A DNA stretch of 50,669 nt from positions 1 to 50,669 of IMG/VR virus record IMGVR_UViG_3300032011_000019. One strand, written 5' to 3'. This DNA comes from a virus. Shown in pieces: positions 1 to 50,669 of the stretch (position 1 is the stretch's first letter; each line of letters begins with the position of its first letter). The notes under the pieces were generated by a model that worked only from the letters and a program-made list of their open reading frames with translations, did no database searches and was not told the DNA's origin. A program made the position numbers and the translations under genes.

Positions 1-178
1 TGTTAGTTTTGTCAGACCAAATATCTACTGCTCTGGACTTAATAAACCATTTATTCCTCCATATCTGGGCTGTAAGGTTGGTACCTTTACCTTCCCACTC
101 ACCCCATGTATGGTCATATTCTAGGTCGGGGAAGGTCTCATATAGAGCCCTCTTGTAACCATTCCATAAATCTTTCAT
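1..178 (-). CDS. Partial hypothetical cyanophage protein (C-terminus outside window)
   Basis: The first 59 codons of a minus-strand gene are present and the rest runs off the left edge. The start ATG (178) overlaps the stop of the upstream 28-residue peptide as ATGA, the coupling used throughout this operon. The visible part is rich in Trp, Tyr and charged residues (it begins MKDLWNGYKRAL) and shows no signal peptide or membrane segment. I do not recognise a family. Its place just downstream of gp59 and a DUF1825 protein suggests it belongs to the same early/middle transcript. Confidence 0.6.
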   Translation of the reverse strand, partial: MKDLWNGYKRALYETFPDLEYDHTWGEWEGKGTNLTAQIWRNKWFIKSRAVDIWSDKTN

Positions 179-261
179 GCGTTAGGATCACTCATAAAAA
201 CTATAACAAACCAGACTACTGCTAGTATAGCAGCAATAGCCATCACATTAAAAAACATCAT
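175..261 (-). CDS. 28-residue single-span membrane peptide
   Basis: This short ORF is tied to both neighbours by ATGA overlaps: its first ATG overlaps the stop of the DUF1825 gene, and its stop overlaps the next start. About 19 consecutive hydrophobic residues (positions 6-23) form one transmembrane helix, ending in a short SDPNA tail. The coupling at both ends is the main evidence that it is real. Function is unknown; it is one of several tiny membrane proteins in this window. Confidence 0.55.
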   Translation of the reverse strand: MMFFNVMAIAAILAVVWFVIVFMSDPNA

Positions 262-584
262 TTAGATTGCTCCAGGTCTTTAATCATCTTGTTGACTTGA
301 TCTTTAAGTTGATCATAGAAGCGAGGGTTCACATTCTCAGGTTTCATACCTAACAATCCTGCTGCCTCACGTACTTGTTGAAGGATACGTTTAGCATGTT
401 CATCCTCAGATAAGGTAACACGCATAAACATAGTCTGCTGAATATCAATGAGTTCAAGTAGTTTAATAAGTTGTTGGATCTTCTGATCAATGCTAAGGAT
501 AATCCCCATGCGGTTTATATCCACATAGAGTTCTTGCATACGCTTTAACTCAGTCTGAACTACTTCAGACTCGAAGAATTTCAT
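258..584 (-). CDS. DUF1825 family protein
   Basis: A 108-residue soluble, mostly helical protein that begins MKFFESEVVQTELKRMQELY, the start seen in the DUF1825 family of cyanobacteria and their phages. The family is almost confined to cyanobacteria and has no assigned biochemical role. No catalytic motif is visible; the sequence is heptad-like and charged, compatible with a helical bundle. It overlaps gp59 by 4 nt (ATGA) and is followed by a tiny membrane peptide, so it should be co-transcribed with the replication genes. The family call rests on recognition of the N-terminus and length. Confidence 0.75.
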   Translation of the reverse strand: MKFFESEVVQTELKRMQELYVDINRMGIILSIDQKIQQLIKLLELIDIQQTMFMRVTLSEDEHAKRILQQVREAAGLLGMKPENVNPRFYDQLKDQVNKMIKDLEQSK

Positions 585-1150
585 AAGAATAACTCCTTTA
601 ATACTACTCTATGCTTCTCAAATTGTATCTTGAGAAGGGGCTTATATTTAAGGATCTTTGTCTTTGCGGTTTCCCACACTGGGTCAGTAGCAGGTACCTT
701 ACTAACAAAACCAAAGATCTTGTCCATAATAACAACAGACTCTAAATTAATTTTACCACCTAACCACAATTTTATCAAGGTCGGATGTGGTTTTCCTTCA
801 AATAACTCTTCAAAGTCATCACATGACTCCTTCATCACCTGAGCATCTGTCTTAAAGACATATGATAGTGACTGAATCTTTTTTATATATTCCTGATAGT
901 TCTTCTCACCTTTGGCACTCATAGCACCAATCCACTCACAATTATCTGCTACAAAATTAGCAAGATAGAAGTTAGTCAATTGTTCTTCATCATATTTGCG
1001 TGATAATTTCACGAAAAAATATTTGTCCTTTCTCTTGTCGTAAGTCTCTTGTTTTGCTTTGCCGTAAGGACTTCTGACGAAATCGTAAGTCTTTGATTTG
1101 AAATGGTTCCTCATTCCGAGGTACATGCGATATGCTTCTAGCCCATTCAT
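581..1150 (-). CDS. 59: gp59-like replicative helicase loader
   Basis: A 189-residue homologue of T4 gp59, which loads the gp41 helicase onto gp32-coated single-stranded DNA at forks and recombination intermediates. Residues 39-53 (KRKDKYFFVKLSRKY) and 65-75 (NFVADNCEWIG) match the two best conserved blocks of T4 gp59. It is shorter than the 217-residue T4 protein and lacks its extreme N-terminal extension. The gene overlaps gp33 upstream by 4 nt and DUF1825 downstream by 4 nt. The gp41 helicase it should load is encoded at 41.2-42.6 kb. Confidence 0.9.
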   Translation of the reverse strand: MNGLEAYRMYLGMRNHFKSKTYDFVRSPYGKAKQETYDKRKDKYFFVKLSRKYDEEQLTNFYLANFVADNCEWIGAMSAKGEKNYQEYIKKIQSLSYVFKTDAQVMKESCDDFEELFEGKPHPTLIKLWLGGKINLESVVIMDKIFGFVSKVPATDPVWETAKTKILKYKPLLKIQFEKHRVVLKELFL

Positions 1151-1407
1151 AGGGCAAGGAAACCTCGACTTCCTTTCTTGATATAGTTTAATTTCTGTGC
1201 CTCATACTTAACTTTTTCTTTAAGAGGTTTGTTAATAAGTTTATTAACGTTCTCAATTTCAATATTCTTCTCCTCGCAGAACATGACGATAGACTCAATA
1301 TAATTGAGTTCTCCATCCTTTACTATGTTCTCTATTTCTAATGAAAACTTAGCAGCAGTCATAAAATTCTCCTCAAGGACATCATTTACTTTTTTACCAG
1401 TCGCCAT
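1147..1407 (-). CDS. 33: gp33-like late-transcription co-activator
   Basis: A small protein related to T4 gp33, which binds the RNA polymerase beta-flap and links the gp55 late sigma factor to the sliding clamp at TATAAATA late promoters. The stretch LNYIESIVMFCEEKNIEIE and the basic C-terminus are characteristic. I place the start at the ATG of MATGKK (86 residues), which shortens the overlap with the exonuclease gene; an in-frame start seven codons upstream (1428) is possible. It overlaps gp59 by 4 nt. Late promoter motifs recur across the window, consistent with this factor. Confidence 0.85.
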   Translation of the reverse strand: MATGKKVNDVLEENFMTAAKFSLEIENIVKDGELNYIESIVMFCEEKNIEIENVNKLINKPLKEKVKYEAQKLNYIKKGSRGFLAL

Positions 1408-2065
1408 GAACACTCCTATAGTAGTCAATGTACTCTTTTAATTTGTGAACGTACTTTAATTTGTCACGAACAACAAAGATCTGAGGAGTACCCGTCTCAA
1501 CAGCGATGATTGTTACCAACTTCTTGACCTTTTGGCCAGTTAGTTCTTGAAACATTATAGCATACGCTGTCTCTTGTGAAAAGTAGTCTTGTACCCACTC
1601 TTCACGTTTTGTCTTAGTTGATGTCTTAAAATCTATGATCGCAAGCTCACCTTCATACTCTGCTATACAGTCTACTCTACCAGCGAGCTTCAACGTATGG
1701 GAATATAAGGGTGCTTCAAGTGCGTGTATATTATTTATCTTGTCAATATAAGGCTTGATTTGATGAAACATCCCTAGGGACAAGACATCATCCTTATACT
1801 TACTAAGACTATTATTGAGCAAATACTCTTCTGCTAACTTATGGCATTTGTTACCACGAGTAGTAGCACGTTTGCTGATTCTATTTGCTTCCTCCTCTCC
1901 TACTCTCCTACGCCAGTCCATGATGGACTTCTTCTTCATCTCTCCTATTACAGTAGTAACGGAAGGGTACCACACGTCGTCACCGACATCGTATCTCCTT
2001 CCATTAACCGTTGTACTAGCTTTTATGTCAGTAAAAGTATGTTCGTTAAGGTGCTTGAAGTCCAA
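1394..2065 (-). CDS. PD-(D/E)XK family exonuclease
   Basis: A 223-residue nuclease of the RecB/MGME1-like PD-(D/E)XK class. The visible catalytic set is GxxxH at 71-75 (H75), GRVD at 129-132 (D132), the core IDFK at 144-147 (D145, K147) and QxxxY at 164-168. This is the full metal-binding and nucleotide-positioning signature, so the enzyme should be active on single-strand DNA ends. Such genes are common in cyanophages, probably for recombination or host DNA degradation. It overlaps phoH upstream by 20 nt and gp33 downstream. Confidence 0.85.
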   Translation of the reverse strand: MDFKHLNEHTFTDIKASTTVNGRRYDVGDDVWYPSVTTVIGEMKKKSIMDWRRRVGEEEANRISKRATTRGNKCHKLAEEYLLNNSLSKYKDDVLSLGMFHQIKPYIDKINNIHALEAPLYSHTLKLAGRVDCIAEYEGELAIIDFKTSTKTKREEWVQDYFSQETAYAIMFQELTGQKVKKLVTIIAVETGTPQIFVVRDKLKYVHKLKEYIDYYRSVHGDW

Positions 2066-2804
2066 GATTATGCTTTGATATAAGGTAAGATTTCACAAGT
2101 CCAGATCGGATGATATCATCGATACCGAACTCTATAGAGGCGAATTCACTCATGTTTTCAATAATCTTCATGAACTCTAATATACCGTTCCTTTCATTGG
2201 TACGGGTTAGGTCAGTCTGATTAATATCACCAGCGAACATGATTTTGGTGTTAACACCAAGTCTTGTTATTATACTATCTAATTCGTGGAAATTCAAGTT
2301 TTGACACTCATCCACTAACACAATAGCATTGTCAAGAGTAGTACCACGTATAAATGAGGTACTCCAGAAAGATATTGTCTTCTGTGCTTTTAGGTTGCCA
2401 TACAACATGTCAAAGGACGCATCGTCTGGCATCTCAAACATATATCTTACCATATTTTGATATGGTATCTGATATAGTTCAGATTTGTCTTCATGGTCTC
2501 CTGGTAGGAAACCAATTTCTCTTGTAGGTACTAAAGACCTTACAATATACAGTTTATCATAAGGTGACTTTTCGTCAAGTATCTCCTTTAGAGCAAGATG
2601 TATTGCTATGAACGTTTTTCCCGTTCCAGCAGATCCATACATGAAAAGATTCTTATCCTTTCCATAGGCATCAAATACCTTCTCTTGACTTGGAGTAAGA
2701 GGTTTTACGGGTACTAGATGTTGGATTCCTATGGGTTTTCTTTTCATTTGTCTCCTGGTCAAACCGACCATGCTTGGTTTCTTCTTGACTTTAGTAACTG
2801 TCAT
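2046..2804 (-). CDS. phoH: PhoH-like P-loop ATPase
   Basis: A 252-residue PhoH-family ATPase. The Walker A motif GSAGTGKT lies at 57-64 and the Walker B DECQN at 165-169, followed by an IMFAGDINQTD sensor block typical of the family. PhoH resembles the helicase core and is common in marine phages, but its role is unresolved (RNA metabolism and phosphate-stress response have both been proposed). The first 35 residues are basic and poorly conserved, so a downstream start is possible. It overlaps the exonuclease gene by 20 nt. Confidence 0.9.
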   Translation of the reverse strand: MTVTKVKKKPSMVGLTRRQMKRKPIGIQHLVPVKPLTPSQEKVFDAYGKDKNLFMYGSAGTGKTFIAIHLALKEILDEKSPYDKLYIVRSLVPTREIGFLPGDHEDKSELYQIPYQNMVRYMFEMPDDASFDMLYGNLKAQKTISFWSTSFIRGTTLDNAIVLVDECQNLNFHELDSIITRLGVNTKIMFAGDINQTDLTRTNERNGILEFMKIIENMSEFASIEFGIDDIIRSGLVKSYLISKHNLGLQAP

Positions 2805-2807
2805 AGG

Positions 2808-3047
2808 CTAAGGTGCCTCGAATCGTGCGTAAGGGTGATGTTTCTTAACATTGCGAAGTCGATCTTTAAAACCATCAGGAAGTTTATCCTGAAAGTCTCC
2901 TACTCCAGAGACTACATCAGCAGCTCCAGCTTGCCAATCTTTGTCCCAATCAGGGTTAGCATCCCTCCAATCGGAATACTCTTGCATAGTCATGGTGAAC
3001 TCTTTCTTCTCACCAGTCTCTAGGTTTTTTACGGCATAGGTGGGCAT
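2808..3047 (-). CDS. Conserved small cyanophage protein, FmdB-like N-terminus
   Basis: A 79-residue acidic protein beginning MPTYAVKNLETGEKKEFTMT, which resembles the beta-strand start of FmdB-type zinc-ribbon proteins but has no cysteines, so it cannot bind zinc in that way. A WRDANPDWDKDW segment and a helical tail follow. I chose the ATG at 3047, just after the thyX stop, rather than an in-frame start four codons earlier that would overlap thyX. Function unknown. Confidence 0.65.
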   Translation of the reverse strand: MPTYAVKNLETGEKKEFTMTMQEYSDWRDANPDWDKDWQAGAADVVSGVGDFQDKLPDGFKDRLRNVKKHHPYARFEAP

Positions 3048-3049
3048 AA

Positions 3050-3685
3050 TTAAATCCAATCAAGGGCTTGTGCGACAATTGGGAACTGTTGAACAAATAC
3101 AGATCTACACTCTTCAGCGATGATCATATGTTCTTTTTGTGTCCCATGTGCCGACCTTAAATCTATATAGTGGATCCAAGAACGGCAACTACCTGTCATA
3201 TACAACTTTGTAGGTGTAGCAAGGGGTAGTACAAATCTAGCACACTCCTTTGCTATCCCTTCTCGTATAAGTTCGTTGTATATATCCAACCCTTCAGCAA
3301 AATATTTGTCTATAATCTTATGAAGATCCTTTATCTGTTTCTGAGGTAAGTCGTCAATACTATTCTGTCGATTCTTATCGTCCTGTCTTCTCAACTCAGG
3401 TAAAGGTATATTCGTAGCAAGGTAATTGGTATTAGCATACCTTTGACTAAATTCTTGGAATGTGAAAGACCTATGACGTAATATCTGAGCAGCGAGACCT
3501 CTAGTTGTCTCAATCTCTAACGTCATATGAGCCTGTTCAAAGACAGACCAATGATGGTGCTTAACACAGTACTTTAATAATCCAGCAACTTCTGGATTGT
3601 CTTGGTTATTAGGGTTAGATACCCTAGCAATATACCCCATAGTCTTTTCAGCATCAGGGGTACAAGTAATCAAATTAACGGTCAT
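3050..3685 (-). CDS. thyX: Flavin-dependent thymidylate synthase
   Basis: A 211-residue ThyX that makes dTMP from dUMP using FAD, NADPH and methylene-tetrahydrofolate. The ThyX signature RHRX7S is at residues 70-80 (RHRSFTFQEFS), followed by QRY. Length is normal for the family. It replaces the td-type enzyme of T4, as in most cyanophages, and works with NrdAB (25.6-29.1 kb) and MazG in nucleotide supply. The start overlaps the stop of the upstream 56-residue gene (ATGA). Confidence 0.95.
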   Translation of the reverse strand: MTVNLITCTPDAEKTMGYIARVSNPNNQDNPEVAGLLKYCVKHHHWSVFEQAHMTLEIETTRGLAAQILRHRSFTFQEFSQRYANTNYLATNIPLPELRRQDDKNRQNSIDDLPQKQIKDLHKIIDKYFAEGLDIYNELIREGIAKECARFVLPLATPTKLYMTGSCRSWIHYIDLRSAHGTQKEHMIIAEECRSVFVQQFPIVAQALDWI

Positions 3686-3852
3686 AAGGGTTTGTCGTAA
3701 TTACTAAATCCTTGCTTAGTGCGTCGATACCATAGTTCGACATCTCTAGACTTGTTCTCCGACTTCAATTTCATCTGGAGATATTCTATCTCCTCATCCT
3801 TATAAAGCCAAGGTTTGTCAAGTGCTTCTTTAATCTGCTTCCGTAGTTTCAT
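3682..3852 (-). CDS. 56-residue conserved cyanophage protein
   Basis: A small basic and acidic protein (begins MKLRKQIKEALDKPWLYKDE, ends FSNYDKPL) whose stop overlaps the thyX start as ATGA. Charged helical composition and tight coupling support coding. It overlaps the 3' end of the next upstream ORF by about 23 nt. I recognise the KPWLY-DEE pattern from other cyanophage small proteins but know no function. Confidence 0.6.
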   Translation of the reverse strand: MKLRKQIKEALDKPWLYKDEEIEYLQMKLKSENKSRDVELWYRRTKQGFSNYDKPL

Positions 3853-3940
3853 GTTGCGATGATGTATGGTCTGCTAATGCGTCAAATATTTCGTCTGCTA
3901 GATCATCTAGATCTTCTGTTTCTGACTTAAATTTGAACAT
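3830..3940 (-). CDS. 36-residue acidic peptide
   Basis: The ATG lies one base after the stop of the upstream 108-residue gene, with a purine-rich stretch before it, so I prefer this start to one 27 codons earlier that would overlap that gene. The peptide (starts MFKFKSETEDLDDLADEIFD) is strongly acidic and likely helical. No function is known; support is mainly position and composition. Confidence 0.45.
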   Translation of the reverse strand: MFKFKSETEDLDDLADEIFDALADHTSSQHETTEAD

Positions 3941-3941
3941 A

Positions 3942-4268
3942 TCATTTTTTCTCTTCAACAACACCTCTACTTGATCCGAGATATCGTTTTTTGCTGAAGA
4001 GTTTTGAGGAAACTGTTCCATCTGTATACTTAATAGTTTGTAGACTTCCCTTCCCTAGGGAATCATAATAACAATCGAAGATATTAGTCATAAGACCAAT
4101 AATGATGTCATAATGGACCACTCCATTCTCCGTATAGGAGACTATGTAAGAATTACGAGGTAATTTCTTATTTCTAGCAAGTTCTTCCTTACAATTTGCC
4201 TCTAGAAGGATGATACCATATTTGGACTCCTTCTCAGGGACAGCATCATTGGATTCCCATACGGTCAT
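3942..4268 (-). CDS. Hypothetical cyanophage protein (108 aa)
   Basis: A soluble mixed alpha/beta protein with a central beta-rich segment (residues 39-62, SYIVSYTENGVVHYDIIIGL) and a basic C-terminus. No membrane segment, cysteine cluster or catalytic motif is evident. It overlaps the DUF6433 gene by 4 nt and is read in the same operon. I do not recognise the family; the fold could be an SH3-like barrel, but this is a guess from strand pattern. Confidence 0.65.
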   Translation of the reverse strand: MTVWESNDAVPEKESKYGIILLEANCKEELARNKKLPRNSYIVSYTENGVVHYDIIIGLMTNIFDCYYDSLGKGSLQTIKYTDGTVSSKLFSKKRYLGSSRGVVEEKK

Positions 4269-4720
4269 CCCCTGTTACCCCATTCAATTTTAGGGAATGC
4301 GGATTCAACGACTTGCTTTGTTATCCTATATTTGGATTGTAGATCCTTACGTGTACATAAGATAAACATCTCTGCTTCATCTTGATGTAGACCCTCTAAC
4401 ATGGATATGAAGGTTTGTTCACGCTTCATTCCAGATAGAGTAGTATCACCACCCTTGAATAATAGGTAGAACTTTCTGTACTCATGGTCTAAGCGAGAGT
4501 GCTCAGTCCCTATGGGTACATCGTTCTTCTTGTATGGAATCTCACCATCAGTGGGAAGTAAGAACTCTAGTGATTCATCAAAATTGATGATCAGACAAGC
4601 TCTCAACCCATCGTTATTGTATTGTTGCAGAATCTTAATTTTTTCTGCCTTTGTCTTTGCCGATGATACCTGTTGGAATATTTCTGTCAACAGGGCATCG
4701 TTTGGTAATTTTTTAGCCAT
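4265..4720 (-). CDS. DUF6433 family protein
   Basis: A 151-residue protein conserved across T4-like cyanophages (start MAKKLPNDALLTEIFQQVSS, end FPKIEWGNRG). The layout, with a helical N-terminus, a central VPIGTEHSRLDHEYRKFY block and a YRITKQVVESAFP ending, fits the family I know as DUF6433. No enzymatic motif is visible and the function is unknown. Its steady presence in the replication/nucleotide cluster suggests a housekeeping phage role. Confidence 0.75.
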   Translation of the reverse strand: MAKKLPNDALLTEIFQQVSSAKTKAEKIKILQQYNNDGLRACLIINFDESLEFLLPTDGEIPYKKNDVPIGTEHSRLDHEYRKFYLLFKGGDTTLSGMKREQTFISMLEGLHQDEAEMFILCTRKDLQSKYRITKQVVESAFPKIEWGNRG

Positions 4721-4750
4721 AGTTTAAGTTACCCTCAAATCAGTATACTA

Positions 4751-4984
4751 CTAATCGTCCTCCTCGTCAAGTATGTCTTCTGGATCCATGAATCGAACTG
4801 CTAAAAGTTCCTCATTCACGTATGCTCCATTGCCATCTAAGAACTCTGGATGAAGATTGTTGAGTTGACGCTTGTATGTATTAGTATCAACTGCTCCCTT
4901 ATATATCCAACCTATAACACCACCTATCATCAAAAACAATATGCTTAATGCCCCTGCGAAGAAAAGAATTACGTTAGTTTCCAT
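4751..4984 (-). CDS. Single-span membrane protein with acidic tail
   Basis: A 77-residue protein starting METNVILFFAGALSILFLMI: one N-terminal transmembrane helix (about residues 4-26), a short basic loop and a long acidic C-terminal tail ending DEEDD. I chose this ATG because a GGAG sits 7 nt upstream; two upstream in-frame ATGs are poorly spaced. The topology suggests the tail faces the cytoplasm or inner-membrane surface. No function is known. Confidence 0.65.
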   Translation of the reverse strand: METNVILFFAGALSILFLMIGGVIGWIYKGAVDTNTYKRQLNNLHPEFLDGNGAYVNEELLAVRFMDPEDILDEEDD

Positions 4985-4986
4985 GG

Positions 4987-5106
4987 TCATGCTCCACGAG
5001 TTATGTCTAGTTTTAATCTTAAACGTACTCTCCATAATATTAAAGGTAAAGTTACGTCTAAGTCGATATTTGACTTGGGTATTTCCCTCCTTGAACGTGG
5101 GAGCAT
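4987..5106 (-). CDS. 39-residue basic peptide
   Basis: This ORF fills the gap between the gene ending at 5120 and the membrane protein starting at 4984. It is Arg/Lys-rich with a hydrophobic centre (DLDVTLPLILWRVRLRLKLD), a pattern I associate with tiny cyanophage proteins. The start is uncertain because an in-frame extension would overlap the upstream gene. Function unknown. Confidence 0.45.
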   Translation of the reverse strand: MLPRSRREIPKSNIDLDVTLPLILWRVRLRLKLDITRGA

Positions 5107-5119
5107 AAGCTCTATGCCT

Positions 5120-5473
5120 TTATTTATTGACTGTTTTTTTACGTCTCCCTGGTCTTTTGTCGTGTTCGTACTGCTCTGCATCTGCTAAAAGTCCCTTTAA
5201 ATAACGTGATATTTTTCTTGCTTCTGGTTTATGCAAAAAGCAGTAACCCTCCCTTATCTGTTTGTGATCTTGGTCGTTTCCTCCCTTGATAAATTCATCT
5301 AGATCGTCAATTGTCTTTCTAATGCTTACAACAGTTGAACTCTCTAAGAATTCAGTAGCGTCTTTACGCTTAGCCTTAATGTTGGTTAGATAGTCATATA
5401 CTTTGAAGAAAAACTTCTTTTCAGTGATAGCAACATCCATAGCACGCTCGGCCAATAGATATAACTCTTCCAT
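5120..5473 (-). CDS. Hypothetical helical cyanophage protein (117 aa)
   Basis: A soluble, predominantly helical protein with a very basic C-terminal tail (EHDKRPGRRKKTVNK) that could contact nucleic acid. It has no cysteine pairs and no membrane segment. It starts 2 nt after the glutaredoxin stop. I do not recognise a family; the basic tail is the only functional hint. Confidence 0.65.
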   Translation of the reverse strand: MEELYLLAERAMDVAITEKKFFFKVYDYLTNIKAKRKDATEFLESSTVVSIRKTIDDLDEFIKGGNDQDHKQIREGYCFLHKPEARKISRYLKGLLADAEQYEHDKRPGRRKKTVNK

Positions 5474-5475
5474 TT

Positions 5476-5712
5476 TTATACGAAATTGTGTGAACGAAGG
5501 TATTTAACAGTTTCGGTACATCCACCGAGTTTTTTACCGTTAACAGTTACTTGAGGAAACGTGGATTTCGATCCAAATTCCTCATAGAAGGCTTCTCGAT
5601 TGAAGTCCTTCCCAAGATCATACACCACAAAGTTCAAATTGGCAAGCTCTAGTACTTGCTTGACCTGTGAGCAGAATGGGCAACCATCCTTAGAGTATAC
5701 TGTGAAGTTCAT
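5476..5712 (-). CDS. grx: Glutaredoxin
   Basis: A 78-residue glutaredoxin with the dithiol active site CPFC at residues 11-14 and the GSH-binding TFPQV and GGC elements later (around 52-65). It would supply electrons to ribonucleotide reductase NrdAB or reduce protein disulfides in the oxidising environment of a photosynthetic cell. It overlaps the oxygenase gene upstream by 4 nt. Length and motif order are typical of phage glutaredoxins such as T4 NrdC. Confidence 0.9.
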   Translation of the reverse strand: MNFTVYSKDGCPFCSQVKQVLELANLNFVVYDLGKDFNREAFYEEFGSKSTFPQVTVNGKKLGGCTETVKYLRSHNFV

Positions 5713-6290
5713 TTAAAGTTCGGGGTATCGTAGTTAAACCAACCTGTTGCTATGTATTTTTCGTGTGTTTCTGATATCTGACCTTTATGAACATGTGTAA
5801 ATCCTGCGGGCCATAAAGATAACCTACCACACTTTGCTTCCATTGTAAAATCCTGATCCATAAACATTGTCCCGCCACCAGGACAATCGTTCAAATTAAC
5901 CATCCATGCCAAGACTCTAGTAGTCTGTGGATTGGGATAATTCACAAAATTTGTAGTTTCATGGTGCCAGAGTTTAAATCCACCACCAGGGTTATATTTT
6001 TGAATATTAAACGAATCGTGGAGTGAGAAACGATCTGTATGGGTCATACAGGTATGTTCGGACTCATATCTCTTAAATGCTTGTTCTAGGGCACCATAAA
6101 GGATCCTATGGGTCAATAAAGACTCAGTAAACCTCGTATACAAATCTGTAGAGTCCTTTAAATCTGGATCTACAAACCCATACCCTATTTGACCTTTTTG
6201 CTTATCTGGGTGCCTTTCATAATATTGTCGAATTACATTACACTCATCGAGAGTGATAATGTCATCATATATTCCAATAAAATTCATCAA
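5709..6290 (-). CDS. Prolyl-4-hydroxylase-like Fe(II)/2OG oxygenase
   Basis: A 193-residue double-stranded beta-helix dioxygenase of the P4H type. The metal site appears as H109-x-E111 (in KLWHHETTN), with the distal His in FTHVHKG (166/168) and the 2-oxoglutarate-binding Lys178 in EKYIATGW. Glu instead of the usual Asp in HxD is a notable variant. Substrate unknown: phage P4H-like enzymes could hydroxylate host or phage proteins. It overlaps grx and cp12 by 4 nt each. A better canonical paralogue lies at 23.1-23.7 kb. Confidence 0.8.
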   Translation of the reverse strand: MMNFIGIYDDIITLDECNVIRQYYERHPDKQKGQIGYGFVDPDLKDSTDLYTRFTESLLTHRILYGALEQAFKRYESEHTCMTHTDRFSLHDSFNIQKYNPGGGFKLWHHETTNFVNYPNPQTTRVLAWMVNLNDCPGGGTMFMDQDFTMEAKCGRLSLWPAGFTHVHKGQISETHEKYIATGWFNYDTPNFK

Positions 6291-6514
6291 TCATCATATA
6301 TTAAACATTCTGGTTCGTCTGGATGTGTCTCACAAAACAGTTCAATAGCATTAGGATCGTGATGATCACCTGCTACTATCTCATCATGATGATTCTCCTC
6401 ATACACTTCCAAATCATGTAATTCTTCCTTTATATGCCTACGCGCAGCAGCACTGGTTGTTGGATCATCTAGGATCTCATGATCATGCTTAATATGCTCT
6501 TCTATAGTTGTCAT
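6287..6514 (-). CDS. cp12: CP12-like Calvin-cycle inhibitor
   Basis: A 75-residue protein whose C-terminus (LFCETHPDEPECLIYDD, Cys61 and Cys70) matches CP12, the small redox-switched protein that locks GAPDH and phosphoribulokinase in an inactive complex. The N-terminal cysteine pair of host CP12 is missing, as in many cyanophage versions. Expression would shut carbon fixation and divert NADPH and ATP to nucleotide synthesis, fitting nrdAB, purM/C and pyrE here. The gene has its own upstream region with a sigma-70-like promoter and a repeated hairpin element. Confidence 0.85.
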   Translation of the reverse strand: MTTIEEHIKHDHEILDDPTTSAAARRHIKEELHDLEVYEENHHDEIVAGDHHDPNAIELFCETHPDEPECLIYDD

Positions 6515-6542
6515 AAGAATAACGCTTACTTACGAAATATTT

Positions 6543-6610
6543 AGCTCAACCCTACAGGGAAAAAATACCCGAAGTTTTTTTTCCCGAATATTTGGAACCA
6601 AAAAGTCAAT
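6543..6610 (-). repeat. Intergenic hairpin element, copy 1
   Basis: First of three similar AT-rich elements (others at 17151-17218 and 22974-23016). On the transcribed strand it reads about TTCGGGAAAAAAAACTTCGG followed by GTATTTTTTCCC, giving a stem of GGGAAAAAA with TTTTTTCCC closed by a TTCG-type loop, then AGGGTTGAGCTA. It lies in the 5' region of cp12, between the predicted promoter and the start codon. Role unknown: attenuator, processing site or leader structure are possible. Confidence 0.6.
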
Positions 6611-6636
6611 TTACATCACAAAAGAGCGTTTGTCAA
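6608..6636 (-). promoter_or_regulatory. Sigma-70-like promoter for cp12
   Basis: TTGACA and TAAATT boxes 17 bp apart on the minus strand, between the tRNA and the repeat element. The -35 is perfect and the -10 matches four of six bases. Transcription would start near 6601, run through the hairpin element and into cp12, the oxygenase and grx. Confidence 0.5.
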
Positions 6637-6654
6637 GCTAAATAAATGTTTAAA

Positions 6655-6743
6655 CTGTAAGGGAAGGACTCGAACCTCCAAGACACCCGCAAAGGAATCG
6701 GCTGTTAAACGGACAGCTGTGTTTACCATTTCACCACCTTACA
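6655..6743 (-). tRNA. Atypical tRNA, anticodon read as GTT (Asn?), long variable arm
   Basis: An 89-nt cloverleaf with a perfect acceptor stem (TGTAAGG/CCTTACA), a 3-bp D stem, an anticodon stem GCTGT/ACAGC, T arm GGAGG-TTCGAGT-CCTTC and discriminator G73; CCA is not encoded. The 7-nt anticodon loop CCGTTTA gives GTT (Asn), but position 33 is C rather than the near-universal U and position 37 is U. The variable region is 21 nt, as in class II tRNAs (Ser, Leu), not Asn. It starts 8 nt after an AsnRS-like gene and should be co-transcribed with it. Identity is therefore uncertain; a Ser-type body with altered anticodon is an alternative. Confidence 0.75.
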
Positions 6744-6751
6744 TTGAAGCC

Positions 6752-13445: not shown

Positions 13446-14401
13446 ACTTCTCCTATAACTTGGGATGGATAATCTATTAGTAACATAACATCATCAACCG
13501 CCTCAGGTGGTACAACAACACAGTAACCGATACCCATATTAAATATCTTTCTCATGTCTTCATCTTGTACCTCACCTACTTCCCTAACCTTATTAAAGAT
13601 AGGTGGTATTGTCCATGAGTTCCAATCAATATCTAGTGTCAACCCTTTGGGTAAGCACCTTGATAGATTCTCCTCAAGTCCACCGCCTGTGATGTGTGCC
13701 ATACCAAGAATAGGAATCTCTTCCCTAGTTAGGAAGTTGGGATGCTTGTGAACAAACTTTGGTTCCAATAACTTAGCAATCTCTTTTGCGTAGATTCTAG
13801 TAGGTGCCATCAACTCATCAGTAACGCACCATATTTTAGACGACAGTAACATATCATTGATAAGACTGTACCCATTACTATGTAAACCACTACTCTCTAT
13901 ACCAATAATCTTATCGCCAGGTTTAATACGACTCCCATCTATTATCTTATCCTCTTCTACTATACCTGTACAAAAACCAGCAAGATCAATATCCTTGGCA
14001 AATCTACCATGTTCAGCAGTCTCACCACCTATGAGTTCTATACCTGCTATCTCACATCCCTTAATGATACCTTCCATGATCTTATCCAATCGATCATCTA
14101 TCTTCTGGGTTGAGATATAATCTAAGAAGTATAATGGTTTAGCACCACAACAAATCACATCATTGACACACATAGCAACAAGGTCAATACCTATAGTACT
14201 ATAGTCACCAGCGAGTCGTGATATGTTTATCTTAGTACCTACACCATCGGCACCAGAAACCAAGATAGGTTTCTCATACCCAGTAGGTACCTTAAACATA
14301 CCACCAAACCCACCAATAGCAGGTGCTTTCTGTTTGAGTTGATCAACGAAAGCGTTACCCGCCTCGATGTCAACTCCTACTTCTTTATATCTAGTGCTCA
14401 A
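13433..14401 (-). CDS. purM: Phosphoribosylaminoimidazole synthetase
   Basis: A 322-residue AIR synthetase, catalysing the ATP-dependent cyclisation of FGAM to AIR in purine synthesis. The N-terminal [15 protein letters not shown], the ATP-binding [10 protein letters not shown] and the [19 protein letters not shown] block are diagnostic, and HSNGYSL and [11 protein letters not shown] follow in the usual order. Slightly shorter than host PurM (about 345) but complete in motifs. With PurC (23.9-24.6 kb) it covers two purine steps. It overlaps petF by 4 nt. Confidence 0.95.
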
Positions 14402-14691
14402 ATGATATTCTCTTCTTGTTCTGTAAGTATAACACAGTCCGACTCAGGCATTGCGACACATAAAAGAGTCCATCCTGCTTCCATCTGCTCATCATCCAAA
14501 AAGGATTGCTCCTCATTATTAACTGATCCTTCTAAGACCTTACCAGCACATGATGAACAAGCACCTGCCTTACATGATGAGGGTAAGTCGATACCTGCCT
14601 CCTCAGCAGCATCTAAAATGTACTGATCTGATTCAACTGAGAGCTTTTCTTCAGCACCATCAGGGTTGCGAAGAGTAATAGTATACGCCAT
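14398..14691 (-). CDS. petF: [2Fe-2S] ferredoxin
   Basis: A 97-residue plant-type ferredoxin starting [12 protein letters not shown]. Cluster ligands are Cys40, Cys45, Cys48 (CKAGACSSC) and Cys78 (TLLCVAMP). It could carry electrons from photosystem I to phage or host bilin reductases, to heme oxygenase (15.7-16.4 kb), to ribonucleotide reduction or to NDH-1 cyclic flow. I use the ATG 15 codons inside a longer ORF because the homologous region starts there and a promoter-like pair lies just upstream. It overlaps purM by 4 nt. Confidence 0.93.
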
Positions 14692-14714
14692 ATCGTAATT
14701 AAAGTTACACTTAA

Positions 14715-14743
14715 TATATAGCACATCTTTTCGCAAAAAGCAA
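14715..14743 (-). promoter_or_regulatory. Possible promoter for petF-purM
   Basis: TTGCTT and TATATA 17 bp apart on the minus strand in the only non-coding gap here, about 24 bp before the petF start. The -35 is weak. Supports initiation of petF at 14691. Confidence 0.4.
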
Positions 14744-14767
14744 CCCCTTATTGAGAATGAAACTCAG

Positions 14768-15019
14768 TTACAACGGGGGATATTCGGATTCCACCTTCGT
14801 ATCATCGCTCATCGTCTCAAACTGCTTAGCTAACCTCTCTACTTGTTTCCTATCAAGACCAGCAAGTGCTCTATTATTGTCTAAACATTTGTAAATACAC
14901 TCTCGATCACTGATAGGTTTTCTTTTACTAAACCCATGTTCATCCACTCCCTCCTCAACATTTGCCTCTAAGTGAGCAAGGTCTTGCTTCTTAGAGGGGT
15001 TAGTATAACTATGTGACAT
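14768..15019 (-). CDS. Hypothetical 83-residue protein
   Basis: A charged, helical protein containing ISDRECIYKCLDNNRALAGLDRKQVERLAKQFE, with Cys41 and Cys45 spaced as CIYKC. No membrane segment. It overlaps the petE stop by 11 nt. The cysteine spacing could bind a metal, but there is no second pair. Function unknown; neighbours are the two electron carriers. Confidence 0.6.
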   Translation of the reverse strand: MSHSYTNPSKKQDLAHLEANVEEGVDEHGFSKRKPISDRECIYKCLDNNRALAGLDRKQVERLAKQFETMSDDTKVESEYPPL

Positions 15020-15344
15020 GTATCACACCCTTCATACCAGCACCAGAATGAGGATCACATTGTATGTTGTAATCTCCTGGATCGGAAAAGGTAACGTCGA
15101 AACTATCACCAGCAGAGAACGCTAAGTCCCCATGGGATAGTTCTGGGTGATCTTCTACCTGCATATTATGCGGTGGTAGATCTCCGTTCGTGAACGTAAT
15201 TGTTTCACCTGCTGAGATTGTAATCTCGCTAGGACTAAAAACTAAATTACCGCCCGACCCCATCAGGATCTCGGCGGCATATGCTTGTGCTGCTAATGTA
15301 AACGATAGTGCCAAAGACACTAGCATTACTGTAATTCTAGACAT
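15009..15344 (-). CDS. petE: Plastocyanin
   Basis: A 111-residue precursor: signal peptide MSRITVMLVSLALSFTLAAQ then AYA cleavage, and a cupredoxin domain with copper ligands His59 (LPPHN), Cys96, His99 and Met104 (CDPHSGAGM). It moves electrons from cytochrome b6f to photosystem I in the thylakoid lumen. A TATAAT at 15411-15416 puts the transcript start near 15404, so the longest in-frame ORF (15419) cannot be used; 15353 and 15383 are other options. Phage plastocyanin would relieve a carrier bottleneck during infection. Confidence 0.93.
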   Translation of the reverse strand: MSRITVMLVSLALSFTLAAQAYAAEILMGSGGNLVFSPSEITISAGETITFTNGDLPPHNMQVEDHPELSHGDLAFSAGDSFDVTFSDPGDYNIQCDPHSGAGMKGVIHVT

Positions 15345-15434
15345 CCACCACATAATCTCATCTCGAATGTTGTTCCTCTCCATGGTCAGCGAAGACGAAG
15401 TACACATATAATTATACAAGTATAAGTACTCATT

Positions 15435-15459
15435 AAAAATGGGGGTGTTTAAACCCCCA
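15435..15459 (-). terminator. Rho-independent terminator
   Basis: A 7-bp stem TGGGGGT/ACCCCCA with a 6-nt loop and a T run on the minus strand, directly after the 59-residue gene. It separates the ho1 transcript from petE. Confidence 0.8.
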
Positions 15460-15466
15460 CATTGAC

Positions 15467-15646
15467 CTAATTTTCAATCATAAGCTGTTTGCAGATACGT
15501 TTACTTGACTTGTTTGTCCCTGCTTCAATAAGGCATTCGTAATAATCGTTGATCTTCTCTATTTTGGTCGGGTGACCGTGTAATCCGATACTACTATCAT
15601 TGATAGTCCAACTGCCTAGTTGGTTTTGGGACATAAGATTGTGCAT
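15467..15646 (-). CDS. 59-residue conserved small protein
   Basis: Strong ribosome-binding site (GGAGAG, 6-7 nt before ATG) and a clean ORF that stops 8 nt before a terminator. The sequence (starts MHNLMSQNQLGSWTINDSSI; ends NKSSKRICKQLMIEN) is polar, with two Cys and no membrane segment. Function unknown. It is the last gene of the ho1 transcript. Confidence 0.6.
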   Translation of the reverse strand: MHNLMSQNQLGSWTINDSSIGLHGHPTKIEKINDYYECLIEAGTNKSSKRICKQLMIEN

Positions 15647-15718
15647 TTAACACTCTCCAGTTTTGTAACATCCATAACGAAGAAGACTCAGATCATCTCT
15701 TCTCCTTAAATCTACCAT
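15647..15718 (-). CDS. Possible 23-residue peptide
   Basis: A short ORF (MVDLRRRDDLSLLRYGCYK then TGEC) whose TAA directly abuts the next ATG, as in a coupled leader peptide. No clear ribosome-binding site; a TCTAAATA late-promoter variant lies just upstream. It may only bring ribosomes to the next gene. Confidence 0.3.
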   Translation of the reverse strand: MVDLRRRDDLSLLRYGCYKTGEC

Positions 15719-15745
15719 TATTTAGATACCAGGACAATAGGTACT

Positions 15746-16414
15746 TTACCCTCTGTTAGGTAAGACCAATCCAAGAATATATTTGAGGAATCCTCCAACA
15801 CTGTTACCTTGAATCTCCTCAAACACGAGCATGTTAAGTTGGAAAGCATAGTTAGCTTCAGTTATAATCATGTTCTTCTTATCGTCATCAATAGGTAAAT
15901 TATCCAATGCCTCACGGTACTTGGTCTTAAACTCTTTCTTGTCTGATATCTGAGGGAAGTCATAGAACTTAAGACCATCATCAGTTAGGTTAAGTGCCTT
16001 ACTAGCAATGTTATAGAGGATCTGTCCACCAGACAGGTCACCTAGGTAACGTGTGTAGTGGTGTCCTACTAATAGTTCTGGTTCTACCTCTCGTATGCGA
16101 TTAACATACTTTTGGCATGACTCCGATGGTTGTACAATGGATCTCCAAACAGGACCATAGAAGTATCTAAGGTCTTGTTCAAGTGAATTAGTTCTCTTAA
16201 GTTTGTCAGATAATATAGGACCGAGAACAGGGTGGTCTCTATGCTTGTCGCATTCTTCCTCTAATGCTCTATAAACAAAGTAGAAGTCTGCCACAAGAGT
16301 CTTGTAACTATCTTCGCTGATCACACCTTTAAGGAAGTTCTTAACGAACCCAGTGTTTTCGGCCATCGTATGAGAGGTTTTAGTACCCTCTTTTATCTCA
16401 AGTGCAAATCCCAT
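15746..16414 (-). CDS. ho1: Heme oxygenase
   Basis: A 222-residue heme oxygenase that opens heme to biliverdin using ferredoxin electrons. The proximal heme ligand is His15 in GTKTSHTMAEN, and the distal helix has GDLSGGQ. Length is normal for cyanobacterial Ho1. Biliverdin feeds phycobilin synthesis; phage ho1 often accompanies pebS or pcyA, not seen in this window. petF two genes away could be its reductant. It overlaps the next membrane-protein gene by 1 nt. Confidence 0.95.
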   Translation of the reverse strand: MGFALEIKEGTKTSHTMAENTGFVKNFLKGVISEDSYKTLVADFYFVYRALEEECDKHRDHPVLGPILSDKLKRTNSLEQDLRYFYGPVWRSIVQPSESCQKYVNRIREVEPELLVGHHYTRYLGDLSGGQILYNIASKALNLTDDGLKFYDFPQISDKKEFKTKYREALDNLPIDDDKKNMIITEANYAFQLNMLVFEEIQGNSVGGFLKYILGLVLPNRG

Positions 16415-16854
16415 TATAACTTATAAGGTTCCTCAGGTTTAGTATCAGTTGTAATCTTCAGAGGTGCTTGCTCAATTCTAATTGTTTGAACAGGTCCACC
16501 ACTAGACTTTGCCAGTAGTTCCTCCATCTCTTTCTTAGTAACTTGCCCTGGAGCACCGTTACCATTCATCTTCATAGTACCATCACCCTTCTTAGAAGCA
16601 GTCTGAATCCCAAAGCTAGCTAAAACTCCTGTAAAAACAGAGGCTATAAAAGTCGGATCTATTTTTTGTTGCGGTACTCCTGGAATTGACACATAATTAA
16701 GAGTCAATATCCCGCCGGACCACACAAGTACGCCTAAACGTACAAATGTACTAATGATTTGTGCTTGTTCGTCCTGGTCGGGAATAAGCTTATCTTTTAA
16801 TTTACCAAAGACACCTTTCGGTGCCTTCTTCTCTTCTTTAATTTCTTCAGCCAT
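16414..16854 (-). CDS. Predicted two-helix membrane protein
   Basis: A 146-residue protein: charged N-terminus (MAEEIKEEKKAPKGVFGKLK), two hydrophobic segments (about 36-58 and 66-85) separated by a short polar turn, then a hydrophilic Lys/Gly-rich C-terminal tail. Two closely spaced helices with charged tails is the layout of class II holins, but I see no family-specific match. It is well conserved in cyanophages in my memory. Co-transcribed with ho1. Confidence 0.65.
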   Translation of the reverse strand: MAEEIKEEKKAPKGVFGKLKDKLIPDQDEQAQIISTFVRLGVLVWSGGILTLNYVSIPGVPQQKIDPTFIASVFTGVLASFGIQTASKKGDGTMKMNGNGAPGQVTKKEMEELLAKSSGGPVQTIRIEQAPLKITTDTKPEEPYKL

Positions 16855-16876
16855 AATAACCCTGTATCTGGGCTAT

Positions 16877-17122
16877 TTAGAACTTAGGAACCGTTGGACC
16901 AGCTGCTGATGGATTTGCTGTTTTTGGAACTACACCACCTGTTACATCAGGTAACGCTCCACCTACAGCACCGCCAAGTGATCCCAAAGCTGCTTCAATA
17001 GCTTGAGACTTGACGTTATCAATAATTGCACCTCGGTTGACATATACATATAACCCAGTGCCAACAACGGCAAGAGATACAACGCCAGACGCAATAGAAA
17101 TGATGTTGACAATTTTTTGCAT
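16877..17122 (-). CDS. Single-span membrane protein, Gly/Ala-rich
   Basis: An 81-residue protein with an N-terminal helix (IISIASGVVSLAVVGTGLYVYV, residues 7-28), a linker IDNVKSQAIEAALGS, then a Gly/Pro/Val-rich tail. A TATAAATA late promoter and the second hairpin element sit directly upstream, so expression is probably late. Conserved in cyanophages; function unknown. Confidence 0.65.
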   Translation of the reverse strand: MQKIVNIISIASGVVSLAVVGTGLYVYVNRGAIIDNVKSQAIEAALGSLGGAVGGALPDVTGGVVPKTANPSAAGPTVPKF

Positions 17123-17141
17123 TTTCTTTAAGTAAGTAGTT

Positions 17142-17149
17142 TATTTATA
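17142..17149 (-). promoter_or_regulatory. T4-type late promoter
   Basis: Exact TATAAATA on the minus strand, 20 bp before the 81-residue membrane protein and immediately after repeat copy 2 in the direction of transcription. Confidence 0.65.
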
Positions 17150-17150
17150 G

Positions 17151-17218
17151 CTCAACCCTGTGGAGAAAAAATATCCGAAGTTTTTTTTCGCCTTTTTTTG
17201 AAACGAAAAGTTCAATTT
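17151..17218 (-). repeat. Intergenic hairpin element, copy 2
   Basis: Transcribed-strand order matches copy 1: TTGAACTTTTCGTTTC, an A-rich arm, CTTCGG, a T-rich arm, then CAGGGTTGAGCTA. The outer bases of the stem differ from copy 1 (GGCG against CTCC) but keep most pairing. It starts at the stop codon of the 58-residue gene upstream and ends at the late promoter. Confidence 0.6.
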
Positions 17219-17388
17219 CGCCTGTAGTACACTTCGTAGTGTTTTTTAACACCGCTAGTGATCTTATGCTTGGCACACCACTCGTCAGCACAATCATAAA
17301 TGAATTGTGGTTTATCTGAAGGGAAGTTGCCCATTAAGATCCTTAGTACGTTTTGACGTAATTTCATCTCTTCGTCTGTCCAGTCCAT
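17212..17388 (-). CDS. 58-residue hypothetical protein
   Basis: Begins MDWTDEEMKLRQNVLRILMG and contains YDCADEWCAKHKI, with two Cys five residues apart. The start overlaps the upstream stop (TAATG) and the stop lies at the edge of repeat copy 2. Charged, soluble, with a HTH-sized helical content but no clear DNA-binding motif. Function unknown. Confidence 0.6.
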   Translation of the reverse strand: MDWTDEEMKLRQNVLRILMGNFPSDKPQFIYDCADEWCAKHKITSGVKKHYEVYYRRN

Positions 17389-17645
17389 TAGAGATCCTTT
17401 AGTTTTGGTTCTACCCAGTGTTCCTTGTTATCTATGCCAGCGGCATTAACATACTTCATAATATGTTCATCGACTTGATGAAATATAGGATGTAGGTCGA
17501 GATCCATCCTTATATCGTGTGCGATCTCAGCTACCTGCTTCTCTGTTAGACAGCGATCAGGGTGTAGTAAATCACAACAAGGGATACGTTTTTCGATCAA
17601 CTCATTCAAGTTAATACGAATTTCATAGTCCTGGTAAACTGGCAT
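17388..17645 (-). CDS. Hypothetical 85-residue protein
   Basis: Soluble, His- and Asp-rich (DLDLHPIFHQVDEHIMKYV) with a CCDLLHPDRC segment containing three Cys. The metal-binding residues are suggestive, but no known family fits. It is tightly packed between two small genes (1-nt overlaps). Confidence 0.6.
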   Translation of the reverse strand: MPVYQDYEIRINLNELIEKRIPCCDLLHPDRCLTEKQVAEIAHDIRMDLDLHPIFHQVDEHIMKYVNAAGIDNKEHWVEPKLKDL

Positions 17646-17857
17646 TATTTTACCTCACCCTCCACAATTTTAACTTTGTATACTACATCGGATCCGATGC
17701 GTACCTTGGCCTTCGCTGTTCTTTGTGCGAAATGAAGATCAATCCTCTTCTTAAGCCAGTATATAAATGTGAGTACAAGTATAAATTGGATACCTTCTTC
17801 CCAAGATAGGTTCCATGCCTCATTGAGGTCTAGTGCTGCAGCAGCAAATGTATTCAT
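17645..17857 (-). CDS. Single-span membrane protein (70 aa)
   Basis: N-terminal amphipathic stretch, a transmembrane helix (residues 23-35, IQFILVLTFIYWL), then a basic helical part and a short beta-rich tail (RIGSDVVYKVKIVEGEVK). It overlaps its neighbours by 1-4 nt. Function unknown. Confidence 0.55.
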   Translation of the reverse strand: MNTFAAAALDLNEAWNLSWEEGIQFILVLTFIYWLKKRIDLHFAQRTAKAKVRIGSDVVYKVKIVEGEVK

Positions 17858-18078
17858 AATTCAATAACTCCATATGGGGGTCCAGTAAATTTGGGGTCAC
17901 CAAGCCACCCCTCTAGTATAATTGGTGCTTTAATAAGGTCATTGATACTGTCAGACATCTTACGATACCCTGTACCAACGTATAGCTGCCCTGCGAAAAC
18001 ACTCACAGTAGCGGCACCCCAAAACAGGTAATAGAACCTGCTCTTCACTTGGTGTCTCTTCTTTTTACTCATCTTCAT
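17854..18078 (-). CDS. Single-span membrane protein (74 aa)
   Basis: A very basic N-terminus (MKMSKKKRHQVKSRF), one transmembrane helix (16-34) and a polar C-terminus ending GPPYGVIEL, predicted inside-out by the positive-inside rule. A second ATG two codons in is equally possible. It overlaps the 38-residue peptide upstream by about 14 nt. Function unknown. Confidence 0.55.
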   Translation of the reverse strand: MKMSKKKRHQVKSRFYYLFWGAATVSVFAGQLYVGTGYRKMSDSINDLIKAPIILEGWLGDPKFTGPPYGVIEL

Positions 18079-18181
18079 CAGGTAAACTTCTCAAGGCTGT
18101 ATCAGTCAGCAATATGATCCATATTATAGTAAGTAAGAATATAAAAAATATTCTTATCGTCTCACCATTAACGACAATCAT
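18065..18181 (-). CDS. 38-residue membrane peptide
   Basis: The ATG overlaps the upstream stop (ATGA). After MIVVNGETIR comes a 17-residue Ile/Phe/Leu helix and an acidic tail (SLPDEDE). A small inner-membrane peptide, function unknown. Confidence 0.5.
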   Translation of the reverse strand: MIVVNGETIRIFFIFLLTIIWIILLTDTALRSLPDEDE

Positions 18182-18492
18182 ATCCTTGGTATTTTTTGTA
18201 CCAAGGGCATCACGTCCTGTTCAACCCTATCTATTATATCATCAATGACGTTCACATCCAAGTCCATAAAGGGTGGGATGATGCCAAGGATTCTAAGCAG
18301 TCCATCTACAAATAAAGCAAGGCATATAAATCCTAAGATCATACTTATAATTGTAGCATCTCTATTGTGCTTACGCATCGATGCTTCATCTATCTTCCTT
18401 GCCTCCTCAAGAGCAGCAGCAACCATCTCATCGACTTCGCTTTTAGTATAGAAATCCCCTAAGAATGGTATATCGTGTCTGTCTGGTGCCAT
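18178..18492 (-). CDS. Membrane-anchored protein with N-terminal helical domain
   Basis: A 104-residue protein: soluble charged N-terminus including YTKSEVDEMVAAALEEARK, a hydrophobic segment (about 48-72) and an amphipathic C-terminal helix. The gene has its own strong sigma-70 promoter 22 bp upstream and heads a run of five small genes, four of them with a predicted membrane span. Function unknown; an envelope-remodelling role early in infection is a guess. Confidence 0.6.
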   Translation of the reverse strand: MAPDRHDIPFLGDFYTKSEVDEMVAAALEEARKIDEASMRKHNRDATIISMILGFICLALFVDGLLRILGIIPPFMDLDVNVIDDIIDRVEQDVMPLVQKIPRI

Positions 18493-18513
18493 TAGTCATG
18501 CTAAGATGTGGTC

Positions 18514-18541
18514 ATTCTACCACACAATGAGCATTTGTCAA
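18514..18541 (-). promoter_or_regulatory. Sigma-70-like promoter of the small membrane-protein operon
   Basis: TTGACA and TAGAAT with a 16-bp spacer on the minus strand, in the 45-bp gap between the 256-residue gene and the 104-residue gene. Suggests early expression of the operon from 18.5 down to 17.2 kb. Confidence 0.7.
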
Positions 18542-19308
18542 CCGTACATAGCAGACCTAGCTCCCTTAACTGAGGGCCAGTCCTCTGCTATCGCAGCATT
18601 AACATAAGTCATGTGTGTAGATGCGAGAGTAGTCTCTCCTCTATCTGTTAATTCTTTCTGGATGGTCGTGTACTTACCGCCACCCTTTACTAGCTCATAT
18701 TTATTGAGATCTGTAGTAGTAAAAGCATCAGATGTGTTTTTCCACATCTCATATGTAAACCCTCTTGGTTGCTCATATATTACACCATCCTTGACAACAT
18801 AAGATGCTTGCCAGATGGTCTGCTCTTCCCACTCATTATTAATTTTTATTATCTGTTGCTGTACTGCTGTAGGATCCTTAAGGAACAAAAGTGATACAGT
18901 GTAAGCACTTTCTTTAACCACATTATGATTAGGGAAAGCTATGCTCTTCTTGCCAGCACCACCTGGTACAAGTTGTCCTTTGAATAATCTAGGAACAGAT
19001 GTCCCTCTCATATCCTCATAGAATACTAAATCACCTGATGCTACGACTGTAGGTTGTGTAGAACGACGAAGGATCTCTTCATAGACCAACTCCATCTTCT
19101 TAAACGCACCCATAGCTCTTGAGTATACAGCACCGTTATCAGTACACCACTGCTTTAAGTATGCTGTCTGCTCACCAGTACGACAAGTATCGTGTACTGT
19201 AGGTGTTACGCCTGGGAACCCAGTTGCGAAAGTTTTTAGGGTAGTTACCCCACTAGCTAACTCGGCAGCACTATGGGTATCGATAACTACATGTACATTC
19301 CAAGCCAT
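18538..19308 (-). CDS. Hypothetical 256-residue protein, possible GT-A-like fold
   Basis: A soluble alpha/beta protein. VHVVIDTHS near the N-terminus, VVASGDLVFYEDM around residue 90 and later strands resemble the ordering of nucleotide-sugar transferases (a strand ending in an acidic cluster), but there is no certain DxD motif. The C-terminus is Thr/Ala-rich. Not recognised as a named family; glycosyltransferase-like is a weak suggestion. Confidence 0.55.
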   Translation of the reverse strand: MAWNVHVVIDTHSAAELASGVTTLKTFATGFPGVTPTVHDTCRTGEQTAYLKQWCTDNGAVYSRAMGAFKKMELVYEEILRRSTQPTVVASGDLVFYEDMRGTSVPRLFKGQLVPGGAGKKSIAFPNHNVVKESAYTVSLLFLKDPTAVQQQIIKINNEWEEQTIWQASYVVKDGVIYEQPRGFTYEMWKNTSDAFTTTDLNKYELVKGGGKYTTIQKELTDRGETTLASTHMTYVNAAIAEDWPSVKGARSAMYG

Positions 19309-19330
19309 GTTTAAGTATCTTTATATGTAT

Positions 19331-19489
19331 TTAGATGTCACAAATCCCTTGTATAGAATTAGGATCTTGGGGAACCATAAGTTGCTTACCACCATCCTTC
19401 TTCGTAAGTAGGACAGGAAAACCAGACTCCACCATGTCAAGGTACTTATCTTTTTCCTTTTCTAATTGTTCTTCTGTAATTTCAATCAC
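19331..19489 (-). CDS. 52-residue Phd/YefM-antitoxin-like small protein
   Basis: GTG start abutting the upstream TAG. The sequence IEITEEQLEKEKDKYLDMVE, then GFPVLLTKKDGGKQLMVPQD resembles the N-terminal DNA-binding half of Phd/YefM antitoxins (helix, then a strand pair with a K/R-x-G turn). No toxin gene is next to it. The family link is an inference from pattern only. An internal ATG would give 34 residues. Confidence 0.45.
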   Translation of the reverse strand: MIEITEEQLEKEKDKYLDMVESGFPVLLTKKDGGKQLMVPQDPNSIQGICDI

Positions 19490-19687
19490 CTAATAATCCC
19501 CTTGTAGTTTCTTTACCCATTCCTTACGCCCACAATAACCGTGGGCATCACCAGTTTCCTGATTGTAATGCTCATTAGTATGTAGTACCTCTATCATTAG
19601 AAAGATACCAATGGTCATCATGGGTATCATCCATAGAGGATGTCCAAAGACTTCACAGAATTCTTTGTAGTAATCTTCAAACTTCAT
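19490..19687 (-). CDS. Single-span membrane protein (65 aa)
   Basis: Starts MKFEDYYKEFCEVFGHPLWM, one transmembrane helix (residues 20-35), then a His/Gly/Cys-containing soluble tail. I start at 19687 because the longer in-frame ORF runs through the terminator at 19702-19727. Function unknown. Confidence 0.55.
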   Translation of the reverse strand: MKFEDYYKEFCEVFGHPLWMIPMMTIGIFLMIEVLHTNEHYNQETGDAHGYCGRKEWVKKLQGDY

Positions 19688-19701
19688 AGCAGTAAGGCAT
19701 G

Positions 19702-19727
19702 AAAAAAGGGAGTCCGTAGACTCCCTT
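19702..19727 (-). terminator. Rho-independent terminator
   Basis: A 9-bp stem AAGGGAGTC/GACTCCCTT, a 4-nt loop and a T run on the minus strand, 22 nt after the outer-membrane-like gene. Confidence 0.85.
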
Positions 19728-19748
19728 CTAATTATATCACATTTGTGA

Positions 19749-20123
19749 TCAGAATGCCCACTTAGCACCCAATTTAGCACCGTATCCGTTGTCTACGTCG
19801 CCCTTAGCAGTAGCGAATGAAACTTCGCCATAAAGTCCAAGAGACTCAGTAGCAGCGAAAGATACGCCACCCTTTCCTGAGAATTGTGTATCTGTACCAT
19901 CTACACCATCAGTTGCCTTAACAGCAGGTCCACCTTGAACATAGTATCCAAGTTCTCCAGCTGTACCTTCGTATCCAATATGGATATCGGTAGTAGCATC
20001 TGTATAATTAGAACCAGTTAGATTTGCATTGGTTTCTACGTTCACATAAGGACCAGCAAAAGCGGCTCCTGAGATTAGTAGAGGGGAAGCTGCGAGAGCA
20101 GCGATTGTTGTTCTGATTGACAT
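19749..20123 (-). CDS. Outer-membrane beta-barrel-like exported protein
   Basis: A 124-residue precursor: signal peptide MSIRTTIAALAASPLLISGA then AFA cleavage, and a mature part made of alternating strands ending in an aromatic (GAKLGAKWAF), the C-terminal signal typical of outer-membrane barrels. It is close to opacity/porin-like small barrels of cyanobacteria and their phages. It has its own hybrid promoter, a long leader and its own terminator, so it is a single-gene unit. It could alter host surface permeability or superinfection; this is inference. Confidence 0.7.
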   Translation of the reverse strand: MSIRTTIAALAASPLLISGAAFAGPYVNVETNANLTGSNYTDATTDIHIGYEGTAGELGYYVQGGPAVKATDGVDGTDTQFSGKGGVSFAATESLGLYGEVSFATAKGDVDNGYGAKLGAKWAF

Positions 20124-20282
20124 TTTAGTTCTTATTGTCTCGTAAGGATAAAAAAATACCCTACGGATGTTAGACCTCCTCGACGTGGAAGTCTGTTTAC
20201 ATTCTACGCAGGGGTACGATCTTTCGAGTCCTTTGTATGAAGTTGTGTTACAACTGTCACACTGTTGTGTGTGCCAGTTCAT
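20124..20282 (-). promoter_or_regulatory. Structured leader of the barrel gene, or Zn-ribbon N-terminal extension
   Basis: The 159 nt between promoter and start can fold into two hairpins: AGACTTCC with GGAGGTCT (7-nt loop) and GTAGGG with TCCTTAC. The same stretch is an in-frame open extension from an ATG at 20282 encoding CDSC and CVEC pairs 15 residues apart, a zinc-ribbon pattern. Because the predicted start point is at or next to that ATG, translation would be leaderless. I favour a structured 5' UTR but cannot exclude coding. Confidence 0.45.
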
Positions 20283-20286
20283 GATT

Positions 20287-20318
20287 TATTTATAACACGG
20301 GAAGACTACAAAAGTCAA
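20287..20318 (-). promoter_or_regulatory. Hybrid early/late promoter
   Basis: TTGACT, an 18-bp spacer and TGTTATAAATA on the minus strand: a host-type -35 with an extended -10 that is also an exact T4-type TATAAATA. It could be used by both the host sigma factor and phage gp55. Confidence 0.6.
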
Positions 20319-21022
20319 CCCCTAGTGGACAGTTTCTCTTCTGACACAAGGTATGCCAAGGCTTCTTGCTTGTGGGTTGGTTCATGGAAGGTCATATAGT
20401 CGAAGTCTTTGTCTCCACAGGTGTGTGTATGAACTGTCACGTCACCCTCATATTCTATAGGTTTCTGCTTCCGTATTAATTGTTTAAAAGTGGGAGGATC
20501 CCAGTCTAGATGGGTACTTCTACCTAACCCAGATGGTCTACGATCAGTCCAGACATCAAAGTATAATGATATGTTTGTCTCTACGTTAGGTAGTTCCATG
20601 TATGAATATTCACCACGAAACAGAGTAAGCTTTGCTTCCTCTTGATACACCCACAAAACTTTGTTTGCTTTGATATCACCATATTTCATATCGTTAAGCA
20701 TGAGACCTGAGCATGAGTTATACAGGTCAACCACACCCACCCACTCAGGATGAATCTTCTCCTCTACACTCTCATCACTGTCCCAATGAGGACCAGTGTA
20801 TGTGTGACCGTCTGGTGGTATGTACACCCAGTACTCCATACCTAAGCATGGTTTGATAAAGAATCTCTTGTATAACTTCTGGAGATAGTCCTCCACTAGG
20901 TTACGTGGTTCATCATCATAACCTATCCAAAAATTCTCACGACCAATCTTCTTGAGTTGATCGCTCAAGTGGTAGTTGGTCTTGCCATCATGTATGTGTC
21001 TGTATATCTTATACCAGTTCAT
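20315..21022 (-). CDS. Hypothetical protein, possible 2OG oxygenase-like fold
   Basis: A 235-residue protein with YIPPDGHTYTGPHWDSDES in the middle, where HWD could be an HxD iron-binding pair, followed by strands LTLFRGEYSYMEL and NISLYFDVW. I do not find a convincing distal His and Arg, so activity is uncertain. It overlaps pyrE by 14 nt. Several oxygenases in this phage have similar length and GPH/D patterns. Confidence 0.5.
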   Translation of the reverse strand: MNWYKIYRHIHDGKTNYHLSDQLKKIGRENFWIGYDDEPRNLVEDYLQKLYKRFFIKPCLGMEYWVYIPPDGHTYTGPHWDSDESVEEKIHPEWVGVVDLYNSCSGLMLNDMKYGDIKANKVLWVYQEEAKLTLFRGEYSYMELPNVETNISLYFDVWTDRRPSGLGRSTHLDWDPPTFKQLIRKQKPIEYEGDVTVHTHTCGDKDFDYMTFHEPTHKQEALAYLVSEEKLSTRG

Positions 21023-21527
21023 TCAAAGTAAAGAGACTCACTAATTCTACATTGCTGTCCTTGAATAACTTGTCTGCTTCACCATCATCCTGACGGTCCA
21101 CAATACAAACCACTCTGTTGACTACGTAACCTGCTTCTCGCAGGATCTTTACTGCTTTGATAGCAGAGTTACCTGTTGTGATTACATCCTCTAGGAGAGT
21201 CACCACAGACCCTATAGGATGGGTTGGTCCCTCTACCATTGCCTGAGTACCATACCCCTTAGGATCTTTACGTACTAGCATAGCATCTAGTCTACCTGAT
21301 GTAATAGACACACCTGTTGCTAGTGGGTCACCACCTAGGGTAACACCTGCTACTGCTACAGCATCCTGATCCACTTCCTTGAGTAGTGCTGGTGCTATGA
21401 GTTTAATGCCCTCGTTGCTAAGAGAGATGGGCTTACAGTTAACATAATGCATACTGGTCTTACCTGAAGACAGTATGATGTCACCATACTTGTACCCTTT
21501 CTCCTTAATTAAATTTAATAGTGTCAT
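21009..21527 (-). CDS. pyrE: Orotate phosphoribosyltransferase
   Basis: A 172-residue PyrE that joins orotate to PRPP, a step of pyrimidine synthesis. The PRPP-binding motif is LLEDVITTGNSAIKAV, and the N-terminal GDIILSSGKTSMHYVNCK matches the orotate-binding region. Found in several cyanophages; adds to the nucleotide set (purM, purC, thyX, nrdAB). It overlaps the next gene by 4 nt. Confidence 0.93.
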   Translation of the reverse strand: MTLLNLIKEKGYKYGDIILSSGKTSMHYVNCKPISLSNEGIKLIAPALLKEVDQDAVAVAGVTLGGDPLATGVSITSGRLDAMLVRKDPKGYGTQAMVEGPTHPIGSVVTLLEDVITTGNSAIKAVKILREAGYVVNRVVCIVDRQDDGEADKLFKDSNVELVSLFTLNELV

Positions 21528-21991
21528 TTTTTTATGTCTATGAAGATAAACTCCATTGGTTCTTCTGAATAGTTATACGCTTCATGTATGTGATCTTGTA
21601 CATCCCATACAGAAAACTTACCTGACTCCCAACAGTTAACTTTCTTACCCTCCCATATCATATAACATTTCTCTGGGTCAACTACAAGAGGAATATGTAT
21701 CCTCCTATACTTGTAAGGATATACGTCAGGATCCCTGTGCTTAGGCAACTCTGTGTTTGGATGGAACAGAGCACCAGTAGCAAACAAAACCTCATCTCTA
21801 TCTAATATCTCTACGATCTTAGGGTCATCCACAAGGGAAGTACGCACCCCCTTAAACCCTCTGGTTCCTTTCAACCAGCACATATCTATAGGTTGGTTGG
21901 AATATCCTTCTGCTGTCGGTGCCTTACGATAAGGCAACTCAGTTGTCATACCCCATTCATATATGATTTGTAGTTCTTCGTCAGTCAACAT
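21524..21991 (-). CDS. Aspartyl/asparaginyl-hydroxylase-like 2OG oxygenase
   Basis: A 155-residue oxygenase with the Asp_Arg_Hydrox layout: H85-R-D87 in LPKHRDPD, the RRIHIPLV strand and the distal His in DHIHEAYN (134/136). It is a small, probably single-domain enzyme. Substrate unknown. It overlaps the GIY-YIG gene by 11 nt and pyrE by 4 nt. Confidence 0.75.
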   Translation of the reverse strand: MLTDEELQIIYEWGMTTELPYRKAPTAEGYSNQPIDMCWLKGTRGFKGVRTSLVDDPKIVEILDRDEVLFATGALFHPNTELPKHRDPDVYPYKYRRIHIPLVVDPEKCYMIWEGKKVNCWESGKFSVWDVQDHIHEAYNYSEEPMEFIFIDIKK

Positions 21992-22469
21992 CAGGTTTAA
22001 AATAATCTTTTTTCATATACCTGCCCAGTATATTACTGTTGTAATAGGCAGGAGTTCCATCTATATGTTCAGTGAGTACATTATTTAGAAAAAGTTGTCT
22101 TGTCTCTTCGTAGTTTACCTTTCCAAGGGTGGTGTGAAGTGAGATAATTTCTCTCTTGAAGTTGGATTTTCCAAGAGATTTAACATCGGTCTTAAGTTCT
22201 GCAGAACTTCCGTAGTAGTTCTTCCAGTCGCTCTCAGACGTAACCCTCCGTTTCCCTTTCCCACTTCTAGGCTTTCTACGCTGTGTAAAATACTTTCTTC
22301 CGATGTATTGCCTACCCGATTCGTTATTTGTAATACGGTAGACGTAACCGAAGAAATCGTTAATGTCATTAGAAGTAAAAGTTGTACCCTGATAGGTCCA
22401 GGGGTTCTCATAACTTCCTTCATCAGTTTGTTTAGTTGTTTCATTCTTGGTATCCTTCTTCATCATCAT
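21981..22469 (-). CDS. GIY-YIG nuclease-like protein
   Basis: About 162 residues. GYVYRITNNESGRQYIGRKYF is a GIY-YIG motif pair (GYVY and YIG) followed by the catalytic Arg, with DWKNYYGSS and NYEETRQLFLNN typical of T4 Seg-type and related phage endonucleases. Several Met codons near 22463-22514 could start it; I take the one after the Asp-rich overlap. Free-standing homing endonuclease or a domesticated nuclease are both possible. No intron is seen nearby. Confidence 0.7.
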   Translation of the reverse strand: MMMKKDTKNETTKQTDEGSYENPWTYQGTTFTSNDINDFFGYVYRITNNESGRQYIGRKYFTQRRKPRSGKGKRRVTSESDWKNYYGSSAELKTDVKSLGKSNFKREIISLHTTLGKVNYEETRQLFLNNVLTEHIDGTPAYYNSNILGRYMKKDYFKPDVD

Positions 22470-22578
22470 AGAACCCATCGTCACTACTGTTATTCCTGTC
22501 GGAATATACTTCAACTTTAAGTTCTGCTAGGACTTCTTCCAACTGTTCGAGTAGCTGCTTCAGTCTCCTTTTCTCCAT
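22441..22578 (-). CDS. 45-residue helical protein with acidic tail
   Basis: Starts MEKRRLKQLLEQLEEVLAEL, a Leu heptad helix, then KVEVYSDRNN and an acidic DDGFYDDEEGYQE tail. I recognise this helix-plus-acidic-tail pattern in cyanophages. It directly follows a terminator and overlaps the GIY-YIG gene start. Probably a small protein-protein interaction factor; function unknown. Confidence 0.6.
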   Translation of the reverse strand: MEKRRLKQLLEQLEEVLAELKVEVYSDRNNSSDDGFYDDEEGYQE

Positions 22579-22612
22579 AAAAATATCCCCGACTACTATA
22601 TGTAGCGGGGAT
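22579..22612 (-). terminator. Rho-independent terminator after the riboswitch-controlled peptide
   Basis: Stem ATCCCCG-CTAC/GTAG-CGGGGAT (one bulged base) followed by a T run on the minus strand. It closes the single-gene unit that starts at the promoter at 22914-22942. Confidence 0.75.
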
Positions 22613-22630
22613 GGAAATTAAGAGTTAGTT

Positions 22631-22780
22631 CTAGACTGCAGTCATGACACGCTTGGTGCCATCCTTAGTGACATGGAATTTTACACCTCTGTAAACTTCC
22701 ACACGTTCTATAGATTTAGGTGACTGGTCTGGACGATTCTCAGTATCATATCGGATACCTCGATAAGTAACTTGTGCCAT
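22631..22780 (-). CDS. DUF4278 small protein (downstream peptide)
   Basis: A 49-residue protein: MAQVTYRGIRYDTENRPDQS near the start and YRGVKFHVTK near the end, the YRG repeats of DUF4278. AGGAG sits at good spacing before the ATG. DUF4278-like peptides are typical of genes behind the glutamine-sensing downstream-peptide RNA in cyanobacteria and cyanophages, and two such aptamer-like elements are directly upstream here. A self-contained promoter-aptamers-gene-terminator unit. Function of the peptide unknown. Confidence 0.7.
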   Translation of the reverse strand: MAQVTYRGIRYDTENRPDQSPKSIERVEVYRGVKFHVTKDGTKRVMTAV

Positions 22781-22810
22781 TGGATTACTCCTAAAGTAGT
22801 TGGGTTTTTA

Positions 22811-22861
22811 ATCCGTTCCTTTAGTCAACTTATGCGTCCCCCACTAGAGGGAATGAACGAT
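22811..22861 (-). ncRNA. Glutamine-riboswitch-like aptamer B (downstream-peptide type)
   Basis: Transcribed strand: TCGTTC pairs with GAACGG to close the element; inside are a CCC/GGG hairpin, then GGACGCATAAG and CTAAAGGAACG. This matches the layout of glnA/downstream-peptide RNAs (CGTTCA, hairpin, GACG-AAG, AAGGAACG). The CTAAAG segment can also pair with CTTTAG next to the ribosome-binding site, giving a possible expression platform. Confidence 0.65.
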
Positions 22862-22907
22862 CCGTTCCGAGTTGGCTTACTTGCGACCCCTTATGGGGTT
22901 GAACGAT
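22860..22907 (-). ncRNA. Glutamine-riboswitch-like aptamer A (downstream-peptide type)
   Basis: Same layout as aptamer B: CGTTCA, a CCCC-ATAA-GGGG hairpin, TCGCAAGTAAG, then CTCGGAACG closing with the 5' CGTTC. It starts at the predicted transcription start and abuts aptamer B, so the two are in tandem, as known for glnA RNAs. It keeps more of the consensus internal loop (GCAAGTAAG) than B. Confidence 0.65.
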
Positions 22908-22913
22908 AAGGAT

Positions 22914-22942
22914 ATGCTAACACATCCATAGTATATAGTCAA
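22914..22942 (-). promoter_or_regulatory. Sigma-70-like promoter of the riboswitch-peptide unit
   Basis: TTGACT and TAGCAT with a 17-bp spacer on the minus strand. The predicted start (about 22907) coincides with the first base of aptamer A. Confidence 0.6.
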
Positions 22943-22973
22943 GCACTGCTGTATTAGTTGATACAAAACTTAA

Positions 22974-23016
22974 AAAACCCTACACGGAAAAAATTTCCCG
23001 AATTTTTTTTCGACTT
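22974..23016 (-). repeat. Intergenic hairpin element, copy 3
   Basis: Shares the A-run, TTCGGG, TTTTTTCC and GTAGGG core with copies 1 and 2, but lacks the final TTGAGCTA and late-promoter part. It lies directly 3' of tRNA-Thr in the transcript, so here it may act in tRNA 3' processing or termination. Confidence 0.5.
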
Positions 23017-23023
23017 TTTTTGA

Positions 23024-23095
23024 TGCCACAAGACGGATTTGAACCGCCGACCTTGGCTTTACAAAAGCCCTGCACTACCGCTGTGCTATTGTGGC
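23024..23095 (-). tRNA. tRNA-Thr(TGT)
   Basis: A 72-nt canonical cloverleaf: acceptor GCCACAA/TTGTGGC, D arm GCAC-AGCGGTA-GTGC, anticodon loop TTTGTAA (anticodon TGT), 5-nt variable loop, T arm GGCGG-TTCAAAT-CCGTC, discriminator A; CCA not encoded. Its first 10 nt are also the last codons and stop of the upstream oxygenase gene. It would help decode ACA codons, which suit AT-rich phage genes. Confidence 0.9.
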
Positions 23096-23664
23096 AACCA
23101 TTCTACCCAACCAGTACATATATATTTCTCTTGTGTCTGGCTGATCTCACCCACGTGCTTGTGTGTGATACCTGCTGGAAATATAACTGTCTTACCTTTC
23201 CTAGCACTGATTGTCATGTCATTGTTGACCATGATAGTACCACCATCAGGTACATCATTTAAGTATGTTATGTAGACTAACACACGTGACATCACCTCTG
23301 CTTCAGCATCGATGTGTGGGAAAAAGAATCCACCTCCAGGTTTATAGTACTGTACTTGGGGTAGAGTTCTAATACCTATGGGTGGTGGAAGTTCAAAGTG
23401 ATCCCAATAATCATTATAGCATACTGTGATCCAGTTCATATAATCTTGGAGACCCCAGACATCATCACCTATGACACCCTGCCATACATCTTCAAAGGAT
23501 ACCTCCATGCTATCCTTTCTCTCTGGTTTTATGTCTGACTTATCACCACCTCCTACCTTACCTGGTTCAGTTAACCCTTCTCCATGGGCAACCTTAAACA
23601 TATCAATGATCTTGTCACATCCATCATGATCATACCAGTAGTCTCTAATATACCTATCCGTCAT
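23086..23664 (-). CDS. Prolyl-4-hydroxylase-like Fe(II)/2OG oxygenase
   Basis: A 192-residue enzyme with a complete P4H signature: YYKPGGGFFFPHID with H117-x-D119, LNDVPDGGTI, the distal His in GITHKHVG (168/170) and Lys180 in EKYICTGW for 2-oxoglutarate. It resembles the enzyme at 5.7-6.3 kb (shared PAGxTHxHxG and S-T-EKYI-TGW), so the two are probably paralogues. The stop codon is inside the tRNA-Thr acceptor stem. Substrate unknown. Confidence 0.85.
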   Translation of the reverse strand: MTDRYIRDYWYDHDGCDKIIDMFKVAHGEGLTEPGKVGGGDKSDIKPERKDSMEVSFEDVWQGVIGDDVWGLQDYMNWITVCYNDYWDHFELPPPIGIRTLPQVQYYKPGGGFFFPHIDAEAEVMSRVLVYITYLNDVPDGGTIMVNNDMTISARKGKTVIFPAGITHKHVGEISQTQEKYICTGWVEWLPQ

Positions 23665-23896
23665 GCTCTGCTAAGTATTCTTTCTCCTTAGAGTAGAATT
23701 CTGACAGACTAGATGAACAATCAGGTGGTTCAGGTGTCTTATAACCATTTCTTTTCTTCCATTCATTATACATTGCTCCCATCTGCCACGATTGAGCAAG
23801 ACTCTTAGGTCCATTCCTAAGTAACTCTTCTTGTTTACCAGTGTAATAAGGAATAGATTCCTCTCTCCAATTACTCTCGTCCCATTCGGTAATCAT
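23654..23896 (-). CDS. Hypothetical 80-residue protein
   Basis: A polar protein (starts MITEWDESNWREESIPYYTG; contains AQSWQMGAMYNEWKKRNG) with no membrane segment and one Cys. It overlaps purC by 4 nt and the oxygenase by 11 nt. I recall similar proteins in cyanophages but no function. Confidence 0.6.
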   Translation of the reverse strand: MITEWDESNWREESIPYYTGKQEELLRNGPKSLAQSWQMGAMYNEWKKRNGYKTPEPPDCSSSLSEFYSKEKEYLAEHDG

Positions 23897-24585
23897 TCTA
23901 GTATCTCCTTAAGGTTCGTAAGTATATATCTATAAGCATCTACTATATTACCTTCGTCTTTTCTGAAGAGATCTTTATCGAAACTCTTACCATCCTTCCA
24001 CAGTCTAAAGTTATCAGGTGACAGTTCATCAGCAAGGAACAGATGACCTTTATCATCCACACCATACTCTAACTTATAATCTACTACTGTCAGTCCCATC
24101 TGTCCAAATATTTTCTGGAAGTGGAAGTTCAATTCAGTTGCTCTACGTCTGAATGTCTTAGGATCATACCCCATCAGACTGACTCTATCATCAGTTAACA
24201 AGGGATCATTCTTCTCATCACACTTGTAGTTGAACTCAACTAGAGGTGGATTAAACCTTGTACCTTCTTCTATAGGTGAGTCCCTACAAATACCACCTGT
24301 TGCTATGTTCCTAAGGATAACTTCGACTGGTATAATCTTAAGCTTCTTAACACACAATGCTCTGTGCGTAGGCATACTTAGGTAGTGTGTAGCACATACA
24401 TGTTCTCTGTCTAGGTACTCAAAGAATAGTTTAGAGATCTCACAACAGATAGCACCCTTATCCTCAGGGAAGTCTACCTTCCTACCATTACCTGCTGTTA
24501 CTTTGTCTTCAAACTGTATCAAAAGTTGATCGGGTTTGTCAGTACCAAAAAGTGTCTTGACCTTACCCTCCATAATATATGTCAT
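23893..24585 (-). CDS. purC: SAICAR synthetase
   Basis: A 230-residue phosphoribosylaminoimidazole-succinocarboxamide synthase, adding aspartate to CAIR in purine synthesis. The N-terminal GKVKTLF, the PVEVILRNIATGG block and LADELSPDNFRLW (metal and substrate binding) are diagnostic. Length is normal. The ATG at 24573 (MEGKVK) is an alternative start. It overlaps the NdhS-like gene by 4 nt. Confidence 0.95.
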   Translation of the reverse strand: MTYIMEGKVKTLFGTDKPDQLLIQFEDKVTAGNGRKVDFPEDKGAICCEISKLFFEYLDREHVCATHYLSMPTHRALCVKKLKIIPVEVILRNIATGGICRDSPIEEGTRFNPPLVEFNYKCDEKNDPLLTDDRVSLMGYDPKTFRRRATELNFHFQKIFGQMGLTVVDYKLEYGVDDKGHLFLADELSPDNFRLWKDGKSFDKDLFRKDEGNIVDAYRYILTNLKEILE

Positions 24586-24767
24586 GTTGGTAACTCTCCT
24601 CCTTCATGTAAATCTTTTATAGGAAATGTAATCATCTTCTCCCAAGGAGAATAGTTATCAAAGAGAACTGCTGCATTAGTACCACTAATCCTCTGAACAA
24701 ATCCAACATACCCACTGTAGATAGAGGTAGGATTCTTAATTGTAACTGTAGTGCCTGGTAAAATCAT
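24582..24767 (-). CDS. NdhS-like SH3-fold protein (DUF3252)
   Basis: A 61-residue protein: ILPGTTVTIKNPTSIYSGYV then GFVQRISGTNAAVLF and WEKMITFPIKDLHE. This matches NdhS/Ssl0352 of cyanobacteria, the SH3-like subunit that provides the ferredoxin-binding site of the NDH-1 complex. Phage homologues are known as DUF3252. Together with phage ferredoxin, it could steer electrons into cyclic flow. Whether the phage form binds NDH-1 is untested. Confidence 0.7.
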   Translation of the reverse strand: MILPGTTVTIKNPTSIYSGYVGFVQRISGTNAAVLFDNYSPWEKMITFPIKDLHEGGELPT

Positions 24768-25006
24768 ACACTTATAACCTGAGTGACTTCTGGCCAGACT
24801 TCTTGTATCTTACGTTCAATACCCATTGTTAATGTCTGAGCACTCATAGCACACCCAACACAAGCACCAAGCATTCTTACCATAACAATAGGACCATCCT
24901 TAAGATAATCTATAGCAACAAACTCAAGGTACCCTCCATCTGATTCAATGTAAGGACGGAGTTCATCTAAGACATCATTAACATTCTTGTCTGTTAGTTC
25001 CATCAT
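24764..25006 (-). CDS. NifU C-terminal-like Fe-S scaffold (Nfu)
   Basis: An 80-residue Nfu domain with the conserved N-terminal VLDELRPYIESDGGYLEFV and the cluster-binding CxxC at 49-52 (GACVGCAMS). Nfu proteins assemble and deliver [4Fe-4S] clusters, in cyanobacteria notably to photosystem I. It lies beside the NdhS-like gene and could maintain Fe-S proteins when host synthesis is off. The first two codons are both ATG. Confidence 0.88.
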   Translation of the reverse strand: MMELTDKNVNDVLDELRPYIESDGGYLEFVAIDYLKDGPIVMVRMLGACVGCAMSAQTLTMGIERKIQEVWPEVTQVISV

Positions 25007-25287
25007 CCTTGCCAGAGCATGTCAGGCATTGCCTGTGGTTGTTGCCTACCTATGGTAAGCATGAGGATAAAGTATCCTACGAACCATATTATATTAAAGA
25101 TCCATGCCTGTCTGAATAGGTACTTTCTAATACCCATAGCAACGAACACTTTCTTTACATCAGCAGGCTCGTCTTCACTACCCCTTGCTCTAAGTATCTG
25201 TTCTATGATCACAGCAACGAGTGCACCTATCACTAATGGATAGAACACAAAGTTTGCGAATGACATTATTCCTATTAAGAAAAGCAT
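25003..25287 (-). CDS. Two-helix membrane protein
   Basis: A 94-residue protein with hydrophobic helices at about 3-28 and 60-80 separated by a charged loop (RARGSEDEPADVKKV). A start at 25266 (MSFANF) is possible. Conserved in cyanophages next to nrdB in my memory; function unknown. It overlaps Nfu by 4 nt. Confidence 0.6.
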   Translation of the reverse strand: MLFLIGIMSFANFVFYPLVIGALVAVIIEQILRARGSEDEPADVKKVFVAMGIRKYLFRQAWIFNIIWFVGYFILMLTIGRQQPQAMPDMLWQG

Positions 25288-25568
25288 TAGTTTTTAATCC
25301 ATCTCGGTAAGTAAAATATTAACCATGCCAATGTCCAGAAGGTTATCAATACTACTATATGTAGAACTCTACTAGAGTTAACTATCAGTCCACAAGTTAC
25401 TAATGATATCCATAACCAATCCAAGGTGCCATGTATTCTCCACCACCATTTATCACCTAGCTTCTTCATAACCTTATCTCTAAGTCTAGAAAAGAAAGGT
25501 GACACATGTCTCATCATAACAAACCCTTCATTGAAAAACATGAGGGTGAATCCAATCCAAAAAATCAT
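25287..25568 (-). CDS. Two- or three-helix membrane protein
   Basis: A 93-residue protein with an N-terminal helix (1-18), a basic loop RLRDKVMKKLGDKWWWR and two hydrophobic segments (47-62 and 69-87). Rich in Trp. Directly downstream of nrdB (4-nt overlap). Function unknown; several phages carry such membrane proteins at this position. Confidence 0.6.
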   Translation of the reverse strand: MIFWIGFTLMFFNEGFVMMRHVSPFFSRLRDKVMKKLGDKWWWRIHGTLDWLWISLVTCGLIVNSSRVLHIVVLITFWTLAWLIFYLPRWIKN

Positions 25569-26752
25569 AAAGTAAATCCTGAGAACGTTTTCTTATCTAC
25601 ATCCTGCTTGATACCACCCACTACATACGATTCTATCTCAGTCTCTTGCGGTGCGTTCTGTTGTCCCTTACTATTGAGCCAGTGTTCTGTCCAAGGTAAA
25701 GGATTATTTCTCATGGGTATATCATAGAGAGGATCAAGTCCTAGTGATCTTAGTCTACGGTTAGCAATAAACTCTACGTATTGACATAGTAATTTATCAT
25801 TCAAGCCTATCATGCTACCATCTTTAAACAAATATTCTGCCCACTCCTTCTCTTCTTCAACACATTTCTTGAACATGTCTATGGTATGTTCCCTTTCCTC
25901 CTCTGCGATAGCAACCATTTCGGGGTCGTCTCCTTCTTGCCACTTCTTGATGATCTGTTGAGTAAGGACAAGATGTTGGCTTTCATCTCTGGCGATAAGA
26001 GAGATAATTTTAGCGGATCCTTCCATAAGTTTGAGCTCACCAAACGCAAACGAGCAAGCGAAGGAGACATAGAACCTAACGCCCTCAAGAATATTAACAT
26101 TGATGATGGCACGGTATAATTTTCTTTTGAGTTCTTTGAGTTCATACTGGGATAGGAATGATTCCTTGCTGTCTGGTTTCCAAAGGTTTCCTGTACCCCA
26201 GACTTGAGCCTCGTTAATGAGGTCGTTGTAAGCATGTGTTACTGATTCTGCACGTGATAGTATCCTAGCATCATCTAGGATTTTGTCAAACACTTCAGAG
26301 GGATCAGGGTAAACGTTCTTAATAATATATGTATAAGATCTGCTATGAATCATCTCCATGAATTCCCAGACCAGCATGGAAGACTCCAGTTCTGGCAAGG
26401 AACACCAAGGAATGAATGCCATACCTGGACCCCTACCCTGAACACTATCAAGTAAGATTTGATACTTCAGGTTGCTTGTAAATATATGTTTCTGTTCTGG
26501 TCGTAGTGTCTGGTAATCAGCACGATCCTTCTGGAGTGAGACCTCCTCAGGTCTCCAGAAGTAACCCAACTGTTGCTGCGTTAGCTTATCAAACACAGGA
26601 TACTTATACTTGTCGTACCTTTGGACACCCAGTGGCTGCCCAAAGAACATTGGTTGCTTCGCAGTATCAACATCTCGTGTGTTGAATACTGTTACTCCAC
26701 TGATGCGAGGATCTTCTCCTCTAAATTGTACAGGACTCACAGGCTTCTTCAT
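25565..26752 (-). CDS. nrdB: Class Ia ribonucleotide reductase, beta subunit
   Basis: A 395-residue radical-generating subunit. Di-iron ligands are visible in LESSMLVWEFMEMIHSRSYT (Glu and His) and in the RDESQHL helix, and the radical Tyr lies in HSRSYTY. It forms the alpha2beta2 enzyme with NrdA to make dNDPs. The C-terminal tail ends TFSGFTL, the alpha-binding region. It overlaps nrdA by 32 nt. Confidence 0.95.
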   Translation of the reverse strand: MKKPVSPVQFRGEDPRISGVTVFNTRDVDTAKQPMFFGQPLGVQRYDKYKYPVFDKLTQQQLGYFWRPEEVSLQKDRADYQTLRPEQKHIFTSNLKYQILLDSVQGRGPGMAFIPWCSLPELESSMLVWEFMEMIHSRSYTYIIKNVYPDPSEVFDKILDDARILSRAESVTHAYNDLINEAQVWGTGNLWKPDSKESFLSQYELKELKRKLYRAIINVNILEGVRFYVSFACSFAFGELKLMEGSAKIISLIARDESQHLVLTQQIIKKWQEGDDPEMVAIAEEEREHTIDMFKKCVEEEKEWAEYLFKDGSMIGLNDKLLCQYVEFIANRRLRSLGLDPLYDIPMRNNPLPWTEHWLNSKGQQNAPQETEIESYVVGGIKQDVDKKTFSGFTL

Positions 26753-29057
26753 CGCTTGTCATTATATTGTTGATTAGATTGTTGAGATAGGTAGTCTTAT
26801 CTTCAGGTTGATCGTCCTTCCATCCAATTGGATGAGCAGGTTCATCAACATCTTTCTTAGCATCATATGTATTCTGATAGTAAGAAGTCTTCCACCCTAA
26901 CTTATATGTAGTGAGTAGATCTTGTGCCATTACAGACGTAGGTATCTCGTTGTCAGGGTAATGCTCTGGATTATATGACCAGTTACCACTGATACCCTGA
27001 TCAAAGAACTTCTGAATCACTGCGGTCACCTTGATGTAACCCTCGTTACTAGGCATATCCCACAGCAATGTGTAACTGTTCTTTAAGTGGGGAAACCCCG
27101 GAACAATCTGCTTAAGCGGTCCTTTCTTTGATTTTTTAACGGACAAGTAGTCTCTAGGTGGCTCGATTCCATTGGTTGCATTTGACACAATGGAGCTGCT
27201 CTCCGAAGGCATTTGTGAGGACAATGTTGAGTGCCTAAGACCGTAGGTGGCGATAGATGTCCGTAAACTATCCCAATCATAGTTAAGCTCATGAGGAACG
27301 ATGTCATCGACATCCTTCTTATATGTATCTATTGGAAGTATACCATCAGAGTATTTGGTACGATCAAATGCTGAACATGGTCCTTTCTCTTGTGCTATCT
27401 GGTTTGATGCTCTTAACAAATTGTATTGGAATGCCTCAGTCAATTCATGAACTAACTTCCATGCTTGAGGGTCATCATACTTAACCTTATTCTTAGCAAG
27501 GTAGTGTGCTAGTCCAATGTATCCTATACCTAATGACCTACGTGCTAGTGTGCTACGTTTAGCAGCAGCAACAGGGTACTGTTGATAGTCAATCAGTTCC
27601 TCTAGTCCTCGGACTGCTAGGTCACATAGTTCTTCAAACTCTTCTAGTCTATTGATCTTACCTACATTGATAGCAGATAATATACACAGTGCTATCTCTC
27701 CATCAGCATCATCGATGTGATTGATAGGATCAGTAGGTAGAGTGATCTCTTGGCAAAGATTACTCATGTTAACCTTGTCCTTGAATGAGGAGTGCTCATT
27801 ACAGTGATCGATGTTCATGATATAGATACGACCTGTCTCTGCTCTCTCCTTAAGTAGATCTAAGATGAGATCCTGTGCCCCTATTGTTTGCTTGGGGATG
27901 GAATCATCTGCTTCATACTTGGTGTAGAGGTCGTCGAATTTCGGTGTTCCAAATGCCTCGTAGAGACCAGGGACATCGTGTGGAGAGAACAAACTAATAT
28001 TACTATCGCTAATAAATCTCTCGTAAAAGATCTTAGAAATCTGTATAGAGTAGTCAAGTTTTCTTACTCGGTTATCTTCTGTTCCTTTGTTGTTTTTGAG
28101 GACGAGGATGTCTCTGATTTCCTGGTGCCAGATAGGAAAGTGGACAGTTGCTGATCCACCCCTGATGCCATTCTGAGTACAGCATCTGACAGTGCTCTCA
28201 AATTTTTTGAGGAAGGGGACCACACCTGTGTGTTGTACTTCGCCGCCACGGATTCGACTGTTGATCCCTCGGATCCGTCCTGCGTTAATACCGATACCAG
28301 CCCTCTGTGCAACGTATTTGCCAATAGCCACATCAGAGCTAAAGATACTATCGAGGGTGTCATCAATATCAACCAGAACACAAGATGCAAATTGACGAAT
28401 TGGGGTCCGTACCCCCGCCATGACTGGGGTCGGGATGTTGATTCGGTGCTTGCTGATTCCGTTGTAGTATCGTCTGACATAATCTAACCTCTTTTCTACT
28501 GGGTAATTTTGAAATAGTGTTGCAGCAATCATAACATACATTTGCTGAGGTGTCTCGAAATGTATACCAGTGCTACGATCTTGTACCAAATATTTATCTA
28601 CAACCTGTCTAAGTCCAGCGTATGTAAAGAGATAGTCACGTCCACTGTCAATGAATCCGTTTATCTTATCCCACTCCTCTGCTGTGTATGCTTTAGCAAG
28701 AGATGAGTCATAGACACCCTTCTTAATACACTTCTCTATGTGTTTAGCAAGGTGTGGAAGATCCTCTGGATGTCCATGGACTGATTTATTTAAACCAAAG
28801 AGTAGTAACCTAGCAGCAACGTACTGATAGTTAGGATTCTCTTCAGTGATCAGATCACTTGCTGACCTGACAAGTATCTCTTGGATGTCTGCGGTCTCAA
28901 TCCCATCAAAGAATTGTAAACCACTGTTGATTTCTACCTGCGATGCTGAGACACCAGCGAGTCCTTCACAGGCAAACTCTACCATCTTGTGTACTTTCTC
29001 AAGATTGATACGTTCTACTGTACCGTCTCTCTTCTGTACTTTAATACCGTTGCTCAT
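26721..29057 (-). CDS. nrdA: Class Ia ribonucleotide reductase, alpha subunit
   Basis: A 778-residue catalytic subunit, uninterrupted by introns or inteins. The N-terminal VQKRDGTVERINLEKVHKMV is an ATP-cone regulatory start, NLCQEI in the centre holds the active-site Asn-Cys-Glu triad, and the tail CESC (Cys773 and Cys776) is the redox pair that glutaredoxin or thioredoxin re-reduces. The glutaredoxin at 5.5 kb is a likely partner. It overlaps the primase gene by 4 nt. Confidence 0.96.
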   Translation of the reverse strand: MSNGIKVQKRDGTVERINLEKVHKMVEFACEGLAGVSASQVEINSGLQFFDGIETADIQEILVRSASDLITEENPNYQYVAARLLLFGLNKSVHGHPEDLPHLAKHIEKCIKKGVYDSSLAKAYTAEEWDKINGFIDSGRDYLFTYAGLRQVVDKYLVQDRSTGIHFETPQQMYVMIAATLFQNYPVEKRLDYVRRYYNGISKHRINIPTPVMAGVRTPIRQFASCVLVDIDDTLDSIFSSDVAIGKYVAQRAGIGINAGRIRGINSRIRGGEVQHTGVVPFLKKFESTVRCCTQNGIRGGSATVHFPIWHQEIRDILVLKNNKGTEDNRVRKLDYSIQISKIFYERFISDSNISLFSPHDVPGLYEAFGTPKFDDLYTKYEADDSIPKQTIGAQDLILDLLKERAETGRIYIMNIDHCNEHSSFKDKVNMSNLCQEITLPTDPINHIDDADGEIALCILSAINVGKINRLEEFEELCDLAVRGLEELIDYQQYPVAAAKRSTLARRSLGIGYIGLAHYLAKNKVKYDDPQAWKLVHELTEAFQYNLLRASNQIAQEKGPCSAFDRTKYSDGILPIDTYKKDVDDIVPHELNYDWDSLRTSIATYGLRHSTLSSQMPSESSSIVSNATNGIEPPRDYLSVKKSKKGPLKQIVPGFPHLKNSYTLLWDMPSNEGYIKVTAVIQKFFDQGISGNWSYNPEHYPDNEIPTSVMAQDLLTTYKLGWKTSYYQNTYDAKKDVDEPAHPIGWKDDQPEDKTTYLNNLINNIMTSDEEACESCTI

Positions 29058-30037
29058 ACTTTCCAGTTGTTTAGTTGTAACTTTGCTTCTAGTCCTTGGT
29101 ACACATTAGATTGTACCACATCTTTAACATCTATGCCAGCATTGAACATATCATTAATATCTTTTTGTTCAATACCACGTGGCCATATCACTACCTTATC
29201 TCCGTTGTCGATTGACTTGGAGATTCTGTCGATGATTTGTTGGTTGCGAGGTTCGTTATCATAAACGTAAATATAATCGCTCCAACCAAACGTCCGAGGA
29301 TTAAGATCGGACCCAGCCATCGCAACGGAATTGTCCAAGAAAAGCGAGTCGAATGGTCCTTCGACGATGTAGATTGTTTCACGTTCATTAATAATATCAA
29401 GTCCAAATACTTTAGGAGCATCCTCCTCAAGCATGATTGTAATGTACCTCATCTTGGTAGAATCTAATGCTCTACCCTGAAACCCTATGAGACTACCATG
29501 CTTATCATTAAGAGGAATGATAATACGTGGCTCATCATCTTTAACAGATGTAAAGGTCCGTTTGTGTGTGTTTGTCCACTCTTTAAAGTTAGGACAATAG
29601 TATAACAGATCTAATTTCCTAGTTGGAAGTCGTCTTCTCGTGACATATTCCATTGCCAGATGTTTTTTATTTAGAGAAGATATCCGTTCGAGGTTTACAG
29701 TTCGTTTGAATGTTGGCTTCTCAAAATTAAACTTAGGTTTGGGTACGCTACGATGCTTACCTGTCAACCCCTCCTTGTACTTCTCCATGACATACATGTC
29801 ATAGATTGAGGGTGCCTGTTCCTTCAAGAAATTAGAAAAGGATCTGCCCAGACCACAGTTGTGGCACTTGAAGACGAGATCCCCCTTACGATTAAAAAAG
29901 TATCCCCTTGCCTTGTTCTTATGCTTCTGTGAATCACCACAGTAAGGACATCGGAAGTTGAATACTCCGTTAGATTTTTTCTTGAACTGATTTAATTGAG
30001 ATGAAATTCTATGTACGTATAGAGTATCAATGGACAT
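29054..30037 (-). CDS. 61: gp61-like DNA primase
   Basis: A 327-residue T4 gp61-type primase. The zinc-binding module has Cys30 and Cys33 (FRCPYCGDS) and Cys58 and Cys61 (FKCHNCG), followed by a TOPRIM-type IYIVEGPFDSLFLDN and a GSDLN block. It primes lagging-strand synthesis with gp41 helicase (41.2-42.6 kb). Located just downstream of the coiled-coil membrane gene. Confidence 0.92.
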   Translation of the reverse strand: MSIDTLYVHRISSQLNQFKKKSNGVFNFRCPYCGDSQKHKNKARGYFFNRKGDLVFKCHNCGLGRSFSNFLKEQAPSIYDMYVMEKYKEGLTGKHRSVPKPKFNFEKPTFKRTVNLERISSLNKKHLAMEYVTRRRLPTRKLDLLYYCPNFKEWTNTHKRTFTSVKDDEPRIIIPLNDKHGSLIGFQGRALDSTKMRYITIMLEEDAPKVFGLDIINERETIYIVEGPFDSLFLDNSVAMAGSDLNPRTFGWSDYIYVYDNEPRNQQIIDRISKSIDNGDKVVIWPRGIEQKDINDMFNAGIDVKDVVQSNVYQGLEAKLQLNNWKV

Positions 30038-30038
30038 C

Positions 30039-30428
30039 TCATGAAATCATATCTGATGGTATCATCCTAACAGGTGGTGCTGTATCTGTCAACAGTGGAC
30101 GGATAAGTTTCTGTCCCACAGGGCTAACCACAAATGATATGACTGCTAGTGCTCCAAATATACTCCACATCTTCTTCTCCATTACTTGTAGTCGATCATC
30201 GACCTTCTTTATATCTCTCTCGCATCCTGCTTTGATGTCTAATGCTTGTCTGTTAACCTCACGGTGGACACTCTCTATCTTCTCGAAGAGTACACCATCT
30301 ATTCTATCCTGCTTGTCAAGCTTCTCATTATGAACTGCCAGCAGTTGGCCCATCTTATTTGAGTTCTGTTGAAGCTCAACTACGACACGTTCTAGTCTTT
30401 CTATGATAGCTGAGTTAACATTTTCCAT
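30039..30428 (-). CDS. Coiled-coil protein with C-terminal membrane helix
   Basis: A 129-residue protein: long heptad coiled coil (residues 5-85), then a transmembrane segment (about 86-105, MWSIFGALAVISFVVSPVG) and a short polar tail. A TATAAATA late promoter lies just upstream, so it is late-expressed. The architecture resembles XhlA-type holin accessories and the smaller protein at 34.1-34.3 kb. A lysis or membrane-assembly role is inferred. Confidence 0.6.
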   Translation of the reverse strand: MENVNSAIIERLERVVVELQQNSNKMGQLLAVHNEKLDKQDRIDGVLFEKIESVHREVNRQALDIKAGCERDIKKVDDRLQVMEKKMWSIFGALAVISFVVSPVGQKLIRPLLTDTAPPVRMIPSDMIS

Positions 30429-30433
30429 GATGT

Positions 30434-30441
30434 TATTTATA
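30434..30441 (-). promoter_or_regulatory. T4-type late promoter
   Basis: Exact TATAAATA on the minus strand, 6 bp before the start of the coiled-coil membrane protein, so close that initiation might be leaderless or that an internal start is used. Confidence 0.5.
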
Positions 30442-30442
30442 C

Positions 30443-31318
30443 CTACCAGAAGAGTCTATAGATTCCGTTAATCTTTAGACCATGACCCTGTAGTGTGATG
30501 CGTGTGTCACCTGTCCGAAACTGATCCCCTAGTATCATCTGATGCATGATCTTACCTGTATAGAAGAAGGAATTGCCTGGTGTATGGGAGAATACCTTAG
30601 GTATATACTGCTCCAAATCACCACAGTCTGCCTTGAATAAACCATACTTCCATGGTCTCTCAATAGCATGTTGCTCTCGGATCAACTTCACATATTCTAG
30701 GTTCTGATACCTGTCAATGATAGGGTGTGGATACTTCTTCTGATACTCCTCTGAGTCCCTCTGTAGTGCCTCTGGAAGACCCCAGAATGCTATCGCTGAA
30801 CCTCTGGATGGTCTAGTAATAGTAAAGGTAAAAGAGAGGGGTTCAGAGATGTCTATACACTTACCGTACTTCTTCTTAAGAAACTTGAGAGCGTATACAA
30901 ACTGACCATCAAGGTGGAGACACCTGTGATGTTTCCTTGGACTAGAGTTAGCATCAAACTCATAGATGTGAAAGCCTGGCAATGCTAACTCACCCTCGTA
31001 ACCACATACTCCTATGTGTGGGGTGAGTGCTTCTATTAGTTTATGGTAGACCCAACCGAACTTCATGTTGAGTACCTTATTGGTTATATTCTTATGCTTC
31101 TCATAGTATTCCCACCCATTGTCAGAGGCATCCATGTATAGGGTAGCACCTAGAGTAGAGTAGTGTACATAGTCTTCTATGTCCTCTATATTATTACCAT
31201 CATCATTCCTAGGGTGCCAATTGGTTCTCTCCTTCCAGATAGTTCTACAACCAAAGACATCCTCCTTTACCTTACGTACTTCCTCTTCATTGAGTACCTC
31301 TACAATACCTAAGTTCAA
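30443..31318 (-). CDS. Putative 2OG oxygenase-like protein, paralogue 1
   Basis: A 291-residue protein sharing with its neighbour the order PGFHIY (114-119), H135-x-D137 (HLDGQ), PLSFTFTITRP, a distal GKIMHQ (His259) and TRITLQGHGLK (Arg273) with NGIYRLFW at the end. HxD...H plus Arg fits an Fe(II)/2-oxoglutarate oxygenase of a type I cannot name. It overlaps paralogue 2 by 4 nt. Substrate unknown. Confidence 0.6.
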   Translation of the reverse strand: MNLGIVEVLNEEEVRKVKEDVFGCRTIWKERTNWHPRNDDGNNIEDIEDYVHYSTLGATLYMDASDNGWEYYEKHKNITNKVLNMKFGWVYHKLIEALTPHIGVCGYEGELALPGFHIYEFDANSSPRKHHRCLHLDGQFVYALKFLKKKYGKCIDISEPLSFTFTITRPSRGSAIAFWGLPEALQRDSEEYQKKYPHPIIDRYQNLEYVKLIREQHAIERPWKYGLFKADCGDLEQYIPKVFSHTPGNSFFYTGKIMHQMILGDQFRTGDTRITLQGHGLKINGIYRLFW

Positions 31319-32187
31319 AAATATAACCTCCAGACACCATCACATTTTAATCCATGTCCTTGTAATGTTATCCTACGATCATTAGGATGACAGTTCTTAG
31401 CAGGTGCTATCTGATGTACGATAGGACCTATAAAGTATATCATATTACCCTCAACATAACTCTCCATGAGGGGTTCATAGGTAGGTTCATACCTAGGTAC
31501 AGAACCATTCTCCCACAGATACTTATTGTTTAGTACATCTATCTTCTCATCATTACTCTGGAAATTAAACTCATCGATCATCTTCTGATCAAAGTTTGCC
31601 CAGTCCCATATGTATAGACCACCACCATTAGTAGGTAGTGTAACTGTTAGTGTAAATGACAGTGGGTTATCAAAGTCTACCTCATCAAAGCACTTCCAAT
31701 AACAACTGTGCTCTTTGTATTGTATATCTGTATGGATACTAGCAAGTGGTTGTTCCATCAACCTACACTCTCTATTGTCCATACCTCTCTTCCCAAAGAT
31801 ATGAAAGCCAGGTAGACCAAGCATGGAATCTACTTCACAGGGGTCACCCAACTCTTCCGATAGCCTGGCACAGAGAATCTCATACATCCATGAGAACTTC
31901 TTCTTCAGGATTGGATTGACTGCTGTCTTGTGCTTGTGGTACTTCTGTATATCGTCACACCCTTCCAAGTATGTGACAGCACCAAGAGTCCAAAAGGGTA
32001 CACGTGGTTCACATGTACTCCTATTGAGCCATATTTTATTTAAACTATCTACTTCTCGTTCTAACCTGCCCCTCTCTAGAGGATCCAGTACTTCTATTAA
32101 CCTACCAAACTTACAGTTCGATGAAATCTGAAACAAATCTGCTTGTTTGTCCGAGAGATTCAATGAAACCATCCCTGTTCTCCTCAC
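31315..32187 (-). CDS. Putative 2OG oxygenase-like protein, paralogue 2
   Basis: A 290-residue paralogue of the previous gene: PGFHIF (126-131), H152-x-D154 (SIHTDIQ), PLSFTLTVTLP, GPIVHQ (His258), RRITLQGHGLK (Arg272), DGVWRLYF. The two ends of both proteins align well, the middle has diverged. The first 73 nt overlap the end of the upstream gene; a start at 32172 would shorten this. Tandem duplication in the phage is likely. Confidence 0.6.
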   Translation of the reverse strand: MRRTGMVSLNLSDKQADLFQISSNCKFGRLIEVLDPLERGRLEREVDSLNKIWLNRSTCEPRVPFWTLGAVTYLEGCDDIQKYHKHKTAVNPILKKKFSWMYEILCARLSEELGDPCEVDSMLGLPGFHIFGKRGMDNRECRLMEQPLASIHTDIQYKEHSCYWKCFDEVDFDNPLSFTLTVTLPTNGGGLYIWDWANFDQKMIDEFNFQSNDEKIDVLNNKYLWENGSVPRYEPTYEPLMESYVEGNMIYFIGPIVHQIAPAKNCHPNDRRITLQGHGLKCDGVWRLYF

Positions 32188-32803
32188 TTAATTCATTAAA
32201 TTTAACTACAATATATGCTGCTTCTTTAACTGTCAATTCTAATTCAGTGTCATCGTAGAAGAAGTATGTGGTAGGCTTCTCGTGGTTCTCAGTAACCTGT
32301 TGACAGATGAGATCCAACACTCCTAAGCCATCATATGCTTCCTTCTTAGTATCTTTGGATGCTGATTGAGCAACCTTCTTCATTCTATCTTTTGATTTCT
32401 TTTGATAATCAGATGCCTTGGCACGAGATATGGTTTGAATCTCCTGCTTCCTATTGGCAGCACGCTTCTCCCTCTCCTGTTTCTTCTGTACCTTACGGCG
32501 TTGAGAAAGGAACTTGTATGCTTGTTTGGTGGCTTCGCCTCCTTCAGCTAGAAATTCTTCAGTCATTTTCTTTTTCCGTTTAGCGAGACGCTTAATAAGT
32601 TTACGTGCTTGTTTACTCCTACCATCTATGTAGGATGGATCATCCCTCCGATGTTCCCATTGTTTACCTGCTGACTCCTTCTTCTTGCGAGACTTAGTAG
32701 CACGTCTAGAGAACTTCAGTACAGGATCAAAGCCAGCAATAGCACCCTGACCAGTGGTCGGGGTGTTGATAGGACCAACGTTACCGCCGAATGTACCCAT
32801 CAT
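32111..32803 (-). CDS. Basic cyanophage protein (230 aa)
   Basis: N-terminal Gly/Asn/Pro-rich stretch (GTFGGNVGPINTPTTGQG), a long Lys/Arg-rich helical middle (residues 33-145) and an acidic helical C-terminal domain (GLGVLDLICQQV to the end). The charge and coiled-coil pattern suggest nucleic-acid or scaffold binding. I have seen the N-terminal pattern in cyanophage virion-associated proteins but no function is known. Confidence 0.6.
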   Translation of the reverse strand: MMGTFGGNVGPINTPTTGQGAIAGFDPVLKFSRRATKSRKKKESAGKQWEHRRDDPSYIDGRSKQARKLIKRLAKRKKKMTEEFLAEGGEATKQAYKFLSQRRKVQKKQEREKRAANRKQEIQTISRAKASDYQKKSKDRMKKVAQSASKDTKKEAYDGLGVLDLICQQVTENHEKPTTYFFYDDTELELTVKEAAYIVVKFNELSEENRDGFIESLGQTSRFVSDFIEL

Positions 32804-33171
32804 ATCTGCTTCAACTCCTTGATGATCTTGTGGTTAATTAAAATTTCTTTTAGACTATCTGTTTCCACATCGGGATAGCGTCCTAGAAATACCATTATGG
32901 ATTTTATAATAGACCAGTACTCCTTGTCCATCTTAAAGAATAAGAGGGGAGTAGCAGCCTCACCAAAAACATTGTATACAATAATAATATGGTTAAGAAG
33001 CAAGTGTAACTTGACCTCACCATTCTTAAGATACTTGTTGATGAGACGCTTAATATATTTAAAGCGTCTCAAATCATCCAAGAAATCTTCCTTCGTTACC
33101 GCTGAGGGATTATCATAATGTCTAATAGCAAATAGGATATAATTATCCTCGGTCAATTCAGTGAAGTTCAT
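32800..33171 (-). CDS. Conserved helical protein (123 aa)
   Basis: A soluble helical protein with charged N-terminus (NFTELTEDNYILFAIRHYDN) and a Leu/Ile-rich central helix (KLHLLLNHIIIVYNVF). The start NFTELTEDNYILFAI is familiar from other cyanophages. No motif for catalysis. It sits between the Ig-like virion protein and the basic protein, suggesting a structural or assembly role. Confidence 0.6.
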   Translation of the reverse strand: MNFTELTEDNYILFAIRHYDNPSAVTKEDFLDDLRRFKYIKRLINKYLKNGEVKLHLLLNHIIIVYNVFGEAATPLLFFKMDKEYWSIIKSIMVFLGRYPDVETDSLKEILINHKIIKELKQI

Positions 33172-33174
33172 TCA

Positions 33175-34038
33175 TTATGCTCTGTCAGTTACAGTAAGCG
33201 TTCCAGCAGTACTTAGCTTCTCAACACCACCAATGGAGTTGTTGACTCTACATCTGTACTTATCACCATTGTCAGCAGCGACTGTAAGTCCTGTAAGGGA
33301 TCCAGTATTTGCTGATGTCTTACCTGATAGGTTAGACCAGCTACCTGTACCACCTTCCTGTTTCTGCCACTGGTATGTAAGTGATGCACCTGAACCAGTA
33401 GAGGATGCTCCAGACAGTGTGAATGTAGCAGCGGCTGTAGCAGCAGCAGTTACAGTTACGACAACAGCAGCACCGCCACCACCACCAAGTGATGCGTCAG
33501 CAATTGTTATTGTCTCACTATCAGCATATCCTGTACCACCAGATACCTGAGTGATTGTTGGGTCACCGTTAGCAGCAACTACAACTGAGAAGTCAGCACC
33601 TGTACCAGATGCGTTACCAGCAGCGTTGGTTACTGTGTATGTTCCAGCAGTTCTAGATCCATCAGCAGCACCGTTGTCACTGAATGTAGCAACCGCACCA
33701 GCAGGAGCGTATGTTGTTACACTAGCAACTGTACCTGGAGTAATTACTGAAGTAATATCTGCGGCAGCTGTGTCATCTGATTGTGTCTCAGATGCGTTAG
33801 CTTCAGGGTTAGCAATTGTAACTAAATGTTCTGACTTATAACGTGTCTTACCATGAGTGTCAGTAAAGGTCACATAAGACCACCATCCAGGAGCATTCAA
33901 CCCTCTAGCTTTATTCTCAGCGAGTTGTGCTTCTGTGTCGTCAACAAAGACGACTGTTTTTGTTTGTGATGATGCTGCAATTCCCACGCCACCTTTAGTT
34001 TTGTTGGCATTGCTGTCATCCTTTCCATAAAGGGACAT
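33175..34038 (-). CDS. Virion protein with C-terminal Ig-like domain
   Basis: A 287-residue protein. The N-terminal ~75 residues (MSLYGKDDSNANKTKGGVGI, GWWSYVTFTDTHGKTRY) look like a virion-attachment module, a Gly/Ala/Thr-rich middle (residues 80-200) holds repeated strands with TVTNAAGNASG and a GGGGGA turn, and the C-terminus (about 205-285) is Ig-like: YQWQKQEGG...DNGDKYRCRVNN with the Cys/Trp core. Ig-like domains on phage heads or tails bind cell-surface sugars. An AT-rich hairpin with an AATAAATA stretch precedes it. Confidence 0.75.
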   Translation of the reverse strand: MSLYGKDDSNANKTKGGVGIAASSQTKTVVFVDDTEAQLAENKARGLNAPGWWSYVTFTDTHGKTRYKSEHLVTIANPEANASETQSDDTAAADITSVITPGTVASVTTYAPAGAVATFSDNGAADGSRTAGTYTVTNAAGNASGTGADFSVVVAANGDPTITQVSGGTGYADSETITIADASLGGGGGAAVVVTVTAAATAAATFTLSGASSTGSGASLTYQWQKQEGGTGSWSNLSGKTSANTGSLTGLTVAADNGDKYRCRVNNSIGGVEKLSTAGTLTVTDRA

Positions 34039-34081
34039 GGTTTGTTATCTCCGATGTGTTTTAATACCTATATTTTATTTA

Positions 34082-34285
34082 TTATAGGTAGGCTTTAGAT
34101 ATATTAGTCAAGAACCCAATGAGGGTAACACCAGCAGCCAAGACTGCTGCTGCTCCTATCACCCACTTCTCAACTACTTTCAATCTCTCTTTTAATTCAT
34201 CCTGTTTTTCCTCAAGACGTTCTATCTTGAGTTGCATCACAGTTATTCTTGTCTCCTGTGATGCATCAAGTCCTAACTCTGTCAT
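34082..34285 (-). CDS. XhlA-like coiled-coil membrane protein
   Basis: A 67-residue protein: coiled coil (residues 8-40, LKIERLEEKQDELKERLKVV) then one membrane helix (about 45-63) and a short tail. This is the layout of the XhlA/hemolysin-type holin accessory family. Overlaps the next gene by 4 nt. Probably a lysis-related or membrane-assembly factor. Confidence 0.6.
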   Translation of the reverse strand: MTELGLDASQETRITVMQLKIERLEEKQDELKERLKVVEKWVIGAAAVLAAGVTLIGFLTNISKAYL

Positions 34286-34533
34286 AACACATCGTCAGCA
34301 CTAGGGACTTCCCCCTTCTTATTCTTAGCTGCTAACGCCTTGGCAACCTGTTCAAATAACTGGTCATCTACGTTAGTCTTAGTTGTCTTAACTGCCTTAG
34401 CAAGTATAACTAAGCACACTTCTATAATCTTTTCTCCAATCTCTTCCGAGTCTGGAAGTTTCTTAACAACATCTTCTATCACTTTGACGGCCAAAGGAAG
34501 AAGAGTCTCTTTGATTTTTGTTTTGAGGCCCAT
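34282..34533 (-). CDS. Hypothetical 83-residue helical protein
   Basis: Starts MGLKTKIKETLLPLAVKVIE; three amphipathic helices, one mildly hydrophobic (IIEVCLVILAKAV). Pairs with the coiled-coil membrane protein directly downstream (ATGA overlap), so a common lysis or membrane role is plausible. I use the ATG at 34533, two codons inside the longest ORF. Not recognised. Confidence 0.55.
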   Translation of the reverse strand: MGLKTKIKETLLPLAVKVIEDVVKKLPDSEEIGEKIIEVCLVILAKAVKTTKTNVDDQLFEQVAKALAAKNKKGEVPSADDVL

Positions 34534-34550
34534 GGTCAATGGAATAACTT

Positions 34551-35243
34551 TTATATATAGGGATCTTCTAGTTCAAATTCTGTATCTTCCTCTAACTTTT
34601 CGATACTGTAATCAAATATAACAACGATACGATCCTTAGTACCATTGTGCTGAGCCCAATGCTTATCATTGTCATGGAATGCAAAGAGATCTCCCACCTC
34701 CCATGTTCTCTTACGTCCACGTACACTTAGCCATGCTTCGGGGTCAGTGACCACAGGGAAGTGTAGTCTCATCGAATCTAGGTCACCCTTATGTGGATTG
34801 ATCTTTGTACCTGGTGATAACCTACTGATGGTAGCAGACTTTAAGAACTTATTGTCCATGTCATCCTTAATATACTCAGCAGTCTTAGGACATAGGTCAA
34901 CAAAACTTTTATATATCTTTGGTCCAATCCTCTTGACCTCATCCAATGAGGTATTGAATAGCTTAGTAAAACTTACCATCTCACTGAGTTGGTAGTCACC
35001 ATCTACTGCCGTAGGACCTACAGCATTAATAGGAAACGGTATGACTCTCCATGCTCCATCCCAGAGTTGGACTCTACCTATGTTACGATCATCGACCCAC
35101 TTGTCCATGATCCATTCATCAAATATTTCCTTGTTGAACTCAACGAACGCAAGGACTTCTCTTATGATTTCTTCGTGATGTAATTTAAGATTACGAAATG
35201 AAGAGAGGTGTGTCAACCTATCTTCGTACCAAATTTTTCTCAT
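34551..35243 (-). CDS. Aspartyl/asparaginyl-hydroxylase-like 2OG oxygenase
   Basis: A 230-residue enzyme with a full Asp_Arg_Hydrox pattern in its C-terminal half: P150-H151-K-G-D154, R159-L-H-F, GDLFAFHDNDKHWAQHN with the distal His195, and Arg205 before the last core strand. Residues 1-130 are a helical domain. Probably hydroxylates Asp, Asn or another polar residue of a protein, or acts on a small molecule. Overlaps the next gene by 4 nt. Confidence 0.8.
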   Translation of the reverse strand: MRKIWYEDRLTHLSSFRNLKLHHEEIIREVLAFVEFNKEIFDEWIMDKWVDDRNIGRVQLWDGAWRVIPFPINAVGPTAVDGDYQLSEMVSFTKLFNTSLDEVKRIGPKIYKSFVDLCPKTAEYIKDDMDNKFLKSATISRLSPGTKINPHKGDLDSMRLHFPVVTDPEAWLSVRGRKRTWEVGDLFAFHDNDKHWAQHNGTKDRIVVIFDYSIEKLEEDTEFELEDPYI

Positions 35244-35506
35244 TGAATGTTTTCAGACCCACCTATTGTATGCTTCCCACTCTCGGTAGCAAGTTTATAC
35301 ATCTTCTCATGTATACCTTCCTCTACTACATCATCGTAACCTTTCTCAGCAGCATCTATCCAAGAGTTTCTGATCTCTTCAGTACTCCACTCAGGACCAT
35401 CGTCCCTGTTAGGTTCACCTTTATGAGTAGCTATTGGCATAGAATCTAGGGGGTTCGTATACGTGGGTGGAAACCAATCATCATGGGGAATCTCAGGTAG
35501 TCCCAT
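35240..35506 (-). CDS. Hypothetical 88-residue protein
   Basis: Soluble, acidic, with Pro-rich N-terminus (GLPEIPHDDWFPPTYTNPLD) and an EWSTEEIRNSWIDAAEKGYD helix. Start overlaps the upstream stop as TAATG. Conserved small cyanophage protein in my memory; function unknown. Confidence 0.6.
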   Translation of the reverse strand: MGLPEIPHDDWFPPTYTNPLDSMPIATHKGEPNRDDGPEWSTEEIRNSWIDAAEKGYDDVVEEGIHEKMYKLATESGKHTIGGSENIQ

Positions 35507-35667
35507 TATCTCACCTCAGGACATTCCTTGGTACCATGAACAGGACACTCGTCTCCTTTCTTAGTCCAGTTACATGCTGACTCTACTTTCTCTTTCTTTT
35601 TCTTAGGCATCTTCTGGTTGCCCTTTAGGTGAGGTTGCTGACCATCAGCATCATCGATGGTAGGCAT
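35506..35667 (-). CDS. 53-residue Lys-rich protein with Cys/His motif
   Basis: MPTIDDADGQQPHLKGNQKM, then a KKKKEK basic stretch and ACNWTKKGDECPVHGTKECP, containing three Cys and one His in a zinc-knuckle-like arrangement (C-x8-C-x2-H-x4-C). The TAATG junction with the next gene supports coding. Possibly a small metal- or nucleic-acid-binding protein. Confidence 0.6.
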   Translation of the reverse strand: MPTIDDADGQQPHLKGNQKMPKKKKEKVESACNWTKKGDECPVHGTKECPEVR

Positions 35668-35684
35668 GATCTCAACAGGGCCGA

Positions 35685-36587
35685 CTACTTTTTTTCAGTG
35701 AGTCTCCAGTTCTTAAATGACTCCTTAACTTTCTTCTTCTTCTTACCTTTAAATCCTTCATCCACCTCATGTGGAATTGTCTTACCGTCCTTATCCTTCT
35801 CGTGATGCTCTACTACTTCTTTATTCTTATCGTGATTGATCACGTGCTCATGTATGGCTTCATCAAGTATGTTAAGAGTAGGAACAGCTACGTTCTTCTC
35901 TAGTCCATGCTCAAACATTACATCGTAATGTGTTACCTTACCTTCTTCATCCAGAGTATGCATCTCAGTCATACAGTCTCCCTTACCCCACTCAGCATGT
36001 TCTACCTTAGTAGCACAAGCATGTTTAGGCTTCTTAACTTTAGGAGCACCCTCTGTACCCTTAGGTTCAGCGAGTTTCATACCAGGAGCATCACCTCCTC
36101 CTACACCCTTGGCACCAACGCCCTTGACATCTCTGTTACCTAGTTTACCAGGTGACTTGTCAAAACGCCACTCCCTTTTAAGGTCTTTGTGTAGAGCTTC
36201 TACAGCAGACTGAACGTAGTCTACGGATTCATGGTTGTCCATCTTATCTTTTTTGGGGTCGGTTGGTATGATTTGCTTGACCTTTACTGTGCCTTCAGGT
36301 TTCTGTACCTTCTGACCAGGTGTCAAGGACATAACATATTGTCTATAAGCATCAGTACCGATCTCGAATACCTCTTTGATATCCTTGACCCACGTACGAA
36401 ACTTAGTTGCTTCAGCGGTCACACAGATCACATAGTTAACACCACGTCTGATGATCTTACCTACTTGATCTTTTTCAGTGAGTACCCACTCACCTTCTTT
36501 GTATATTTCTTCACGGTAGTATCTGTCCCGCACATCTTGATGCTTGACAGTCTCACGTACCTTTTTAAAATCGCTGAACGACTTCAT
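35685..36587 (-). CDS. Hypothetical 300-residue cyanophage protein
   Basis: N-terminal ~110 residues form a mixed domain (SDFKKVRETVKHQDVRDRYY; GEWVLTEKDQVGKIIRRGVNYVICV resembles an SH3-like strand pair), a Gly/Lys-rich linker (140-190), a second SH3/KOW-like segment (CATKVEHAEWGKGDCMTE) and a Lys/His-rich tail. Two related beta modules (one GEWVLTEKDQVGKI-RRG, one KVEHAEWGKGD) suggest an internal repeat. Late promoter upstream. A structural or nucleic-acid-binding role is possible. Confidence 0.6.
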   Translation of the reverse strand: MKSFSDFKKVRETVKHQDVRDRYYREEIYKEGEWVLTEKDQVGKIIRRGVNYVICVTAEATKFRTWVKDIKEVFEIGTDAYRQYVMSLTPGQKVQKPEGTVKVKQIIPTDPKKDKMDNHESVDYVQSAVEALHKDLKREWRFDKSPGKLGNRDVKGVGAKGVGGGDAPGMKLAEPKGTEGAPKVKKPKHACATKVEHAEWGKGDCMTEMHTLDEEGKVTHYDVMFEHGLEKNVAVPTLNILDEAIHEHVINHDKNKEVVEHHEKDKDGKTIPHEVDEGFKGKKKKKVKESFKNWRLTEKK

Positions 36588-36613
36588 TCAATTACTAATT
36601 TTATGTACAAGTT

Positions 36614-36621
36614 TATTTATA
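36614..36621 (-). promoter_or_regulatory. T4-type late promoter
   Basis: Exact TATAAATA on the minus strand, 27 bp before the start of the 300-residue protein and overlapping the last codons of the nucleotidyltransferase gene. Confidence 0.6.
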
Positions 36622-37165
36622 ACAAATCTCCTAGTTCCTCCATTAACTTCTTGGTGTCAGTGTTGTTTAAAGCTTTTGGTATGCCATCCCTGAATGCTTG
36701 ATAGTCACCCACCTCTGCTGCTCTACGCATCTTAGTCCCAGATATAGCAAAGGTATCGCCATCAGCATCACGTTCTCCAGAGGATATGATATCCAAATTA
36801 CGGAACCTAAACTCCTTACCATTATATCTCTTGATCCATTGCATAGCCTGTACCCTGTCACTACCTACCACAAGCATACAGTCATCATAACCCTGACTCT
36901 GTAACTCTTTCAGTACAGCAGTAGGATCTCTAGGACCACTGCGAATCTGCTTTGCTAGATGTGGGAACATCTTCTGTGCCCAGAATAGTTTCCTCTTAGG
37001 TGGTAGAGGATCGGTACCCTTCTTCTCTGTCTGTGACAGATAGATGTACCAGTCACAGTTACCTGCTTTCTTTTTAACAGCCTCAAAATTTTCCGCGTGA
37101 CCCTTGGTGGGTGGTTGAAACCTACCGAAGGTAAAGTATACGCATTTATAATCTACTATTTCCAT
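36617..37165 (-). CDS. Cytidylyltransferase/NMNAT-like nucleotidyltransferase
   Basis: A 182-residue alpha/beta-phosphodiesterase-superfamily transferase: GRFQPPTKGH (14-23, with the HxGH-like T-K-G-H), GSDRVQAMQW in the middle and ISGTKMR (141-147), the second nucleotide-binding motif. These are the hallmarks of NMN adenylyltransferases and cytidylyltransferases. It may make NAD or a nucleotide-linked cofactor; next to a ligase-like protein, an NAD link is attractive. Overlaps that gene by 10 nt. Confidence 0.8.
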   Translation of the reverse strand: MEIVDYKCVYFTFGRFQPPTKGHAENFEAVKKKAGNCDWYIYLSQTEKKGTDPLPPKRKLFWAQKMFPHLAKQIRSGPRDPTAVLKELQSQGYDDCMLVVGSDRVQAMQWIKRYNGKEFRFRNLDIISSGERDADGDTFAISGTKMRRAAEVGDYQAFRDGIPKALNNTDTKKLMEELGDLL

Positions 37166-38367
37166 TGCTTTGCCAATGTGAAATTAATATAGGAGAACTC
37201 AATTCTATTTACTAACTTGATCATGTCTCCATTGTGATGTAGTACGTAACCCTCTGGTGCTGTTACCTTATAACCTTTATCAGTCATGGCAAAAGTCCTG
37301 AACGATTCAAGTTTATCCAAAGCCTCAATGACTATGGTCTTGTTCTCCTGTATCTTCCTGTAAAGATTAAACATAGCATGAAACTCTTGCTCATTATCCT
37401 CAAGGTACTGTAAACCATCAAACAACTGGTTCCTCCTCTCAGTCTGCTTAGGAATACTCTTCATCTTAGATACTTCTTTGTCCATCTTATCTTTATAGAA
37501 CTTACCAAGACTCTTCAATGCCATCTTAGGATCAGTAATACTACGTGCTGCTTTAATCTCAGCATTAAAGAACTGCTTAAGATAAGATGCTACATTAAAC
37601 TTCTTATCACCAGTAGTACCCATCTGAGATACCAAAGTGTTTAGAAAATTACCAGCCTTCCGACACATCTGATCAATGATCGTAAGGTTAGCCTCAAACT
37701 TCTTAAGTTGAGTTGTCTCCACTGACACATCCATCAAGGGAGTATCATTAAGAACAACAGCAACATTACTAGACGTTTGAAACTGTGATGTAGGTGCCCC
37801 ACCCACTGCTGTCATGGTAGCAAGTTCACTACCAGTATATGAAGTATGAAATACTATACCTATCTTAGCAGCACCAATCTTCTTTCCTATAGGATGGTCA
37901 ACAGGTATACCATAGGTGATAGTGTTTGGTCTAAAGGTATATAATCTCTCACCATCAATTCTCTCTTCCTTTACATCCGTGGTGAATAATAGATCTCCTT
38001 GTACAACAGTAGGTATTTTTAAATCTGGAAAGTATCTTACACAGTATTTTAATTTCTCCACTAAGTCAGGACTACTATCTCCATACATTCTATCAACATC
38101 AGCTTCATCATAACAAACCTTAGGAGAAGTTTTATTGAACACTGACTTAGTGCCAACAAAAAACATTCCATTGACAGGATGCTTACCACATACTACAGCA
38201 GGAGCACCGTCCCATTTAGTCTGCATGTATCCACTACTAGGTTGCTTACCTAACATACGAAGCATCTCTTTCATAGCAGAGACAGACGCTATACAACCAT
38301 CTACTCCGTAGTTAAGCATCTCATCCTCAATATGTTCGAGGTGTTTTAGTTGAGTAATATTTGCCAT
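37156..38367 (-). CDS. RNA/DNA-ligase-fold nucleotidyltransferase-like protein
   Basis: A 403-residue protein carrying the covalent nucleotidyltransferase motifs: motif I K51-W-D-G54 (MQTKWDGAPAVV), motif III-like VVQGDLLF (121-128), motif IV PEGYVL (371-376) and motif V MIKLV with Lys384. Between III and IV is a long helical insertion (about 200-350). The motif order fits an ATP- or NAD-dependent ligase or capping-type enzyme. I recall it only as a domain of unknown function (DUF6267) in cyanophages. It is fused in operon with an NMNAT-like gene and a 496-residue unknown. Confidence 0.65.
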   Translation of the reverse strand: MANITQLKHLEHIEDEMLNYGVDGCIASVSAMKEMLRMLGKQPSSGYMQTKWDGAPAVVCGKHPVNGMFFVGTKSVFNKTSPKVCYDEADVDRMYGDSSPDLVEKLKYCVRYFPDLKIPTVVQGDLLFTTDVKEERIDGERLYTFRPNTITYGIPVDHPIGKKIGAAKIGIVFHTSYTGSELATMTAVGGAPTSQFQTSSNVAVVLNDTPLMDVSVETTQLKKFEANLTIIDQMCRKAGNFLNTLVSQMGTTGDKKFNVASYLKQFFNAEIKAARSITDPKMALKSLGKFYKDKMDKEVSKMKSIPKQTERRNQLFDGLQYLEDNEQEFHAMFNLYRKIQENKTIVIEALDKLESFRTFAMTDKGYKVTAPEGYVLHHNGDMIKLVNRIEFSYINFTLAKQWK

Positions 38368-39857
38368 TATGATGTCTTTAAGAATGGTGCTGAGTCTCTG
38401 GACTGAGAGGTAGCATACAAATGAATCAACTGTGCTGCCTCATTTGCTTGAGCATTAGTACCTGATTCCAATACATCGACCACCTTGAGACCAAGATACT
38501 TTGAGAAGATCCACTGTCCTTTATTTGATGTCTTCAACCTATTACGTTCAACCAAATCAGCATCAATCGTTGGTGCTGTAAACTTAGAAGTCTTCTTAGG
38601 ATTATTACTCCCATCAATAATGTTCTGATGTTTCAAAGATAATTTTAACACCTTACCATTAAGGTTACCATTCCTAGATTCAGATTTGATACCACTAAGA
38701 TTAGTATAAAGAGGTTTGCCATACACCTGATCTATAATCATATCATAAACTCCACCACCAATCTTACCATGCTTTGCTGCTGTACCTATGACTTCACCCT
38801 GCCATGTTAAAGGATCTCCACCAGAAGTATCACGAAACTGTATCTCCAAAGATACACCCTTGGTATACATCCATACATCCAATGCGTCATAGCTCTTAGC
38901 ATATATCTTATCGTATGTTGCTACTGGTCTTGCCGAGGTGTAGTTAATTGCAGTTAAGTGTGCTTCATTACCCTCTACTGCTTTCAAAGATATCCCATAC
39001 AATTGTTGAGCATCCATACACTCCTTCAACCACCTATTTAATCCAGCAAAGGTACGATGCTGAGTTATATGTTCCTCCTTAAGAGTACACCGACATGCCC
39101 ATATATCTGCGGGTGTCCACTTGTTTAAGTTAGCGAAAGGCTTCCTTTTTACACCAGTCTCAGGTTCTATGTGATCACCATTAATAACCTTAAACTGATC
39201 GTCCATCCATTTAACTAGACCTTCACCTCTATACCAATTATAAGCATTCTTCTCTCCAAACTCTTCGTACAATGCATTAGCAGTCTTAGCACATGAATCT
39301 ATCCAGTCAGGTAGGTCTTCCAGATGTTGCTTTATATCACTTAACTTACTCTTTGTGAACACACGATCTTTAACTCTATTAAACTGCCTATCAGATGGCA
39401 TACCTTCACCACCCTCTGTCTCTAATGACTTCTTCATACTAAACCTAACAGCACAGAACCATGCTGCGGCACTCTCTTCCAAAGCTGTATTAGCACTACC
39501 ACCACCTGAACCAGAACTACCACCACCAAAATCAGATGTCTTCATTATCTTGGTCAAAGCAATTTCTTCAGTATCCCCATCCTTGATTAACTTAAAAGGT
39601 TTCTTTCCCTTCGTCTTCAATGCTTCTTTAAGTGCTATATGTTGTGGTTCATCACTACCAACAACGTCAGATGCTGCTCTAAGTAAGTCCTCTATTCCAT
39701 CTTGATTATATTGTATAGCATACTTACCACCCACTACATCTATAGGAGTTCCCTTTTCTATGACATGAAGAAGTACACCAGCCCTTGACTTGTAAGGATA
39801 CTTACTTAATTTATTTTCTTTAGAGATATCAACATATCCTAGTTTGCCAGCTGCCAT
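38367..39857 (-). CDS. Large unknown protein with Gly/Ser linker (496 aa)
   Basis: N-terminal domain of ~105 residues, a flexible linker GGGSSGSGGGS (111-121), then a large alpha/beta domain with CRCTLKEEHITQHRTFAGLN, LEIQFRDTSGGDPLTWQGEV and KVLKLSLKHQN near the C-terminus. The QFRD...WQGEV...KLSLK order might fit a PD-(D/E)XK nuclease core, but this is weak. The 1-nt overlap with the ligase-like gene suggests a joint function. Not recognised. Confidence 0.65.
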   Translation of the reverse strand: MAAGKLGYVDISKENKLSKYPYKSRAGVLLHVIEKGTPIDVVGGKYAIQYNQDGIEDLLRAASDVVGSDEPQHIALKEALKTKGKKPFKLIKDGDTEEIALTKIMKTSDFGGGSSGSGGGSANTALEESAAAWFCAVRFSMKKSLETEGGEGMPSDRQFNRVKDRVFTKSKLSDIKQHLEDLPDWIDSCAKTANALYEEFGEKNAYNWYRGEGLVKWMDDQFKVINGDHIEPETGVKRKPFANLNKWTPADIWACRCTLKEEHITQHRTFAGLNRWLKECMDAQQLYGISLKAVEGNEAHLTAINYTSARPVATYDKIYAKSYDALDVWMYTKGVSLEIQFRDTSGGDPLTWQGEVIGTAAKHGKIGGGVYDMIIDQVYGKPLYTNLSGIKSESRNGNLNGKVLKLSLKHQNIIDGSNNPKKTSKFTAPTIDADLVERNRLKTSNKGQWIFSKYLGLKVVDVLESGTNAQANEAAQLIHLYATSQSRDSAPFLKTS

Positions 39858-40444
39858 TAGAATTGTTTCCAGTACTTCGGATGAGTAAGTCCTCCCTCTC
39901 TATTTAGATCTGGATTAGTGAGGAGCACATCACCTGCTAAACTCATACGAGGACCAGTATTAAAGGTGTGATGATGTAGTTTACTAGGAAATATAAAGAG
40001 ATCTCCTGGCTCTGTTGGTTCAGCCCATACTGTTGTGTTATTAAATGTCTTCTCAAGGTCAGCAAATGCCTGAGGGAACCATTCATTAGGTGCGTCTGCC
40101 TGGAAATGAAGTGGATCCTGTGTCTCCACATAATATATCCATGAGATATGAGCAGGGTCATGACAGTGGTCAGGTACTGACCTCTCTTCATCAGTGACAG
40201 CGTACCATGTCTTCATAAAATGAACATCATAGAAACAATTCATAGAGTCCATGTACTCTACTATATGATCATTAACCTCACAAAAGAAACTGGCAAGTTG
40301 AGGGTCTTGGTGTACTAACACCTTACCATCTAACTCACCAGTCAATCCTTGATTAAATCTATGATGTTCCCACCTCCTACTAATCCACCTAACATATTCA
40401 GGTAAAGAATGCTTGTAGATAGAGGTTGGAAATATATTAATCAT
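39857..40444 (-). CDS. TIGR02466-like Fe(II)/2OG oxygenase
   Basis: A 195-residue enzyme starting INIFPTSIYKHSLPEY, the usual beginning of this family ([17 protein letters not shown]). PDHCHDPAHISWIYYV supplies H93, H95 and D96, GDLFIFPSKLHHHTFN the distal His, and PRMSLAGDVLL the Arg strand. Close to the gene at 42.5-43.1 kb. Overlaps neighbours by 1 and 8 nt. Substrate unknown. Confidence 0.8.
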   Translation of the reverse strand: MINIFPTSIYKHSLPEYVRWISRRWEHHRFNQGLTGELDGKVLVHQDPQLASFFCEVNDHIVEYMDSMNCFYDVHFMKTWYAVTDEERSVPDHCHDPAHISWIYYVETQDPLHFQADAPNEWFPQAFADLEKTFNNTTVWAEPTEPGDLFIFPSKLHHHTFNTGPRMSLAGDVLLTNPDLNREGGLTHPKYWKQF

Positions 40445-40607
40445 GTATTATAAGACTAGGGTTATCTCCTAGTCTACTCTTGTTGTATATAATTATCCTA
40501 TCGTTATTATAATCTGCTGTAAATTCTAACTCATCGTCAGGCGGCCACATCAACTCCTCATATAGAGCATTGAGTTTCGCCATGTCCTCGTAGAGATCAC
40601 TTGTCAT
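40437..40607 (-). CDS. 56-residue hypothetical protein
   Basis: Starts MTSDLYEDMAKLNALYEELM, then PPDDELEFTADY and a short strand pair. I use the ATG near the mazG stop; a longer in-frame start (40649) overlaps mazG by 53 nt. I recall this DLYEDMAKLNALYEEL pattern from other cyanophages. Function unknown. Confidence 0.6.
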   Translation of the reverse strand: MTSDLYEDMAKLNALYEELMWPPDDELEFTADYNNDRIIIYNKSRLGDNPSLIIHD

Positions 40608-41001
40608 CTGGTTGACGATTCTCCGAATAATATATGTCGAATGAACCACCAGGATATCTCTTCTCTAACTTCTTAATATTCATCTCGATGACCTCATCAA
40701 ATGATACGTCTAATGCCTGGGTAGCCTGTGAAACATACCACATAATATCACCCAACTCAATAAGCAGATGCTCTCTGTTTGCGTCGTCCCAAGGTTTGCC
40801 TTGAAACACCATCTTCTTAACGATCTCAAGAAACTCGCCAGACTCAGCAGCAAGCCCAACACCAGCAGTGGTAAGACGTTCAATATTGGCACCCTCTCTG
40901 TCAAGCTCAACCAAACGGTCAGCAAGAGCGACAAAATCCTTAGAACTATCGCTTGTGACAGCATCCACGAAATGAGAGTACCTATCAAAATCTACAGCCA
41001 T
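40597..41001 (-). CDS. mazG: MazG-like nucleotide pyrophosphohydrolase
   Basis: A 134-residue all-helical MazG. The metal site AAESGEFLEIVKKM (ExxE) and LIELGDIMWYVSQ (ExxD) are intact. Phage MazG hydrolyses dNTPs (notably dGTP and dCTP) and was first thought to lower (p)ppGpp; it fits the nucleotide recycling theme. Slightly short for host MazG but typical for cyanophages. Confidence 0.92.
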   Translation of the reverse strand: MAVDFDRYSHFVDAVTSDSSKDFVALADRLVELDREGANIERLTTAGVGLAAESGEFLEIVKKMVFQGKPWDDANREHLLIELGDIMWYVSQATQALDVSFDEVIEMNIKKLEKRYPGGSFDIYYSENRQPDDK

Positions 41002-41027
41002 AATTTTTAATTCCTATAAAATATATT

Positions 41028-41228
41028 TTACACCTTACGGCGCATAGTTGTCAAGTGTTCTAACACTTCTTCACGAACCCAGAGGAGTTCATTGAAACAG
41101 CCTTGGTTGTGAGCACAACCTCTAAGTTGACTGTCTGGTCTTTGTACGGACTCGATGAAGATGTCGAGTGCTCTATTCCATTTAGTATCCTGACACTCAT
41201 GAGTGTCTACACTACCTTGATCATGCAT
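41028..41228 (-). CDS. Hypothetical 66-residue protein
   Basis: Polar and helical, with three Cys (HECQDTKW, GCAHNQGC) and a basic C-terminus. The ATG overlaps the gp41 stop by one base. No recognised family; the Cys/His-rich region could bind metal. Sits between the helicase and mazG. Confidence 0.55.
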   Translation of the reverse strand: MHDQGSVDTHECQDTKWNRALDIFIESVQRPDSQLRGCAHNQGCFNELLWVREEVLEHLTTMRRKV

Positions 41229-42589
41229 TAGAATGTAAAGTCTCCAAACTTATGTTTCTTTTCCACACTAACTACTTCTTGTCCAGAATCCATAATATTA
41301 TTCTGGGCTGATTGTTCTACATCATACAGCCTCATCTTAGATCTGTCAATACCTATCACAAATCTCTTGTTGAGTGTGGGGTCATAGTATCTATTCTTCA
41401 ACTGCTTGACCATTATTTGATTCTGGGCTTCCAACTCCTCAGTAGATATGAGAGCGAACATAAGGTCAGCAGTAGCAGGGAGTCCGAAAGACTCTGACGT
41501 GTCAGTAAGGTCAACATCGCTAGAACCGAAACCAGCACGAGTAGTTTGAGTAGCACTGACAATCGGTACATTAAATTCAACGGCAAGTCCTCTCAATTCT
41601 TCTGCTATACTTTTAACCATAGTGTATGAGTTTACACCTGAGTTACCTCTGAACCTCTGAGAGGCACATATATTCAAGTAGTCTATGAATATTATATCTG
41701 GTCTGAAATTCTTCTTTAGTGCTAGGTCATTTAAGAGTGCTCGAAAGTGACCCGCATGTGCTGAAGCAGTCGGGTATTCTTTTACTATCAACTTACCTTG
41801 TGTCTTCTGAGAGAGGTTAGTGATCCTCGTCTCAAACATTTGCTTAGGTAACTGTGCTAGTTGTTGGATGTCGATGTTGAGGAGGTTTGCATCAACTCGT
41901 TCAGCAATGCGCTCTTCCGCCATTTCCATTGTAATGTATAGAACGTTCCGTCCTTGCAACAACACGGAGCTAGCGACGTGGCACATGAATAAGCTTTTTC
42001 CGACACCCGTACCAGCAAGCGCGATGTTAAGAGTCTTATTAGGTAAGCCACCTTTGGTAATTTTGTTAAAAAATTCGATATCGAAGGGTACCTTCGACTC
42101 GACCTTGTGATAACTCTCATACCTTTCTTCATAATCGTCAATGTAATCGTGGCCAATGTGATTATCAAACGACACACCAAGTGCCTCCGATAGGATACTA
42201 GGTATCGCATCGGGGGTTTTCTTTTCATCAGAACCATCGGCAATCTTAATACTCTCCATGAGAGCAAGATAGATCGCACGTTCCTGGCACCACTTTTCAG
42301 TAGTGTCAAGGAGCCAATCTAACTCGGTTGCCTCCTTGTCTAAGGATTGAATGCTTGTAGTAATCTGCTTGAACTGATCATCACTAAGTGTAGAGATTTG
42401 CCCTACTTCAATGGTAAGAGCTTCAACTGTAGGAACAGCAGAATACTTTACGAAGTATTTATTAATGAGATCAAACAGAACTCTGTCTGTAAAGTCCTGG
42501 AAATACTCTTGCTTTACGAATGGAAGTACCCTTCTAGGATACTCCTCCGTCAACAATAAGTTTTTCAGGATCAAACTCTCCACCTTCAT
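41228..42589 (-). CDS. 41: gp41-like replicative helicase
   Basis: A 453-residue DnaB-family helicase, T4 gp41 type. Walker A GTGVGKS at 193-199, Walker B IIFIDYLN, and a SATQTTRAG segment (arginine-finger region) are present; the N-terminal ~170 residues are the helical collar domain. It unwinds DNA with gp61 primase (29-30 kb) and is loaded by gp59 (0.6-1.1 kb). The first 56 nt overlap the upstream oxygenase gene. Confidence 0.95.
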   Translation of the reverse strand: MKVESLILKNLLLTEEYPRRVLPFVKQEYFQDFTDRVLFDLINKYFVKYSAVPTVEALTIEVGQISTLSDDQFKQITTSIQSLDKEATELDWLLDTTEKWCQERAIYLALMESIKIADGSDEKKTPDAIPSILSEALGVSFDNHIGHDYIDDYEERYESYHKVESKVPFDIEFFNKITKGGLPNKTLNIALAGTGVGKSLFMCHVASSVLLQGRNVLYITMEMAEERIAERVDANLLNIDIQQLAQLPKQMFETRITNLSQKTQGKLIVKEYPTASAHAGHFRALLNDLALKKNFRPDIIFIDYLNICASQRFRGNSGVNSYTMVKSIAEELRGLAVEFNVPIVSATQTTRAGFGSSDVDLTDTSESFGLPATADLMFALISTEELEAQNQIMVKQLKNRYYDPTLNKRFVIGIDRSKMRLYDVEQSAQNNIMDSGQEVVSVEKKHKFGDFTF

Positions 42590-43145
42590 AGACTTCCTCG
42601 GTGATCAAAAAATTAAATGATATAGTAGACCTCAGTTTAGAGGACTTGTTCATGGGAGCAGAGTGCTCTAACCATGCGGGGAAGATAATTAAATCACCTT
42701 CAGTTACCCAAGGTATTATAGTATTCTGTTCTTCACCTTGGCAAGCCAATAATGTCTCGTTAGGGTGATAGAACTGAGTACCCTTGTGTTCATTGGGATC
42801 AAAGTGTACATAATATACACCAGACCACTGACCAGGAGCATGTATATGCTTATCCTGCCAGTTGGTACGATCATAACAGTTCATCCAGAGGTCAGTGAGT
42901 AAAAGATTACCAGGTATTCTTGCCTCATCTTGGAACTCATCAAAGACATGACCAAACTCCTCCATACATTCTACAATAGGAAACATCTTAGTGCCAAATG
43001 TAGTAAAGAGATTGCAGTTCCACCCTTCAGGTGTACTGGTCTCTAGTTTGTGTTCCTCATAATACTGTTCAACCCTCTCCTTAATAGGAGCATGATCTTC
43101 TATATGATATCTGAATATCTTAGTAGGAAATATATCAACCTTCAC
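42534..43145 (-). CDS. TIGR02466-like Fe(II)/2OG oxygenase (GTG start)
   Basis: A 203-residue oxygenase ([13 protein letters not shown] start): [18 protein letters not shown] with H100 and H102, [17 protein letters not shown] with the distal His, and RSTISFNF with Arg. I set the start at the GTG at 43145 because a consensus GGAGG lies 5 nt before it and the family homology begins there; no ATG fits. It overlaps UvsX by 11 nt. Substrate unknown. Confidence 0.8.
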
Positions 43146-44157
43146 CGTGACCTCCGTATCTAAATTCCTCACCAGCAGCCCAGTCTAACTTCTCCATCAC
43201 TTCGGACGTGAAGTATTTTTCGGGATCTTTAAGCATAGCAGAAGGATAAACGGAGCTATCGCCGACAACAATGCGGTTGCCTTTACGAGTGAAAACTCCG
43301 TACTTCTCACCAAGTTCCAAGAGTCCATAGTATTTGTCAAGTCCTCGCTTGTCATAAAATAAACGAATAGAAACTTGAGCATTCTCTTTAGACAATCGTG
43401 ACTTAGCAGTCTTAGCTTTAATAATGTTGCCTACCACTTCCTTACCATCCTTCTCCTTAGACTTGGATAAGTATATTATAGTAGAAGCAGCGTACTTAAG
43501 TCCACTACCACCGCCCATTTCTTTGGTTGGCACATAGGCACCGACCACATCATATGTATGGTTAGTTACCAGCATAGGGACATTTGCTTTACCTAACTTC
43601 AAGGTGAGTACTCGGAAGATCGCTTTGACCACCTGTGCTCTAGTCATATCCCTAGTGTCCTTACCCTCTGCTGAGTCTGCTAGTTCCTTAGAGGTGGACA
43701 ACATACCCAGAGAATCTAAAACAAACATTAAGGGTTGTCTCTTCTCTTTGGGTTGTTCTAAATATTTGTCTAAGATTTGTATTGCTTGTGTTCTAAACTC
43801 CTGTACTGTAGTCACAGGTACTAGGATCATCCTACTGGTATCAACCTCACGTTCCTCCATCATCTGTTTAGAGATGGCAGACTCTGACTCGAAGTATACT
43901 ACTCCAGCATTCTTATTCTGCTTAAGGAAGTTCTCAACTATTCCAAGACAGAAGAAGGTCTTTCCTGTAGAGGATTCACCAGCGATGGCGGTAATTTTAT
44001 TGGCAGGGATACCACTGTTAATAGACCCACTAACAAGAGCGTTAAAAATATAACTCCCAGTATCCACATACCCTCCGATGTCTCCGACTGATCCGTCTGA
44101 GAGGAGTCCTGCGTAGTCGTTACCTATTTCTTTAACGACATCCTTTAAAAAACTCAT
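43135..44157 (-). CDS. uvsX: UvsX-like RecA recombinase
   Basis: A 340-residue RecA/RAD51-type recombinase. Walker A GESSTGKT at 60-67 and Walker B VLDSLGML; loop segments [10 protein letters not shown] and [12 protein letters not shown] follow in the RecA order. It forms filaments with UvsY for strand exchange, recombination-dependent replication and repair. The gene overlaps gp43 by 4 nt. Confidence 0.95.
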
Positions 44158-46649
44158 GTAAATAAAAATTCAAGTGTTGATGTCTTCTCTGTCTCCCATC
44201 CTATCACGTTAGTGATGATCTGTAAAGGGTCGAGGAAACTTTTCTGGAACTGTGCCTTACGATCTATACAACGTTCAAGTTCCAACTCCCTAGGAAATGT
44301 ATTCAAAAATGATATGACATTCTCTCTAGTGTAGTTCTTATTATCCTTCTGCTTCAAGAACAAATACTTTATCTTCTCACCCTCTTGTACTAAGGGGTAT
44401 TTGTGTTCGAGTTTTTTCTTAGCGACATAAAAATTATATAAGAGAGTTCCACGAACATGTAACGGGCATCCCTTTGAATACACGTCTGTTGTTGATTTGT
44501 ATTTCTTGATTCCATTGACCGACCTAGGAAATGCAATGTCTTCAGGCGGTAACGAATAGAACTCATCCTTGAATCTATCTATAAAGGTTACCAACTCGTC
44601 CTGCTCACCTGACATCATGATGTCAAGAGCATCTTTAATCGCTGTCCTACATGGTGATGGTGTTGATGACTTGACTGCCTCAATACCCATCATCTTAAGC
44701 TTAGGTTTATTATACCTAACACCTTCACTGTCCCAGACATTCAAGATGTATCTCTTCTTCGCAGTCCAGATACCCCTAGCAGCAATGTTCTCCCTCTTCA
44801 TGGACATCTTTTGGTCATAGGCATTTACATAGTCTGCTAGTTCCTTATACGACCTATCAATGAATGGTTCGATCTTCTCCTGACATGCCTTGTCGAGGAA
44901 GTTGACGATCTTCTCCTGTGATACTTCTTTATCACCAAAAACTGTAGATACCAAGCGGTCCAAATTAAGGTAAATACTATCGGTATCACTTGCGATGACA
45001 TAATCTTCTCCCTCTGTATTCAATAACTTATTAAGGTACTCATTCATCTTATTCTCTATCCATCTGATAGAGACCTGACCTGATAGAGTAATCGCCTCAG
45101 CATTAGCAAGGTTATAATATCTAAAGTACTGGTTACCAATGGCACCATAAGCAGAGTTCAGTTGGATCTTACGAGCCATCTGAATGTTATTGTACTTACT
45201 AATCTGCTTCTCTAATTTCTTACTAGGATTCTTTTCATACTCCTGCTTTGCCATAAGCATGAGCTTCTTACTCTGTACACGTTCATCGTATATCTTCTGC
45301 ATTATCTTAGGCAAGAATCCTCTTATGTCCTTACGATACTGTGCTCCATTAGCACACGTAGAGTACTCAGGATTAATAGGACACTCTTGGTTTAAGATCC
45401 TTTCAACATTTGCACTGGCATGTCTAGTCTCCCGGAGGGTTTCTGGACTGATATTGTACTGCATAATAAGATGAGGGTACAAGCTATTAAGGTCAAAACT
45501 GACCACCCAATCATAGCGTCCTGGTTTCGGTTCCTTGACATAAGCCCCTGCGTACTGTTGATTCTTATCTGATCTTTTTGTTGGTGGAACTACGATGTTC
45601 CTCTTACCTAGGAAATTATATATGAGTGTGTCCCACATACGAACCTGATAGTAAACATCCTTCATATTAACCTTAGCATCATACGCTAAAGCAATAGCAA
45701 GTTCTACCAGTTTCATCTTGTCTTCTAGTTGAGAGACAAGTTCAACGTCCTTGATGTTGTAGTCAATAAACTTCTGCCAGTCCTTAGTATAGAACTCCTT
45801 AAAGTTCTCGAACTCACTGTGATCCAACTTCTGTTGTCCCAGTTCTACAAAAGCAATATGATCTAACCTGTATGATTCCTGATTAGTATAAGTGAACTTC
45901 TTATACAAGTCAAGGTAGTCCAGCACATTGATACCATACATGTTGTATATGATCTGCTGACGACCCTTTATCTCCATCTCCTCTCGGTGTACTATACCCC
46001 AAGGAGACATCATCCTCATCTCTTTGTTACCAAAGAGTCTCTCCATACGTCCACAGATATATGGTACGTCATATAGTTCTACATTCCAACCAGTAAGAAC
46101 ATCTGGGAAATCAGTTTGCCAGTAAGCAAGAAAGCTGCGTAGCAGATGTTCTTCACCGTCGCACAAAATGAACTCAACGTCCTCACGATCCGTCTTATAA
46201 TCCCTCGTCCCCCATACTTTAAGCTTACGGCTAGCATAGTCCTGTACTGTGATCGATAGTAATGGTTCCGCACATTCACGTACGTTAGGAAAGCCATTCT
46301 CACATGCAACCTCAATATCGAGCGACGTAATCTTAAGTGCTTTGAGATCGTAATCCACCTCATCCTTAAACTCCGACGAGATGTATTGATATAGGAATCT
46401 ATCATACCCATGAACCTCAAATCCATCTACATCCTTATATTTGTCTCTAAATTCACGTGCCTCCTTGACAGTATTGAATTGTATAGGCTTGGCAAATCTA
46501 CCGTCCAAGGTTTTATACTTGGTCTCGGTATTGCTAACCACATACAAAGTAGGTGAGAACTTAAACTTCCTTTGGATACGTTGTCCATACTCGTATCCCA
46601 AATAGAGGAGATCGTTCCCGACTAATTGAACATTGGTGTAGAAACTCAT
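44154..46649 (-). CDS. 43: Family B DNA polymerase (gp43-like)
   Basis: An 831-residue replicative polymerase. Exonuclease motifs [11 protein letters not shown] and [12 protein letters not shown] are intact, and polymerase motifs A ([11 protein letters not shown]), B ([14 protein letters not shown]) and C (ASDTDSIYL) are complete, so both activities should be present. It is uninterrupted, unlike some cyanophage polymerases with inteins. It works with the clamp loader gp62 (48.8-49.1 kb) and is regulated by RegA. Confidence 0.97.
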
Positions 46650-46909
46650 TCAGTGCAAGTCTTATACTTCTTAAGGAGTTCATCCTTTGGTTCTAAGATT
46701 GTAGCAATAGTATCAGAATAAATCAACACGTCATCGTCCACTGTGTGAAGTGGCCATGGTTCTAATGTACCATCCTCCCTCACCATAAATGGTTGTTCTA
46801 AATGAGCAGCAGGTTCTTCCTCAAGTGTCTCGATCTTGCTGATCAGGTACGTCCCCGACTTCAGTAGTATCAGTTGTGTCTCCAACTGACTCGCTAGTTC
46901 CTTCGCCAT
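46646..46909 (-). CDS. LSm/SH3-like small protein, paralogue A
   Basis: An 87-residue protein whose order (QLILLKSGTYLISKIE, HLEQPFMV, WPLHTVDDD, VLIYSDTIATILEPKDELLKKY) aligns with the two genes upstream. The pattern of five to six strands with a conserved P-F/Y turn and EP near the end suggests an Sm-like or SH3 barrel. Starts at 46909, overlapping the acidic tail of paralogue B by 89 nt. The first of these genes is immediately before DNA polymerase. Function unknown. Confidence 0.6.
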   Translation of the reverse strand: MAKELASQLETQLILLKSGTYLISKIETLEEEPAAHLEQPFMVREDGTLEPWPLHTVDDDVLIYSDTIATILEPKDELLKKYKTCTE

Positions 46910-47309
46910 CGTCAATCTCTTGTAATAATTTATCTGCTTCTTCAAACATGTCATCAAGATCCTGCTCCTCATAACTGAGATTGAATCTCTCCTCATGCTT
47001 CTTGAAATTCTCTTCGTACCTAGCCTCGTCTATAGCAGAAATATACTGGGCATTAATAGCATCCAGTGGTTCATATACTGTGACCACATGACTGCCTGGT
47101 AAAAAGAAGTCCTTGTCTTTGCTCAAGGGAGCCCAAGGAAACCACTCCAACTGATACCCTTTATCACCACCAGCAGTGCTGACAATATCAAGTCGAAATG
47201 GTTTATGCATATGATACCCAAGAGGTTTCTCAGTCTCAGGCTCAATTATTTCTTTTACCTCAGCGATGACTTCCTCACCTGTCCTAAGCATTAATAATTT
47301 TATACTCAT
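46821..47309 (-). CDS. LSm/SH3-like protein, paralogue B, acidic tail
   Basis: A 162-residue protein: barrel part residues 1-90 (SIKLLMLRTGEEVIAEVKEI, HKPFRLDIV, WFPWAPLSKD, SHVVTVYEPLDAINAQY) with a helical region and an acidic, Thr-rich low-complexity tail (about 135-162). The tail is overprinted on the start of paralogue A. Possibly RNA- or DNA-binding with an interaction tail; unknown. Confidence 0.6.
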   Translation of the reverse strand: MSIKLLMLRTGEEVIAEVKEIIEPETEKPLGYHMHKPFRLDIVSTAGGDKGYQLEWFPWAPLSKDKDFFLPGSHVVTVYEPLDAINAQYISAIDEARYEENFKKHEERFNLSYEEQDLDDMFEEADKLLQEIDDGEGTSESVGDTTDTTEVGDVPDQQDRDT

Positions 47310-47743
47310 ACTACCGTTCCATCAGGAGCTATGATCTCAGGAATAGTAGTTGCTACTGGTGCTCCTTGATCACCTTGCTTCTTACGTACGTTACTTAAGT
47401 ATGTGTGAAGTAAACTAGGTGCTGGTTCCATTATAGAAACAACATAGTCTGGTTGGATAGCAATCCTTGTGTCAATGGTGAAAGGATTCCAAGGTGTGTA
47501 CCTTATCTTAATCTCCTGATCCTCAAAGGTTTCTGGATCAGTCACCTGTGATGGTTGCTCTGAGATCTCTACCTTATAAGGGACAGTCATCAAGTATGCC
47601 TGTCTGTCACCAGAGTCTTTATCAACTGCTTCCTGTAAGTCACAGATGACAGTATCACCATCTCGTGTCAGAAGTAACTTAATTCTTGATTCGTCAATCA
47701 TGGCGTAGTTCTTTGTACTAACATTATAGAGGGGAGCTAACAT
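47306..47743 (-). CDS. LSm/SH3-like protein, paralogue C
   Basis: A 145-residue protein with RIKLLLTRDGDTVICDLQE, YLMTVPYKVEI, TPWNPFTIDT and VVSIMEPAPSLLHTYL, matching A and B block by block. Start at 47743 has GGGGAG upstream; an internal ATG at 47701 is possible. It opens the three-paralogue run ahead of gp43. A CATAAATA late-type promoter lies just upstream. Confidence 0.6.
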   Translation of the reverse strand: MLAPLYNVSTKNYAMIDESRIKLLLTRDGDTVICDLQEAVDKDSGDRQAYLMTVPYKVEISEQPSQVTDPETFEDQEIKIRYTPWNPFTIDTRIAIQPDYVVSIMEPAPSLLHTYLSNVRKKQGDQGAPVATTIPEIIAPDGTVV

Positions 47744-47770
47744 AATGTCAAGCTCCCCACATCGTTACGT

Positions 47771-47778
47771 TATTTATG
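47771..47778 (-). promoter_or_regulatory. T4-type late promoter variant
   Basis: CATAAATA on the minus strand, overlapping the end of hsp20 and 27 bp before paralogue C. One mismatch from the TATAAATA consensus. Confidence 0.45.
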
Positions 47779-48214
47779 ACACGGGTAGTGCCGCAGTTAC
47801 ATCATAAGTGATTCGCTTCTGATGATCTGGTACCACTTTTTCCAGATTAATTTTCAGAAGTCCATCGGTGAACGTAACACCTGCGACTCTTACATCGTCA
47901 CCCAACTGCCATGTTGTCTTGAAGGATCGTTGGGACAATCCTCTATGAACATATGTTCTCTCAAGATCTTTGTCCTTAATCTTTGAGGCAACTGTGAGAA
48001 CGTTCTGTTCAGTAGTAACTTCGATCTGGTCTCTCTTAAAGCCAGCAAGTGCGACTTCAATGTCGAAGTTAGTAGAGTCATTCTTTATAATATTGTAAGG
48101 GGGATAGCTTGTACTGTGACCATGATAGGACTCAAGTCTGTCGAATAGGGTTTCTAATCCTACTCCAAACGGTGAGTAATCGAATCCAGCCAATGCTGAT
48201 GCTCTGTTAGGCAT
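47774..48214 (-). CDS. hsp20: Hsp20/alpha-crystallin small heat-shock protein
   Basis: A 146-residue small chaperone starting MPNRASALAGFDYSPFGVGL, with the crystallin core YNIIKNDSTNFDIEVALAGF, the ASKIKDKD loop and GVTFTDGLLKINLEK near the end. A universal T4-like cyanophage gene, probably protecting phage or photosystem proteins. AGGAG lies about 10 nt before the ATG at 48214; the longer ORF start (48325) runs into the terminator. Confidence 0.93.
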   Translation of the reverse strand: MPNRASALAGFDYSPFGVGLETLFDRLESYHGHSTSYPPYNIIKNDSTNFDIEVALAGFKRDQIEVTTEQNVLTVASKIKDKDLERTYVHRGLSQRSFKTTWQLGDDVRVAGVTFTDGLLKINLEKVVPDHQKRITYDVTAALPVS

Positions 48215-48275
48215 GATAGTAGCTCCTTTAATAAGCGAGTTTATGTTGTGTGGACCCTTTCGGCATCCATAACTA

Positions 48276-48284
48276 ATTATAACA
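48276..48284 (-). promoter_or_regulatory. Extended -10 promoter of hsp20
   Basis: TGTTATAAT (extended -10) on the minus strand with no clear -35, directly downstream of the regA terminator and 62 bp before the hsp20 start. Confidence 0.55.
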
Positions 48285-48290
48285 TGACAT

Positions 48291-48318
48291 AAAAAAAGAG
48301 GGGTGTTGAAACCCCTCT
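48291..48318 (-). terminator. Rho-independent terminator after regA
   Basis: An 8-bp stem AGAGGGGT/ACCCCTCT, 6-nt loop and T run on the minus strand, 16 nt after the regA stop. Confidence 0.85.
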
Positions 48319-48333
48319 CTATCACTACGGTTT

Positions 48334-48759
48334 TTACGCCTTCTTCTTACCAATGTTGTACTTAGACTCTAGAGTCCATCCACCCTTGTCCTTATAAGAC
48401 AAGACTTTAATCTGACTCAAGGGAGCAACATCAACAACATCATCTGAATTGTTTATGCTTACTAATCCCCAGTCACTAAGTAACTGAATAATTCTGTTCC
48501 TTCTTTGGACATCATTAAGAGAAAGGTTCGCAGACTTACCATCAAGTGCGAACAGTTCTTTAAAATGTACAATGTAATATCTTCCCTGCTTATGCAGGAT
48601 GTGGCATGACTGATATAGTTTCTTTTCCTTTCTAGAAGCTACACCAATACGTGTTAGTGTTTCCCTTACCTTAAGAAAATCATCTGGTTCACTTAAAGTC
48701 ACCTCTACCATCTGGTCAGGAGTCCATTTAACTTCCTGTTCAGTGAAAGATGTTGTCAT
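48334..48759 (-). CDS. regA: RegA-like translational repressor
   Basis: A 141-residue RegA homologue, an RNA-binding repressor that covers the ribosome-binding sites of phage early mRNAs. VEVTLSEPDDFLKVRETLTR, IGVASRKEKKLYQSCHILHK, YYIVHFKELFALDG and NRIIQLLSDWGLV match T4 RegA. A start at 48711 (M17) would give the classic N-terminus, but the ATGA overlap with gp62 favours 48759. It ends at a terminator. Confidence 0.93.
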   Translation of the reverse strand: MTTSFTEQEVKWTPDQMVEVTLSEPDDFLKVRETLTRIGVASRKEKKLYQSCHILHKQGRYYIVHFKELFALDGKSANLSLNDVQRRNRIIQLLSDWGLVSINNSDDVVDVAPLSQIKVLSYKDKGGWTLESKYNIGKKKA

Positions 48760-49142
48760 CTCCTTCCTCCCGTGTCATGCTTTTGCCTAATAAAATCTAG
48801 TTGGGTTTTGGTGAGAAGTTTAAGGGCGATCTTTGCTTTGTCATTACTATAACCATAATGCTTTTTAACAAGATCCAGATCTTCAATCTGTTCCTTCTTC
48901 AACCAAGGGGTGAAACGCTTACGTTTCCTCAAAGTATTTAGCAAGAAGTCATATTGAAGACGGTTAGGCAAGTGTGTTGCCTTGTTCATCTCGTTTGCAT
49001 ATAAGATACTATCAACATGACCAGACAGACATCTATTAACGACGTAACTAGGATAAGACTTGATGCGATCAGGATCCTCAAGATATAGATGTTTCTTAGT
49101 GGTGTTGATGGAAGTAAGGATGTCAGATAATTCACTGCTCAT
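48756..49142 (-). CDS. 62: gp62-like clamp-loader small subunit
   Basis: A 128-residue subunit of the gp44/62 clamp loader. The start YVVNRCLSGHVDSILYANEM and the RLQYDFLLNTLRKRKRFTPW block match T4 gp62. It places the gp45 clamp on DNA for gp43 and gp33. gp44 and gp45 are not in this window and probably lie beyond the right edge. It overlaps regA and the oxygenase by 4 nt each. Confidence 0.92.
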   Translation of the reverse strand: MSSELSDILTSINTTKKHLYLEDPDRIKSYPSYVVNRCLSGHVDSILYANEMNKATHLPNRLQYDFLLNTLRKRKRFTPWLKKEQIEDLDLVKKHYGYSNDKAKIALKLLTKTQLDFIRQKHDTGGRR

Positions 49143-49753
49143 AATATAGGTGGGGATTCAAAATCGTAACTGTGGTCTGGTGTGATATTCATAGAAAGTA
49201 TCACTCTCCTCCCAGTAGTATAGTTAGGTTCAGTCTTATGACGCAACCAACCAGGAAAGAATATCACATCACCTTGAGATACATTAATGCGTCTCCAAGG
49301 TTCTACGTTCATGGGTTCTGATGCTCTGATCTCTGTAAGAGGATCTCTTATGAGCAGTTCACCTGAACCTTCTGGTTTTAATATGTATGCTGTGGCTACA
49401 ACACAAGGACCGTGCTGATGTTCGTCAGTCCAGTCCCCTTCATAGTGTTCATTATACCATGAGTTAGATATAAAGAAAGGATAGTTATCATACTTCCATG
49501 CTTGTTTAAGGTACATCATCTTCTCTCTAAGATAATTGATGTACGTATGATTACCATCATTATTGTGGGGGAAGTGATGACCTGGTACACCCACTAGATT
49601 GGCAGTAGATCTACCACCATGTTCTATGCTGGTCTGTACCTCATACTGATTAACCAACCCAAAGAGTTGGTCAGCAATCTTAACCTGCTCATCAGTATTA
49701 AAATCAAACCTATCCCTATAAACATAAGGATAGGATACTCCAACCTGCTTCAT
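49139..49753 (-). CDS. Putative Fe(II)/2OG oxygenase, TIGR02466-like
   Basis: A 204-residue protein with DEHQHGPCVVATAYILKPEG (His pair), GSGELLIRDPL, DVIFFPGWLRHKTEPN (distal His) and RRVILSMNITP (Arg). It is close to the gene at 11984-12595 (FFPGWLxHKTE, MSMNF/LSMNI). Embedded between gp62 and a small gene with 4-nt overlaps, so it is part of the core replication transcript. Substrate unknown. Confidence 0.7.
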   Translation of the reverse strand: MKQVGVSYPYVYRDRFDFNTDEQVKIADQLFGLVNQYEVQTSIEHGGRSTANLVGVPGHHFPHNNDGNHTYINYLREKMMYLKQAWKYDNYPFFISNSWYNEHYEGDWTDEHQHGPCVVATAYILKPEGSGELLIRDPLTEIRASEPMNVEPWRRINVSQGDVIFFPGWLRHKTEPNYTTGRRVILSMNITPDHSYDFESPPIL

Positions 49754-49965
49754 GTAATTATTCTCCGAGGACCATTAACACCAGTACCATGCTGATTGAT
49801 CTCATAGATGGCAACAGAGCCACTGTTCAGAGTGACATGTACCTCATCACCATTGATGAGAGCCTGTGTACATCCAGTACCAAAGACCTGAAGGATGCCT
49901 CTCCTTGTATGATACAAAGAGCAACGTCCGTTCTTGACTCTGACTCCTAAGCTTCCTTCTGACAT
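49750..49965 (-). CDS. 71-residue beta-rich protein
   Basis: A short protein of alternating strands (SLGVRVKNGRCSLYHTRRGI, QALINGDEVHVTLNSGSVAIY) with a Gly/Arg/Asn-rich C-terminus. Looks like a small barrel. It overlaps the Dam methylase by 19 nt. Function unknown. Confidence 0.55.
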   Translation of the reverse strand: MSEGSLGVRVKNGRCSLYHTRRGILQVFGTGCTQALINGDEVHVTLNSGSVAIYEINQHGTGVNGPRRIIT

Positions 49966-50669
49966 GTGTAGTTCGTTAGTAAAAGTTCACGTCTGGCCTT
50001 CTGGTCTTTCATGTAGTCACCAGTAGAGCGCATCGTGTACGTGTGATCCCAATCATAAGCCTTCCACTCCCAAAAACGATCCCTGATCTCCTTATTGTCA
50101 TTATATGAAATCATTACGTTCCCGATTGTATCATCCATTACATTTGCGAATCTCTCATGGTCGAAACCCTTATGTAACTTACCCTTCTCTCCATAGAGGA
50201 AGTCTTTAATACTGTAAGGTGGGTCAGCATATATGAATGTACTGTACTCGCATGTAAGCTTAACACTATGACCTGTACAGTCCTCTACAAGGTCAGCGTA
50301 GTCTACGCAGGTGATCTTCCAGTCCTTGATAATCTCACTGTAACCAGGGAGTTTATCTATCCCTCTCATAGTCCAGTTATTATTAGATGCTTGAGGTGAA
50401 AATGATGAGGACTCAGTAAGACCACTGAATGAACACTTGTTTACAATATAAAAAGCAACTGCTCTGTCAATGTCATCACCATCAAGAAGATTCCCTTTAC
50501 TATCATTAAACAAACCTCTTGCTTTATCTGGTGTATTATATTCTTTCTTAAGATCTGCTAAGTCTGATGATATTGTTTCTCCATGATCTCTTAACTGGAT
50601 CCAGAAGTTCACCAGTGGTTCATACAAATCATTAACCCAGACAGGTATACCAGGGTACTGTTTGGTAAT
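49947..50669 (-). CDS. dam: DNA adenine methylase (D12 class), partial
   Basis: A D12-class N6-adenine methyltransferase cut by the window edge. The catalytic DPPY (in YADPPYSIKDFLY) and the upstream WITCVDYADLVED-like strand are visible, along with a typical C-terminus. In the other direction the frame stays open to the last base (PVWVNDLYEPLVNF), so the N-terminal GxG (motif I) part lies outside. Phage Dam protects DNA from host or superinfecting restriction. Confidence 0.85.
   Translation of the reverse strand: MTKQYPGIPVWVNDLYEPLVNFWIQLRDHGETISSDLADLKKEYNTPDKARGLFNDSKGNLLDGDDIDRAVAFYIVNKCSFSGLTESSSFSPQASNNNWTMRGIDKLPGYSEIIKDWKITCVDYADLVEDCTGHSVKLTCEYSTFIYADPPYSIKDFLYGEKGKLHKGFDHERFANVMDDTIGNVMISYNDNKEIRDRFWEWKAYDWDHTYTMRSTGDYMKDQKARRELLLTNYTCQKEA

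Follow-up and report, generated by a model that had tools for sequence, protein, structure and literature searches.

Riboswitches are usually drawn with the sensor upstream and the gene downstream. The glnA RNAs (glutamine-I, RF01739) and the Downstream-peptide RNAs (glutamine-II, RF01704) were described by Weinberg in 2010, with tandem glnA copies already noted (PMC2864571). Glutamine-I RNAs combine a P1 helix (CGUUC/GAACG), a P2 hairpin and a GACGCA...AAG core and lie before DUF4278 genes, and glutamine-II RNAs lie before DUF4278-type peptides in marine picocyanobacteria (PMC6316151, PMC6698751). In cyanobacteria, glutamine riboswitches act as ON switches, probably at the level of translation (PMC6316151, PMC6698751). 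They have been linked to DUF4278, which makes up the N-terminal part of IF17, an inactivating factor of glutamine synthetase, and gifB is under the control of a glutamine riboswitch (PMC6316151). Glutamine riboswitches have also been listed in T4-like cyanophages (PMC9602691, PMC9964418) and in a methylophage (PMC9004378). In phage S-CREM1, an annotated 99-nt glnA feature covers two tandem aptamers that precede a 48-aa ORF, and methylophage Melnitz carries a glnA-type element that, unlike the elements studied here, sits in the tmRNA gene; the accessible parts of the S-CREM1 and Melnitz reports make no mention of genes inside the aptamer. In the B12 aptamer of the Mycobacterium tuberculosis metE leader, the translated ORF uMetE2 (+123 to +170) lies inside an aptamer extension, shows limited conservation, and lowers MetE when translated (PMC11260477).

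Cyanophage glutamine riboswitches and their link to DUF4278 are therefore already known. What is new, in relatives of the locus analyzed here, is an aptamer that encloses a protein gene, the function of such aptamers being predicted; we found no report of an ORF or gene inside a glutamine aptamer among open-licence PMC articles. A conserved, widespread sensor enclosing a selected protein gene would show that an aptamer and a coding sequence can be folded into one object. Nested arrays of this kind would give a regulatory context to the hypothetical families T4-GC 429 and 430 of T4-like cyanophages, and a practical way into the question of how such phages sense the nitrogen status of their hosts.

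The stretch of DNA analyzed (the window) is a 50,669-base IMG/VR virus fragment, in which the tandem-aptamer/DUF4278 unit lies on the minus strand (Table 1), the strand having been left unstated in the preliminary description. The best explanation is that a T4-like cyanophage, infecting marine cyanobacteria, has a small transcription unit here. Upstream, a tRNA-Thr(UGU) gene (23096-23022) ends approximately 80 nt before the −35 box.

Table 1. Features of the tandem-aptamer unit of the window; E values of the aptamer matches are those of a cmscan search of positions 22500-23400
Feature	Position	Strand	Evidence
Sigma-70-type promoter: −35 TTGACT (22942-22937), 17-nt spacer, −10 TAGCAT (22919-22914)	22914..22942	−	Pattern scan
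Predicted transcription start	~22907	−	From promoter position
Glutamine aptamer A, intact, no ORF in P2 loop	22863..22907	−	RF01739 30.7 bits, E 1.7e-4
Predicted inter-aptamer hairpin GAACG-GAU-CGUUC (P1 3' strand of A and P1 5' strand of B)	22855..22867	−	Fold prediction, P 0.95
Glutamine aptamer B, intact, no ORF in P2 loop	22810..22861	−	RF01739 29.5 bits, E 3.7e-4; RF01704 26.5 bits, E 2.8e-4, at 22862-22807
CUAAAG in the core of aptamer B, predicted to pair with CUUUAG ahead of the start codon	22819..22824	−	Fold and complementarity count
CUUUAGGAG: putative sequestering strand CUUUAG (22796-22791) overlapping Shine-Dalgarno AGGAG (22792-22788)	22788..22796	−	Sequence; fold
DUF4278 peptide ORF, 49 aa	22631..22780	−	PF14105 E 5.9e-5, 23.8 bits; phrog_5049 E 2.8e-11
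Terminator-like hairpin then AUUUUUA, −17.1 kcal/mol	22585..22612	−	Absent from pattern-scan output

The two RF01739 matches adjoin each other, with 3 nt between the P1 strands of A and B, and gave E values of 2.2e-6 (A) and 5.0e-6 (B) when RF01739 alone was run against the whole record. Both copies align to positions 1 to 53 of the model with P1, P2 and P3 pairing and without flagged non-standard pairs, a few model positions being deleted near P3 and the 3' end. They have the P1 strands, P2 hairpin, core and DUF4278 context of glutamine-I but score 4 to 6 bits below the Rfam gathering score of RF01739 (35 bits), and aptamer A lacks the GAAG before GGAACG. Likewise, B falls short of the RF01704 gathering score (33 bits), A has no listed RF01704 match, and a scan of the window at gathering level reported tRNA only and no glutamine aptamer. 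Several relatives do reach the RF01739 gathering score, namely, L071 (40.2 bits), L055 (39.4), L025 (39.1), L004 (37.7), L031 (37.0), L026 (36.9), L072 (36.0) and L096 (35.4), L071 also reaching that of RF01704 (35.9 bits). As judged by these scores, the window-type pair is of a mixed glutamine-I/glutamine-II type, because in locus L014 copy A passes the glutamine-II cut-off (36.1 bits) and copy B the glutamine-I cut-off (35.4 bits). P2 covaries in intact relatives, with a mean of 5.24 contiguous pairs among 38 distinct P2s in the A slot (1.88 for shuffled partners) and 5.53 among 17 distinct P2s in the B slot (3.37 for shuffled partners); none of 3,000 shuffles reached the observed value in either slot.

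The window promoter is by itself a weak consensus match, six such pairs having been found for 3.2 expected. A promoter-like pair ending 4 to 12 nt before aptamer A is, however, present in 43 of 55 distinct upstream regions, and the relatives thus share a start predicted to lie at the first bases of A. Since two matches adjoin, the promoter distance is conserved and P2 covaries, a chance covariance-model match was rejected, and the window element is confirmed, on the strength of its sequence, as a real tandem glutamine-riboswitch-like leader. An inverted repeat overlapping the −10 box was also observed, with arms of at least 6 nt in 37 of the 55 distinct upstream regions (e.g., L003, L007 and L022) versus 10% of shuffled ones; the window has an imperfect version of it (22927-22910). 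In 14 of the 55 (0.7 expected), the repeat fits GTAN8TAC, which we take to be the NtcA consensus; NtcA repression on top of glutamine sensing would mirror the host gif genes.

The 49-aa ORF of the window scores 1.5 bits below the Pfam gathering cut-off of DUF4278 (25.3 bits), which is passed by the peptides of P-HM2 (28.8 bits) and P-TIM68 (26.0 bits). The phage peptide corresponds to the DUF4278 part of IF17 only, a part called disposable for IF17 function (PMC6316151). The preliminary description, which had proposed tandem glutamine-aptamer-like RNAs with transcription starting at the first base of A, followed by a DUF4278 peptide and a terminator, was largely right on the window element, and the glutamine binding, the cooperative sensing and the nitrogen role of the peptide that it also proposed are kept as hypotheses. 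All of the shared motifs that it listed can be located (CGTTCA, the CCC/GGG hairpin, GTCGCA/GACGCA and GGAACG), the adjoining RF01739 matches and the relatives above the cut-off bear out the tandem aptamers, the predicted start agrees, the DUF4278 assignment stands with a Pfam score below the cut-off and a phrog_5049 match, and the hairpin followed by AUUUUUA fits the terminator. The absence of any covariance-model match, which it named as counting against it, holds at the curated cut-off only; below that cut-off lie the RF01739 matches and the RF01704 match of B. It likened the pair to both glnA and Downstream-peptide RNAs; glnA gives the window copies their best scores, and the mixed type is read from L014.

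Relatives were collected by scanning viral contigs with the DUF4278 peptide; the best 80 of 386 relatives plus the window made up 81 loci, 79 of which were readable at both aptamers (L008 and L029, interrupted by contig ends, were left out). A second scan used the A-type nested protein as the query (best 80 of 552 relatives). The two sets overlap, some loci being on the same contigs, and their counts were not summed. In the first set, tandem aptamers were present in all 79 readable arrays, and GGAACG of A was separated from CGTTC of B by a linker of 3 nt in 53, 4 nt in 26 and 5 nt in 1 of 80 measurable loci. At least one aptamer was split by an ORF of 49 to 75 codons in the P2 hairpin loop in 59 of these 79 arrays, a proportion that is not a prevalence, since loci were chosen by similarity to the DUF4278 or A-type protein. 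Aptamer B was split in 38 arrays, aptamer A in 9 and both in 12, and an ORF was present in 71 of 71 split aptamers; in the remaining 20 arrays, including the window, both aptamers were short. The window, with short P2 loops and no nested ORF, thus represents the empty form, and many of its relatives depart from described glutamine-I RNAs by a P2 interrupted by a protein gene. In the second set, the 5' strand of the aptamer was found just before the ATG in 79 of 79 readable A-type loci and its 3' half in 80 of 80, and 78 of 80 continued into a complete aptamer B, the contig ending first in the other 2.

Among 17 loci from annotated collections, a set picked partly by nested-protein matches that does not measure prevalence, nested ORFs were found in both aptamers of P-RSM4, P-HM2, P-SSM4, Syn9, S-TIM5, S-CAM1 and AG-345-L05, in aptamer B only of P-SSM7, P-SSM2, P-RSM6, S-P4, P-RSM1, P-TIM40 and S-SZBM1, and in neither aptamer of S-PM2, S-CREM1 and P-TIM68. 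In the named phages, the array often sits between nrdB and talC. Host genomes contained RF01739 matches in 58 of 151 cases, with no two listed matches adjoining, under stricter filters and with RF01739 as the only family searched. manA RNAs flank the array in P-SSM4 (L088) and P-TIM40 (L097), and in L071 (2374-2982) a manA RNA and, beyond it, a further glutamine aptamer come after the DUF4278 unit. The phage array is also present in L181 (a metagenome-assembled genome called Dehalococcoidia) and L180 (a 189-kb contig of a Prochlorococcus single-amplified genome), both apparently phage contigs that came to be assigned to bacterial genomes through binning or co-amplification.

We then considered the split aptamer as an RNA. 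The P2 strands that flank a nested ORF still pair and covary: among 64 distinct copies, a strand formed 5.97 contiguous base pairs with its own partner versus 4.11 with shuffled partners, and none of 5,000 shuffles reached the observed value. This shuffling ignores relatedness, for which representative sets correct only in part; the result was again 0 of 5,000 when the copies were thinned to 52 (<80% protein identity) or 35 (<65%) representatives and when shuffling was confined within slots. Predicted P2 energies across the ORF were −7.4 (A) and −8.2 (B) kcal/mol versus −4.9 and −4.8 kcal/mol for shuffled partners. Some A copies have only 3 contiguous P2 pairs. Among split copies, 90 of 103 (A) and 31 of 64 (B) share an identical 3' half with an intact aptamer. 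This 3' half is read in three frames, as GGA-CGC-AAG-TAA in A, as GAC-GCA in most B copies and in the third frame in L010, L011 and L013. All 69 distinct A genes of the second scan end in an identical CGC AAG TAA, although synonymous codons for conserved residues vary upstream. Applied to 11 loci with at least one split aptamer, Rfam models reported the intact copies only and left the split ones unreported; Rfam-style models thus miss split aptamers. Fold prediction paired the nested AUG to the 3' strand of P2 with a probability above 0.5 in 70 of 73 A copies and 38 of 49 B copies, values only modestly above those of non-cognate controls (0.86 versus 0.78 for A and 0.69 versus 0.61 for B). The AUG-pairing, core/upstream and representative-set analyses cover copies with a recognized GACGCA/GACGAA core.

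It is probable, in our assessment, that the tandem glutamine aptamers control DUF4278 and that the nested-gene aptamers give reciprocal control in the relatives. The tandem layout, the nesting, the selection on the nested proteins described below and the P2 covariation are read directly from sequence, and we infer glutamine binding, the ON sign, Shine-Dalgarno release and reciprocity. A host-type promoter would start the RNA at aptamer A, and the two aptamers would then control translation of DUF4278, with a terminator after it. Without glutamine, the P1 3' strand of A would pair with the P1 5' strand of B, so that both P1 helices open, and CUAAAG of B would pair with CUUUAG beside the Shine-Dalgarno, turning the DUF4278 peptide off; with glutamine, both P1 helices would form and the peptide would be turned on, in keeping with the ON sign of cyanobacterial glutamine riboswitches. 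In relatives, P2 would close across the nested gene. Since it would then cover or abut the nested start codon, binding of glutamine to the RNA should shut off the nested gene as DUF4278 opens, and a ribosome on the nested gene would keep the aptamer open, unfolding the sensor. We advance only tentatively the most specific form of this reading, in which the phage glutamine aptamer would be a gene cradle, with a gene in the P2 loop, its start in the closing stem and its stop in the ligand-binding core, and would act as a reciprocal switch: glutamine would shut one or two nested genes and open DUF4278, and ribosomes on the nested genes would hold the sensor open.

In ligand-free folds of 16 distinct ORF-free leaders, the inter-aptamer hairpin formed with a probability of at least 0.85 in 12, including the window, and P1 of B was essentially absent from all 16. 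The window fold contained the CUAAAG-CUUUAG pairing, with unpaired probabilities of 0.03 to 0.30 for the Shine-Dalgarno, and complementarity of this kind, of at least 6 bp, was found in 37 of 46 distinct loci versus 8% in shuffles. We infer Shine-Dalgarno sequestration with the backing of this complementarity count. When both P1 helices were forced in these leaders, the Shine-Dalgarno was not consistently opened (mean unpaired probability of 0.43 free versus 0.38 forced; higher in 11 of 16), and general release by the ligand was not retained as a consistent effect in folding. Also weighing against the preferred reading are the scores of the window aptamers and of its DUF4278 peptide below the curated cut-offs, the modest excess of AUG pairing over the controls, the A copies with few P2 pairs and the empty P2 loops of the window itself.

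There is a substantial, if less than even, chance that the P2 loop is instead a tolerated docking site, the nested genes being expressed independently and the riboswitch controlling DUF4278 only. In the crystal construct of the glutamine-II riboswitch, exchange of the hairpin loop left the fold intact (PMC6698751), and ORF-free and ORF-bearing versions coexist with near-identical flanks. Loci L018 and L023 are 96% identical over the upstream 500 nt and 100% identical over the leader and downstream 500 nt, and aptamer A is 228 nt long with an ORF in one and 49 nt long without an ORF in the other. This difference, together with an A-type protein located in slot B, in a different frame, in L059, suggests that genes move in and out of P2 loops and between them. 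The placement of the ORFs speaks against mere tolerance. The nested start codon is ATG in 168 and TTG in 2 of 170 tabulated copies and, with one exception among them, lies 9 to 15 nt from where CGTTC begins, within the P2 stem or next to it; the stop is usually inside the aptamer core (119 of 130 distinct nested proteins counted). The absence of a normally spaced Shine-Dalgarno upstream of the nested ATGs likewise speaks against independent expression, and it counts against the preferred reading as well; a nested gene in slot A would have a leader of only approximately 13 nt. Finally, both nested families occur only in the array: in 16 cyanophage genome records, phrog_504 gave a single match in each of 13 and phrog_6471 in each of 6, every one of these 19 matches lying in the array (positions compared by eye). 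These families, together with phrog_13397, are all of unknown function and provided the best matches of seven nested proteins, phrog_6471 for two A-type proteins and phrog_504 or phrog_13397 for five B-type proteins.

Less likely, and on balance improbable, is a role of the nested ORF as a regulatory upstream ORF, of which the translation and not the product would set DUF4278, via an open aptamer or termination-reinitiation. uMetE2 provides a precedent in that its translation within an aptamer lowers downstream expression (PMC11260477), and the stop of the B-slot ORF is usually approximately 40 nt before the DUF4278 start. uMetE2 is 48 nt long with limited conservation, whereas the phage nested ORFs form protein families of 49 to 75 codons found in many phages and in two aptamer slots. 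Against a purely regulatory role, their substitution patterns indicate that they are under purifying selection, with a median dN/dS of 0.16 for A (74 pairs; dN<dS in 74 of 74) and 0.23 for B (53 pairs; dN<dS in 52 of 53), and of 0.12 for the 69 distinct A genes of the second scan (best 80 of 552 relatives; dN<dS in 1,581 of 1,581 pairs). Exactly two cysteines, with first-to-last spacings of 31 to 43 residues, are present in 131 of 132 distinct nested proteins (three in the other), and the first ten residues are hydrophobic and devoid of Lys and Arg in all 132. The A-type protein was found in 2 of 300 host genomes, once on a phage-like contig with the array and once as two free-standing copies without it. 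Together, the selection, the conserved cysteines and the free-standing homologues argue for a nested product that works. The two free-standing genes (L213 and L214, host genome G187) lie approximately 43 kb apart, in partly identical surroundings and without an aptamer.

The B-type protein was found in 0 of 300 host genomes, in a search run without a positive control. Where annotated, the nested ORFs are hypothetical proteins, including T4-GC 429 (A) and 430 or 541 (B); those of P-SSM2 and of aptamer B of S-CAM1 carry no annotation. AlphaFold models of the nested proteins are two-helix hairpins (mean pLDDT of 80.9 and 79.3). No Pfam family was found above the cut-off, and neither the A-type model against the PDB nor the B-type model against BFVD gave a significant structural match.

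Drift of the two window aptamers to a different ligand, or their decay, is quite improbable: both score below gathering, but they retain the core letters, the P2 pairing and the distance to the promoter, and relatives score above the cut-off. Control by transcription termination rather than translation is more improbable still, since the terminator-like hairpin within the unit lies 3' of the ORF, no transcription terminator was found between aptamer B and the DUF4278 start codon, and the one terminator-like site that the pattern scan gave close to the aptamers (22927-22910) is upstream of A, where it overlaps the promoter.

Directly after the terminator of the DUF4278 unit, a 45-aa ORF without a Pfam match is located on the minus strand (22441-22578). 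The minus-strand neighbors (21009-24585) are phosphoribosyltransferase-like, Asp/Asn hydroxylase-like, SegE GIY-YIG endonuclease, 2OG-Fe(II) oxygenase and SAICAR synthetase ORFs.
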